Positions 1-41,273 of a stretch of 41,273 bases of DNA are shown in pieces. This DNA comes from a virus, in the IMG/VR virus record IMGVR_UViG_3300030382_002760, positions 1 to 41,273 of that record. One strand, written 5' to 3'. Numbering within the stretch: the first letter of the stretch is position 1; the number at the start of each line of letters is the position of its first letter. The notes under the pieces were generated by a model. That model made no database searches. It saw only the letters and a list, made by a program, of their open reading frames with translations, and was not told the origin of the DNA. The translations under genes were made by a program, and so were the position numbers.

Positions 1-66
1 ATCTCGAAGTTTCATCTGGTCTCTTTTCTCCCTTGCGGGTGTTGTGAGACCATGCCAGCTATTCAA
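1..66 (-). CDS. Truncated 5' end of the lysine-rich H1-like gene (second copy)
   Basis: Read on the minus strand from 66 (TTG) or from 15 (ATG), this gives the same first residues as the gene at 40355-40975. It is cut off by the window edge. It is not a separate gene but the start of the same gene seen in the other copy of the terminal repeat. Confidence 0.6.
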   Translation of the reverse strand, partial: MNSWHGLTTPAREKRDQMKLRD

Positions 67-70
67 AGAA

Positions 71-207
71 CCCCTAGTGCACTAAACCCGGTTAAAGGTT
101 GAGTGCACTCCAAGATCCTATCATCAATCAAGTGGGCGATCAATAGCTAATGGCTATGCATGCCCATTAGCCCAGGGGTCAGAATAAACTGTCCCTTAAT
201 CAGGGAC
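71..207. ncRNA. Structured element in the terminal repeat (left copy)
   Basis: Three nested or adjacent helices can be drawn. A closing helix pairs ACCCCU near 70-75 with AGGGGU near 173-178. A hairpin pairs 76-83 with 102-109. A third stem pairs CUAAUGG with CCAUUAG between about 148 and 171. The hairpin at 191-207 follows. In the right copy (41031-41166) the 76-83/102-109 stem keeps its pairing through two double substitutions: 79/106 changes from G-C to A-U and 81/104 changes from A-U to G-C. This supports selection on the fold. The strand of transcription is not clear, and I do not recognise the class. It could be a cis-acting leader, a packaging signal or a small RNA. Confidence 0.5.
191..207. 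repeat. Dispersed 17-bp palindrome, copy 1
   Basis: GTCCCT, five bases, AGGGAC. The arms are identical to those of the copies at 23651, 37719, 39530, 40173 and 41150, while the central five bases vary (TAATC here). It lies just after the structured element and about 170 bases before the first late gene. Confidence 0.8.
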
Positions 208-252
208 AACTTTGCCGGAGGTACTTTTTGCATGGACCCCCTCAAGCCGAGA

Positions 253-268
253 CCCCCCTACCCCCCTA
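253..268. repeat. C-rich tandem 8-mer, two units
   Basis: CCCCCCTA is repeated twice in tandem, and the unit pair is kept without change at 41231-41246 in the right terminal copy. The opposite strand is a G-rich tract with two G6 runs. It lies in the divergent inter-arm region and could mark a replication or packaging site or a G-rich secondary structure. Nothing in the sequence decides between these. Confidence 0.6.
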
Positions 269-349
269 CAACAGAGGAAAATTTATGGGCCGGACTGAAG
301 CTCATAGTATGCACTATGAAAATCAGATTTCACCCCTTTAGAATAGCTA

Positions 350-358
350 TGGTATAGT
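350..358 (+). promoter_or_regulatory. Putative late promoter with extended -10
   Basis: TGG followed by TATAGT gives an extended -10 element, with transcription expected to begin near 365. The Shine-Dalgarno GGGAGG at 363-368 and the first late gene at 379 follow directly. No good -35 is seen, as is usual for extended -10 promoters. A similar TGC-TATAGT lies before the minus-strand virion-like gene at 26029. Confidence 0.5.
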
Positions 359-378
359 AGAAGGGAGGAATATTATCT

Positions 379-705
379 ATGGCAATTGCAGCTAAACGAC
401 TCGGCGTATCTAAACCCTCAGCTACTACGGCTACTATTCTATATACAGTACCTGCATCTACTGAGGCGTATCTCAGTGTATACTGTGTCAACCAATCAGA
501 CACCTTAGATCAAATCAGGGTGGCTCTCGTAGAAGCAGCGGGAACAGTAGACTGGACTACTGATTCATTCATTCACGATGCTGATCTTGATAGGGATGCC
601 CCTATTGTCATTGTTAGCATAGCAGCGGATACTGATGAGGATATTGTTATCTATAGTACCAATGGTACCACTAGCTTTATCGCTACTGGCATAGAGAGGA
701 CTTAA
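379..705 (+). CDS. Small probable virion protein
   Basis: A 108-residue acidic protein rich in Thr, Ala and Ile, with alternating short hydrophobic stretches that suggest a beta-sandwich. It has no signal peptide or membrane segment. It starts at ATG 379 with GGGAGG ten bases upstream and is the first gene after the putative late promoter. Its stop is followed at once by the next ATG, so the two genes are translationally coupled. Composition and position in the structural arm suggest a head-decoration or fibre-associated protein, but I recognise no named family. The minus-strand product at 26029-26418 has a similar composition and may be a functional relative. Confidence 0.7.
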   Translation: MAIAAKRLGVSKPSATTATILYTVPASTEAYLSVYCVNQSDTLDQIRVALVEAAGTVDWTTDSFIHDADLDRDAPIVIVSIAADTDEDIVIYSTNGTTSFIATGIERT

Positions 706-1203
706 ATGCCTGATATTGGTATATTACAACGTATAGTCCAGGGATTCACTACTACAGCTAAAGCTCAGATTAGAACTGAGGTAGATGATGCTCTTGACAC
801 GGCTATCCCCGGTTCACCTGCTGCTAATAGCATCAATGAACGGATTAAAACCATTGATGATCTGATAGCTACTAGTGGTGGCGGTGATCTAGCTGCCATC
901 CTAGCTGATACTAATGAAATGCAGGGTTTGCTTCCCTCTGTTGGACCTCTTGCCTCGATTAAGAACATTCAGAAGGGTGCAACTGCTATAAACAACCAGG
1001 CAACATCCGCTACCACCACAATCACGGCAGTAGTCACCGCAAATTCATGGCTTGTATTTGGCGGAGCTACGGGAGAGTACAACGATGTGTATCTTGGGGG
1101 TCACGCTAGACTGACGGATACAACTACCGTAACGGTATATCGAGCATTTCCTGCGGACAACGCAACTTCAACTATTGCGTGGACTGTTGTGGAGCTTTAC
1201 TAA
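706..1203 (+). CDS. Probable virion or fibre-like protein
   Basis: A 165-residue protein in two parts. Residues 1-85 are helical and charged (AKAQIRTEVDDALD, SINERIKTIDDLIA) and could form a short coiled coil. Residues 90-165 are Thr/Ala-rich beta sequence ending in WTVVELY. A helical stalk followed by a beta head is common in phage fibre or head-fibre proteins. The start follows the previous stop directly, and the stop overlaps the next ATG as TAATG. No catalytic motif is seen. A role in the virion is inferred from position and architecture only. Confidence 0.65.
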   Translation: MPDIGILQRIVQGFTTTAKAQIRTEVDDALDTAIPGSPAANSINERIKTIDDLIATSGGGDLAAILADTNEMQGLLPSVGPLASIKNIQKGATAINNQATSATTTITAVVTANSWLVFGGATGEYNDVYLGGHARLTDTTTVTVYRAFPADNATSTIAWTVVELY

Positions 1204-1514
1204 TGCGATACTTCATACAAATAGAAACAGTCAACGGTAAAGAGATTGTGACTTCAACCCTGGAATCTAAATTCGTTCCAGGTGAAGGGCCAGAGCTTCC
1301 CCCCGATTTTGTGGAAGTGACGGATATGGCAGAAGATCAAAGACCCTCTACAAGTTGGATTCGTGATCCCGTCACAGATACTTGGTCGCCACCAAAACCT
1401 CCAGTGAAATCTGCTGATAAAGTAAAGATGCAGGAATTAGGTGATAAGCCTGATATACTAACTCTTGCTGAACAATCTGAAGCTATACAGCTAATCCTGA
1501 AGCGACTAAGCTAA
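1203..1514 (+). CDS. Hypothetical protein
   Basis: A 103-residue protein beginning MRYFIQIETVNGKEI. I chose ATG 1203 because it overlaps the preceding stop as TAATG, as do several neighbouring junctions; the upstream ATG at 1179 would lie entirely within the previous gene. The N-terminal half looks like a small beta domain. The middle is Pro-rich (SPPKPPVK), and the C-terminus is a short helix (LAEQSEAIQLILKRLS). The stop overlaps the next start (TAATG). I do not recognise a family. Similar small acidic proteins are often found in the fibre and accessory region of podoviruses. Confidence 0.6.
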   Translation: MRYFIQIETVNGKEIVTSTLESKFVPGEGPELPPDFVEVTDMAEDQRPSTSWIRDPVTDTWSPPKPPVKSADKVKMQELGDKPDILTLAEQSEAIQLILKRLS

Positions 1515-1786
1515 TGGAAGATACAACCTTTGTTCAAACAGTACGATATCCTCCTTCTGGAATCACAGAGGAGGAACTCATTGTCTACAATATTCAGACC
1601 CTAAACTGGGAAGATTTCATAGAAAGTATGGCCTTTCTGTTTATATCTAAGGGTGATCGTGTAGAGGGACGATACCCCGCCCTTATGGGGGCCATCCACA
1701 CCAATTCACCTACCCTCTCAGGTGATGCTCCTCCACCTGCTAACTTGCAGGGTGGTATGGCCTCCTCCAGATTAAAGGAAGAATAA
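1514..1786 (+). CDS. Hypothetical protein
   Basis: A 90-residue protein with an aromatic central part (YNIQTLNWEDFIESMAFLFISKGDRVEGRY) and a Pro/Gly-rich tail (SGDAPPPANLQGGMASSR). It has no transmembrane segment or recognised motif. It starts by overlapping the preceding stop and ends one base before the next gene's ATG, so it is part of a tightly packed co-transcribed block of small genes before the terminase. Function unknown. Confidence 0.55.
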   Translation: MEDTTFVQTVRYPPSGITEEELIVYNIQTLNWEDFIESMAFLFISKGDRVEGRYPALMGAIHTNSPTLSGDAPPPANLQGGMASSRLKEE

Positions 1787-1787
1787 T

Positions 1788-2084
1788 ATGCCTGAGTTTA
1801 CTCCAGAAGATATAGCAGCAATCCAAGAAATAATTGAGAGTGCTAAAAGTTTCTCAAATGAAAGTATCCTCGGTGAGGGGGCATTACCAGCATTAGCAAA
1901 AATAAAGTATTATCCCTTAATACGAGATCTCCAACAAAAAGAGATTGGAGAATTAGGGGGGTATATTTCTCGGGATCAATTAGATGCTGCGGGAAATGCC
2001 AATTTTGTGGCCGAACAACACGGCCCCAGGGACAGGACCATCACCGAGAATTGGTTAGGTCGTTTACAGGAACTGTTTAGATAA
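1788..2084 (+). CDS. Hypothetical protein, member of a small tandem paralogue pair
   Basis: A 98-residue, mostly helical protein beginning MPEFTPEDIAAIQEI. The first 16 or so residues are nearly repeated in the next small gene (2106-2237), which begins MPELTPEDIAAIQQL, so the pair arose by duplication. After residue 25 the two differ in length and sequence: the longer protein continues with an alpha-helical region and ends WLGRLQELFR. No known domain is recognised. It is co-transcribed with its neighbours. Confidence 0.6.
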   Translation: MPEFTPEDIAAIQEIIESAKSFSNESILGEGALPALAKIKYYPLIRDLQQKEIGELGGYISRDQLDAAGNANFVAEQHGPRDRTITENWLGRLQELFR

Positions 2085-2105
2085 ATAATAATCAAAGGAA
2101 AATTA

Positions 2106-2237
2106 ATGCCCGAGCTTACCCCAGAAGATATAGCAGCAATTCAACAGTTAATTAGGGAATCAGAATCCACAAACAGAAGGGAACAGCAGAATATTCCTTT
2201 TCTACAAAAAATTATAAATATGTTTTCTGGTCAATAG
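2106..2237 (+). CDS. 43-residue protein, short paralogue of the preceding gene
   Basis: The ORF runs from ATG 2106 to TAG 2237 with an AAAGGAAAA Shine-Dalgarno eight bases upstream. The product begins MPELTPEDIAAIQQLIRES, matching the start of the preceding gene's product, then has a short Arg/Gln-rich linker and an amphipathic C-terminus (FLQKIINMFSGQ). The conserved N-terminus may be a targeting or binding helix shared with the longer protein. Function unknown. Confidence 0.6.
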   Translation: MPELTPEDIAAIQQLIRESESTNRREQQNIPFLQKIINMFSGQ

Positions 2238-2253
2238 TTGGATTGTTTCAATA

Positions 2254-2661
2254 ATGTCTATCTCCTACACATCGGGCTACAAGTACCAACTCACCAAAGA
2301 TTACACAGTAAAGGTGCGTATAGCCCCTCCCGAGACTATAGATACTCGCTTCATACGCTTTCATAGGAATGGAATTCTAGTAATTAGAAACGGATATGCT
2401 TGGGATGGTCCCTCTGGCCCTACGATAGACACCAAAACTTTCATGCGAGGTTCCCTTGTACATGATGCTCTATATCAGTTATTGCGTATGAAGCTACTTT
2501 CTCAGGATAATCGGCAGGTGGTCGACAATGAGCTACACCGCATTTGTTTAGAGGATGGTATGTCTAGGCTTAGGGCATGGTATGTACATCGAGGAGTAAG
2601 GTTAGGAGCAGGATTTGCGGCATCCCCCGAAAATAGAAGAAAGGTGACAGTAGTACCATGA
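2254..2661 (+). CDS. DUF1353-family phage protein
   Basis: A 135-residue protein with the signature seen in the DUF1353 family of phage and bacterial proteins: a beta-rich N-terminal half, then the central block GYAWDGPSGPTID and MRGSLVHDALYQLLR. The family has no established biochemical function; members are often found among phage morphogenesis or lysis genes. Its stop overlaps the start of the next gene by four bases (ATGA). The start at ATG 2254 has no strong Shine-Dalgarno. The Trp-Asp and His-Asp pairs are conserved in the family and could be functional, but that is inference. Confidence 0.75.
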   Translation: MSISYTSGYKYQLTKDYTVKVRIAPPETIDTRFIRFHRNGILVIRNGYAWDGPSGPTIDTKTFMRGSLVHDALYQLLRMKLLSQDNRQVVDNELHRICLEDGMSRLRAWYVHRGVRLGAGFAASPENRRKVTVVP

Positions 2662-2966
2662 TTGTATTCATAGGAGAGGTAGGGCGACTAATGCCCTTTG
2701 ATACAGGAGTAGACCTCACAGGTAATACCGAAATAACTGCCCTCATTAAACGACCTGATGATACCACTACTTCTAAGACCAGGGTAGCGGGTTCCCATAT
2801 CACAGTCGATGACGCAGCTACAGGACAAATCTCATGGAGATCTCTAGCTGCTGACTTCAATCAGGTTGGAGAGTACTTCGTACAGGTGAAAGTGGAAGGG
2901 TTAGTAACCAGTGGTATCGTCTATAGCCCCGTTGTAATATTTACCTGCGAACAGGTCTTATCCTAA
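2658..2966 (+). CDS. Small beta-sandwich virion-associated protein
   Basis: A 102-residue protein with a pattern of alternating beta strands (TEITALIKRPDDTT, GQISWRSLAADFNQVGEYFVQVKVEG) typical of immunoglobulin-like domains in phage baseplate and fibre proteins such as the BppU N-terminal family. It overlaps the preceding gene by four bases, and its own stop overlaps the terminase start. This placement directly before terminase and its fold-like pattern suggest a virion role, not proven. Confidence 0.6.
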   Translation: MIVFIGEVGRLMPFDTGVDLTGNTEITALIKRPDDTTTSKTRVAGSHITVDDAATGQISWRSLAADFNQVGEYFVQVKVEGLVTSGIVYSPVVIFTCEQVLS

Positions 2967-4591
2967 TGACCTTAGCTGCTGAATTTCAGTCCCTTGGAAT
3001 TGACCCCAAGGAATTACAGGTAGTAGCTCATAAGGAAGCTAAGAGGAGACAGAAGGAAGCCTATCTTCTATCTGATCCCTTCGCCTTCCACCTAGAGATG
3101 ATCTGCCCCCCTAGATGGGTGGATCTCATAGCCTCCCTCCACTCTGAAATGCTGGACTTCGTAGCTACTGGAAAGAGGTTCAAACTTTTGCTGGTCCCTC
3201 GTGGACATCTCAAGACCTCTGTACTCACACAGGGAGAAACCCTTAGACGAGTACTTAGGAATCCTGATCTCAGGGTGCAGATCAACACCGCTGTATCCTC
3301 TAATTCTCAACGCTTCCTTTCAGCCGTTAAGGGATCAATGAGACAAGAGAGATTTGTAGATGTATTTGGAGATCTCCTACCTCCCCCTAACTCTAAGTAC
3401 TTCCGTAATAATAACTCTGAGCTAACGATTATGAGTCGTACCAATCTAGCCCTCAGAGAACCTACTTTCTCCGCTACAGGAGTAGGAGAGGCGCAGACTT
3501 CACAGCATTACGATCTTATCGTACATGATGATTTAATGAACAGGGAGAACGTCACCAACATTGACCAGATAGAGAAGGTAATCACTCACTACAAGGATTC
3601 CCTTGATCTTCTGGAACCAGATGGAGAGATGTGGGTCATTGGTACCAGGTGGCATCCCCATGATATATCAGGATGGATTCTGGAGGGATTCGTAGATAAA
3701 CAGTGTGCTGAGAATGAGTATAAGCATGTATCTAATGACTGTACCTGCATGTTTGACGTTATGCTGCGAGTAGTAGAGGAGAATGGGAAGTATATCTTCC
3801 CTAAGAAGTTTAACGCTCAAGTACTGGAAGACCTATCACGACAGAAGGGACGTTATGAAATCGCATGTCAGTACTATAACAATCCTGTTGATCCCTCCGC
3901 ATGTTGGTTTGCCCACAAAGACGTTAAGGAATCTGAATTTGATCCCACTACATATACCCGAGTCTACCAAGATGGGGAGGAGCAGAAGGAGGAAGACTGG
4001 GATACCATTCGCAAAAGACTGTTATGGTATATCGCTGTAGATCCTGCGGAGAGTGTTGAAAAGAAGTCCTCTTATACTGGTTCTGTAGCTGTGGGAATAG
4101 ATATGACTCAATCTCCTCCTGTATGGTATGTAGATTTCGCTAAGAGGGAGAAGGTAGAAACTGCGGGGTTCATTAATCTTTGTATGGAGACTCACAAGAG
4201 ATACCCTAATCATGTTGCATTTGGTATGGAACAGAATACCCGTAAGGCTCTCAGCTATGTCCTCAAGGAAAGGATGTTTGCTACCAACGATCTCTTCAAC
4301 ATTACCGAATTAAAGCCCTCAGATGTGAAGGGGGGAAACAAGGTACTGACTAAAGCCCTCCGTATCAAGCGTCTACTTCCCCTGTTTGAATTCAAGCGGA
4401 TCAAGATCAATAATCAACTCAAAGATCTCCTAGATGAACTATATACTCTTCCTACAGCTACTACATGGGATCTCACAGATGCGTTACAATATATTATGAG
4501 CATGGCACCTGAAGGGGCAGGGGGAGTTGGAAGCTATGACCCTTCACAACTTCCTACCCGTGTAGTAGGATGGGAGAAGATAGGATATTAA
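2966..4591 (+). CDS. terL: Terminase large subunit
   Basis: 541 residues, a usual length for the packaging motor. The N-terminal ATPase has a Walker A-type loop VPRGHLKTS at residues 77-85 and a Walker B LIVHDD at 184-189. The C-terminal RNase H-fold nuclease begins with WYIAVDPAES, whose Asp is residue 359, and a late Asp lies in DLTDALQYIM near the C-terminus. The enzyme translocates DNA through the portal and cuts the concatemer. The portal gene follows by one base. The probable small subunit is not adjacent but is encoded far downstream at 20154. Confidence 0.93.
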   Translation: MTLAAEFQSLGIDPKELQVVAHKEAKRRQKEAYLLSDPFAFHLEMICPPRWVDLIASLHSEMLDFVATGKRFKLLLVPRGHLKTSVLTQGETLRRVLRNPDLRVQINTAVSSNSQRFLSAVKGSMRQERFVDVFGDLLPPPNSKYFRNNNSELTIMSRTNLALREPTFSATGVGEAQTSQHYDLIVHDDLMNRENVTNIDQIEKVITHYKDSLDLLEPDGEMWVIGTRWHPHDISGWILEGFVDKQCAENEYKHVSNDCTCMFDVMLRVVEENGKYIFPKKFNAQVLEDLSRQKGRYEIACQYYNNPVDPSACWFAHKDVKESEFDPTTYTRVYQDGEEQKEEDWDTIRKRLLWYIAVDPAESVEKKSSYTGSVAVGIDMTQSPPVWYVDFAKREKVETAGFINLCMETHKRYPNHVAFGMEQNTRKALSYVLKERMFATNDLFNITELKPSDVKGGNKVLTKALRIKRLLPLFEFKRIKINNQLKDLLDELYTLPTATTWDLTDALQYIMSMAPEGAGGVGSYDPSQLPTRVVGWEKIGY

Positions 4592-4592
4592 T

Positions 4593-6671
4593 ATGGCTCA
4601 CGATGATAACTTAGACAAACCAATGCCGATCAGTGGGGATGATGAACCCTCCTTCACTCTCCTGCGTGAGTTAACTGACAGTGAGAAGGAAGATATCCTT
4701 CACGACTACCTTCAGAAGTTTAAGACTGATCGAGATAATATGGAACTCCTGTATCCTGGTATGCTGGAGAATTATAAGAAGTATCGCTCCATAGCTGCTC
4801 CCCTCAAGGATGAACTGGGGAAAACAGTTAAGGGTCGAGCTAATCTTTTCATACCCTACCCTTGGGCTATTGTAGAGGCAGAATTACCTCGTCTAGCTGG
4901 TAAATTGCCTAGAGTACGAGCTTTTCCCCGTAAACCATCTTCAAGAACTAAGGTACAGTCTATCCAAGATCTCATCTATTATACTTTCGATAGAATGGAA
5001 TTTCTCAAGATCCAAATCTTGTGGATGCGCCAACATTCTATCTACGGTTGGTCCCCTCTATTCTACTGGTGGCGAAAAGAGACTAAGCAGGTACTTGATA
5101 GGGTAGTAGATGATGACGGGGCCAATCGCTTAGTCAAGGTAGAGAAGAACACCTGGGATGATTTCCACTGTCGAGTCCTCGATGTCTTCGATTGCTTCTT
5201 TCAACCTGGAGTTGAAGAGATAGAGAAGGGAGATAGATTCTCCTTTAGAGAATGGCACTCTCGTAAAGATTTGGAAGCTATGGTCAAGGGGGGTATTCTC
5301 TACCCAGAAGTTACCAAGCATCTCGAAGAGGGTGGAAAGATGCAGGGCAGTGATGTTGATGGTTCCGGTAAGGCGGAGAGAGATCAACTCGTCGGGTTAC
5401 AGAAGAGTATATCAGAGAACGCCTATGGTAAACATGAGCTACTTTATATTCTAGAAGATGATCGTACCCTTGCTATCCTCGATAGAACAATACTGGCTAG
5501 AGTGGGAGACAACCCCCATCCTCTCCAAGAGAAGAGTATCATCCCTATGGTACTCACACCTCTGGTATCTGAGCCTATTGGTATAGGAACCATTGAGGCA
5601 TTGGGAGGACTTCCTGACAAGCTCAATGCTATCACCAATGCTCGTCTAGATAACATCTCCCTCCTAATCAACAAGGTAGTAATAGCTAATCGCTTTGCTC
5701 AGATTGACTTCCAGAATCTTAAATTCACAGCGGGTAATGTCATCCTCACTAATGACGTAGAGAACTCTATGAAGTTCTTGGATACTCCTGATGTATCTAT
5801 ATCTTCTGAGAGGGAGATCTTCGCTACCAAAGAAGAACTACAGTTCGTCGCTGGTGTATCCGACTTCATTGTAGGTAATACTGGCTCTGCTCGTTTGCCT
5901 GGTACAGCTACAGGTGTCTCCACTATCGTTAGAGAAGCCAATGCACGCTTTGCCCTCAAACTGAGTACCTTTGAATCCTCAGCCCTGCGTAGATTGGTAG
6001 AGTCCATTCATGTCTACAATCGTCTCTATATGCCCGAAGAGAAGACTATTCACATCCTCGGTCCCAAGGGATACGAAATGAAGAACATCACTCTAGATGA
6101 AGTCAACATTGACAGTGAATTCACCGTCGAACCTGGATCATCGGTCCCCTTGGATCAGTTGACCAGGAGAGAAGCATTAAGTACCGCTATGCCTAACCTG
6201 ATGCCTCTACAACAGATGGTAGACCTGGAAAAGGTTGTTAAGGAATACCTTGAATCTCTAGATATTAGGAATGCTGATCAATTCTTTTTCTCTAGTGAGG
6301 AATTACCAGAGCAGAATGATATTCAACTAGCACAAGCAGAGAACCTAGCTGCTCAACAGCTACAGAAATTAAAGATAATGGGGAATCCTTCCCTACATAT
6401 CGCAGTTCACTCGAAGCTCATCGAATCAGGAGAGTGGAATAGTTGGTCTGAAGACGAGAAGGCTAATTTGATGGGCCATATACAAGGGCACTTAAAACAG
6501 ATAGAGGAGCAACAGGCTCAAGCTACTCAAATGAGTGCCTCAACCCTATTCGGAGGAGGAGGAAGTGATGGAGGACCAGTACCAAATCCCGCTGGAATTG
6601 GCGGAGAAGTTGCAGCGTCTGGCGGAGATACCAGAGTACCAAGCACTCCTAACCTATTTGGAGGAGTATAA
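4593..6671 (+). CDS. Portal protein
   Basis: A 692-residue protein directly after terminase, close in size to the P22 portal (about 725) and larger than the T7 connector (about 536). The order of features fits a portal: a helical N-terminus, a mixed wing region, a stem-like segment (LNAITNARLDNISLLINKV), a crown region after about residue 400 and a long Gln-rich C-terminal helix (QLAQAENLAAQQLQKLK) ending in a Gly/Pro-rich tail. It forms the dodecameric ring at the capsid vertex. The tail-encoding part overlaps the next gene by 104 bases in another frame. Confidence 0.9.
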   Translation: MAHDDNLDKPMPISGDDEPSFTLLRELTDSEKEDILHDYLQKFKTDRDNMELLYPGMLENYKKYRSIAAPLKDELGKTVKGRANLFIPYPWAIVEAELPRLAGKLPRVRAFPRKPSSRTKVQSIQDLIYYTFDRMEFLKIQILWMRQHSIYGWSPLFYWWRKETKQVLDRVVDDDGANRLVKVEKNTWDDFHCRVLDVFDCFFQPGVEEIEKGDRFSFREWHSRKDLEAMVKGGILYPEVTKHLEEGGKMQGSDVDGSGKAERDQLVGLQKSISENAYGKHELLYILEDDRTLAILDRTILARVGDNPHPLQEKSIIPMVLTPLVSEPIGIGTIEALGGLPDKLNAITNARLDNISLLINKVVIANRFAQIDFQNLKFTAGNVILTNDVENSMKFLDTPDVSISSEREIFATKEELQFVAGVSDFIVGNTGSARLPGTATGVSTIVREANARFALKLSTFESSALRRLVESIHVYNRLYMPEEKTIHILGPKGYEMKNITLDEVNIDSEFTVEPGSSVPLDQLTRREALSTAMPNLMPLQQMVDLEKVVKEYLESLDIRNADQFFFSSEELPEQNDIQLAQAENLAAQQLQKLKIMGNPSLHIAVHSKLIESGEWNSWSEDEKANLMGHIQGHLKQIEEQQAQATQMSASTLFGGGGSDGGPVPNPAGIGGEVAASGGDTRVPSTPNLFGGV

Positions 6672-6846
6672 GTTTAGCGTGGATGATAGACTCTATTCAA
6701 CACCTATCAAGGATGTCGGAGCGATGGCTATGACTGCCGCTGAATGGAAAGGAACATTATCAGCTTTCCTATTAGTTAAAGCTGTCCCTGGATTAGCAAA
6801 GGGAGTTTTAGATCATGCGAACTCCAAGGTAAATGAAGAAGATTGA
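6568..6846 (+). CDS. Small helical protein overlapping the portal 3' end
   Basis: A 92-residue protein (MEDQYQIPLELAEKL...) in a different frame from the portal gene, sharing 104 bases with it. I chose ATG 6568 because GGAGGAGGAAG lies directly upstream; the frame is also open from ATG 6535. The sequence is amphipathic helical with a hydrophobic patch (TAAEWKGTLSAFLLVKAVPGLAKG). A small gene between portal and scaffold is common in podoviruses. Its role is unknown; a portal or scaffold accessory is possible. Confidence 0.6.
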   Translation: MEDQYQIPLELAEKLQRLAEIPEYQALLTYLEEYKFSVDDRLYSTPIKDVGAMAMTAAEWKGTLSAFLLVKAVPGLAKGVLDHANSKVNEED

Positions 6847-6891
6847 CACAACCCGTGTCTAATGATAACTTAGAGAGGAAAGGTATTTAAC

Positions 6892-7710
6892 ATGCCAGAA
6901 GAACAAGTAGTGGATAATCAAGACCTATTAACTGACCCGTTATCGGACAACAGTGATGATGGACAACTTGGTACAGAAGATCCACAGGCTGATCCTACTG
7001 CCCAAGCAGGAGCAGACGATCCCATACAGCAGGTAGAGGAAGAATTCGACTTCGGGGGACTCCCCTACAAGGACTTGGATAGTGCCGTAACAGGACATAA
7101 GAGCCTACAGACGGAACATCTCCGAGTCAAGACTCAACTGTTCAAAGTACAGCAGCAGATGAAGGAAATACTCCCTCTTCTGAAGAACCTTAAAGAAGGT
7201 GGAACTAAAGAGGAAGTAGAAGAATCTGTTGATGATTTCTTAAACCGTTTTGTTCAAGACCCGAAAGGGGTGCTGCAAGAGTCCAATAAGCAACCAGACG
7301 ACCCACGATTCGCTACTATCTTAGGTGAATTAACCGCCAACCGTGTCAATACAGCTACCGCTCAGTTCTCAAACAATCATCCTGAACTGGATGCTAATGA
7401 TGAGGCAGCACTGGAGCAGATATTGATGAGTAACCCTAGACTTACTAACTTGGGGGATAATCCTACTATAGAATCCATTATAGATTCTCTGGAAACAGCA
7501 TTAGCTCATCACATCAAATCTAATCCCGGTGTCTATGCCACTAAACTAGCTAAGATTCGAGAGACCAAGGAAGCTGGACTCAATGATGCTAAGGCTGCAG
7601 CGGGTGTCGGTGGCAAAGGAGGTTCGATTGCTGATGGGCAAGCAAATCGTGATGCCTTCGATGATATTTTAGATTCAGAGACAGAAAGAATGGCCCAATA
7701 CGGGCGATAA
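6892..7710 (+). CDS. Scaffolding protein
   Basis: A 272-residue acidic protein placed between portal and capsid genes. The first 55 residues are disordered and Asp/Gln/Ala-rich; residues 75-125 are charged helices (HLRVKTQLFKVQQQMKEILPLLKNL). The C-terminal tail is Gly/Ala-rich and ends in a charged helix. This is the usual make-up of phage scaffolds, which direct capsid assembly and are then lost. The Shine-Dalgarno AGAGGAAAGG precedes ATG 6892. Confidence 0.8.
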   Translation: MPEEQVVDNQDLLTDPLSDNSDDGQLGTEDPQADPTAQAGADDPIQQVEEEFDFGGLPYKDLDSAVTGHKSLQTEHLRVKTQLFKVQQQMKEILPLLKNLKEGGTKEEVEESVDDFLNRFVQDPKGVLQESNKQPDDPRFATILGELTANRVNTATAQFSNNHPELDANDEAALEQILMSNPRLTNLGDNPTIESIIDSLETALAHHIKSNPGVYATKLAKIRETKEAGLNDAKAAAGVGGKGGSIADGQANRDAFDDILDSETERMAQYGR

Positions 7711-7735
7711 TCTCTGATAGAAGGAGAATTAACTT

Positions 7736-8905
7736 ATGCCTGAACCGCAAACAGGAATTAGAGGTACTAAGTACGTTACAGGTACCGAAGATTCTAACAT
7801 TAGAGATGTTGCGTCGAGGATAGCCCTCCTTCAGCCTGAAGATGCCCCACTACTTGCATTTATGAACGGGTTGAAGAAGAAGCTGAAAGCGACGAACCCC
7901 AAATTTGAATGGTTTGAAGACGAACTGACGCCTAACATTGTCACTATCAGTGGCACTGAGGCTTCGGGTTCTACTTCTTTTGCCCTTACCACTGGTCAGG
8001 GAGTCCGTGTTCGAGTCAATGACATTCTGGTATCCAATACTGGTGAGTCCTTGCTCGTTACTGCTGTCTCCACTGATACCCTCACCGTTACTCGCTCGAT
8101 GGGTAGTGTTGCTGCCACCGCTTATATCGCACTTGATGAGTTCGTGATTGCAGGTACAGCCATGCTTGAGGGAGCGACCAATCCTACCTCTGTGTGGACC
8201 AAGAAGGTTGGGAAGACCAACTATATCCAGATCTTTAGGGATATTGTTGAGTTGACTGCTACCCAGGTCAATACGGATTCCTATGGTGGGAATGATCGTC
8301 TGTACCAGCGTAAGAAGAAAGCTGTTGAGCACAAGCGACAGATCGAACAGGCTCTCCTATTGGGTGATGGCTTCGAGGATAACTCTGGCGATCAGATCCG
8401 TAGGGGAACTGAAGGGCTGTTGAATTTTGTCTCTACTAATGTCACCGATGGCGGTGGTGTTCTGACTGAGACTGAGTTTGAGGCGTTCCTTCGCTCTGTC
8501 TTCCGTTACCATCCCACGGTAACTGCCCCTGAGAAATGGTTCCTGTGTGCTCCTATGTTGATCTCTGCTATCAACTTCTGGGCTAAGAACGCCTTGAGAA
8601 TTGAGACCAGTGAAAAGACATTCGGAGTCAGAGTTGCTAAGTATCGTAGTGGGCATGGTGATCTCAACATCACTCGTCATTGGCTGCTTGAAGACTTCAC
8701 GGAATTCAAGGAGTATGGATTTGTCATTGATCCTGAGAATGTGATGTACCGATTCCTTCAGAATCTGGATACTAAACTTCATACGGATATTCAGAATGAC
8801 AATGAAGAAGTCAATCGAGATGAGTATCGTACTCATGCCGGACTCCAGTTGATGCAGGAGAAGACTCACGGTTACGTCAAGGGCGTGACTGGTTTTGCTG
8901 CGTAA
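7736..8905 (+). CDS. Major capsid protein, SU10/DUF5309-like
   Basis: 389 residues, with the N-terminal start MPEPQTGIRGTKYVTGTEDSNIRDVASRIALLQPEDAPL, which is typical of the SU10-type HK97-fold capsid family. A Ser/Thr-rich insertion follows (about 60-130), then the helical spine (DRLYQRKKKAVEHKRQIEQALL) and a C-terminal P-domain-like part. It follows the scaffold gene with a GAAGGAGAATT Shine-Dalgarno. Codon use is distinct from that of its neighbours (more C/G-ending codons), which fits high expression. A strong hairpin follows the stop. Confidence 0.9.
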   Translation: MPEPQTGIRGTKYVTGTEDSNIRDVASRIALLQPEDAPLLAFMNGLKKKLKATNPKFEWFEDELTPNIVTISGTEASGSTSFALTTGQGVRVRVNDILVSNTGESLLVTAVSTDTLTVTRSMGSVAATAYIALDEFVIAGTAMLEGATNPTSVWTKKVGKTNYIQIFRDIVELTATQVNTDSYGGNDRLYQRKKKAVEHKRQIEQALLLGDGFEDNSGDQIRRGTEGLLNFVSTNVTDGGGVLTETEFEAFLRSVFRYHPTVTAPEKWFLCAPMLISAINFWAKNALRIETSEKTFGVRVAKYRSGHGDLNITRHWLLEDFTEFKEYGFVIDPENVMYRFLQNLDTKLHTDIQNDNEEVNRDEYRTHAGLQLMQEKTHGYVKGVTGFAA

Positions 8906-8926
8906 CCTTTATTGTCGCAGTTCATT

Positions 8927-8950
8927 GGGGGGGCTTTAATTAGCCCCCCC
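8927..8950 (+). terminator. Strong hairpin after the capsid gene
   Basis: A nine-pair stem, GGGGGGGCT (8927-8935) with AGCCCCCCC (8942-8950), and loop TTAATT. Only a weak T-stretch follows, so it may be a leaky terminator or a 3' stabiliser of capsid mRNA. Placement right after the capsid gene is typical. Confidence 0.7.
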
Positions 8951-8967
8951 TCATCTTAGGAGGAATT

Positions 8968-9297
8968 ATGCCGAAGAAAAAAGAGGGGGCGGTTACATTC
9001 TATTCGCCTAGAGCTAAGGAGCAGACTGTAGTAGTTGAGCCGCAAGAGTGGCTAACGACTCGTACTCCAGCAGGGGATAGAACTATCCAATCCCCAGGTA
9101 AGACTGCTCAGTTTTCCAATGGAATGTTTATCACTGATGATCCTGATATTATCGAATACCTTACTAATGTCTACTCAGATAAGCGACACCCTATTGTCCG
9201 TACTGATGTAAAAGAGAATAAGACTGGTGGATCTAAACCACCTGCACCTAAAGGACTAGCCTCTAAATCTAGAGGAAGCTTCCCTGGACAATCCTAA
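8968..9297 (+). CDS. Small head-associated protein
   Basis: A 109-residue protein with a basic N-terminus (MPKKKEG), a central beta-like domain (QFSNGMFITDDPDIIEYLTNVYS) and a basic Gly/Pro/Ser tail. The phrase on Asp-Pro-Asp-Ile followed by a helix resembles small phage head or connector proteins placed after the capsid gene. The Shine-Dalgarno AGGAGG lies at about 8959. The stop overlaps the next ATG (TAATGG). No further family assignment is possible. Confidence 0.55.
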   Translation: MPKKKEGAVTFYSPRAKEQTVVVEPQEWLTTRTPAGDRTIQSPGKTAQFSNGMFITDDPDIIEYLTNVYSDKRHPIVRTDVKENKTGGSKPPAPKGLASKSRGSFPGQS

Positions 9298-10019
9298 TGG
9301 CACGTTTGACCCGACTTCAGATTAGACAGGGGGTTCGTAGACTCCTTAGAGACTCCTCCTATCCTAAAGAGGAGATTAATGAGGCTATCAACCGTGTAAT
9401 CGAGAATGTAAATCTCCTGCCAGGTAACTACCGATTCAAACAGGACTTTTCCGATATTACCCTGGTCACTGATGACTATGATTATACCATAGATACAGAT
9501 GTTGTTAATGAAATACTTGTTGTCCACGATCCTGCTGTCTCCCCTAAGCCCTCAGCTACTCCTGCTATGGGGATTGTTGCTAAATATCCTTCTAATCTGG
9601 TCTCTGCTGTAGCTGATGGTAAGTTTACTACCAGTGCATCTGCTCCCACAACGTATGTTAGGTACATGAATGAATGGTGGTTTGATCCTATCCCCGATAG
9701 TAATGCCAATGGAGACACTGTTCGTATCTACCACATGGCTGATTTACCTGCACTTACTCACGATCTGGATAAGCCTCCTCTGAGATTCAATGAGAGGTAC
9801 CATAGAACCATCTTAGTCTATGGTGCTGCTGCTGAAATCAGCCCTTTTGCTCAGACAGATACAGGATTAGGCTCCAGAAGACTTCATGATAAGTATCAAG
9901 AGAACATGAATAACATGCAGGGTCAAGAATTGTGGGATTATATGACTTCTGAGAATTTATTGAGAGACCTGAGATGGTCAGGGGCGGAATCTTGGGGTAA
10001 TGTTGATGGGGTTAGGTAA
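9297..10019 (+). CDS. Head-tail adaptor protein
   Basis: A 240-residue protein with an N-terminal helical bundle (LTRLQIRQGVRRLLRDSSYPKEEINEAINRVIENVN) followed by a beta-rich centre and a C-terminal helical part (RYHRTILVYGAAAEISPFAQTD). This layout is seen in podoviral adaptor proteins (the T7 gp11 and P22 gp4 position), which sit below the portal. It lies between the capsid-proximal gene and the tail-hub gene. The stop overlaps the next start by one base. Confidence 0.65.
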   Translation: MARLTRLQIRQGVRRLLRDSSYPKEEINEAINRVIENVNLLPGNYRFKQDFSDITLVTDDYDYTIDTDVVNEILVVHDPAVSPKPSATPAMGIVAKYPSNLVSAVADGKFTTSASAPTTYVRYMNEWWFDPIPDSNANGDTVRIYHMADLPALTHDLDKPPLRFNERYHRTILVYGAAAEISPFAQTDTGLGSRRLHDKYQENMNNMQGQELWDYMTSENLLRDLRWSGAESWGNVDGVR

Positions 10020-11887
10020 TGCCAGCGAAAGCTATAGACATTTTTCCCCCTGCTAAGGGTCTATTCAAGCCTTATAAAGCCTTCAACCCCCTTTTAGCGG
10101 GAGGACGGGCTACTACACTCAATAATTGGCGCATTAGAAATGGTGCGTATGAATTGGTAGAGGGATTGGCTGATATTGCAGATCAAAGTCTGAATAATTC
10201 AGTCAATAATAAATTACTAACTGATTATAAATCATCGTCGCAGGATGACATCATATACGTCAACGGTCAATCCCTTCGATACATTGTTCGAGGGGGAACA
10301 GAAACAGAAGTAACAGCTTCATTTCTAGCAGCAAATGACCAGAACAGGTTAAGTTATGTTCGTTTTCGTAACAGGTTTCTTATTGGTACTCCTAATGATA
10401 CTCTCAATTGGTATGATCCTGAGAACCATACGACGAGAGAAGCAGGAGTAGCGGCTCCTAGTGGTACTCCCACTGGGGCTACAGGTGTAGCGGGTGTTCT
10501 CACTGGTGATTATAAGATTAAGTACACCTTTGAGAACGATCAGGGCCATGAATCAGACCCATCCACCGCCTCAGCCACTGTAACTGCCTCTAGCGACAAG
10601 ATAAATTGGGCTACGATTGTCGCTGGCCCCACTGGTACATCTAAACGTCACATTTACCGTACAGCAGCCGGTGGAGCAAGCTATCTATTCCTCGCTACCA
10701 TAGATGACAATACTACTACCACCTATACAGACAATATTGCAGATATTTCTCTCGGTACACAGGTTGAGGAAGACAATACAGTTCCTATAACCAACATTAA
10801 GCAGGTTTTCGCCTCTTCTTCCCGAGTTTACCTGGTAGATTCCTCTGATGGGATCAAATTATGGGCTTCAAAAATTGATCCTACTACCTCAGCCCCTAAC
10901 TGGGAAGCATATCCCTCTAGTTTGCAGCTTGATCTCCCCTTTCTCGGCGGTAGAGACGATATGCAAGCGGGAATGTTCTACGATGGGGACATTTATGTAT
11001 TCGGTAGGCTCTCATTCCACAGAATATCGGGAGATGTAGCCACTGGTGTCACTATTCACCGTATGCCTTTCGAGATGGGCCTATTTAGTCCCTTTGCATG
11101 GCAAATTACCCCCCGTGGGATCGTATTTCTCAATAATACTAGACAATTGTACTTATTCAACAATACAGAGGGTATGACTAACCTTGGAGCGGAGTTACAG
11201 GCCGAATTAGACACCATTGACGTAGATGCGGGACTAGATGGACCCGATATGTCCTATGATCCCCAAGCTGATGCTATCTACCTCCATTATGGTATCACAT
11301 CAGGGGGTAATACAAAAGGAATCCTCTTTGACTTAGCTTCCAATGGTGGAAGTACTGGTGACTGGGACTTTGACATCTCCTACTACTCGGAATCGCAGAA
11401 TACTCTATATGGTACCGAGAATGGAGATAGTACCCTACGTTCATGGTTTGGATACAAGAAAGCTGGCTCCCAATTCTCCGATCAGAGGATAGAATTCTTC
11501 CCCTGGTCCCCTAACCCTGGAAACTTTATACGTTTCCTGCGCCTACGATTAATTTTAAGGGCGCAAGTGATCATAAGTAATATACCACCCACCCTTAAGG
11601 TAGAATACTCGCTTGACGGTGGTAATTTGTACTTCACCAAATTCGTAGACTTCTCGAAGGATTTCCTAGTACCTGCTGCGGGTGAGGCTCCAGTGGTAGT
11701 ACCTAGAGATATACCAGTCTACGAAACAGCTAGATCTATAGCAATTAGGATTACATCCGTAAATACTAGTGCTGCATTAAACAATAATGTTGAATTATAT
11801 AGACTTCAGGCAATAGTGGAGGATTTGACTGAAGCTAAGACAGAGAGTAGAATACAAGGAGAGGATAATCCTCTTGGAATAGGATAA
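10019..11887 (+). CDS. Tail hub or stopper protein, beta-propeller-like
   Basis: 622 residues, mainly beta. Residues about 145-240 look like an immunoglobulin/fibronectin-type domain (TGDYKIKYTFENDQGHESDPS...). Residues about 260-460 hold short repeats with Trp/Tyr/Leu ends (VYLVDSSDGIKLWA, GDIYVFGRLSFHRISG, RQLYLFNN) resembling propeller blades. The P22 gp10 hub and T7 gp12 nozzle occupy this position and are beta-propellers. A role in closing the portal channel after packaging is inferred from position and fold-like pattern. Confidence 0.65.
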   Translation: MPAKAIDIFPPAKGLFKPYKAFNPLLAGGRATTLNNWRIRNGAYELVEGLADIADQSLNNSVNNKLLTDYKSSSQDDIIYVNGQSLRYIVRGGTETEVTASFLAANDQNRLSYVRFRNRFLIGTPNDTLNWYDPENHTTREAGVAAPSGTPTGATGVAGVLTGDYKIKYTFENDQGHESDPSTASATVTASSDKINWATIVAGPTGTSKRHIYRTAAGGASYLFLATIDDNTTTTYTDNIADISLGTQVEEDNTVPITNIKQVFASSSRVYLVDSSDGIKLWASKIDPTTSAPNWEAYPSSLQLDLPFLGGRDDMQAGMFYDGDIYVFGRLSFHRISGDVATGVTIHRMPFEMGLFSPFAWQITPRGIVFLNNTRQLYLFNNTEGMTNLGAELQAELDTIDVDAGLDGPDMSYDPQADAIYLHYGITSGGNTKGILFDLASNGGSTGDWDFDISYYSESQNTLYGTENGDSTLRSWFGYKKAGSQFSDQRIEFFPWSPNPGNFIRFLRLRLILRAQVIISNIPPTLKVEYSLDGGNLYFTKFVDFSKDFLVPAAGEAPVVVPRDIPVYETARSIAIRITSVNTSAALNNNVELYRLQAIVEDLTEAKTESRIQGEDNPLGIG

Positions 11888-11891
11888 TAAG

Positions 11892-12689
11892 ATGGCTGGC
11901 GATATTTATAGTACTGAGGGAGGAAATTTAAGTAAAGCAGCAAGAGATAAAGTCCCTGGGCTTGGTGGCCTAGCTGGAGGTGTAGGGGGGAAACTAGCAG
12001 CATTATCTGGAATCAAAGGACTCGGTTGGCTCGGTGGACCTTGGGGTGCTGCTCTTGGTTTAGGACTAGAATACGGTCCCAAACTTGCTGGTTTTTTCAA
12101 ATCTGATAAAACATCTACTCGTGCTGCTGAGACTCAACAGAATATTGAGAAGGCAGCTATGGATATTGATGCAGCCGTTAGAGCAGGGCGCATGGACCCT
12201 GACTCTGCTATTGCTGCCCTTGATTCTCTATCTGCCTTTGCTAATAGGATGCAGGGTGGAGGTGAAAATCAATTCGGTAGAGCAGGTACTGGTGCTAATC
12301 TTATTATCCAACAGGTACGAGCAAACATAGAGACCATACGAACTGCTCGTCTGTCAGAACCCTTTGACCCCACTAAAGGATTCACTGGATCACCTGGTTT
12401 TCAGAGAGATAGATTTGCTACCTCTCTCCGTAACTTCTTAGGCGGAGCCAAGCAGGGGGATTTCATCGGGGATTCTCCCGCTGGTATCGCTTTTGGTAAG
12501 TATGATACTGAGGGTGGATACAATAATATTTCTGATCAGGTGGGTGAACGCTTCCCTATTGGAGTAGATTCAACCCTTAGACCACAAGAAGATGTTACTG
12601 CTAGTAGAGAAAGACGAAGAGAAGCTAGAGGACTTGGAAGAGTAGAAGCTAGAGATCGTATTAACGACCTGTTCTTGAGGAAAGTATAA
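11892..12689 (+). CDS. Ejection protein with hydrophobic Gly-rich segment
   Basis: 265 residues. Residues 20-70 are Gly/Ala/Leu-rich (LGGLAGGVGGKLAALSGIKG, GPWGAALGLGLEYGPKLAG) and could insert into a membrane. The rest is helical with basic C-terminal repeats (RERRREARGLGRVEARDRI). Podoviral ejection proteins, carried inside the head and injected to form a conduit, have such amphipathic segments. It is the first of four consecutive genes of this type. Confidence 0.6.
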   Translation: MAGDIYSTEGGNLSKAARDKVPGLGGLAGGVGGKLAALSGIKGLGWLGGPWGAALGLGLEYGPKLAGFFKSDKTSTRAAETQQNIEKAAMDIDAAVRAGRMDPDSAIAALDSLSAFANRMQGGGENQFGRAGTGANLIIQQVRANIETIRTARLSEPFDPTKGFTGSPGFQRDRFATSLRNFLGGAKQGDFIGDSPAGIAFGKYDTEGGYNNISDQVGERFPIGVDSTLRPQEDVTASRERRREARGLGRVEARDRINDLFLRKV

Positions 12690-14017
12690 TGGCTTACAAT
12701 TCTGCTAATCCTTACGAACGACTCAAGGGACTCTTTTCCGGGGGGGCTTCGACTGGTACAGTTAATCCTGATGCCTCCCCTGAAGCTAATAGGGCAATAA
12801 CGAAAGGAAGTTCTTTTACCACTACCCCTGAAGTGGGAGTAGATAATTTGGACCCCATTTTAACTGGGAGTTCTCATCCATACGGATCACCTACACCCCC
12901 TGATCCTCAAACTCTTACATCCCATCGACCCTATCCAGGAGCAGCTCCCTCGGTAGAACCACCCCCGGTAGAATCACCACCTCAATCGAGTAACATCTCC
13001 CTATCAAACGCAGATGGTACTCCTAAGTCTAACTATATCCAAGCAGATATTCTTACCAAGTTTCTACAGGACCACGGAGTAAATGTAGGACAATTTGCTT
13101 TTGGGGGTACCTCTCCAATTGATGATGACATAAACTCTCTCATTCGTCAGATTAACTCTCTACCTCCTAATGATCCTAGCGTAGCTAGACTAGCTGCTAC
13201 CCTTGGTCAATTAGTAAACTCCAGAGGTAACCTCGCTAAAGTAGGTGGACCCCATGACCTCACCTTCTTTGACCCCTCTACAGGTCAGTTTGAGAGCGGT
13301 GAACCTAGAGGTGGTAAGGATTTCATTGGAGGTCTGAGTGGCCCCGGTAGTAATTTAGGTAGAGAGGGTAGAGAAGAGGATGGCCCTGGTTCTCAATCTG
13401 AACTGCTCAAGTTCCTCCTAAATCGCTTTACCAGTGGTCAACAGATTGATGATGAAGAGAGAAGGATAGCTGAGGCACAGTTAATTACTGATATTCAAGA
13501 GGGATCATCTTTTAGACGAGGAGAACTCGCTAACCGTCTAGCATCAGCAGGTGTATTCGGTGGTGCCGCTCAGAGTCAACTGGGTCAGATATTCGGACAG
13601 GCTGAGAGAGGAATGGCATCAGGATTAGCTGACATTAGAACCAACATCATACAGCAACAAGCTGAGGGTAGAGAGACCGCCCTTGCTTCCCTCCTCCAGT
13701 TAGCGGGACTCTCTTCACAGGAAGCTATTGCCTATGCTAAAGATGCTACTGATAGAGCTATTACTCAGGCTCAGTTACAGACACAAGGGGAACAGTTTGG
13801 AGCTAAATTACAGTTCGATATTGACTCTCAACTAGCTCAGATTGGTCTCAGCGAAGAATCCCTTGCCCTCCAAAGAGAGTTGGGTATAGAAGGTATTATT
13901 ACTGATAGAACCGCTAATAATCAAGATATGATTGCTTTCCTTCTTGAATTATCTCTTAGAGCAGATGAAGGACAGAGAGAACGTATCTTTACTATGATTG
14001 AGGAATTAGCAACATAA
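12689..14017 (+). CDS. Ejection or internal virion protein
   Basis: 442 residues in two parts. Residues 1-130 are Pro/Ser/Gly-rich and probably disordered (PPPVESPPQSSN). From about 230 on it is a Gln/Ala/Glu-rich set of long helices (DDEERRIAEAQLITDIQEGSS, GMASGLADIRTNIIQQQAEG). This composition is typical of the internal core proteins of T7- and P22-like phages. Start and stop overlap the adjacent genes by one base (TAATG). No enzymatic motif is seen. Confidence 0.6.
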   Translation: MAYNSANPYERLKGLFSGGASTGTVNPDASPEANRAITKGSSFTTTPEVGVDNLDPILTGSSHPYGSPTPPDPQTLTSHRPYPGAAPSVEPPPVESPPQSSNISLSNADGTPKSNYIQADILTKFLQDHGVNVGQFAFGGTSPIDDDINSLIRQINSLPPNDPSVARLAATLGQLVNSRGNLAKVGGPHDLTFFDPSTGQFESGEPRGGKDFIGGLSGPGSNLGREGREEDGPGSQSELLKFLLNRFTSGQQIDDEERRIAEAQLITDIQEGSSFRRGELANRLASAGVFGGAAQSQLGQIFGQAERGMASGLADIRTNIIQQQAEGRETALASLLQLAGLSSQEAIAYAKDATDRAITQAQLQTQGEQFGAKLQFDIDSQLAQIGLSEESLALQRELGIEGIITDRTANNQDMIAFLLELSLRADEGQRERIFTMIEELAT

Positions 14018-15348
14018 TGGCCCTTAATAGAATATTCCAAGATGAAGATCCAGAGGATGAGTATAACGCTCTCATCCCTAATCAAGCAGCTTCTCCAGTA
14101 GAGGACTCTATTGTAGCTTCCCCCGAAGATGAGGAGTCTTTCCTCGATAAGCTTAGGAGAATCCTCACTAGTAGTGTAGGAGGTGGATGGGAGGAAGCTG
14201 AGGATATTCTAGGTCAACTCCTCGGTACTGAATTAGGGGAAGGGGAAGCACCCTCTGGTCTTGACATAGCTCTCTCACAGATAGAAGAACCCGAAGGATC
14301 TACTCAAGGATTCTTTGAGCATCTTGGGAAGGTAGGTAGACTGGGAGCTAGAGGTAAGGTAGGTCAGTATGCCCAGAGACAGGCAGCTACTGAAGCTGAG
14401 TCTGTTCAGTCTGGTAGAGAGGCATTAGCTAGTCTGAGAGGAACTAGAGAGGAGTTAATACGAGCAGAAGCTGAAGGGAAACGAATTGAGAATGATGTAG
14501 CCAGAGCTACTACACCAGAGCAGATAGCTGCTGCTAAAGCTGGTGTTGAAGTTGAACTGGCAAGAGCACAGGATTTCCTTTCACAAGCTGCCCGTAGAGC
14601 AGACCAAACTAAGACCGAGGAAGCTAGACTAGAGTTTGATAGATGGGATGCTAGAGTCAAGGCTCTCTTGGAATCGCAGAGAATCATTCTTCAGAAAGAG
14701 GAATTGGAATTAGAGAAAAGAAGATTTGAAGAAGTAGACTTACCTGTTGCCGGGGCTGAAGTAGATAAAGTAAAAACAGAGACAGGACAGATTGTAGGAG
14801 ATTCCCTCGCTGAACGAGCACTCAAGGAAGGACAAGCTAGTAAAGCCACGGCTGAGGGCGTATTAGCTACAAATAGAGCAGGGGTGGTAGAGCAAGATGC
14901 TGGAAGCAGAAGAATAAGTGCTGAAGCTCAAGCAAAAAATGCAGACTCTTTAGCTGTATACAGACAGGCATTAGCAGCTATTGCTAGATCTAAAGCTACT
15001 GATGCATCCGAAGGGGCTAGAGCATTAGCTCAACAACGATTGACCTCTGCTATCAAGAATCTTAAAGATTCAGGTATGTCTCAGGAAGATATAGTAGCCT
15101 TCGCTCAACAAGAAGGACCACGTTTAGGATTGGTAGTTGAAGAAGAGGGTATCGTGGAGTCAATTCGTGAAGTCTTTACAGGTACTACTATTAGACCTGA
15201 TATTGCAGTACAGGGTCCAGAGGTTGATCCCAATGTCGGGGGTAAAACTCTAGATCCCATTACAACTAGAGCTATCCTTCAAGAAGCAGGTGGTGATCCT
15301 GATCTTGCTGTGCAGATCGCTAAGGAACGGGGATACATAGTACAATAA
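14017..15348 (+). CDS. Ejection or internal virion protein, coiled-coil
   Basis: 443 residues with an acidic N-terminus and a long central helical region (about 120-340) of heptad-like Ala/Glu/Arg/Gln sequence (EELELEKRRFEEVDLPV, REELIRAEAEGKRIENDVA), followed by a loosely structured C-terminal 90 residues ending in DLAVQIAKERGYIVQ. It fits an internal core protein that forms a helical tube. It overlaps its neighbours by one base at each end. No transglycosylase motif is seen. Confidence 0.6.
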   Translation: MALNRIFQDEDPEDEYNALIPNQAASPVEDSIVASPEDEESFLDKLRRILTSSVGGGWEEAEDILGQLLGTELGEGEAPSGLDIALSQIEEPEGSTQGFFEHLGKVGRLGARGKVGQYAQRQAATEAESVQSGREALASLRGTREELIRAEAEGKRIENDVARATTPEQIAAAKAGVEVELARAQDFLSQAARRADQTKTEEARLEFDRWDARVKALLESQRIILQKEELELEKRRFEEVDLPVAGAEVDKVKTETGQIVGDSLAERALKEGQASKATAEGVLATNRAGVVEQDAGSRRISAEAQAKNADSLAVYRQALAAIARSKATDASEGARALAQQRLTSAIKNLKDSGMSQEDIVAFAQQEGPRLGLVVEEEGIVESIREVFTGTTIRPDIAVQGPEVDPNVGGKTLDPITTRAILQEAGGDPDLAVQIAKERGYIVQ

Positions 15349-17936
15349 TGTCTCAGAATACTGTCTTTCATCAAATGGCCGGGGTTACAGAAGAGGAAGA
15401 AGAGGTTGAACCTACAGGTACCTCTGTCTTCCATCAGTTAGCTGCTGAACAGACCCCCGAACCAGAAGCTGTTCCTACCCCTCATATGACCCCTGAGCAG
15501 GTTCATGCTTTATTTGAAGTAGGTGCTCTTGACCCTGAAGATAGAAAACCAGGTGCTCTTGAATCTGTCCTCGATGTCACTAAGGGCACATTCGATAGAC
15601 CTCCCGCTAGGAATATGTTTGAGAAGGTAACTAATCCTTTGTTCGGTGCATTGGATCTAGTAACCATAGCAGGTAGAACCCTTGATCTTCCTGGTAGAGC
15701 TATACGTCAACCTATTGCGGGTTCCCCTGAATCTGATACTGGTAATCTCTTTAAGGATATTGCTACTGACATATCCACTGACCCTCTTATAGTAGGATCA
15801 TTAGCTAAAGGTGGTGCCCGTCTTGCTACTCGTGGTGGTAGAGCTATCCTAGAATCCCTTCGTAAGAAGTTCCTTCGAGAACCCCCTAATGAGTTACAAA
15901 AGCTCATTGATGCACTTCCTAAGAGTGGTGCTCGAACTACTTTGATTGACCGTCTGAAGGCAGGAGAGACTGGAGTAGAGAAATTTGATGAATCAGGTCG
16001 GCCTTTTAGAGGCCCGGGTGGTAGAATGTTGTCTACTCAAGAAGCTAGGGCTGGTGATACTGCTTCAGCCTTAGCAGCAGAAGAAGTAAAGACCAGATTC
16101 CCTGGAGGACTTAAGGAGAACCCTGATATAGCACAGAAGTTTGATGTAGAAAAGGAAGCACAGGAAGCAGTACTTGCTACCCGTAGGGGAGATGCTATTG
16201 AGGATGTAGAAGCTACTCTTAGACGACAGGGAGAAGCTAGATCTGCTACTAATCCCTTACCTGCGATGGATACGGCTCAGTTACCTCCTGATAGCCTAGC
16301 AACTACAGTAGTGAGTCACATTAGATCTATAGATAACTTCCTCATATCTGGTGGCGGTGAGCCTATTGTTAGTACTATCAAAGATGCTGATCGTCTTGGT
16401 CGTAAGTTTCAATTTAAGTATAGGGAAGTAGCTCAGGATATTCTTGGAGAAGTTAAACGAGGTTCACCAGAGGCTGCTGATACAGTTCGGTTATTAAATA
16501 ACGATATAACTCCAGAGGACTTGATAATAGAGAAGGGTGCTCAAGCTGCTACCCCTGCGATCAGAGTAGCTAGTCGATTACGGGATGAACTGTTTGACCC
16601 TATTATCAAAATGATTCAAGATCCTGAGGTAGCTAAGGCCGTGGGGGAAGTAGGATACGTTCAAGGATACTTCCCTCGGTTTATGAAACGATTTACCGAT
16701 ACTATTCCTATGTCGGGGGGAGAGTTAAAGAAGTTTCAAGACGATTTACCGGACTTCCTGAAGCCTTCTATTACTAGGGAGAGGACTAAGAGGTTAGAGA
16801 CTGCTGAGGGAGAATTACGAGAGGGAGTAGAGCAGCTAATAGAGATGGATCTCTTTGAGGTTGTACCTCATTACATTCACTCTGCAAATAGAACCATCTT
16901 TGATCTGGGTGCTTACAAGAGAGCTATGGAAGTTGTAAAGCAATTACCTGATGGGGTCTACAAAGACATGGCTCAGTGGTATACGGATAACTTTATATCT
17001 CATCCTAGACTAAAGGGTAATAATCCCGATAAGTTCTACAAACAAGCAGCAAGAGCCGCCACTAAACTCTACTATGATGCATATATTGGACTCAATCCTG
17101 GTGCGGCTGCTGTCAACCTCTCTCAGACCGTTCTTAATACCATGCCTGAAATAGGATTTGGTATGACGGGTAAGGGAATCAAAAAGCTGTTCACTAAAGA
17201 AGGGAAGAGGATGTTACATGAGAGTGGTATCCTTCTTGACTTCCCTGGTATGGAAAGAGCATTGAGTGAGACAGATCAGAGTAGAACTCAGAAGGTTCTC
17301 TTCTACATGTTCCAGAAAGCAGAGTTTATCAACCGAGGTATAGCCTATTTAGGGGGTATGGAGAAAGCTGCTGCTCGTGGATTGACAGGAGAGGCTGCTG
17401 AGAAATTTGCATGGGAGATTGTGGAGAAGACCCAGTTCTTCTATGGGCGCACTTCCCCCCTAGCTTTCCGTTCTGCTACAGCTAGTCCTGTCGGGGATCT
17501 CGCTCCTGCCCTAACCCAGTTCACCACCTTTCCTGCTAAAGAAGGGGAGTTCATCGGACGAATATTCAATGATGGACTACGAGCCGTGAATTCTCTGAGA
17601 AAGGGTGAGGGAACCGTGGAGCACAGAGATGAGGCTATGAAAATGATTCGCTTCTTGGGTATATGGGCATCAATGGGAGCCTTGGAAGCTAAGACAGGTA
17701 TAGCTCAGGGAGTTACTTCAGATATGTTCAATGCCTTTGCTCGGCTTGCTCCTACACCTAGAGATGCCTATGCGCTAGGTCAGTATGTATTGAATACTAC
17801 CACTAGCGCAGCATCAGGAGATATGTCAGTATTAGCCGACATTCCTATAGATGCAATCAAGGCAGTAGCAGATAGATTCCCTGGTCAAGCTCTCGTCAAA
17901 GATGCAATAAATGTTGTAGAAGGGCTTAACCCTTAA
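15348..17936 (+). CDS. Large ejection or internal virion protein
   Basis: 862 residues, the largest of the four in this block. The N-terminus contains two near-repeats (VFHQMAG, VFHQLAA) in an acidic region. The middle and C-terminus are long helical segments with small hydrophobic patches (YIGLNPGAAAVNLSQTVLN, APALTQFTTFPAKEGEFIG). Such sequences are seen in the largest internal proteins of podoviruses, which are ejected with the DNA. No lytic transglycosylase signature is apparent. Confidence 0.6.
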   Translation: MSQNTVFHQMAGVTEEEEEVEPTGTSVFHQLAAEQTPEPEAVPTPHMTPEQVHALFEVGALDPEDRKPGALESVLDVTKGTFDRPPARNMFEKVTNPLFGALDLVTIAGRTLDLPGRAIRQPIAGSPESDTGNLFKDIATDISTDPLIVGSLAKGGARLATRGGRAILESLRKKFLREPPNELQKLIDALPKSGARTTLIDRLKAGETGVEKFDESGRPFRGPGGRMLSTQEARAGDTASALAAEEVKTRFPGGLKENPDIAQKFDVEKEAQEAVLATRRGDAIEDVEATLRRQGEARSATNPLPAMDTAQLPPDSLATTVVSHIRSIDNFLISGGGEPIVSTIKDADRLGRKFQFKYREVAQDILGEVKRGSPEAADTVRLLNNDITPEDLIIEKGAQAATPAIRVASRLRDELFDPIIKMIQDPEVAKAVGEVGYVQGYFPRFMKRFTDTIPMSGGELKKFQDDLPDFLKPSITRERTKRLETAEGELREGVEQLIEMDLFEVVPHYIHSANRTIFDLGAYKRAMEVVKQLPDGVYKDMAQWYTDNFISHPRLKGNNPDKFYKQAARAATKLYYDAYIGLNPGAAAVNLSQTVLNTMPEIGFGMTGKGIKKLFTKEGKRMLHESGILLDFPGMERALSETDQSRTQKVLFYMFQKAEFINRGIAYLGGMEKAAARGLTGEAAEKFAWEIVEKTQFFYGRTSPLAFRSATASPVGDLAPALTQFTTFPAKEGEFIGRIFNDGLRAVNSLRKGEGTVEHRDEAMKMIRFLGIWASMGALEAKTGIAQGVTSDMFNAFARLAPTPRDAYALGQYVLNTTTSAASGDMSVLADIPIDAIKAVADRFPGQALVKDAINVVEGLNP

Positions 17937-17955
17937 AGTATGATAGGATAGTAGT

Positions 17956-19485
17956 ATGAGAATCAAACATAGATACTTCACACCCCTTATCTTCGCTCTC
18001 TTTATGACTATAGGAGGGGTATATAGTCAGATTGAAAAGAAGAGTAGTGGGGGTAGTGTAGATACCACAGGCACCCCTGTTGATAACCAGCTTGCGATCT
18101 GGACCGATGCTGACACCCTGGAGGGGGACACCGACCTTACTTTCACGGGACTAGCCTTGGTCTTGGGGGATGACGCCGAGGAAGATTACCAGATCAACTG
18201 GCTAGGCAACGCTGTTGATTTCTACGAGTGCTTGGACGACACAGCAGATTCGTACATCATCGGACTAGGAACCACCTGCGGAACCAACCCTGCTATCACC
18301 GTTATTGGAGATGGCACTGAGGATGTCACTCTGGCTGGTGATCTGACAGTGAGTGGCACTGGGCCTCATGCTTGGGGAGGTTCTGTATCTGGTTGGATTA
18401 GGCAGTACGTTTCAGGAGCCTTTACTTCTGATGGGTCGAGTAATGGCTTTTCAGGGTTTTATGTTGATGGAACCTTAACGGGAGCCAATGGAGATACCGG
18501 AAGTCATGTTGGCTCCACTTTCACCAATAGAATCACAACCCAATCTAATAGTGAGACAGTCACAATGGCTTCTCAGGTGAGGGTTGTAGAGCCTGTCATT
18601 ACAGCAGGTACGGATACCATTACCTCATCTGCAATGCTCTGGCTTGACGGCGTTGCTGCCACTGAAGCCACTAATGACTACGGTTTGCTGATAGATACAG
18701 CCAATGTCAGGTTCGGTGCAGTAGGTACCAATGATGGGCATGTGCATATTTTGAGTCCTGCTACTGGGACAGCCGTAGCAATTTTTGAATCTCCCGCAAG
18801 TACAACTTCACAGAACCTTGAATTTCATTACAACGGGAGTAGAGCTGGGTTTATAGAAACTAAGGCAGCAGCAAGATCCTTCAAATTTGACACAGTAGAC
18901 CTTGGGAATGATGTTGCTGGTCCTCAAATTGTCATCAACAGAAACAGCAATGCATCCTCAGCAAGCGCAGGTTTCATTGGCTTGGCTGATAGGGGTAACC
19001 AGCAGTATAATGTATGGGCTGATGATACAGGTGACCTTCGCATAGGAACCACAATTCCTATTGGCTCTCAAGATACTTCAGGAACTGTTGTAGGTACTCA
19101 AACCAGCCCTAAAGTACTGAAAGATATTCTCTATACATACTCTTTGACGCCCGATGATAAAGCCTATGAGAAATTCCAGGCTGTCTTGAATACTCCTATT
19201 TACGATTTCAAGTTTAAGGATTCATGGGAGAAGCACCCAGGGGAGAAGTTTACTGGGATAGCCATTGATAATGGTGAGAATCCTTGGTACGGAATGGACC
19301 CCGTTAGGGTTACGAATGATATAGCACCCTATGGAACTGCCAAGGCTTTGAATGAACTAAGTATCCCTGGCTATCTGATTCTCTCAGTCAAGGTTCTTAA
19401 TAAAAAGATCGAGGATTTAGAAGAGGAAATATCCCAACTACGCAGTAGTCGTAACCTGCGGAGTGTTGCAGGAGGACTCCAATGA
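17956..19485 (+). CDS. Tail fibre or spike with S74-like chaperone domain and signal peptide
   Basis: 509 residues. The C-terminal part (about 385-500) resembles the Peptidase_S74 intramolecular chaperone: LKDILYTYSL, IYDFKFKDSWE, FTGIAIDNGE and a final coiled coil (VLNKKIEDLEEEISQLR). That family trimerises beta-helical fibres and can cleave itself off. The body is beta-rich, with the fibre-type phrase NQLAIWTDADTLEGDTDLTF. Unusually, the N-terminus reads as a signal peptide (MRIKHRYF, hydrophobic 8-21, then VYS before Gln25). It may instead be a hydrophobic anchor. The next gene, overlapping by four bases, also has a signal. Confidence 0.75.
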   Translation: MRIKHRYFTPLIFALFMTIGGVYSQIEKKSSGGSVDTTGTPVDNQLAIWTDADTLEGDTDLTFTGLALVLGDDAEEDYQINWLGNAVDFYECLDDTADSYIIGLGTTCGTNPAITVIGDGTEDVTLAGDLTVSGTGPHAWGGSVSGWIRQYVSGAFTSDGSSNGFSGFYVDGTLTGANGDTGSHVGSTFTNRITTQSNSETVTMASQVRVVEPVITAGTDTITSSAMLWLDGVAATEATNDYGLLIDTANVRFGAVGTNDGHVHILSPATGTAVAIFESPASTTSQNLEFHYNGSRAGFIETKAAARSFKFDTVDLGNDVAGPQIVINRNSNASSASAGFIGLADRGNQQYNVWADDTGDLRIGTTIPIGSQDTSGTVVGTQTSPKVLKDILYTYSLTPDDKAYEKFQAVLNTPIYDFKFKDSWEKHPGEKFTGIAIDNGENPWYGMDPVRVTNDIAPYGTAKALNELSIPGYLILSVKVLNKKIEDLEEEISQLRSSRNLRSVAGGLQ

Positions 19486-19841
19486 AGAAAGTATTATTTA
19501 GTTTTATCACTCTCATCCTAGCCAGTCTCTTAGTCTATGGGCAGTTTGAATTCACTGTACCTGCTGCTGTCACGGTTACTACAGCAGGGACTAGAGTACA
19601 GCTTACTTCCACTACAGGGCATGACTTTGCCCGTATGCTCTACATCGAAGCTGATGAAGACAATACAGGGGTACTTTATGTAGGAGATGTCGGTGTATCC
19701 TCTACTGAGTACGCTGCTGCTTTAGCTGCAGGTGAGGGATTCAGTGTTACCATGTCTCCACCTGATACCTTTGATGCTACGGACATCTACTTGGATGTAT
19801 CCGTAAACGGGGAGATTGCTTCCTATAGCATTATATTTTAA
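19482..19841 (+). CDS. Exported small beta-rich protein
   Basis: 119 residues with a clear signal peptide: KK, a hydrophobic core from about 4 to 18, and VYG before Gln21. The mature part is about 99 residues of Thr/Val/Ala-rich beta sequence resembling a small fibre or decoration domain. It overlaps the fibre gene by four bases (ATGA), so the two are made together. It could be a surface or periplasmic partner of the fibre protein. No family is recognised. Confidence 0.6.
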   Translation: MKKVLFSFITLILASLLVYGQFEFTVPAAVTVTTAGTRVQLTSTTGHDFARMLYIEADEDNTGVLYVGDVGVSSTEYAAALAAGEGFSVTMSPPDTFDATDIYLDVSVNGEIASYSIIF

Positions 19842-20170
19842 TGCCTATCTACCCTTTTAAGTGTCCCGATTGTAATGAAGAAACGGAGAAGGTATGGTCT
19901 ATCCATGATTATGATAACCTCCCTGTTCCTCTCTGCATCGCATGTGGTCAGTTTATGGAACAGAAGCTATGCTCGGCTACTATTACTTTCGCTTTCACAC
20001 CAGGGGAACGTACAGGTGTATATAAACATGATTATGGTAAGTATGCTACCCATGATCTAACGGTACCAGGGAAGATGGCTGAACTAGAACAGGCGGGAGT
20101 ATTAAGTGATCCGTGGAAGAACGCTCCCCCTGCACAGGAATCAACAGGAGCCGATGAAGCACTCAGCTAA
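19841..20170 (+). CDS. FmdB-like zinc-ribbon protein
   Basis: 109 residues beginning MPIYPFKCPDCNEETEKVWS, with a second CIACG at residues 32-36. The two Cys pairs make a zinc ribbon of the FmdB/regulatory type, often found as small phage proteins of unknown function. The C-terminal half is basic then acidic and shows no domain. It starts one base over the preceding stop and overlaps the next gene (ATG 20154). Confidence 0.65.
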   Translation: MPIYPFKCPDCNEETEKVWSIHDYDNLPVPLCIACGQFMEQKLCSATITFAFTPGERTGVYKHDYGKYATHDLTVPGKMAELEQAGVLSDPWKNAPPAQESTGADEALS

Positions 20171-20477
20171 GAAGGAAGAAGAGTACGAGAACCCATTAGA
20201 GGGCTTACTGGTGGATAAGACTGATGAGGAGAAAGCCGCTATGGTTACTCCTGATTGGATCAAGGCTCGTATGGTAGAGGCGGTATCAGGTGTTGGTATG
20301 TGGAGATTCGCTAAACCAGCGCAGATTAACAAGACCCTAGAGTTACTTGCAACTCATCTGGGTATGCTCGTGCAGAAGAAGCAAGTGAACGTTGATATCA
20401 ATGCCATGATGAGACAGATTGGTGATGGTCAATTGAAAGAGATTGTTGAAGCGGAAGTTAAGGAGTTACCAATATGA
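20154..20477 (+). CDS. Probable terminase small subunit
   Basis: 107 residues. I chose ATG 20154 because AGGAG lies three bases upstream; the frame is also open from ATG 20106. The segment NKTLELLATHLGMLVQKKQVNVD matches the pattern seen at the C-terminal side of many small terminases (ALELLGKHLGMF...). A charged N-terminus and a helical remainder fit a DNA-recognition subunit that binds the packaging site. It lies about 16 kb from the large subunit, an unusual separation. An alternative is an unrelated small helical protein. Confidence 0.5.
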   Translation: MKHSAKKEEEYENPLEGLLVDKTDEEKAAMVTPDWIKARMVEAVSGVGMWRFAKPAQINKTLELLATHLGMLVQKKQVNVDINAMMRQIGDGQLKEIVEAEVKELPI

Positions 20478-20719
20478 ATGGTGTAAAGCTTAAAGTATTC
20501 TTATGGATAATGGGACTATTTGCTACCTGTATGATGGGTATAGCAGTTGCTACTAATAGTAATAGTATAGCTATCTCTAGTATAACTACAGAATTAGATG
20601 CCCATAGTGATTTAGATATTCATAGACCAGCAAGAGAAATACTAAGTCGTATTGAACAACGTCTCTCAGTAATCGAGACTCATGTAGAGCATATAAGAAC
20701 AGAATTGGAGAATCAGTAA
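20474..20719 (+). CDS. Membrane-anchored coiled-coil protein
   Basis: 81 residues with one predicted membrane helix (VFLWIMGLFATCMMGIAVAT, about 8-27) followed by an acidic/His linker and a coiled coil (RIEQRLSVIETHVEHIRTELEN). This is the shape of small holin-like or spanin-like phage membrane proteins, and it overlaps both neighbours by four bases or one base. A role in lysis is possible but no lysis enzyme lies next to it. Confidence 0.5.
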   Translation: MNGVKLKVFLWIMGLFATCMMGIAVATNSNSIAISSITTELDAHSDLDIHRPAREILSRIEQRLSVIETHVEHIRTELENQ

Positions 20720-21120
20720 TGTCAGAATCTATACCAGCTATGACTGGATTAACGAGACCTTTTCTCGATACCCAGGCCTCATATACCAAAGGACTCCCTG
20801 CGTCTCGTCCTGCTGGTATATACAAGCGGGAGCATAGGATTACAGAGGGTGGTGCCCATAGTGAGAACCCTAATGTACAAGCAGCTACTCTAGCTAACCA
20901 ACCTGGTAGGGGTCTCTCAGCTAGTGCCCCCAAGACTCTACTTACTGCCCCATCATCTGCTGCGCTTCCCGCTGCTCCAACATTTACACCGTCAACTTCG
21001 TCTGCATCCTCTATGTCACCCCTTACTCGTTCCTTTACACCACAAGCTGCACCAGCAGTAGGTACACCAACGGGACAGGGTGAAGATATTGACGAACTGT
21101 TGAAGATGATTATCGGTTAA
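20719..21120 (+). CDS. Low-complexity Ser/Pro/Ala-rich protein
   Basis: 133 residues, rich in Ser, Thr, Pro and Ala, with no predicted helices until the final acidic helix (EDIDELLKMIIG). It probably has little fixed structure. It starts one base over the preceding stop and is followed two bases later by the next start. Position suggests a minor virion protein. Function unknown. Confidence 0.45.
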   Translation: MSESIPAMTGLTRPFLDTQASYTKGLPASRPAGIYKREHRITEGGAHSENPNVQAATLANQPGRGLSASAPKTLLTAPSSAALPAAPTFTPSTSSASSMSPLTRSFTPQAAPAVGTPTGQGEDIDELLKMIIG

Positions 21121-21122
21121 TC

Positions 21123-21344
21123 ATGCCTAGAGATGAAATATTCAACAAGGCTCAACAGGTACTAGAGCAGTGGGTCTTCTTCAAGGGTCCAATATTCAGT
21201 ACTCCCTATAAACTTCCTACCTACACGACAGCTACTATACCCCCCGCCTCATTATGGGAAGGTGGAGTAATCTACATCAGCGATGCAGCTTCTGGAGCCA
21301 ACATACAGGCATCCAATGGTACCGCATGGGTCAACCTTGGGTAA
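21123..21344 (+). CDS. Small fibre-tip-like protein
   Basis: 73 residues. The C-terminal half (PTYTTATIPPASLWEGGVIYISDAASG... NGTAWVNLG) is the short motif seen at the ends of many phage tail fibres and head fibres, usually within longer proteins. Here it is fused to a short helix (FNKAQQVLEQWVFF). It lies next to the exported 290-residue protein. A small adhesin or fibre-tip protein is the likely role. Confidence 0.55.
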   Translation: MPRDEIFNKAQQVLEQWVFFKGPIFSTPYKLPTYTTATIPPASLWEGGVIYISDAASGANIQASNGTAWVNLG

Positions 21345-21362
21345 TGTGATATTATAGAAACT

Positions 21363-21393
21363 GAGGACACGGTGTCCTCTAGTTAGCTAACTA
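21363..21393. other. Hairpin followed by palindrome before the exported 290-residue gene
   Basis: GAGGACAC (21363-21370) pairs with GTGTCCTC (21372-21379) around a one-base centre (the innermost pairs would open). It is followed immediately by the perfect 14-base palindrome TAGTTAGCTAACTA (21380-21393), then the Shine-Dalgarno AAGGAG. It could be a terminator or processing hairpin followed by an operator-like site. The gap between genes is only 61 bases. Confidence 0.6.
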
Positions 21394-21405
21394 TAAGGAG
21401 AAGAA

Positions 21406-22278
21406 ATGTTTAATAGTTTACGAACTAAGGTAATTGTAGCCTGTCTAGTAGGCGGCTTCTTTACCGTATTAGTGCTTGGTCAGATTGGTCCGTATCTCCA
21501 GATGCCAGCAGGTAGTGAGACAAGTCCTGGATTGGCCTTTTTTAGGGACAATATCATGGGCTTCTATCGTGATGGTGATGGGGACATGGGGTTTGGTTTT
21601 GAGAAGATGTCCTTTGAGGGTGCCACTGCTGATGCGAGTGAAGCCACCATTGAGATTGAGGAACCTACTGCTGATACCACTTTCCTCTTCAATACTGATT
21701 CCGCTGATACCTATGATATATTGATGGTTCCTGATGGGGAAGCTGCCCTATCGGTGCTTGTCAATCCTCTGTATGCTGCGACTGCTGATGCCTTCACTCC
21801 AGTTGACGCCACTATTGGTGATCTGGAGATGTATGTGCAGAGGTTCTACCTGCCCTCTCCGATAACTGTCGGTGCGGTGTATGGTATATCTGAGCAGGGA
21901 GCACAGACTGCTTCCACTAACGGTGATCTTGGTGCAGCCATCTATGAAGATGCTGATGCTGGAGCACAGTTATTTATCTGTGCCGTAGCTGACCAGGGTG
22001 GAACTGCTGCTGTTGACTGTGATGGAACTGATGTCACGCTTCAGACTGGCTGGTATCGCTTGGGTATGTGTGGTGAGGATGTCTCTGATGAGATGTGGGG
22101 CGGTGCCCTGCCAACTGAGACAGATATTCAAGTCGTCTTGAATCAGCTTCCTCTTGCTTCTATTACGGTAGGTGAGAGTGCGAATGATTGCACCTCTACG
22201 GGTATTCCCCCGTCTACTACAGGGGCATTGGAAGATTCCACTACGGAGTATGCGTTCTGGGCATTAGGACCAGATTGA
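21406..22278 (+). CDS. Exported or membrane-anchored beta-rich protein
   Basis: 290 residues, the last gene of the late arm. The N-terminus has a basic start (MFNSLRTK), a hydrophobic core 9-24 and LVLG before Gln26, which reads as a signal peptide. The mature part is acidic, with Asp/Thr/Ala-rich beta sequence and four Cys in the C-terminal half (CAVAD, VDCDG, GMCGE, NDCTS) that could form disulphides if exported. The convergent terminator follows at 22294. An adhesin or surface protein is inferred; no family is recognised. Confidence 0.55.
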   Translation: MFNSLRTKVIVACLVGGFFTVLVLGQIGPYLQMPAGSETSPGLAFFRDNIMGFYRDGDGDMGFGFEKMSFEGATADASEATIEIEEPTADTTFLFNTDSADTYDILMVPDGEAALSVLVNPLYAATADAFTPVDATIGDLEMYVQRFYLPSPITVGAVYGISEQGAQTASTNGDLGAAIYEDADAGAQLFICAVADQGGTAAVDCDGTDVTLQTGWYRLGMCGEDVSDEMWGGALPTETDIQVVLNQLPLASITVGESANDCTSTGIPPSTTGALEDSTTEYAFWALGPD

Positions 22279-22293
22279 TCCTCTAAAGGGAAG

Positions 22294-22314
22294 GGAGGGG
22301 GTTATTCCCCCTCC
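22294..22314. terminator. Bidirectional terminator between the two arms
   Basis: GGAGGGGG (22294-22301) pairs with CCCCCTCC (22307-22314) around a five-base loop between the convergent ends of the 290-residue gene and the minus-strand 104-residue gene. The minus-strand stop (22302-22304) lies inside the loop. It separates the late and early arms. Confidence 0.7.
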
Positions 22315-22616
22315 TCCTTATCTTTCAGCACTAGATCTGGTGTTGACTCTGTCTGCTCTATCTTTACAAACCTACCCTCATTTGGTCTTAGTTCATAGAC
22401 CTCATTACTCAATCCATATTTTAAATACAGTTGATTAGCTGTATTATTCATACCCTGCCATTGTGAGTAGAGTATCAACGCTTCATCCTTAGTGAGATTA
22501 ACATAGTTTGGTTGATGGAGTTGAGCGTACAGTAGAACCCCCGCAAGAATGGCCCCACAACTAAAGATCATACCTAATACTTTTATGAAATCGTAGTCAG
22601 AGTCAAATAAATTCAT
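22302..22616 (-). CDS. Small membrane protein
   Basis: 104 residues with one clear membrane helix (VLGMIFSCGAILAGVLLYAQL, about 14-34) and an acidic cytoplasmic or periplasmic tail (TESTPDLVLKDKEEGE). It is the last gene of the minus arm, and its stop lies in the bidirectional terminator. The phrase DSDYDF occurs in the N-terminus. Function unknown; similar small membrane proteins occur in superinfection-exclusion and lysis regions. Confidence 0.5.
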   Translation of the reverse strand: MNLFDSDYDFIKVLGMIFSCGAILAGVLLYAQLHQPNYVNLTKDEALILYSQWQGMNNTANQLYLKYGLSNEVYELRPNEGRFVKIEQTESTPDLVLKDKEEGE

Positions 22617-22625
22617 ATTTCCTCC

Positions 22626-23114
22626 TTAGTGAACTTGCCCTGAAGGAATATCCTCTAAGAACTTCTCCAACGATGCATCACCTGACTGCTCGAATGTCCT
22701 CAGTGCTCCCATAGCTTGTACCCTGATGTTAGCTCTCGTACCCTTGAATATAAGGGATAGATACTCGAACTGCCTAGCCTCTGGTTGTACTAGGTAGTAT
22801 ACCTTACCTATTGGTTCCTGTCGTGTTCTAGTAATAGAGTTGAGTACCATCATTCCTGTAGTAGGATCATCTCCATCGTGTAGCCATGCTTGTATTCTAG
22901 CTACTGCTACCCCTCTTGTATCTGTAGAGACAAGAGATACATCCCAGTAGTCGGTATAGGGTACAGTTCCTTCTGGTATAGCCCATCGTAGGGATGCTGT
23001 AAGGGGATTACCCTTACCCTTGAAAAGAGACTCAGCCTCTAGTGACCAGTCCTTTCCATCATTGTGTCTCCCTATCATCGTATCCTCTGTCATGTTTGTT
23101 GTCTCAAATTCCAT
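22626..23114 (-). CDS. Hypothetical protein
   Basis: 162 residues, soluble, mixed alpha/beta with a final acidic helix (SGDASLEKFLEDIPSGQVH). Several beta-like runs (KVYYLVQPEARQFEYLSLIFKG) suggest a compact domain. The gene starts one base after the stop of the gene upstream (23116) and ends ten bases before the next start. No motif is recognised; exported neighbours on both sides suggest a shared envelope function, but this protein has no signal peptide. Confidence 0.5.
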   Translation of the reverse strand: MEFETTNMTEDTMIGRHNDGKDWSLEAESLFKGKGNPLTASLRWAIPEGTVPYTDYWDVSLVSTDTRGVAVARIQAWLHDGDDPTTGMMVLNSITRTRQEPIGKVYYLVQPEARQFEYLSLIFKGTRANIRVQAMGALRTFEQSGDASLEKFLEDIPSGQVH

Positions 23115-23115
23115 T

Positions 23116-23640
23116 CTACCTCCCTGTAATAGCTCTCTCTACTGCATCACCGAACACGGTGGGGAAAGAGAACCCAACTTGAATACCACTGTCACTATTC
23201 TGCCCTCGTATGAAGGACTCATTGGCTGATATAACCTTGATATATCCTATATCAAACTTAATCATCTGACCTAGACTAACAAATCCACCTAGATTGTAGC
23301 TGAAGATAGATCCTGTTACCTGCCCTGTCGTAGCGGGTATGATTCCTATACCTGAATTGATACCTACTTTAAATGCATCAGTGAGATTGTGATATGCCTG
23401 TGCTCCTATCCATTGAATGTCTAATCCTAATGCACCATCCTCAAATACGTCCAGTGATCCATCATCTGCTCCTCTATCGAAGAATACATGGGTACCTATC
23501 TCCAATACAGTAGGCCCAACACATAACTTCTCACTGAAATAACAGAGGTCAGTACTCTGGGCGTTAAGTCCGATGGATGAGCCTATGATTAACAGTACAA
23601 CTGCCATAGACCACATTATTACTTTCTTGGGACTCATCAA
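23116..23640 (-). CDS. Exported protein, possible outer-membrane beta-barrel
   Basis: 174 residues with a signal peptide: KK, a hydrophobic core 8-24 and LNA before Gln28. The mature part (about 147 residues) is Gly/aromatic-rich with alternating strand-like runs (AFKVGINSGIGIIPATTGQVTG, FSYNLGGFVSLGQMIKFDIGYIKV), as in small outer-membrane barrels. The mRNA start has a 17-base palindrome (23651-23667) next to the AAAGGAGG ribosome site, which could control translation. An envelope change that blocks other phages is a reasonable guess only. Confidence 0.55.
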   Translation of the reverse strand: MMSPKKVIMWSMAVVLLIIGSSIGLNAQSTDLCYFSEKLCVGPTVLEIGTHVFFDRGADDGSLDVFEDGALGLDIQWIGAQAYHNLTDAFKVGINSGIGIIPATTGQVTGSIFSYNLGGFVSLGQMIKFDIGYIKVISANESFIRGQNSDSGIQVGFSFPTVFGDAVERAITGR

Positions 23641-23650
23641 TTCCTCCTTT

Positions 23651-23667
23651 GTCCCTAATTTAGGGAC
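23651..23667. repeat. Dispersed 17-bp palindrome, copy 2
   Basis: GTCCCT AATTT AGGGAC lies in the 80-base gap before the exported 174-residue gene. On the minus strand the hairpin ends four bases before the Shine-Dalgarno core of that gene. The loop differs by one base from the palindromic version. Confidence 0.8.
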
Positions 23668-23720
23668 GTTATTGTGGCTACGAGGAGCAGCATGACTGCA
23701 CTTTCTCCCCTTAACCTATA

Positions 23721-23927
23721 CTAGGGGTCCAGCTTAACTCTCCTGGGGTGTATACGGTTCTTAACTATGTTCAGCTTGTAGACGTTTACTATGTACTTCT
23801 TGTTCTCTAACATGGATACCATATTACTCATAGTACCCATCGCTGCTATCTTCGTAGTCTCTAGAAATGAGATAGGTTCGTGGTCTGGGAACTGAAATAC
23901 TACGAGCCACTGTGTTCCTGACTTCAT
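23721..23927 (-). CDS. Small hypothetical protein
   Basis: 68 residues, with basic and hydrophobic stretches and a C-terminal basic end (KNRIHPRRVKLDP). I chose ATG 23927, which overlaps the preceding stop as ATGA; GTG 23936 is an alternative. No motif. It overlaps the DUF4406 gene by four bases and ends 80 bases before the next gene. Confidence 0.4.
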   Translation of the reverse strand: MKSGTQWLVVFQFPDHEPISFLETTKIAAMGTMSNMVSMLENKKYIVNVYKLNIVKNRIHPRRVKLDP

Positions 23928-24283
23928 TCTTTCCACATGGGAGAAACATGGACGAAGTGACGTATTTTAACAGCACTACTCCTCACTACATCATGGGCTA
24001 GGTAGATAGGTAAGTCTAATTGTTGAGCTATGTGTGCCTCTAACCTAGCACCAGGACTTTCCTCCCAGTCCTTCAGTAATACAAGAGCATCAACACCGCA
24101 GATAGTTACAATATCATGCTTCAAGTATTTATTTCTATCTTTAATTTGATCCCCTAAATTAGGGTTATCAGCGGGATTGATTACTTCATATCCGTAATCT
24201 CTCCATACTTTAGATACCCTGCGAAACTCAGGGAAGTTCAACTCCTCTTTCCCTCTCATTGGTCCAGCTATATAGACCTTCAT
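23924..24283 (-). CDS. DUF4406-like nucleoside deoxyribosyltransferase-fold protein
   Basis: 119 residues, with the opening MKVYIAGPMRG and then PEFRRVSKVWRDYGYEVINPADNP, the signature of DUF4406 and related nucleoside 2-deoxyribosyltransferase-like domains. The end of the domain has VDALVLLKDWEESPGARLE. These small proteins are frequent in phages; the substrate is not established, and nucleotide salvage is the usual suggestion. I chose ATG 24283 with AAGGAG eight bases upstream. The partial palindrome CCCTAAATTAGGG falls inside the gene. Confidence 0.75.
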   Translation of the reverse strand: MKVYIAGPMRGKEELNFPEFRRVSKVWRDYGYEVINPADNPNLGDQIKDRNKYLKHDIVTICGVDALVLLKDWEESPGARLEAHIAQQLDLPIYLAHDVVRSSAVKIRHFVHVSPMWKE

Positions 24284-24316
24284 GTGCCCATCTCCTTTGT
24301 AGTACAAACTTCCTCC

Positions 24317-24793
24317 TTAATGAGGATAGTCGGTACACTCCTCTACGAATACAGAACCTAAGATAATGTTAGACTCTGGTACCTGAAAGAAGGTATGTAC
24401 CAACTTTTCCTCCTCTACTCTACCTGCGTAGATAAAGTAATGTCTCTTTAAACCATGCTCTCTAGTCATCAGGTGTAGTGATGTTACCACAGGGTCTAAG
24501 CATAGTGGTAGTATCTCATACCAAGTATCCGGTAGAAAGGTAGCGTATATAAAGTGGGTAGTAGTCTCTTTCTGATCCTTGATCCACACAGCGACATCAA
24601 ACTCCAACTCCTGTCCCTGCGATACACTGAGGATAGAGGTACTAGGGTTGACACCCATAGTCTGAGTACCCACTTTATATTTAATTCCATGACTCTCTAA
24701 ATCAAAGAAGTATTCAGTATAGTTTAGAGGTTTTTCAACGTTCTGCCCTATCAAGGAAGCAGTTATTGGTAATATAAGCAGCAATCTCTTCAT
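24317..24793 (-). CDS. Exported hypothetical protein
   Basis: 158 residues with a short signal peptide (MKR, hydrophobic 4-15, then LIG before Gln17). The mature part is a mixed beta domain with paired aromatic residues and two or three Cys. The gene overlaps the end of the 72-residue gene upstream by 59 bases in another frame. Exported status is the only property that can be read. An envelope role is possible. Confidence 0.5.
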   Translation of the reverse strand: MKRLLLILPITASLIGQNVEKPLNYTEYFFDLESHGIKYKVGTQTMGVNPSTSILSVSQGQELEFDVAVWIKDQKETTTHFIYATFLPDTWYEILPLCLDPVVTSLHLMTREHGLKRHYFIYAGRVEEEKLVHTFFQVPESNIILGSVFVEECTDYPH

Positions 24794-24953
24794 CGGTATA
24801 TACCTTCACTGATCTTTCTTTAGCTTCCTCCCATACGTCCCATAATTTAGGACTATGGGGAGAGGATACTTTCAATCTGTACATCTTCTTACTTCCCTCT
24901 CGGGCTGCTATAGTTTTTCCCATCTTGGGCTGATCGTCATAACCAGGAGCCAT
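24735..24953 (-). CDS. Small basic hypothetical protein
   Basis: 72 residues, basic (KKMYRLKVSSPHSPKLWDVWEEAKERSVKVY), with a helical centre. Its start overlaps the stop of the exonuclease gene (TAATG), so the two are translationally coupled. The last 59 bases overlap the exported gene. No family is recognised. Confidence 0.4.
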   Translation of the reverse strand: MAPGYDDQPKMGKTIAAREGSKKMYRLKVSSPHSPKLWDVWEEAKERSVKVYTDEEIAAYITNNCFLDRAER

Positions 24954-25513
24954 TATCTTCTCACTTCTTTTATCAGGTGCCTAGTGCGAGTATATAACTG
25001 CTCTAGACCTTCACAATCACTCTCACATCTCTTACGCAGGATCTTGATATTCTTATCAAACTTATCCCCCGCAAGACCCGCCCATACATTAGGCGATACT
25101 GACATCTTCTCCTCCTCCATCTCAAAGAAATTAAGTAGGTGTCCTAGTGATTTCCGGCTGGTCTTGAGTTTAGGCTTGAGAGCGTAATAGAGGTCAAGAT
25201 GAGGAGGGTTATTAAGGGGTTCCTCTCCATGTAGTAGCAACCTGGTATTAACAAACTTAACATCAAAGCCTTTACCATAATATGTCATCCAACACTGCGC
25301 TTGATTCAACATGTGAGCTGCATCAATCACCATCTGCTTATCATTCATGTTCGGACCAATGGCAAATGATACTGGCTTCTTTCCAAAGGGCTTGATAGAG
25401 ATCATGTATGCCTGTCCGTAGTCAGCATTGAATCCATGACTCTCTATATCCCAGGTGTAGAGGGAATTAGTCTCCTCTACTAAATCTAGAAAATCCTGTG
25501 TCTCAACTTGCAT
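24953..25513 (-). CDS. DnaQ/YprB-like 3'-5' exonuclease
   Basis: 186 residues with an RNase H-fold exonuclease pattern: WDIE at 21-24 (D22, E24), YYGKGFDVKF at 78-87 (D84), HLDLYY at 105-110 and CESDCEGL at 163-170 (D166). These positions fit the acidic set of DnaQ-family exonucleases, and the Tyr-rich D84 motif is close to the YprB-type family. A role in DNA or RNA processing in replication is likely. The start ATG 25513 has AAGGAG upstream and overlaps the HTH gene. The phage also has an exonuclease domain in its polymerase. Confidence 0.7.
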   Translation of the reverse strand: MQVETQDFLDLVEETNSLYTWDIESHGFNADYGQAYMISIKPFGKKPVSFAIGPNMNDKQMVIDAAHMLNQAQCWMTYYGKGFDVKFVNTRLLLHGEEPLNNPPHLDLYYALKPKLKTSRKSLGHLLNFFEMEEEKMSVSPNVWAGLAGDKFDKNIKILRKRCESDCEGLEQLYTRTRHLIKEVRR

Positions 25514-25940
25514 TTTGCTCCTTCTTTTTTTTAGCTAGGTAATACCTTCTATCGTAGACACGCTTCATATTACCAGACTTGGTTCTATATCTACGCTTCC
25601 TATACGGGTTCATCCACCACATATAGTATATAGTACCCATCTTTAGTCCAAAATGTTTAGCTATACGTTTGAATGGCCACCGCTTTTTAGTGCGGAGTTC
25701 ATACATCAGTCTAAGACGAGGTAGGTTGGATTTTCTTTTATACTTCCCCATAGGGTTAGGAAACCCTGTCCTCTTAACCCAGTTCTGTACAAATGCTTTG
25801 GATACAGGTAGTTCCATTGGCTCTAACTTACGGTATTTAGCTAGGGTATATGAACTCATACCTGATACCGCCAGAACTTCTGACCATCTGTATAGAAACT
25901 CCCTCTCATGTAGAGGAGTTTTAGGTACTTTTAATCTCAT
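25503..25940 (-). CDS. Basic DNA-binding protein with HTH-like region
   Basis: 145 residues, strongly basic (Lys/Arg throughout). Residues about 70-110 look like a helix-turn-helix (LRLMYELRTKKRWPFKRIAKHFGLKMGTIYYMW), and the C-terminus is RRYRTKSGNMKRVYDRRYYLAKKKK. It could be a transcription regulator or a nucleic-acid-binding accessory to the exonuclease, with which it overlaps by 11 bases. No clear Shine-Dalgarno precedes ATG 25940. Confidence 0.6.
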   Translation of the reverse strand: MRLKVPKTPLHEREFLYRWSEVLAVSGMSSYTLAKYRKLEPMELPVSKAFVQNWVKRTGFPNPMGKYKRKSNLPRLRLMYELRTKKRWPFKRIAKHFGLKMGTIYYMWWMNPYRKRRYRTKSGNMKRVYDRRYYLAKKKKEQNAS

Positions 25941-26028
25941 AGTGAATGGGCCAGCTTACCGTCTCACTGACCCAGAATCCCTCACCCCCTGATCAAGGAG
26001 GTTGCAACTTCCGCATTTAGTGGATCAG

Positions 26029-26418
26029 TTATACATTACTGTATCCATCTGTCACGACCATAGCAACACATACCAGATTACCAAAGGTAGGTGTATCAGA
26101 GCCACCAATGACCAAATCAAGTCTGTAGTACTTGGAGATGATAGTGGGTGTATAAAGATTCGCAGCGGCAGCACTAAGCTGGGTTTCACCAGCACCTTCA
26201 TCATGCCAATCTGAATCATTCCAAGACGATTGGATTGTAATATCCAATGTAGGCGAGGTACCAGAAGGCGTATCCGATGCAACCCAAAAACTAATTATCT
26301 TAGCCGGGTCAATCGTACCTGCGGGTAGACCATCTAACTTGAACGAGGAAGTCTGTGTACTAGCTGTAAAATCTGCGGCTGCTCTAAGGACGATAGATCG
26401 AACTGTAATTCTACTCAT
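26029..26418 (-). CDS. Virion-like protein, orphan on the early arm
   Basis: 129 residues of Thr/Ser/Asp/Ala-rich beta sequence (TSSFKLDGLPAG, PTLDITIQSSWNDSDWHDEG, AAANLYTPTIISKYYRLDLVIGG) like a head-decoration or capsid-cement protein and unlike its replication neighbours. It stands alone, with about 90-110-base gaps on both sides. An extended -10 promoter of the same type as at 350-358 lies upstream at 26473-26481. It is probably a late gene inserted in the early arm. Confidence 0.6.
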   Translation of the reverse strand: MSRITVRSIVLRAAADFTASTQTSSFKLDGLPAGTIDPAKIISFWVASDTPSGTSPTLDITIQSSWNDSDWHDEGAGETQLSAAAANLYTPTIISKYYRLDLVIGGSDTPTFGNLVCVAMVVTDGYSNV

Positions 26419-26472
26419 AGGAGATTTGTTTCCTTTCTCCCTCTCTCCTTCGTAGCTCCTCTACTGTTCTAT

Positions 26473-26481
26473 ACTATAGCA
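26473..26481 (-). promoter_or_regulatory. Putative extended -10 promoter for the virion-like gene
   Basis: On the minus strand this reads TGC-TATAGT, matching the late-promoter candidate at 350-358 (TGG-TATAGT). Purine-rich leader sequence with several GGAG runs leads to the start at 26418. No clear -35. Confidence 0.45.
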
Positions 26482-26527
26482 TATTTTTCTGTTTTTAATT
26501 CTATTGACTAGCCATAGCTCTAGCTAT

Positions 26528-29107
26528 TTAGCCATCTAACGTCCTTCCTACTGTCCTTTCTGTGGGAATCACCAATCCACCCAACTCAGGTATAGGTGAT
26601 TCCATAATTACTCTCATTACCTCATCACACTCATCTGCCGTACTCTCGGGAAAGTCCATTATTAACTCATCGTGAATCTGACCTACTAGCATGTATCCTA
26701 TAGGTGATTTGTCTATCTTCAACATAGCTCTCTTGATAATACCTGCTGCTGTACCCTGTGGGTTCTGTGCCATAGACTTGTTATTATCAGCCCCAGGTAT
26801 ATCCCAGAACCACCTAATATTCCCCAATGGACCCTGCACATAGTGCTGTATCCTAGCTCTAGCTACCGTACTCACCTGCCATTTCTGTATCTTAGGAAAG
26901 AGTCCTAGTATATACCTCCGTAACTTAGCTGCTTCAGGCCATGAGGTGAATACTCCAGGGTTAGCTATATGCATGTTCTTCGGTCCCAATCCATAGCCTA
27001 TACCTAGCACACAGGTCTTGAACTTTTTATAGAGTACCTTGTCTTTCTTCTTTATCTTTTGTAGCACTGGTCCCAATGCAGGATCACCTATCTCAGGCAT
27101 TTTCTCACCTGTCTGCTTACCTGTGACCCATGCATAGATACTCAGTGCTGCTAGCTTCATGTAGTCCTCATCATCTGCGAAGTATCCCGTCAATACAGCT
27201 TCGATAGCGTTGTAATCCCTTCTATTGAGTACATGATTAGGACGAGCAGTTATTACCTGTCTAAACTTATGAGCCATCCGAGTCAGATCCTGTTCCTCAT
27301 CTCCTGGTTGTGTGATGTTCTGGAAGTTAGGATGCTTACATGATAGACGACCTGACCGTGGCTTGAGTGTCAGTATAGGGTGTATCATACCATTCTTCAC
27401 AGGCCATGCAGCGTAGGTACCCACCATCTTCTTGATCTCCCTATGTTGTATTGATATGGCATATACTCTACCTTTTAGTTCCTTTAAGAACTTCTTACCT
27501 GTAGTAGGTCGCTTAGTCTTATGGTCAACAGGTACCTCATCTCCTAAATGCATCATCAGTTTCTGCATCTGTTGAGTAGAGGTCTTGAAGGGGAGTATCT
27601 TGCAGTATCGTTGGGCGTACCATGACGGCTCACTTAGTACTTTCTCTCCAGTGAGTACCTGATATACACCGTAGGATAACTTACCCCCTTTCTCTATCTT
27701 CTTCTTTACTGTAGCTATCTCAGCCTCATTCAATGGAAAATCTCTAAGCACCATTCCTGTTGTATTTTTAGGTAGATTCTTATATCCCTCTAATGGGTGT
27801 ATGTTCTTAATGCCATCAGGTACTATATCTTGTAACTCAGCATCCACCTGTATCAGTTGCCTATCTAGTTCCTTTCTAAACTCATTGAGTGCCTCCTCAT
27901 CAATACATATACCCCTCTGCCTCATCTTCCACAGTACGTTAAGGGTCTCCACTACCTGCCACTGTGCTGCTTCTAGTAGCCTTCTCATCTCCAGTTCCTT
28001 ACATAGCTCCTCATAGAGATATACAGGTACCACAGCATCTATCCAGGAGTACCGTTCAGGTTCACTCTCTGATATAGACTTCCATTCTTCAAGTAGAAGG
28101 TTATCAAAATGAGATGCTATGTGAGATAGGGTGAGGGGTAGGTCAGAGTAGAGGAAGTGGAACAGCCAGCGTATGTCTACGATGTCCCCATTAACGGGGG
28201 AGTCATTAAATTCTAGACGAGGCATGTCAAAGAGATAACCATTGACACTTATTTTGGGGATTGGGGATTCGAGGATTTGTCGGGAGTAGGTGATAAACGG
28301 CTCTTGCCAAGGGACTGTAATTCCCCTAACAGTTTCCTCATCTCGGTAAGCGAAAGAAATCCTAATAATAATTGTTGATGTATCTGTCTCGTCAAGTGTA
28401 TCTTCAGGTCTGCCTTTAGAATACGGCGTCTCAATATCATAGGAAATGGGATTATTTTGGCTAATTGCTTCATTGGTGAAGGTCTCCATCTCTTGCGGTG
28501 AAGGGAATAGCTCATCCCTTGACGGTGAGGGGGTCAAGGTAGGCTCTTTACTAAGGGCTTTACGAATGTCCGTTAGGCAGGTAGGAATAAGCTGCATGTT
28601 TCCCTGCCTCAGATAAGATGGGTGATAGGTACTTATTACTCGTGCATTGTACTCATCACTCCTATATACATACCCTCTCTTGGTTGATATTCCTGTTTCA
28701 CCAGTGAATAGTTCTAATGGGATATTACCTAATGGAACTATGGTGTGTATATCATGCTCCCTCAGTATAGTATCCCTATGTATCTTACAGTGATCGACAT
28801 AGGCAGAGTTTAGGGTCACATGTCCACCAGGTACACGGCACTGTACTGTGTTAAATATGAGAAAGTCCTGTCTCTCTTTCCCAAGTAAACGGATAAGGCG
28901 GGTCAATACGAAACCCATTCTACCTGCGAAAGGATGTTTACCCCTTATCTCATCAGACTCTGGGCTTTCACCTATTAAGGCTACTCCGTTATCTCCTGTA
29001 CCTTCAGGGTGTACGATTCCAAAGCCCTTACTTTTTAGGTTAGGTTCCAAGGGACATCCCTTGCAAAGACTAGTATCTAATTTCATTGATTTGTATCTTC
29101 TGTTCAT
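26528..29107 (-). CDS. DNA polymerase I-type fused to a UDG-like Fe-S domain
   Basis: 859 residues. Residues 1-170 match a family-4-type uracil-DNA glycosylase: CxxC at 15/18, GESPESDE at 47-54, PFAGRMG at 59-65, Cys90 and Cys107 (16 residues apart, the spacing of the 4Fe-4S ligands) and HPSYLRQ at 162-168. A DEDDy exonuclease follows: D224/E226 (YDIET), D294 and Y353-xxx-D357. The family A polymerase has motif A NRRDYNAIEAV, motif B KFKTCVLGIGYGLG and motif C QIHDELIM (D813). The start (29107 or 29086) lacks a good ribosome site. It is the replicative enzyme of the phage. Confidence 0.93.
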   Translation of the reverse strand: MNRRYKSMKLDTSLCKGCPLEPNLKSKGFGIVHPEGTGDNGVALIGESPESDEIRGKHPFAGRMGFVLTRLIRLLGKERQDFLIFNTVQCRVPGGHVTLNSAYVDHCKIHRDTILREHDIHTIVPLGNIPLELFTGETGISTKRGYVYRSDEYNARVISTYHPSYLRQGNMQLIPTCLTDIRKALSKEPTLTPSPSRDELFPSPQEMETFTNEAISQNNPISYDIETPYSKGRPEDTLDETDTSTIIIRISFAYRDEETVRGITVPWQEPFITYSRQILESPIPKISVNGYLFDMPRLEFNDSPVNGDIVDIRWLFHFLYSDLPLTLSHIASHFDNLLLEEWKSISESEPERYSWIDAVVPVYLYEELCKELEMRRLLEAAQWQVVETLNVLWKMRQRGICIDEEALNEFRKELDRQLIQVDAELQDIVPDGIKNIHPLEGYKNLPKNTTGMVLRDFPLNEAEIATVKKKIEKGGKLSYGVYQVLTGEKVLSEPSWYAQRYCKILPFKTSTQQMQKLMMHLGDEVPVDHKTKRPTTGKKFLKELKGRVYAISIQHREIKKMVGTYAAWPVKNGMIHPILTLKPRSGRLSCKHPNFQNITQPGDEEQDLTRMAHKFRQVITARPNHVLNRRDYNAIEAVLTGYFADDEDYMKLAALSIYAWVTGKQTGEKMPEIGDPALGPVLQKIKKKDKVLYKKFKTCVLGIGYGLGPKNMHIANPGVFTSWPEAAKLRRYILGLFPKIQKWQVSTVARARIQHYVQGPLGNIRWFWDIPGADNNKSMAQNPQGTAAGIIKRAMLKIDKSPIGYMLVGQIHDELIMDFPESTADECDEVMRVIMESPIPELGGLVIPTERTVGRTLDG

Positions 29108-29182
29108 CAGTCATATCAAAGAGTAGGGGCGCAGTACCAGCCTTTGCTTTAATCCCTGCATGTTTGGGAACCCCTCTCTTAT

Positions 29183-29521
29183 TTAGTAACTCCTCTTAGG
29201 TTGATATTCTAAGTGGAAGTGATCGTTCTCAGGTTCCTCTTCATCTACCTCCAATATGAAATCGTAGTCAGAGTCAGGGTATCCTAAGTCAGAGCGTACC
29301 CTATTAAGGATAGTATCTCTAACGGTGTTATCTAGTATGGTATTGGCTCGGTAATCTAGGGCATTACCTGCATAGTGTAGACTAGCTATACTATGCTTAC
29401 CTTCCATACCACAGGTGACAACACAGTAGCCCACGATCTCTCTGAATATACTGCGTACTTCAATGTGAGCTAGTAACACTTCCGGTCTAATTCCTAGTGG
29501 TCGAACCCCGCCTTTAAGCAC
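29183..29521 (-). CDS. M15-like peptidase domain protein
   Basis: 112 residues with the zinc-peptidase arrangement SLHYAGNALD (H49, D56) and DHFHLEY (H103), as in D-Ala-D-Ala carboxypeptidase or Peptidase_M15 families and related phage endolysins. It may cut peptidoglycan cross-links. It starts at GTG 29521, overlapping the previous stop by eight bases, and lies among replication genes, unlike most lysis genes. Short for a full endolysin, so it may act with a partner or as an assembly enzyme. Confidence 0.7.
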   Translation of the reverse strand: MLKGGVRPLGIRPEVLLAHIEVRSIFREIVGYCVVTCGMEGKHSIASLHYAGNALDYRANTILDNTVRDTILNRVRSDLGYPDSDYDFILEVDEEEPENDHFHLEYQPKRSY

Positions 29522-30131
29522 GAGGGACGATGAACCTTTTTAAGACAAACTTAGCGACAAGGAAGTCGCCACACTTAGGGCACTCAACCTCGTGAAGTCT
29601 GGTGACTCCATCATCTGCTAAGGGGAAGTTACGGTATCCCCTGATGACAGTTACTCCTGTCTTCTCAGGTACCACTCCTGTCTCCTTATTTGCAGGACGA
29701 GGTTCACTAGCACAGTACAGTTCCCAATCCGCAGTAGCTGGGAAGGGACCGAAGCTAGACTGTATAGCCTGAAGGTACTCCCCATTGGTACTAGGATTAC
29801 TATTAGTCTGACATGCACGAAGGAAGTCATCGGCAGGTGATGCCTTACGTCCCTTCATAATACTGGTACCCAAGAACCCGAAGACTCTGTAGCCATCATG
29901 CTCCCCTCCAATGATAGAGTAGACAGTCTGAAACCAGATCTTGTCATTGAGACCAAAGCCATACTTCAGATCGTCCTCACTCTCATGTACCCTGTGAAAG
30001 TCGAAGGTAATTAACTTACCATCCTCATCAACGGGAACAGGGGGACGGGGGCTGGATTCATATGAATCACCGTCACCCTCTAAGCCAGTAGGCAGATCAA
30101 GTAGGGACTGTTCTTTATCTTTTTTACTCAT
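29514..30131 (-). CDS. Possible single-stranded DNA-binding protein
   Basis: 205 residues. The central part (FGLNDKIWFQTVYSIIGGEHDGYRVFGFLGTS) has the look of an OB-fold strand set seen in phage ssDNA-binding proteins. The C-terminal region has a single CPKCG knuckle and a basic end (KFVLKRFIVPRA). The position next to a Sak4-like ATPase and polymerase supports a role in recombination or replication. The match is weak, so treat the assignment as tentative. Confidence 0.4.
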   Translation of the reverse strand: MSKKDKEQSLLDLPTGLEGDGDSYESSPRPPVPVDEDGKLITFDFHRVHESEDDLKYGFGLNDKIWFQTVYSIIGGEHDGYRVFGFLGTSIMKGRKASPADDFLRACQTNSNPSTNGEYLQAIQSSFGPFPATADWELYCASEPRPANKETGVVPEKTGVTVIRGYRNFPLADDGVTRLHEVECPKCGDFLVAKFVLKRFIVPRA

Positions 30132-30154
30132 GTGTGTAACTCCTTAGTTGTGGA

Positions 30155-31060
30155 CTACCCCAGTAGGGAGTCCAGTAGTTCATTGACCTCATCTTGGGTA
30201 TGTGAAATGTATAGAGGATAATTCTCTACCTCCTTCACAGGAACCCGTAGCTTTGCTTTGAATGGTATGTTTGGGTAGCTTGGATCGTAGTGTTCTTTTA
30301 GAAATATTGTATGGTCTCCTGGTTTAGCTGATAGTTTATCTTTCTTCTCCTCTGCTGTCTGTTCTCTAGGTAGGATTTGTATATGCAGTAAGTTACCGAA
30401 CCATCGAGGTACTCTGGGGGTAGCAGCACTACCTACTACTTCGGGTCCAAACTGGGGGGATGGCCTACCCTGTTCATCCTTAGCTGCTTTCATCTCATGT
30501 GAGGTCCAAAATACATGACCCGGTAATCGCATAGATTTGACTACTCTACCATGCATTTGTCTCTGTGTTGTATTGTAGTGTGATTGGGAGTTACCTCCTA
30601 CTGCCGTAGACCCATCCTTAAAGGCTACCATGTCCTCCCCTGGCCGAGTACCAGGACCAGACTTATGCCCTAGTCCTGCCCTCTGTGCTAGTCCACCCTC
30701 AGCCCAGTTTCCCATCATATAATCAGCCCATGTAGCAAGACCTTCAAAGAAATGTAGAGGGGGAAGTGTATCAGGTAGGATGAGTTTGCTAGTGGGATCA
30801 TCTAAATCCTCTGGACGGTATCCTTGTACTGCTAATTCGGTGGTGTCAAAGGGGTGGTCTCTCTCACTTATAGCCCATACTTCAAGCAACTTCTCATCTA
30901 TATATTCTTGGATTGTAGCGTAGTCTTCGCAGGTTGCTAGATATGCTATAGGTAATACCTTTGGATTGTACTTCTTCATAAACCATTCAATCACCATGCC
31001 AAGGAAGGCTGTCTTCCCTACACCTGATTGACCGTATAAACAATTTCTACTTATTGACAA
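30155..31060 (-). CDS. Sak4-like/AAA_24 RecA-fold ATPase
   Basis: 301 residues with Walker A GQSGVGKTA at 10-18 and a RecA-like core; the acidic Walker B-type strand is not obvious. It begins at TTG 31060 with GGAGG five to six bases upstream, an uncommon but well-supported start. Phage proteins of this kind (Sak4, AAA_24) promote single-strand annealing with a dedicated ssDNA-binding protein. The neighbouring Fe-S nuclease (31153) and the possible ssDNA-binding protein (29514) give a recombination module. Confidence 0.65.
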   Translation of the reverse strand: MSISRNCLYGQSGVGKTAFLGMVIEWFMKKYNPKVLPIAYLATCEDYATIQEYIDEKLLEVWAISERDHPFDTTELAVQGYRPEDLDDPTSKLILPDTLPPLHFFEGLATWADYMMGNWAEGGLAQRAGLGHKSGPGTRPGEDMVAFKDGSTAVGGNSQSHYNTTQRQMHGRVVKSMRLPGHVFWTSHEMKAAKDEQGRPSPQFGPEVVGSAATPRVPRWFGNLLHIQILPREQTAEEKKDKLSAKPGDHTIFLKEHYDPSYPNIPFKAKLRVPVKEVENYPLYISHTQDEVNELLDSLLG

Positions 31061-31062
31061 TG

Positions 31063-31149
31063 TTATCCTCCAATCGTACCTGGAGCTATGATAGTTCCTG
31101 GTACCTTGATGTTAATTAGTTTTCTGATCTTAGCATTAGGATACTGCAC
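31063..31149 (-). CDS. 28-residue possible small ORF in the gap between nuclease and ATPase
   Basis: In frame with the nuclease stop but restarting at GTG, it encodes a peptide ending in KVPGTIIAPGTIGG before TAA. The sequence is compositionally clean and resembles a protein fragment, not random DNA, but the ribosome site is weak. It could be the remnant of an N-terminal extension of the ATPase or of a longer nuclease. Confidence 0.2.
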   Translation of the reverse strand: MQYPNAKIRKLINIKVPGTIIAPGTIGG

Positions 31150-31152
31150 TCT

Positions 31153-32295
31153 TCATTCTAATTCTTCCAGTGATGTTAGTATCTGCTCCTCCGCAGGGTG
31201 GTTAGCATCTCTCCATCTATACAGGTCTGATTCACATGACTCTCCGTGATGACAGACAGGTATGAATGGGCAGGGTTTACGGTATCCTCCATCGTTGTCG
31301 CAGTTCCTGGTGTTTTGTGGGAAGTACTCATCGAGGGTTATTTCAATCTCATCTGGTATGTTCTTGATGTACTCTATACCATCTGCTATTTGTTGTTCAA
31401 CTGCTATCGCTTGACGTTTAACAGACTCGAACCTCAGACGATCCAGCGGTATAGCAGGGGGCATGAAGATCTGATCCGTAGCAGACTGTATAGCTTCATC
31501 GCTAAATAGGAAGTCTTCACTAAGCCACTTATCAAGCCCTGGATAGATCCAAGTTGGAACACGGGTAGTGAATCCTGTCCCCCGTTTAATACTATATTCA
31601 GTCTGACTTGTAGTAAATGGATCACCGCTCCAATAGGCGTATGTGAAGGGGGAGTATCTCCTAACTCCCGTGAGTCCGTGGGCTTGTTCTGCTGGTGTTG
31701 CACGATATTTATTTCCCTTACTTAGACCTAATAGATTACAGCCACCAACGTACTCTCCTAATGAGGTCTCAAGTGCTGCACTCTCCATTAAGTATTGTAG
31801 GTTATACTCTGCTTCAGCTACCAGTGCTTTAGGTTGGGCTGTAGTTTTATACTCCAGCACTGACGGTAGTCCTCCCTTCTTTCTCTTTAGTCCACCATCT
31901 AATCTAGTCAACCACATGAGGTTGTCAGTTAGGGGCAGTATTATTTCCTGTTCGGTGGATACTATATCATACTCCTTCTTAATTAAAGGAAGGGTATGTT
32001 TAAGAAAGGTAACTAGGAGTCCCTTACCCAAAGCTTCGAGTTCCAAGCGAGTATCCTCTCCGTCAGTGGTGGTTTCTTCAATGGGCTGTATGTCCTGCAT
32101 CAGATAGGTAAATGCAGTAGCTAGATCTTCCGTGATAGCGAGTTCATCTAATGCCCTATGCATTCCTCCCCCGAAGAGGAGATCAAGGTTTATTCCAACA
32201 GGTACTACCCCCCTCCCTCGGTACTCGTACTCATAGTATCTCTTCCGAGCACACTTGAATGTAGTCTCATACCGACTACGATCCGTTATTCTCAT
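31153..32295 (-). CDS. RecB/Cas4-like PD-(D/E)XK exonuclease with Fe-S cluster motif
   Basis: 380 residues. The nuclease core shows H46, D133 and E148-x-K150 (LTRLDGG ... SVLEYKTT). One Cys near the N-terminus (C15 in FKCARKRYY) and four near the C-terminus (C332, C342, C348, C354) frame the domain, as in Cas4 and AddB-type 4Fe-4S nucleases. It probably resects double-stranded ends to prepare ssDNA for the Sak4-like ATPase encoded next to it. The start ATG 32295 is 27 bases after the previous stop. Confidence 0.85.
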   Translation of the reverse strand: MRITDRSRYETTFKCARKRYYEYEYRGRGVVPVGINLDLLFGGGMHRALDELAITEDLATAFTYLMQDIQPIEETTTDGEDTRLELEALGKGLLVTFLKHTLPLIKKEYDIVSTEQEIILPLTDNLMWLTRLDGGLKRKKGGLPSVLEYKTTAQPKALVAEAEYNLQYLMESAALETSLGEYVGGCNLLGLSKGNKYRATPAEQAHGLTGVRRYSPFTYAYWSGDPFTTSQTEYSIKRGTGFTTRVPTWIYPGLDKWLSEDFLFSDEAIQSATDQIFMPPAIPLDRLRFESVKRQAIAVEQQIADGIEYIKNIPDEIEITLDEYFPQNTRNCDNDGGYRKPCPFIPVCHHGESCESDLYRWRDANHPAEEQILTSLEELE

Positions 32296-32322
32296 TTCTA
32301 TCTCCCTCCATAGTTTTTGCCG

Positions 32323-32634
32323 TTATACCTTCCCCCATTTATTCACACACCTCTCACCAATGGCATCAATCCTGTTGCTCAGGTTAGCGAGAACACGATC
32401 AATTCCTTTAAAGGTAACTGACCCACTGTCTCGTAATACCTGTCGGCTGTAGCTATGCAGAAGCTGGTCAATGGATTTCCAGTATCCAATACTCTTCCAG
32501 CCTATTACCCCTTTAGTATTCTTCCTCTTACGGGGATCATTGGCGGGGTCTTGTCTTCTCTGTAGTACAAAGTTATATTCATCTGAGGTTATTCGATAGT
32601 TATTATCTAGCTTCACACACATTCGTCTGCTCAT
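32323..32634 (-). CDS. Small conserved phage-type protein
   Basis: 103 residues beginning MSRRMCVKLDNNYRITSDEYNF, then KGVIGWKSIGYWKSIDQLLHSY. Short phage proteins with YRITSDxYN and a later tryptophan-tyrosine block occur in many replication regions without known function. I chose ATG 32634 because GGAGG lies four bases upstream; the frame is also open from an ATG at 32718. It ends by overlapping the small membrane protein's stop. Confidence 0.6.
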   Translation of the reverse strand: MSRRMCVKLDNNYRITSDEYNFVLQRRQDPANDPRKRKNTKGVIGWKSIGYWKSIDQLLHSYSRQVLRDSGSVTFKGIDRVLANLSNRIDAIGERCVNKWGKV

Positions 32635-32801
32635 AGTACCTCCAATACTATATACATCCATACAGATACAGCTAATAAGATACCTACCAGATGTAGGACT
32701 GCATCTTGTACGGTACATGTGGGTCTACTTATTACTTTATCACCGCATATCATAGCCATCCACATACCTGCTATGACGAGTGAGAACTGCCATAGTACCA
32801 T
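32631..32801 (-). CDS. Small membrane protein
   Basis: 56 residues with two possible membrane helices (MVLWQFSLVIAGMWMAMI and VLHLVGILLAVSVWMYIVL) around a short loop with two Cys. I chose ATG 32801 with GGAG eight bases upstream; TTG 32828 is possible. It overlaps the next gene by four bases. A holin-like or other small membrane function is possible. Confidence 0.5.
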   Translation of the reverse strand: MVLWQFSLVIAGMWMAMICGDKVISRPTCTVQDAVLHLVGILLAVSVWMYIVLEVL

Positions 32802-32839
32802 TTGATCTTCTCCAAAAACGTGAGACAAGTTGAAATCCC

Positions 32840-33721
32840 CTATATAGGGAAAGTCTCAGTCTCATCCAATAGTAAATACTTACCTCTCTCCAGTTTGTGT
32901 AACCTCCTCTCTTCAATGAGTTTATCTATGATTCTATACCCCTTTGCACGACTATATCCTAACCCTCCAAATAGTAGGTTAAGTTGTTTAGTTGTAAGCA
33001 TTTGTGCCTTAGTCTCACTATTGTAATCTCCGTCCCCTCCAGTCTCAGCGTCCATAAGTGGGTCATAACAAACGAGTTCACCCGTGTTTGTCCACTTAAA
33101 ATGGTACACCGCTGGAGCAGAGGTGTGAGACTTCACATAAACTGACTGATATTCCTTGTCCTGTTCGGGTCCATCTATCAGTGTAAGCTGAGTATCAGAA
33201 TATCCTAGAAATGCACCTGACCCCAGTACTCTGTCATGTGGACGCTTGAATCCGCTTTCGATACGAGCCTTAGTTGTATGATGGGTACCTAGTATCGTTA
33301 TGTTTTCAATAGCAGCCTTGTGTCCAAGCCTTATTAGACTACGGGCTACTTCTGTATACTCCATTACCCCCTCTAGTAATAACATCAGTGGATCAAGTAT
33401 TAATATTTCAAAGGGATTATTAAATCTACTTATCACCCACTGTAGTAACTGATGAGGGTGTCCTACTAATCCTATATTAAACTCCTTATCTCCTACTAAT
33501 GAATATAACTCTATATCAGTGACACCTAATTTCTTATTCCTCTCTTCAACAGCCTCTGCTGAACGGTCCATGATAGCCATAGCTACTCCCTTACCTTGCA
33601 GAGTAAAAGGCATATTCTCATCCTCTCGATTGCTCAGTATCTGCTGTATCAGAGTAGTCTTACCAGACCCACTACTCCCACTTAAAATATGGATCTGCCC
33701 TCTGGGTAGAACATGGGACAC
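32840..33721 (-). CDS. RecA-fold replicative ATPase (RepA/AAA_25-like)
   Basis: 293 residues. Walker A GSSGSGKTT at 15-23 and Walker B EILILDP at 105-111 identify a RecA-fold P-loop ATPase of the plasmid RepA/AAA_25 type, used as a helicase or helicase loader. After about residue 235 a winged-helix-like region (TTKQLNLLFGGLGYSRAKGYRIIDKLIEERRLHKLERG) could bind DNA. A possible promoter (TATAAT at 33762) precedes the gene. It probably acts at the origin or fork; no other helicase or primase is recognised. Confidence 0.7.
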   Translation of the reverse strand: MSHVLPRGQIHILSGSSGSGKTTLIQQILSNREDENMPFTLQGKGVAMAIMDRSAEAVEERNKKLGVTDIELYSLVGDKEFNIGLVGHPHQLLQWVISRFNNPFEILILDPLMLLLEGVMEYTEVARSLIRLGHKAAIENITILGTHHTTKARIESGFKRPHDRVLGSGAFLGYSDTQLTLIDGPEQDKEYQSVYVKSHTSAPAVYHFKWTNTGELVCYDPLMDAETGGDGDYNSETKAQMLTTKQLNLLFGGLGYSRAKGYRIIDKLIEERRLHKLERGKYLLLDETETFPI

Positions 33722-33761
33722 ACAACCTCCCTTCTATTACGAACATTAACGGAACTACTTA

Positions 33762-33767
33762 ATTATA
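33762..33767 (-). promoter_or_regulatory. Possible -10 element before the RecA-fold ATPase gene
   Basis: TATAAT on the minus strand in the 57-base gap before ATG 33721. No convincing -35 and no TG extension are seen, so this is a weak call. Confidence 0.3.
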
Positions 33768-33778
33768 CTTGAGGTTGC

Positions 33779-34156
33779 TTATTTATTTGGTGAGCCGAAC
33801 TGAAAGTTTTCGTGTAGTATTTTGAATAGCGGTTGCTCTAATCTCGTTACTAACTGCTCCTCTATATGATCTCCATCCACATACCCATCACTGTTACATA
33901 GACGGAAGGCTATATGTAATATCTCATGCAACAGTACGCTCCACTTCAACTCATTGGGTAGTGTCTTGTCAACTCTTATTATCTTAGTATCAAAGTCCAC
34001 CCCACCTAACAGTACCATACCAAACACCCTCTCTATAGTCTTTGGTGTCAACAGTTTAACCTTCCAGATATCACCATATACTGTCAGTGTAGTAGGAAAT
34101 TTCACCTTACTATTATAACAGGAAAAGGGGACCATCCGGTTATCATTTACTGCCAT
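33779..34156 (-). CDS. HExxH metallopeptidase-like protein
   Basis: 125 residues with HEILHIAF at 77-84 (HExxH at 77-81) preceded by NELKWSVLL, and a later acidic run DGDHIEEQLV (94-103) that could give a third zinc ligand. The pattern fits small SprT/ImmA-like metal peptidases of phages. The substrate is unknown. It has no signal peptide and is likely cytoplasmic, among DNA-metabolism genes. Confidence 0.65.
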   Translation of the reverse strand: MAVNDNRMVPFSCYNSKVKFPTTLTVYGDIWKVKLLTPKTIERVFGMVLLGGVDFDTKIIRVDKTLPNELKWSVLLHEILHIAFRLCNSDGYVDGDHIEEQLVTRLEQPLFKILHENFQFGSPNK

Positions 34157-34207
34157 AGATCTCTACATCATGGGAATAAATCAAGGATGGACAGTCCCCT
34201 TATTCGA

Positions 34208-34654
34208 TTAGGCTCTTCGCAGGTTTCTCTCAACTTGCTGTTGAGTAGATGGTGCCCTATTAGCCAGTCGATACAAGAACCTGACATGTTTACGGTCTGT
34301 TGTCCTATCTTTAGGATCAAGCTCTGACTTAATCACAGTACCATCTAGTGTCATGTTGTACAGAGCAGGAGCTACAGAGTTATGCTTGACATGAGCAGGT
34401 AATTTCCTCTCAACCTCCTTTGAACTAACATAATCGGGCATGGTTTCCATAGCACCCACTACTGCCTTACACACCTCACCTTTACCTGCTTGAGGTAGGA
34501 ACGATGCTTCTTTCCTAGATGTTGGAGTCGTCTTACCTGTTAACTCCTCCAACAGTTTGATTTGAGCATTCAAAGTTAATAATTTAAAATTAACTTTATC
34601 CCTATCAAACTCCAATGATGTTCTCAACGTCTTAAGTTTCTCTCGTAAATTCAT
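34208..34654 (-). CDS. Coiled-coil plus winged-helix-like protein
   Basis: 148 residues. The first 40 residues form a charged helix (REKLKTLRTSLEFDRDKVNFKLLTLN). From about 60 to 125 the order of helices and a wing-like SELDPKDRTTDRKHVRFLYRL suggest a winged-helix domain. The C-terminus is basic (QQQVERNLRRA). This layout suits a regulator or DNA-binding partner. It follows the SWIM gene by one base. Confidence 0.5.
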   Translation of the reverse strand: MNLREKLKTLRTSLEFDRDKVNFKLLTLNAQIKLLEELTGKTTPTSRKEASFLPQAGKGEVCKAVVGAMETMPDYVSSKEVERKLPAHVKHNSVAPALYNMTLDGTVIKSELDPKDRTTDRKHVRFLYRLANRAPSTQQQVERNLRRA

Positions 34655-34655
34655 A

Positions 34656-35012
34656 CTATCTCCTCGTTTGAATCTCTTCCAAAATATCCTCAGCAGTACA
34701 CATAGACTCGTACCCTGCCCAGTTTTTGAGTTCTACTATGTGCTTGCATGGATCTTTGAAAGGATTGATTAGATTCTTCGGTCTACCTATGGTGAAATCT
34801 GGGCAGGTGCAGAGTATCAAAACTGTATCTTTTAGAAGTGTTACTAGCTCACTAGGGTTTTCATGGACAGTGATGTAATACTTACTCTTTATACTTCCCC
34901 ATGAATCCTTGAATGTAGTCTCATAACACTTTACTAAGTTATTTCCTAGCTTCTGGAACTGCATGGTGCTCCTCTCTACTGTAGATACTGGTATCTTTGT
35001 ACTTAGTCTCAT
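34656..35012 (-). CDS. SWIM zinc-finger protein
   Basis: 118 residues from ATG 35012 (or 102 from ATG 34964; both have acceptable ribosome sites). C68-x-C70 and C89-x-H91 (CTC and PCKH), 18 residues apart, make the CxCx(n)CxH pattern of the SWIM finger, a zinc-binding domain that often binds DNA or proteins. The N-terminal half is a small beta domain (YYITVHENPSE). The gene overlaps the preceding stop as ATGA. Confidence 0.75.
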   Translation of the reverse strand: MRLSTKIPVSTVERSTMQFQKLGNNLVKCYETTFKDSWGSIKSKYYITVHENPSELVTLLKDTVLILCTCPDFTIGRPKNLINPFKDPCKHIVELKNWAGYESMCTAEDILEEIQTRR

Positions 35013-35200
35013 TCCTCTCCCATCATTTGACTATTGGTTGTTACTAGATGAATAGCTCTACTATATAACTTCATTCTCATTAGCATAGTAGCTTTAGGTT
35101 TCATCATCATAGACATACGATGCAGTTTACTAGAGATCTTCACCAGTCTATTCAGACTATGCCCATCTACTAGATAATACTCATCAGCTTCAAACTTCAC
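35009..35200 (-). CDS. Small basic hypothetical protein
   Basis: 63 residues, Met/Lys-rich (MSMMMKPKATMLMRMK), probably helical. It starts four bases over the previous stop and ends over the SWIM gene start. The N-terminal part FEADEYYLVDGHSLNRL is acidic and could be a binding segment. No motif is recognised. Confidence 0.45.
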   Translation of the reverse strand: MKFEADEYYLVDGHSLNRLVKISSKLHRMSMMMKPKATMLMRMKLYSRAIHLVTTNSQMMGEE

Positions 35201-35580
35201 AGTGCTACCAACCTTGTTACTGATTGGATGTTACCGTTAATATCCCTCAATGCTGTTGGTCCTGTATCAGGACAGTAGAACCGTGAGTACACTCCATACT
35301 TCTCAAGCTTCTGGAAATGTCTCATAGCCTCCAACACTAGAGAGCTTACAATGAAATGTGATCCTAATTTATCTATGTTAGGGGGTATAAACAGTTGTCC
35401 GAACTGTCTCTTAACTACAGTTATATCTACTCCTTCCGTTGTATTTAAATAAACATCATGAACCTTATCAAAATTCACTCTAGCTATCGAGCCAGAGGGT
35501 TCAAGCACTATTTCTTGATTATTTCCCCAGATATTCAAGGTGTGGGGGATTAGGTTCACTAACTTCGCTGGTACTTTCAT
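35197..35580 (-). CDS. Small beta-rich protein at the end of the ubiquitin-like cassette
   Basis: 127 residues. The opening LVNLIPHTLNIWG...EIVLEPSGSIARV resembles a widespread phage and bacterial small-protein pattern (NLTPH... PSG.VARV) of unknown function. The rest alternates strands and short helices, with a single Cys (YCPDTG). It starts with AAGGAG seven bases upstream and overlaps the E1-like gene by 62 bases. Its place directly after the cassette makes it a candidate substrate, adaptor or specificity factor. Confidence 0.55.
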   Translation of the reverse strand: MKVPAKLVNLIPHTLNIWGNNQEIVLEPSGSIARVNFDKVHDVYLNTTEGVDITVVKRQFGQLFIPPNIDKLGSHFIVSSLVLEAMRHFQKLEKYGVYSRFYCPDTGPTALRDINGNIQSVTRLVAL

Positions 35581-36244
35581 CGTTCTCCTTCCATAACACT
35601 GTCCGTGTACCAGTATGGTAGATTATTTCCCTACATAGAGTACCCTCTCTTAGAAAGCGGGCTATAGCCTCGGCAATTAGGGAACCTATAGCAAACCCTA
35701 CATAGACTACTTGCTGTCCAGTACACGGTAACGTTGAGCTATTCCTATCGTCATGCCACATGGTCTCCCAATACACCTGATGCCGAGGCTTCTGCGGTAC
35801 TAAGGTATAGAGCTTTATTAACTCACCTCCTAACCTACCATCAATGATTAGAGAGACCTCATTTCTACGTCTACAGTTTTCAAATATTACCTGTCGTGAT
35901 GCCATCGAGTCAACAGCAGCTACTACTATACCGCTCAGTTCTGTGTGATTATTCACTTTCTCTGTAGTGGAGCGTATATCTGTATCACCTACTACATCCT
36001 TAAGCATAGTCTCCAGTGTCAGTGCTTTGTATGATCCTATATTCCTAGGTCCATACAGTTGACAGCCCACATTCTCCTCTTCAACTACATCATCATCCCA
36101 TAGCCTCAACTTATCTAGACCCATCTTAGCTAGGCACAATGCAGTCCATGATCCGATACCCCCACACCCTACGATGTGGACAGGGGGGTTAGACATGAGA
36201 CCAGGGTTGTAGAAATCCAAGCTCCGTGAATTCATCATCATCAT
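35519..36244 (-). CDS. E1/ThiF-like adenylating enzyme
   Basis: 241 residues from ATG 36244, chosen for GAGGAGG nine bases upstream (the frame is open from ATG 36271). The Rossmann nucleotide loop is GCGGIG (26-31), followed by DDD at 50-52, NVGCQ at 58-62 where ThiF/MoeB have N-x-x-R-Q, D112 in AAVDSMASR, and the probable catalytic Cys174 in LPCTGQQ with the following GSLIAEAIARFL helix. The enzyme should adenylate the ubiquitin-like C-terminus and pass it on as a thioester. It lies after the JAMM gene (overlap of 56 bases). Confidence 0.88.
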   Translation of the reverse strand: MMMMNSRSLDFYNPGLMSNPPVHIVGCGGIGSWTALCLAKMGLDKLRLWDDDVVEEENVGCQLYGPRNIGSYKALTLETMLKDVVGDTDIRSTTEKVNNHTELSGIVVAAVDSMASRQVIFENCRRRNEVSLIIDGRLGGELIKLYTLVPQKPRHQVYWETMWHDDRNSSTLPCTGQQVVYVGFAIGSLIAEAIARFLREGTLCREIIYHTGTRTVLWKENDESTSEVSEPNPPHLEYLGK

Positions 36245-36878
36245 CAGTAATTTCCTCCTCGATTGGTTCATCCTTGGTTAGAAACTTCGACCCGTCTGCC
36301 AGATAATACTCCGTAATTCTACTCCCCTTCTTTTTCTTCCAAGTACATCTATCACTAAATTCACTGTAAGAATTAACACCCCGATTACTATATAGTCTCC
36401 TTTCTACCTTTTCTTCTACCTCTTTGCGTACCTTCTCAATGGCATCCTCAGTAGTAATCACTCTTGTAGTTACATCCTGTCTCATAGGTATGGGGACAGC
36501 AGTATCCACTCTCCCTATCATAGACCCGTATACATTCACTTCAATGGACACGAACCAGTCATAAAAGTTAAGTAAGGCTTCAATAGCCTCCTCGTCCTGA
36601 CCTGACCAAAAGGTACTATTCTTCCCATGACTGTGCCAGAACAATTTCAACTTCTCCTTCTGCTCGTCATTGAGTTCGGCTATTAACTTATACAACCCCT
36701 CGGTTATATCGGCTGATCCCACGCATGCTTCCTGTTCCACCAGGATTACATCATCTACAAAGATATGTTCATCTTCAATAGTGACATACCCCAGTCCACC
36801 TACCTCACCACTATATGGTTCAGCGGCATGGGCATAGGCCATTAACTTCTCATACACTTCAGTTCTTAAACAGATCAT
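36189..36878 (-). CDS. JAMM/MPN+ isopeptidase-like protein
   Basis: 229 residues. E25 in GEVGGLG and H82-x-H84-x7-S92-x2-D95 (WHSHG...SGQD) are the full catalytic zinc set of JAMM proteases, which remove ubiquitin-like proteins from targets. The domain covers about 1-150; a charged C-terminal region follows (EKVRKEVEEKVERRLY) and ends in an acidic stretch (EEEITDDDDEFTE). It overlaps the E2-like gene by four bases and the E1 gene by 56. Because the ubiquitin-like protein already ends in AG, deconjugation is more likely than precursor processing. Confidence 0.9.
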   Translation of the reverse strand: MICLRTEVYEKLMAYAHAAEPYSGEVGGLGYVTIEDEHIFVDDVILVEQEACVGSADITEGLYKLIAELNDEQKEKLKLFWHSHGKNSTFWSGQDEEAIEALLNFYDWFVSIEVNVYGSMIGRVDTAVPIPMRQDVTTRVITTEDAIEKVRKEVEEKVERRLYSNRGVNSYSEFSDRCTWKKKKGSRITEYYLADGSKFLTKDEPIEEEITDDDDEFTELGFLQPWSHV

Positions 36879-37945
36879 AAGTTTTCCTCTCTCTCTCTTT
36901 CACATTCATTACATTCACAGTCCTCGTCATAATCTCCTTCACCGTGACCGTCCCTTTCAAATTGCTCGTGATAATCCTCCTGCATTATTTGGGTGTTGCG
37001 TTTATAGGTATCAGGATTCTTGAACCTCAATGGTTCACCCCATCTATTCATAGTCGAAACAAAGGGAGCACCACTCGGATACCATACCTCTAGGAATCCT
37101 ATGCATGTAGAGATTATTCCACATAGGTTCCAGTTCTTATTCATATCCATTACAATAGTAGCTAGGTTGCCCCAACAGGGCTGACCAGACATGGATACAT
37201 GGGGATGGCAGAAGCCTTCTAAGATAGGGTGGTATCTAGCGGTGACTCGGTTCATGGTTATATCCAAGTTCTCCTTAGCGAGATCAATGGATACTCGAAT
37301 AGATCCTAGATTCCTATAGTCACAAATGATTGGTTTCAATACTACATCTAGAAATCTATCCTCTCTGATTGAGACAGATCTAACCTTCTTTAATTTGTAG
37401 ATTCTCTCTATCTCATTCTCTATATTTACTTCTATCTGCTCTTTCTGTAACTCCAACAGTTTGACGGTAGTTACGGCTAGATTCCTTTCATTGATACGGA
37501 TACATTCGTAACTGCTGGTAATGGACTCTTCATACCTTCTTATTTCCTGCCTACATTCCTCCGTAATTCTAGCCTGTCGTGTTGCTATCCTTCTTTCAAT
37601 AGGAGCAAGGTTCATGAAGTTTATGGCCTTACTTATCATGTCCACTAAATCTCTATTTCTTTCCTCGCTTTCTTCCCCTATATAGATAGTATGACTATCA
37701 GGATTAGCGGAGATGTCTGTCCCTGTATTAGGGACAAACTGTCCGTAGTCATGGGGATATCCAACGTGCAGTATTTTTGTTAACACTTGAGGATAAATAC
37801 CCTGCTCCTCTTGTAACCTACCATACTCTAGGTCTGTATTGTCAGGCATGACAGGTCGATAGAGGAGGGGGCCATGCTTTTCAGTCACAGCCCCCAACAC
37901 AGCGGCACTCACCCCACAACGATAATCAAGGCGTGAGTACAACAT
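36875..37945 (-). CDS. E2-like ubiquitin-conjugating-type protein
   Basis: 356 residues. The segment GFCHPHVSMSGQPCWGN (244-260) carries the E2 signature: HP(N/H) followed by SG and the active-site Cys, here Cys257, with a following W and hydrophobic helix (GIISTCIGFLEVW) and PSGAP. The preceding 200 residues hold an N-terminal domain (1-90), a coiled coil (about 110-190) and strands that could form the E2 sheet. The C-terminus is acidic with CECNEC. Most E2s are about 150 residues, so the extra N-terminal region may recognise substrates. A copy of the 17-bp palindrome lies in the coding region. Confidence 0.75.
   Translation of the reverse strand: MLYSRLDYRCGVSAAVLGAVTEKHGPLLYRPVMPDNTDLEYGRLQEEQGIYPQVLTKILHVGYPHDYGQFVPNTGTDISANPDSHTIYIGEESEERNRDLVDMISKAINFMNLAPIERRIATRQARITEECRQEIRRYEESITSSYECIRINERNLAVTTVKLLELQKEQIEVNIENEIERIYKLKKVRSVSIREDRFLDVVLKPIICDYRNLGSIRVSIDLAKENLDITMNRVTARYHPILEGFCHPHVSMSGQPCWGNLATIVMDMNKNWNLCGIISTCIGFLEVWYPSGAPFVSTMNRWGEPLRFKNPDTYKRNTQIMQEDYHEQFERDGHGEGDYDEDCECNECEREREENL
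37719..37735. repeat. Dispersed 17-bp palindrome, copy 3 (in the E2-like gene)
   Basis: GTCCCT GTATT AGGGAC lies inside the reading frame of the E2-like gene, encoding part of VPNTGT. The arms are the same as in the intergenic copies. Coding constraint may explain the arms, so this copy is weaker evidence for function. Confidence 0.65.
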
Positions 37946-37952
37946 GCGTTAT

Positions 37953-38195
37953 TTACCCCGCTTTAACTTGAGGAACCACAGTCACTTCGTCCTTATCTGC
38001 AACTGTCGTACTATCCAGTTGAGAGTTCGGGACAACCTCACCGTTATGCCTCACTTGAATGTCCCCGGTGATCTTGATCTTCCCATTAAGAACATCAACG
38101 ATGGTACCGTTTTCATCTCGAAGGGTCACGGGACCACTCTTGGCTTGATTAGTAGCGATTGTAAGTTCTACTACTTTCTGATTCTCAATAATCAT
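37953..38195 (-). CDS. ThiS/ubiquitin-like beta-grasp protein
   Basis: 80 residues from ATG 38195 (GGAG ten bases upstream; the frame is also open further up). The C-terminal half (VRHNGEVVPNSQLDSTTVADKDEVTVVPQVKAG) has the ThiS/MoaD order: strand, NGEVVP turn, a helix or loop, DKDEV and a final strand. The protein ends in AG, leaving a terminal Gly free for adenylation. The N-terminal half has two strands. It is the first gene of the cassette, seven bases before the E2-like gene, and should be the modifier that the E1-like enzyme activates. Confidence 0.8.
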   Translation of the reverse strand: MIIENQKVVELTIATNQAKSGPVTLRDENGTIVDVLNGKIKITGDIQVRHNGEVVPNSQLDSTTVADKDEVTVVPQVKAG

Positions 38196-38218
38196 GTTTT
38201 TAGCACTCCTTATAAGGT

Positions 38219-38257
38219 GGGAGTATAAATTATCTATATTCAGCGTGTTACACTCCC
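38219..38257 (-). promoter_or_regulatory. Leader hairpin before the ubiquitin-like gene
   Basis: GGGAGTATAA (38219-38228, forward strand) pairs with TTACACTCCC (38248-38257), ten pairs on the minus-strand RNA with one G-U. It is followed by a CCTTATAAGG palindrome that overlaps the Shine-Dalgarno AAGGAG. It could tune translation of the cassette's first gene. No promoter is clear in the 143-base gap. Confidence 0.4.
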
Positions 38258-38338
38258 TTAACCACACTGAACGGAGCAAACATTATTTATTGTTGGGCAT
38301 CACCTCCTTCTTCACTCCAAACTATTGTGATTTGGATA

Positions 38339-38644
38339 CTACAGCCAATCATAATCCAGATCGTCCAGCTCCTGGGAAGTGAACACCCGCTTCAGTTCAG
38401 CCATTTCCAGATGCTCTCCCAGGTGTTGTTCCATCTCTGCCACTAAAAAGTCCTTGACGACATAGATGGATAGCTTGTTGTAATCAGGCCACAATACGAT
38501 ATAAGTATCCGAGCTAGGCATGATAACGGCAGATCGTTTTAGCTTTTCCAGATTAGATCCGTACTGTGTTCTGAATGTTTCTGACAGAGATTGAGCTAAA
38601 TACTGTAGGTCTTCTGTTGATGGTGTTTCTGGGAATTGTGTCAT
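38339..38644 (-). CDS. Small acidic hypothetical protein
   Basis: 101 residues with a central beta-like segment (SAVIMPSSDTYIVLWPDYNKLSIYVVKDFLV) and acidic helical ends. A good ribosome site (AAAGGAG) lies eight bases before ATG 38644. It is upstream of, and 143 bases from, the ubiquitin-like gene and may be part of the same transcript. The length and strand pattern do not match a beta-grasp fold. Function unknown. Confidence 0.5.
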   Translation of the reverse strand: MTQFPETPSTEDLQYLAQSLSETFRTQYGSNLEKLKRSAVIMPSSDTYIVLWPDYNKLSIYVVKDFLVAEMEQHLGEHLEMAELKRVFTSQELDDLDYDWL

Positions 38645-38691
38645 TGTTGCTCTCCTTTGTTGGTTTCGAGTTTGATTCTCAACTGTTTATC

Positions 38692-38832
38692 TTACCTCCC
38701 CATCACCCAAATAGACCAAGTACAGGCTCTCATTACCTCATACTGATCCTCTAGGTCATCATCTGCTTTATTAGGTGGATTAGCCTTGTACCACTCAAGA
38801 AGATACCGAGCGTATGGTTGTATGTATTTCAT
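38692..38832 (-). CDS. 46-residue hypothetical protein
   Basis: MKYIQPYARYLLEWYKANPPNK... with an acidic middle and a short hydrophobic C-terminus (SIWVMGR). AGGAGG lies three bases before ATG 38832. A short helical protein of unknown role in the cluster of small early genes. Confidence 0.4.
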   Translation of the reverse strand: MKYIQPYARYLLEWYKANPPNKADDDLEDQYEVMRACTWSIWVMGR

Positions 38833-38839
38833 GTACCTC

Positions 38840-39043
38840 CTATTTATCTGGATTAGGATAATTAAGACCCGAATCAGTAAACTTCTTATCAATCCTACTA
38901 GCAGTCATTGGCGATAACTCCAGCAGATACATCATCAACCTGAATCTCCACTCATACGGAATAGGTAGCTTCAGTATAAAGATACAGAAGGTAAGGAGTA
39001 TGATCTCAAATACTTTGAAGAAGAGGGTTATATCGCATCTCAT
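38840..39043 (-). CDS. Small membrane protein
   Basis: 67 residues with a membrane helix near the N-terminus (FFKVFEIILLTFCIFILKL). I chose ATG 39043, which overlaps the previous stop as ATGA; the frame is open further up. The C-terminus is basic and polar. It overlaps the 81-residue membrane protein by four bases, and both may act together in the envelope. Confidence 0.45.
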   Translation of the reverse strand: MRCDITLFFKVFEIILLTFCIFILKLPIPYEWRFRLMMYLLELSPMTASRIDKKFTDSGLNYPNPDK

Positions 39044-39285
39044 TTTTCGCACTCTCTCTTTCTTCTCATACGATTGAGCATCCTGAGAGTAGCGCACCAA
39101 CCGATGTTCTTTCTTCTTTGTTTGATGAGTTTTAATGGAGTAGACGGTGGGGTTTTCAATGGCGGGTAGATCTTCTGGATCACTTCCTTTGTTTTCTTGA
39201 TACGTTTCTGCTTCACATACCCTTTAACCAGTAGTACAGCCAGGATAAAGGTAAGCACACTAGCGAGAATGATAAGAACTGTCAT
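39040..39285 (-). CDS. Small membrane protein with basic tail
   Basis: 81 residues with an N-terminal hydrophobic helix (VLIILASVLTFILAVLLV, about 3-20) and a strongly basic cytoplasmic tail (KQKRIKKTKEVIQ, RMRRKRECEK). The ribosome site AAAGGAGG is strong. This pattern suits a small anchored nucleic-acid- or membrane-binding protein, and a lysis or takeover role is possible. Confidence 0.5.
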   Translation of the reverse strand: MTVLIILASVLTFILAVLLVKGYVKQKRIKKTKEVIQKIYPPLKTPPSTPLKLIKQRRKNIGWCATLRMLNRMRRKRECEK

Positions 39286-39286
39286 C

Positions 39287-39508
39287 TTAAGCCTCCTTTA
39301 CTATTTTGTTGATAAACTCATTTCTCTGGGACTCTATACGATAGTATAGACATTTCATGCAGGTCTTAGCCTCATCAGGTTGATCAATAAGCACCGAGCC
39401 AGTTGAATCACCGCAGTAGAAGAACGTACCATTTGGGGTAGCGTCCTGTACGATATGCCTGATACCTAGAATAATTATTGAATAGAATTCTTTTTCACGC
39501 CATTTCAT
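39287..39508 (-). CDS. Small Cys-containing protein
   Basis: 73 residues. Three Cys (FYCGDS and TCMKCL) could bind one metal or form a half zinc ribbon: C32 and the C50/C53 pair. A charged C-terminal helix follows (RNEFINKIVKEA). The mRNA start is preceded by a GTCCCT/AGGGAC hairpin (39530-39546) ending about 20 bases before the ATG, a possible control point after the structured RNA. Confidence 0.5.
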   Translation of the reverse strand: MKWREKEFYSIIILGIRHIVQDATPNGTFFYCGDSTGSVLIDQPDEAKTCMKCLYYRIESQRNEFINKIVKEA

Positions 39509-39529
39509 AAGTTTTCTCCTATGAAAACT

Positions 39530-39546
39530 GTCCCTAAATCAGGGAC
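39530..39546. repeat. Dispersed 17-bp palindrome, copy 4
   Basis: GTCCCT AAATC AGGGAC, forward strand. On the minus strand it forms the downstream boundary of the structured RNA region and is followed by AGTTTTC, so it could act as a weak intrinsic terminator. It is also directly upstream of the 73-residue gene's ribosome site. Confidence 0.75.
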
Positions 39547-40172
39547 AAAGTGATGAGCATTAAGGGAAGGGAAGCTATTAAGATAGGTAGGGCAATTCAG
39601 TGCCATCGTCCAAGACGGGAGGCTAGACTACCTTATCTCCTGGTCTAGCATTGAGATGATACCAGCATTTCGCCAGATTCAGGTCTCCCAACAAGGATGA
39701 AACCCCTACTTTACTAGCTTTCGCTAGAAGGCCACTCTCGAATCTGTAACCTGTCACGTTACAGTGAAGAGTCACTTCAGGGCGTGGGTGTTTTGAAGAT
39801 TAGTTAACCCTAGCTTATGCCTATGGCCCACTAGGTTAGTCTGCTACTACCTTACGGTACCTTAACCTGCTCACTCAAGAGCCAGGAACGTCAGGTATTC
39901 GGTAGAACACGCAGAACCACAGTACCCACTCATGGGAGGAGATAACCCGGCTTAACTGTCTCACTCTACCTGACTAGGTATCAGGTCATCGAGCTTACTT
40001 CCCTAAACTGTCGGTCTTGTTAGACCGCTAGTGGACTACTAGCTTAGACAGCTAAGAAACCAGCCAGGGACGGTTTATCGTAGGTCTCACGGTTTAACTT
40101 AGCTATTTGCTAAGCCCCCTGCCCACTCCCGATGCTACCTACTTGATAGCTTAAGTCAGTGATTTAGGTATT
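39547..40172 (-). ncRNA. Candidate large structured RNA (about 625 nt)
   Basis: This 626-base stretch has no convincing gene and holds at least nine hairpins (forward coordinates): 39622-39628/39643-39649, 39714-39718/39723-39727, 39745-39750/39758-39763, 39763-39767/39772-39776, 39848-39851/39856-39859, 39968-39973/39981-39986, 40012-40016/40023-40027, 40027-40032/40038-40043 and 40098-40103/40109-40114. On the minus strand two of them close GNRA tetraloops (GAAA and GUAA), which fixes the sense. A promoter lies just upstream (40221-40250), and matching hairpins bound both sides. Size and phage setting recall the ROOL and GOLLD RNA classes, but I cannot match it to either by eye. Confidence 0.7.
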
Positions 40173-40189
40173 GTCCCTAAATTAGGGAC
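40173..40189. repeat. Dispersed 17-bp palindrome, copy 5
   Basis: GTCCCTAA A TTAGGGAC, a perfect palindrome with an odd centre. It lies between the promoter at 40221 and the structured region and would form a hairpin near the 5' end of the RNA. Together with the copy at 39530 it brackets the structured region. Confidence 0.8.
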
Positions 40190-40220
40190 GTTTATTACCT
40201 AAACTACTGATTCTAAAGAT

Positions 40221-40250
40221 ATTATATCATTATTTGTTAAGGTAGTTCAA
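40221..40250 (-). promoter_or_regulatory. Sigma70-type promoter for the structured RNA
   Basis: On the minus strand: TTGAAC (40250-40245), an 18-base spacer, then TATAAT (40226-40221), which also has TGA in front for an extended -10. Transcription should begin near 40214 and run into the structured RNA, not into an ORF start. The -10 is a perfect consensus. Confidence 0.75.
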
Positions 40251-40303
40251 ATTCTAATAGGTGGGGCTGGAGTTTGACAGGGCTAGGGATGAAAAATTGA
40301 GAC

Positions 40304-40312
40304 AAAAAAAAA
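40304..40312 (-). terminator. T9 tract after the H1-like gene
   Basis: Nine A in the forward strand give a U9 tract on the minus-strand RNA about 43 bases after the stop of the H1-like gene. No GC-rich hairpin is seen directly before it, so intrinsic termination is uncertain. The interval 40190-40354 holds this tract, the promoter and one arm of the inverted repeat but no gene. Confidence 0.35.
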
Positions 40313-40330
40313 GGGGAGCGAAGGTAGGGG

Positions 40331-40344
40331 GCTGGCATGGTCTC
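40331..40344. repeat. 14-bp inverted repeat flanking the H1-like gene, left arm
   Basis: GCTGGCATGGTCTC here is the exact reverse complement of GAGACCATGCCAGC at 41006-41019 (and 46-59 in the left terminal copy). The arms bracket the H1-like gene at a distance of about 660 bases. The match ends sharply at both sides. In the mRNA the 5' and 3' ends could pair. Confidence 0.7.
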
Positions 40345-40354
40345 GATTTAAGAT

Positions 40355-40975
40355 CTAGGCTACCTTTTTGGTACCTTTACGGGTCGTCTTTTTGGCCACC
40401 TTTTTGGAGACCACAGTGCGAGTTTTTGCGGTTGCCTTGCGGGCTTTAAGGGGGGCCGTGTAACTCTCCAGCCCTTTGTCCATCTTCTGTTCGAAGGCTT
40501 CCTCAGGAATATGACGACGAACAATGCGCATGATGTCTTCCCAGGGTGTCTCCTGTTCTGAGCACACGTCCAACAAGATCCCTAAAAATTGATTCATGAG
40601 GAGATTGGCACGCATTTGACGTTCAGGGGTTTTCCCTTTTCCCTTGGTCGTCTTTTTGGCCTTGGAGCATCGAGACAAAGCGTTTTCGAAGGAGCGGTAA
40701 ACGCTGTTCCCTTTGTAGCCCTTAACCTTCCCTTTATCGTCCCTGTTGTACGGGAGAGCAGGATAGATACAGCGCACAAAGTTCACTTGAGAATAATTGG
40801 AGTGCGCTTTGTGGAACGTTTCCCAGGCTTGCACTACGTTCCGCCATGCTTGCATCCGAATCTCTTTATCCATGGCATCAAAGAAGGTGGAAGCTGTAGT
40901 CAGTGTTGCCACTACTCCCTTGGGAGCGGTGTAGTTGAGTTTAGCTTGTTTAGCTATCTTATCTCGAAGTTTCAT
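40355..40975 (-). CDS. Lysine-rich protein with histone-H1-like tail
   Basis: 206 residues from ATG 40975 (TTG 41026 would add 17; GGGAG lies 12 bases before the ATG). The N-terminal 150 residues are helical and basic (WRNVVQAWETFHKAHSNYSQ, ANLLMNQFLGILLDVC). The last 40 residues are a Lys/Ala/Thr tail (KVAKKTTRKGTKKVA) like histone-H1-type or bacterial nucleoid proteins. It probably binds DNA and could compact or shut down host DNA early. It is the first gene of the minus arm, and its start lies in the terminal repeat. Confidence 0.65.
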   Translation of the reverse strand: MKLRDKIAKQAKLNYTAPKGVVATLTTASTFFDAMDKEIRMQAWRNVVQAWETFHKAHSNYSQVNFVRCIYPALPYNRDDKGKVKGYKGNSVYRSFENALSRCSKAKKTTKGKGKTPERQMRANLLMNQFLGILLDVCSEQETPWEDIMRIVRRHIPEEAFEQKMDKGLESYTAPLKARKATAKTRTVVSKKVAKKTTRKGTKKVA

Positions 40976-41030
40976 CTGGTCTCTTTTCTCCCTTGCGGGT
41001 GTTGTGAGACCATGCCAGCTATTCAAAGAA

Positions 41031-41166
41031 CCCCTAGTACGCTAAACCCGGTTAAAGGATGAGCGTACCCCAAGATCCTATCATCAATCGGGTGGGTGAT
41101 CAAGAGCTAATGGCTATGCTGGCCCATTCGTCCAGGGGTGAAAATAAACGTCCCTAAATTAGGGAC
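41031..41166. ncRNA. Structured element in the terminal repeat (right copy)
   Basis: The same helices as at 71-207. The stem at 41036-41043/41062-41069 differs from the left copy at two base pairs, and both sides change so that pairing is kept (39/66 A-U and 41/64 G-C in place of G-C and A-U). The outermost pair is lost (A-C). The third stem has one mismatch here. The stem conservation supports a real fold. Confidence 0.5.
41150..41166. repeat. Dispersed 17-bp palindrome, copy 6
   Basis: GTCCCTAA A TTAGGGAC, perfect palindrome, at the end of the structured element in the right terminal repeat. The left copy (191-207) has a different loop (TAATC), so the two variants differ at the loop and agree in the arms. 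Confidence 0.8.
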
Positions 41167-41273
41167 AACTAGGTAGGGCTTTGGGTATTTTGCCGGAGGT
41201 ACTTTTTGCATGGTCTCTCTCAAGCCGAGACCCCCCTACCCCCCTACAACAGAGGAAAATTTATGGGCCGGAC

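Follow-up and report, generated by a model that had tools for sequence, protein, structure and literature searches.

Introduction

Ubiquitin-like conjugation in bacteria is a known antiphage weapon. In the Bil operon, BilA contains two ubiquitin-like (Ubl) domains, BilB carries a CEHH motif and BilD combines an IAD and an AAD with a Cys domain of about 80 aa (PMC11354881). In the type 6d operons of Iyer 2006, which in our own reading are those called PRTRC, the upstream His of the E2 is absent and the downstream His is kept (PMC1779556). These operons encode Ubl, JAB, E1 and E2 as separate genes, and the same is seen in the locus described here, which comes from a near-complete podovirus of ~41 kb (IMG/VR record IMGVR_UViG_3300030382_002760; the whole stretch analysed, 41,273 nucleotides, is called the window). 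The cassette is very likely a phage-borne operon for ubiquitin-like conjugation, reversible and self-sufficient. None of the papers searched describes a complete Ubl cassette in a phage, though an earlier description may exist elsewhere.

Results and discussion

The genes for the Ubl, E2, JAMM (JAB) protease and E1 adjoin on the minus strand at window positions 35519–38195 (Table 1); the original prediction had placed all four ORFs correctly in position and strand. A gap of 7 nt separates Ubl from E2, E2 and JAB overlap by 4 nt (ATGA), and the overlap of JAB with E1 is about 56 nt. The cassette sits at the upstream end of a replication/recombination module, where its neighbours are Sak4, an exonuclease, UDG-PolA and a helicase-like gene. 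That prediction had also described a complete E1/E2/Ubl/JAMM set forming one unit in the early region, apart from the tail genes, and evidence from many genomes now supports it. A SWIM zinc-finger gene near the cassette was considered as a conserved partner and rejected, as a motif search found no such gene at other loci.

The location bears on whether a Ubl/JAB pair might process structural proteins, as proposed for the lambda tail proteins TAPI/TAPK. Tail modules of phages are known to hold Ubl and JAB domains (PMC1779556), and these two components are common to lambda and the window. The cassette, however, lies within the minus-strand early module, opposite a plus-strand late module at about 3–20 kb; TAPI/TAPK belong to a different kind of module that includes neither E1 nor E2, and no significant sequence match was found between them and the window proteins. 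We regard a function in virion assembly as most improbable.

Table 1 Features of the cassette (positions in the window)
Feature	Position	Strand	Basis
Ubl gene, 80 aa, beta-grasp ubiquitin-like, ends ...PQVKAG	37953..38195	-	ATG start; sub-threshold ThiS and SAMP1 matches, SAMP2 profile match, AF2 model
Ubl Shine-Dalgarno AGGAG	38206-38210	-	upstream of ATG
Ubl C-terminal Ala-Gly, predicted adenylation/conjugation end	37956..37961	-	aligned ends of viral relatives
E2-like gene (356 aa) with a coiled coil in the middle, followed by a UBC-like core	36875..37945	-	profile of phage relatives
HPH motif, E2 residues 247-249, equivalent of E2 HPN motif	37199..37207	-	alignment, 67 relatives
Predicted E2 active-site Cys257	37175..37177	-	conservation and alignment
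Short Cys cluster CECNEC in E2 tail	36902..36919	-	sequence
JAB/JAMM isopeptidase gene, 229 aa	36189..36878	-	Pfam Prok-JAB 1.1e-5
JAMM catalytic Glu25	36804..36806	-	82/82 conserved
JAMM zinc motif HSH...S..D (H82-D95; H82, H84, S92, D95)	36594..36635	-	alignment
E1 (ThiF-like) gene, 241 aa from SD-supported ATG	35519..36244	-	Pfam ThiF 8e-21
E1 Shine-Dalgarno GAGGAGG	36254-36260	-	upstream of ATG at 36244
E1 nucleotide-binding GCGGIG motif	36152..36169	-	sequence, alignment
Predicted E1 catalytic Cys174	35723..35725	-	Cys in 92/93 aligned viral E1s

The Ubl combines a predicted beta-grasp fold with a small Gly-type C-terminal tail (AG). As a single sequence it gave sub-threshold matches to ThiS (1.8e-4) and SAMP1 (2e-4), and its profile matched SAMP2 at 7e-7. 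The AF2 model (pLDDT 77) is a beta-grasp, as had been anticipated for the 80-residue protein, with ThiS, SAMP1, MoaD and ubiquitin as the best Foldseek matches; SAMP2, ThiS and ubiquitin are the nearest solved structures. In some phages the Ubl is encoded as a tandem ‘polyubiquitin-like’ array, and many phage Ubls end in Gly-Asn. In the aligned viral ends, residue −2 is G in 78 and A in 7, and residue −1 is N in 58, G in 23 and A in 4.

The E1 is one ThiF domain in 241–250 aa, and its profile matched ThiF (3e-16) and Uba1 (2e-15), as well as UBA3 and Cap2. It has the GxGGxG motif, the D/N/K residues of the ATP site and the catalytic Cys, and lacks the Arg normally found in NxxRQ. Among viral E1s, D59, D61, N67 and Q71 are invariant (100/100), as is K82 (99/99), and the Cys is kept in all but one of 93. 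The window E1 lies on a long branch of the family and is without the HNxPNQ signature of most relatives, having G at position 69 where 95/100 have P. The number Cys174, proposed at the outset, is right when counted from the ATG at 36244; from the longest ORF (start 36271) the residue is Cys183.

For the JAB protein, the Prok-JAB match exceeds the curated cut-off, and the best PDB matches of its profile include RPN11 (5e-4) and JAMM1. The protein contains the full JAMM pattern, E ... HxH(x7)SxxD, and these residues are invariant across the viral relatives (E 82/82; both His and the Ser 84/84 each; D 85/85).

The E2-like protein (356 aa) carries HPHVSMSGQPCWGN, which includes Cys257. Searched as a single sequence it had no significant match in Pfam, NCBIfam, PHROGs or PADLOC (best PHROG 0.009). 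A profile built from 67 phage E2 cores was then compared with the PDB, and 56 of the 57 matches (E<=5) were ubiquitin E2s; HPH takes the place of HPN, and Cys257 that of the active Cys of Ubc4/UBE2L3. Against yeast E2s, hhalign gave a probability of 91% (P 1.3e-6, 116 columns), with controls under 0.3%. The Asn of HPN is replaced by His in the window E2 and in all 67 aligned relatives (100%), among which the Pro is kept in 92% and the first His in 77%. HPH lies upstream of the Cys in 51/72 viral E2s, that of the window included, and the active-site Cys is retained in 72 of the 73 aligned non-redundant viral E2s. Tails rich in CxnC occur in 19 of the 51 relatives that have tails. AF2, given an alignment of 4 sequences, produced a single poor model (pLDDT 46) for which Foldseek found no significant match; its order of helix, four strands, Cys loop and helices is compatible with UBC. 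The profile evidence supports an E2 fold for the 356-residue protein and places it in the ubiquitin E2 superfamily, with a predicted UBC core that holds an HPN-type motif and the active Cys.

A sulfur-carrier pathway is an alternative reading. ThiS, SAMP and ThiF are the nearest families to the Ubl and E1, and sulfur-metabolism clusters of JAMM, ThiS/MoaD-like and E1-like genes exist (Iyer 2006, PMC1779556), so that E1 and JAB could charge and release a thiocarboxylated ThiS/CysO-like carrier that serves biosynthesis or the thiolation of RNA/DNA, on the pattern of CysO/MoeZ/Mec+. Such a pathway is very unlikely here: the other three genes are accompanied by a conserved, dedicated E2 whose active Cys is invariant, no rhodanese or sulfur-transfer gene was recognised among the genes scanned, and tandem Ubl precursors are ill-suited to a carrier.

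Viral relatives surfaced only through hand-made motif patterns; scanning IMG/VR with the window E2 and E1 as single proteins returned none, and tblastn of the window E2 against annotated phages gave no match. The patterns yielded about 100 non-redundant viral E1s, most of them next to partner genes of the same orientation, and all four genes are present at 22 of 27 viral loci with adequate flanks. The JAB, E2 and Ubl profiles gave 303 matches across 1.15 Mb of related viral loci; 296 of these are no more than 3.5 kb away from an E1, every one on its strand, so the linkage is more than chance. As most loci were retrieved via the E1 DNA motif, the presence of E1 is built into the sample; that of JAB, E2 and Ubl beside it was not so selected. 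Neighbours in relatives include PhoH, DnaB, SSB, SbcC, Sak4, helicase and primase.

An initial view that the distribution is phage-only was dropped when the E1 pattern found cellular relatives, on about 60 cellular/MAG contigs, some beside mobile-element-like genes. Scanning genome contigs with the E2 profile gave no confirmed cellular relative, and the plasmid search just two partial ThiF matches. Among annotated phages, the ‘thiamine biosynthesis protein’ loci of crAss-like phages, Fipvunavirus and large Xanthomonas phages all encode a homologous E1, and the crAss-like and FpV4 loci a homologous JAB as well. The gene order matches that of the window, and genes for UDG, primase or exonuclease lie close by. 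The crAss/Fpv E2 links weakly to the family (35%, P 4e-4). The Xanthomonas phage E2 joins the E2 profile, with no adjacent JAB. A crAss-like Ubl candidate was unsupported by hhalign and was discarded.

The gene set and order, the families or folds of the four proteins, the catalytic residues and the replication linkage are all supported by the tools used; the chemical steps we infer from knowledge of the families. The E1 would use ATP to adenylate the Ubl at its C-terminal residue and then hold the Ubl as a thioester on Cys174, from which it would pass to Cys257 of the E2. The E2, alone or via its coiled coil and Cys-rich tail, would attach it to an amine of a target protein, and the JAMM enzyme would strip the tag. 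Among relatives, tandem Ubl genes and the trailing residues of C-terminal extensions suggest that JAB may also mature the precursor; the window Ubl already ends at AG, and its JAB would therefore be mainly a deconjugase. We hold this cycle with strong confidence. Points against the reading are that no E3 was recognised, that the Gly-Asn ends frequent in relatives would be unusual for an E1 substrate, that the window E2 has no significant single-sequence match and a poor model, and that the window E1 is divergent in signature and branch length.

The linkage to replication genes, conserved across divergent phages, leans towards an early, replication-stage role rather than one in the virion, though it could be a mere clustering of early genes. 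The tag may, tentatively, act early on DNA replication/recombination proteins or on host proteins that interfere with these. An alternative is that the phage tags proteins of rival phages. Bacterial Bil reportedly does the same to phages (Hor et al. 2024), and cellular relatives exist, some in the mobile-element-like settings noted above; the conserved neighbours are however replication genes, and no gene flanking the cassette was recognised as an immunity gene. We consider such a superinfection or anti-competitor system unlikely. Equally doubtful is that the cassette disturbs host Ubl immunity (Bil/Bub, type II CBASS Cap2/Cap3) by offering a decoy Ubl, by competing for charging or by using JAB to strip host tags. 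Host Ubl conjugation does restrict phages (PMC10097602 and PMC11153139; for Bil, PMC11354881), and the invariant JAMM residues would suit this role. A pure deconjugase or inhibitor would nevertheless have no need of a complete conserved forward pathway, the E1 and E2 cysteines are retained in >97% of relatives, and the architectures of both enzymes are unlike those of Bil/CBASS.

Recurrence of the set in about a hundred phage sequences suggests that phages may run their own protein-tagging pathway. A phage that carries both forward and reverse reactions inverts the antiphage role, and suggests that prokaryotic viruses control proteins by tagging. The E2 family eludes single-sequence database searches, and hence only an orphan E1 is visible in annotated phages. 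More broadly, it is conceivable that divergent phages in number, along with certain cellular genomes or mobile elements, possess a viral counterpart to ubiquitin: an autonomous, replication-linked Ubl pathway, with a distinctive HPH-type E2 family and single or polyubiquitin-like modifiers commonly ending in Gly-Asn, that controls phage or host replication proteins. The tandem genes and Gly-Asn tails inform the origin and variation of ubiquitin-type systems, and crAss001, Flavobacterium phage FpV4 and Xanthomonas phage PhiXhv-12 are isolated phages with a homologous E1 that are open to testing.

Comparison with known systems

The cassette shares with BilABCD its four functions, the order Ubl-E2-JAB-E1, a stand-alone E2 and a JAMM protease; Ubl maturation by JAB is implied here from the tandem Ubl genes of relatives. 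It differs in having one Ubl, an HPH...Cys E2 and a single ThiF-like domain of ~220–240 aa, and in being found in many phages. The E2 of Bil has CEHH and no HPN-type motif, and its E1 has inactive and active adenylation domains plus a separate Cys domain; neither description fits the window proteins. The analogy drawn originally with Bil and CBASS therefore stands for function and falls for membership, the E2 having an HPN-type motif in place of CEHH and the E1 a single domain unlike BilD. Turning to PRTRC, the E1 matched PRTRC_ThiF at 1.3e-14 (54 bits, cut-off 145) and the JAB matched PRTRC_A at 0.014 (15 bits, cut-off 102); the PRTRC B and C models gave no match, no other PRTRC protein was recognised, and the window does not qualify as PRTRC/6d. 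The window E2 differs from that of 6d in retaining the upstream HPH.

The archaeal SAMP/UbaA/HvJAMM1 pathway is alike in its JAMM deconjugase, its ThiF/UbaA-like E1 and a Ubl nearest to SAMP2. SAMP conjugation has no known E2, whereas the phage cassette usually pairs with one and so is not of this E2-free type. Type II CBASS (Cap2/Cap3) and 6A-MBL, both anti-phage E1-E2 systems, have a homologous E1 domain and a JAB, but E1 and E2 are fused there and separate genes in the window; no CD-NTase was found among the scanned neighbours, and the cassette is not type II CBASS. In function it resembles Bil/Bub and the Iyer 2006 operons of type 6d, yet it stands outside both.

Organisation of the cassette

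The original prediction placed four minus-strand ORFs at 35519-38195, encoding a ubiquitin-like modifier (Ubl, 80 residues), an E2-like protein (356 residues), a JAMM isopeptidase (JAB) and a ThiF-like E1, and inspection of the sequence bore this out. Ubl starts at the ATG at 38195, preceded by AGGAG, ends in AG and stops 7 nt before the E2 start; E2 and JAB share the sequence ATGA, stop codon of the one and start codon of the other. The E1 ATG at 36244 falls within the 3′ end of JAB, and the strongest ribosome-binding site (GAGGAGG) lies at 36254-36260. With this start, Cys174 of E1 was correctly numbered (Cys183 in the longest ORF, starting at 36271). Single-sequence searches identified E1 (ThiF, 8e-21) and JAB (Prok-JAB, 1.1e-5), matched Ubl weakly (ThiS, 1.8e-4; SAMP1, 2e-4) and returned no match for E2.

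Viral and cellular relatives

A tblastn search with E1 reached distant homologues in the crAss-like group, in phages of Flavobacterium and in Xanthomonas/Erwinia phages with genomes near 227 kb; where annotated, they are called "thiamine biosynthesis protein". In crAss-like cr111_1 and in FpV4 the JAB gene is immediately upstream of E1, itself preceded by a protein with H-S-H...C-[LI]-G. Within IMG/VR, a DNA pattern for HPHV.M.G..CWG located two contigs with the gene set of the window, an E2 profile located a third, and an E1 pattern recovered 116 stretches. Profile searches over the retrieved loci gave 100 viral E1s, non-redundant at 90% identity. All four genes are present in 22 of the 27 viral loci with adequate flanks. 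The commonest orders are Ubl-E2-JAB-E1 (21, as in the window) and E2-JAB-E1-Ubl (19). Across 1.15 Mb scanned, 296 of 303 JAB, E2 or Ubl matches lie within 3.5 kb of E1 on the same strand; E1 is present by construction of the search, its partners are not.

The E1 pattern also found 65 loci in cellular contigs from Myxococcales (several per genome), Methylomirabilota, Chloroflexi, candidate phyla bacteria and archaea; at most of them, genes for JAB, E2 and Ubl lie alongside. As nearly all are MAGs, some of these contigs may be viral. Some Myxococcales loci adjoin a gene that we take to be primase-like or Cas4-like. In the E1 tree (FastTree; many branches weak, the window on a long one) viral and cellular labels intermix with 17 changes, at least six forced by well-supported branches. 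This interleaving implies exchange.

E1 and JAB

Viral E1s retain D59, D61, N67 and Q71 (100/100 each), K82 (99/99) and Cys183 (92/93); viral JABs retain E (82/82), both H (84/84 each), S (84/84) and D (85/85). The E1 profile matches ThiF (3e-16), Uba1 (2e-15), UBA3, MccB and Cap2, and that of JAB matches RPN11 (5e-4) and JAMM1.

E2

The cysteine is kept in 72 of 73 viral E2s. In a 67-row core alignment the third HPH residue is always His, the Pro is present in 92%, the first His in 77% and a Gly two positions after the Cys in 97%. Searched against all PDB sequences, this profile gave 57 matches at E≤5 (best 0.047), in which HPH pairs with HPN and the two cysteines coincide; 56 are ubiquitin-conjugating enzymes or fusions with one, an extreme enrichment even though the matches are mutually homologous and not independent votes. 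With hhalign, yeast Ubc4/Rad6/Ubc13 aligned over 116 columns at 91% probability (P 1.3e-6); control profiles of phage E1, JAB and Ubl scored below 0.3%. The AF2 model of full-length E2 is poor (pLDDT 46), thus the fold assignment rests on sequence profiles.

Cys-rich, zinc-finger-like C-terminal tails occur in 19 of 51 tailed E2s (L012, L018, L075, L106, L003 and others) and are possibly substrate- or E3-like modules. At another retrieved locus, L040 (7912-13826, minus strand), about six tandem E2-like ORFs precede a single JAB and a single E1.

Ubl

The best PDB match of the Ubl profile is SAMP2 (7e-7). The AF2 model (mean pLDDT 77) has beta-grasp order, and Foldseek places ThiS, SAMP1 and MoaD first (best E 1e-3) with ubiquitin lower in the list. 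The aligned C-terminal pair (85 viral Ubls; L008-L127) is GN in 58, GG in 16, AG in 7 and GA in 4; the Asn may be the actual point of conjugation or may be cut away. Several viral genes extend past this pair, and their trailing residues would require removal by JAB; judging by its AG end, the window Ubl would need no processing. Two to four Ubl domains score in 13 of 79 Ubl genes from non-redundant loci (Table).

Features of the window and of related phage contigs
Feature	Location	Strand	Remarks
UDG-PolA fusion (DNA polymerase A, N-terminal uracil-DNA glycosylase domain)	window 26528-29107	-	
Imperfect direct terminal repeat	window 1-295 and 40961-41273		273/295 identical; copies diverged
Small SWIM zinc-finger protein	window 34656-35012	-	Pfam 6e-5; few genes downstream of E1
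125-aa protein, HEILH metallopeptidase-like motif	window 33779-34156	-	
Tandem "polyubiquitin-like" Ubl gene, 2-4 domains	L011 10540-11208		phage contig; three copies
Tandem "polyubiquitin-like" Ubl gene, 2-4 domains	L010 10354-10764		phage contig
Tandem "polyubiquitin-like" Ubl gene, 2-4 domains	L058 4991-6142		phage contig
Tandem "polyubiquitin-like" Ubl gene, 2-4 domains	L125 5229-5870		phage contig
Tandem "polyubiquitin-like" Ubl gene, 2-4 domains	L092 10543-11175		phage contig

Genome setting and possible role

The direct repeat shared by its ends makes the window probably a near-complete genome of ~41 kb, though it is classed as linear. Among the viruses related to it by TerL and Pol are ANMV-1 and one assigned to Methanomicrobiales. 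Genes for terminase, portal, major head and internal virion proteins are on the plus strand; the minus strand carries the polymerase fusion, Sak4-like, exonuclease and helicase-like genes, with the cassette upstream of these. In cr111_1, FpV4 and Dulem virus 41, too, a UDG gene is found close to the cassette-like locus. Same-strand neighbours clustered at other cassette loci include PhoH (13 loci), DnaB (10), SSB (8), SbcC (6), helicase (6), Sak4 (5) and primase (4); a SWIM zinc-finger gene was looked for by motif beside other cassettes and not found.

By sequence, all parts of the cassette and their active residues are present. The putative pathway would comprise adenylation of Ubl, a thioester relay, isopeptide transfer and deconjugation. 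The early, replication-linked location mildly favours replication or takeover proteins as targets, a speculative assignment. Less probably, the cassette may instead act in counter-defence or, with similar odds, against competitors.

Comparison with known systems

A literature search with the primary Bil/Bub papers and preprints outside its scope found no description of a complete phage Ubl cassette, an absence that is not proof of novelty. CBASS Cap2 is a fusion of E1 and E2. In Bil, which shares the gene order of the window, the E2 carries CEHH, the E1 has two domains together with a Cys domain, and BilA also has two domains (PMC11354881). In 6d operons the E2 lacks the upstream histidine (PMC1779556). 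Since these features differ, it appears that the phage set works alike but belongs to none of the three systems.
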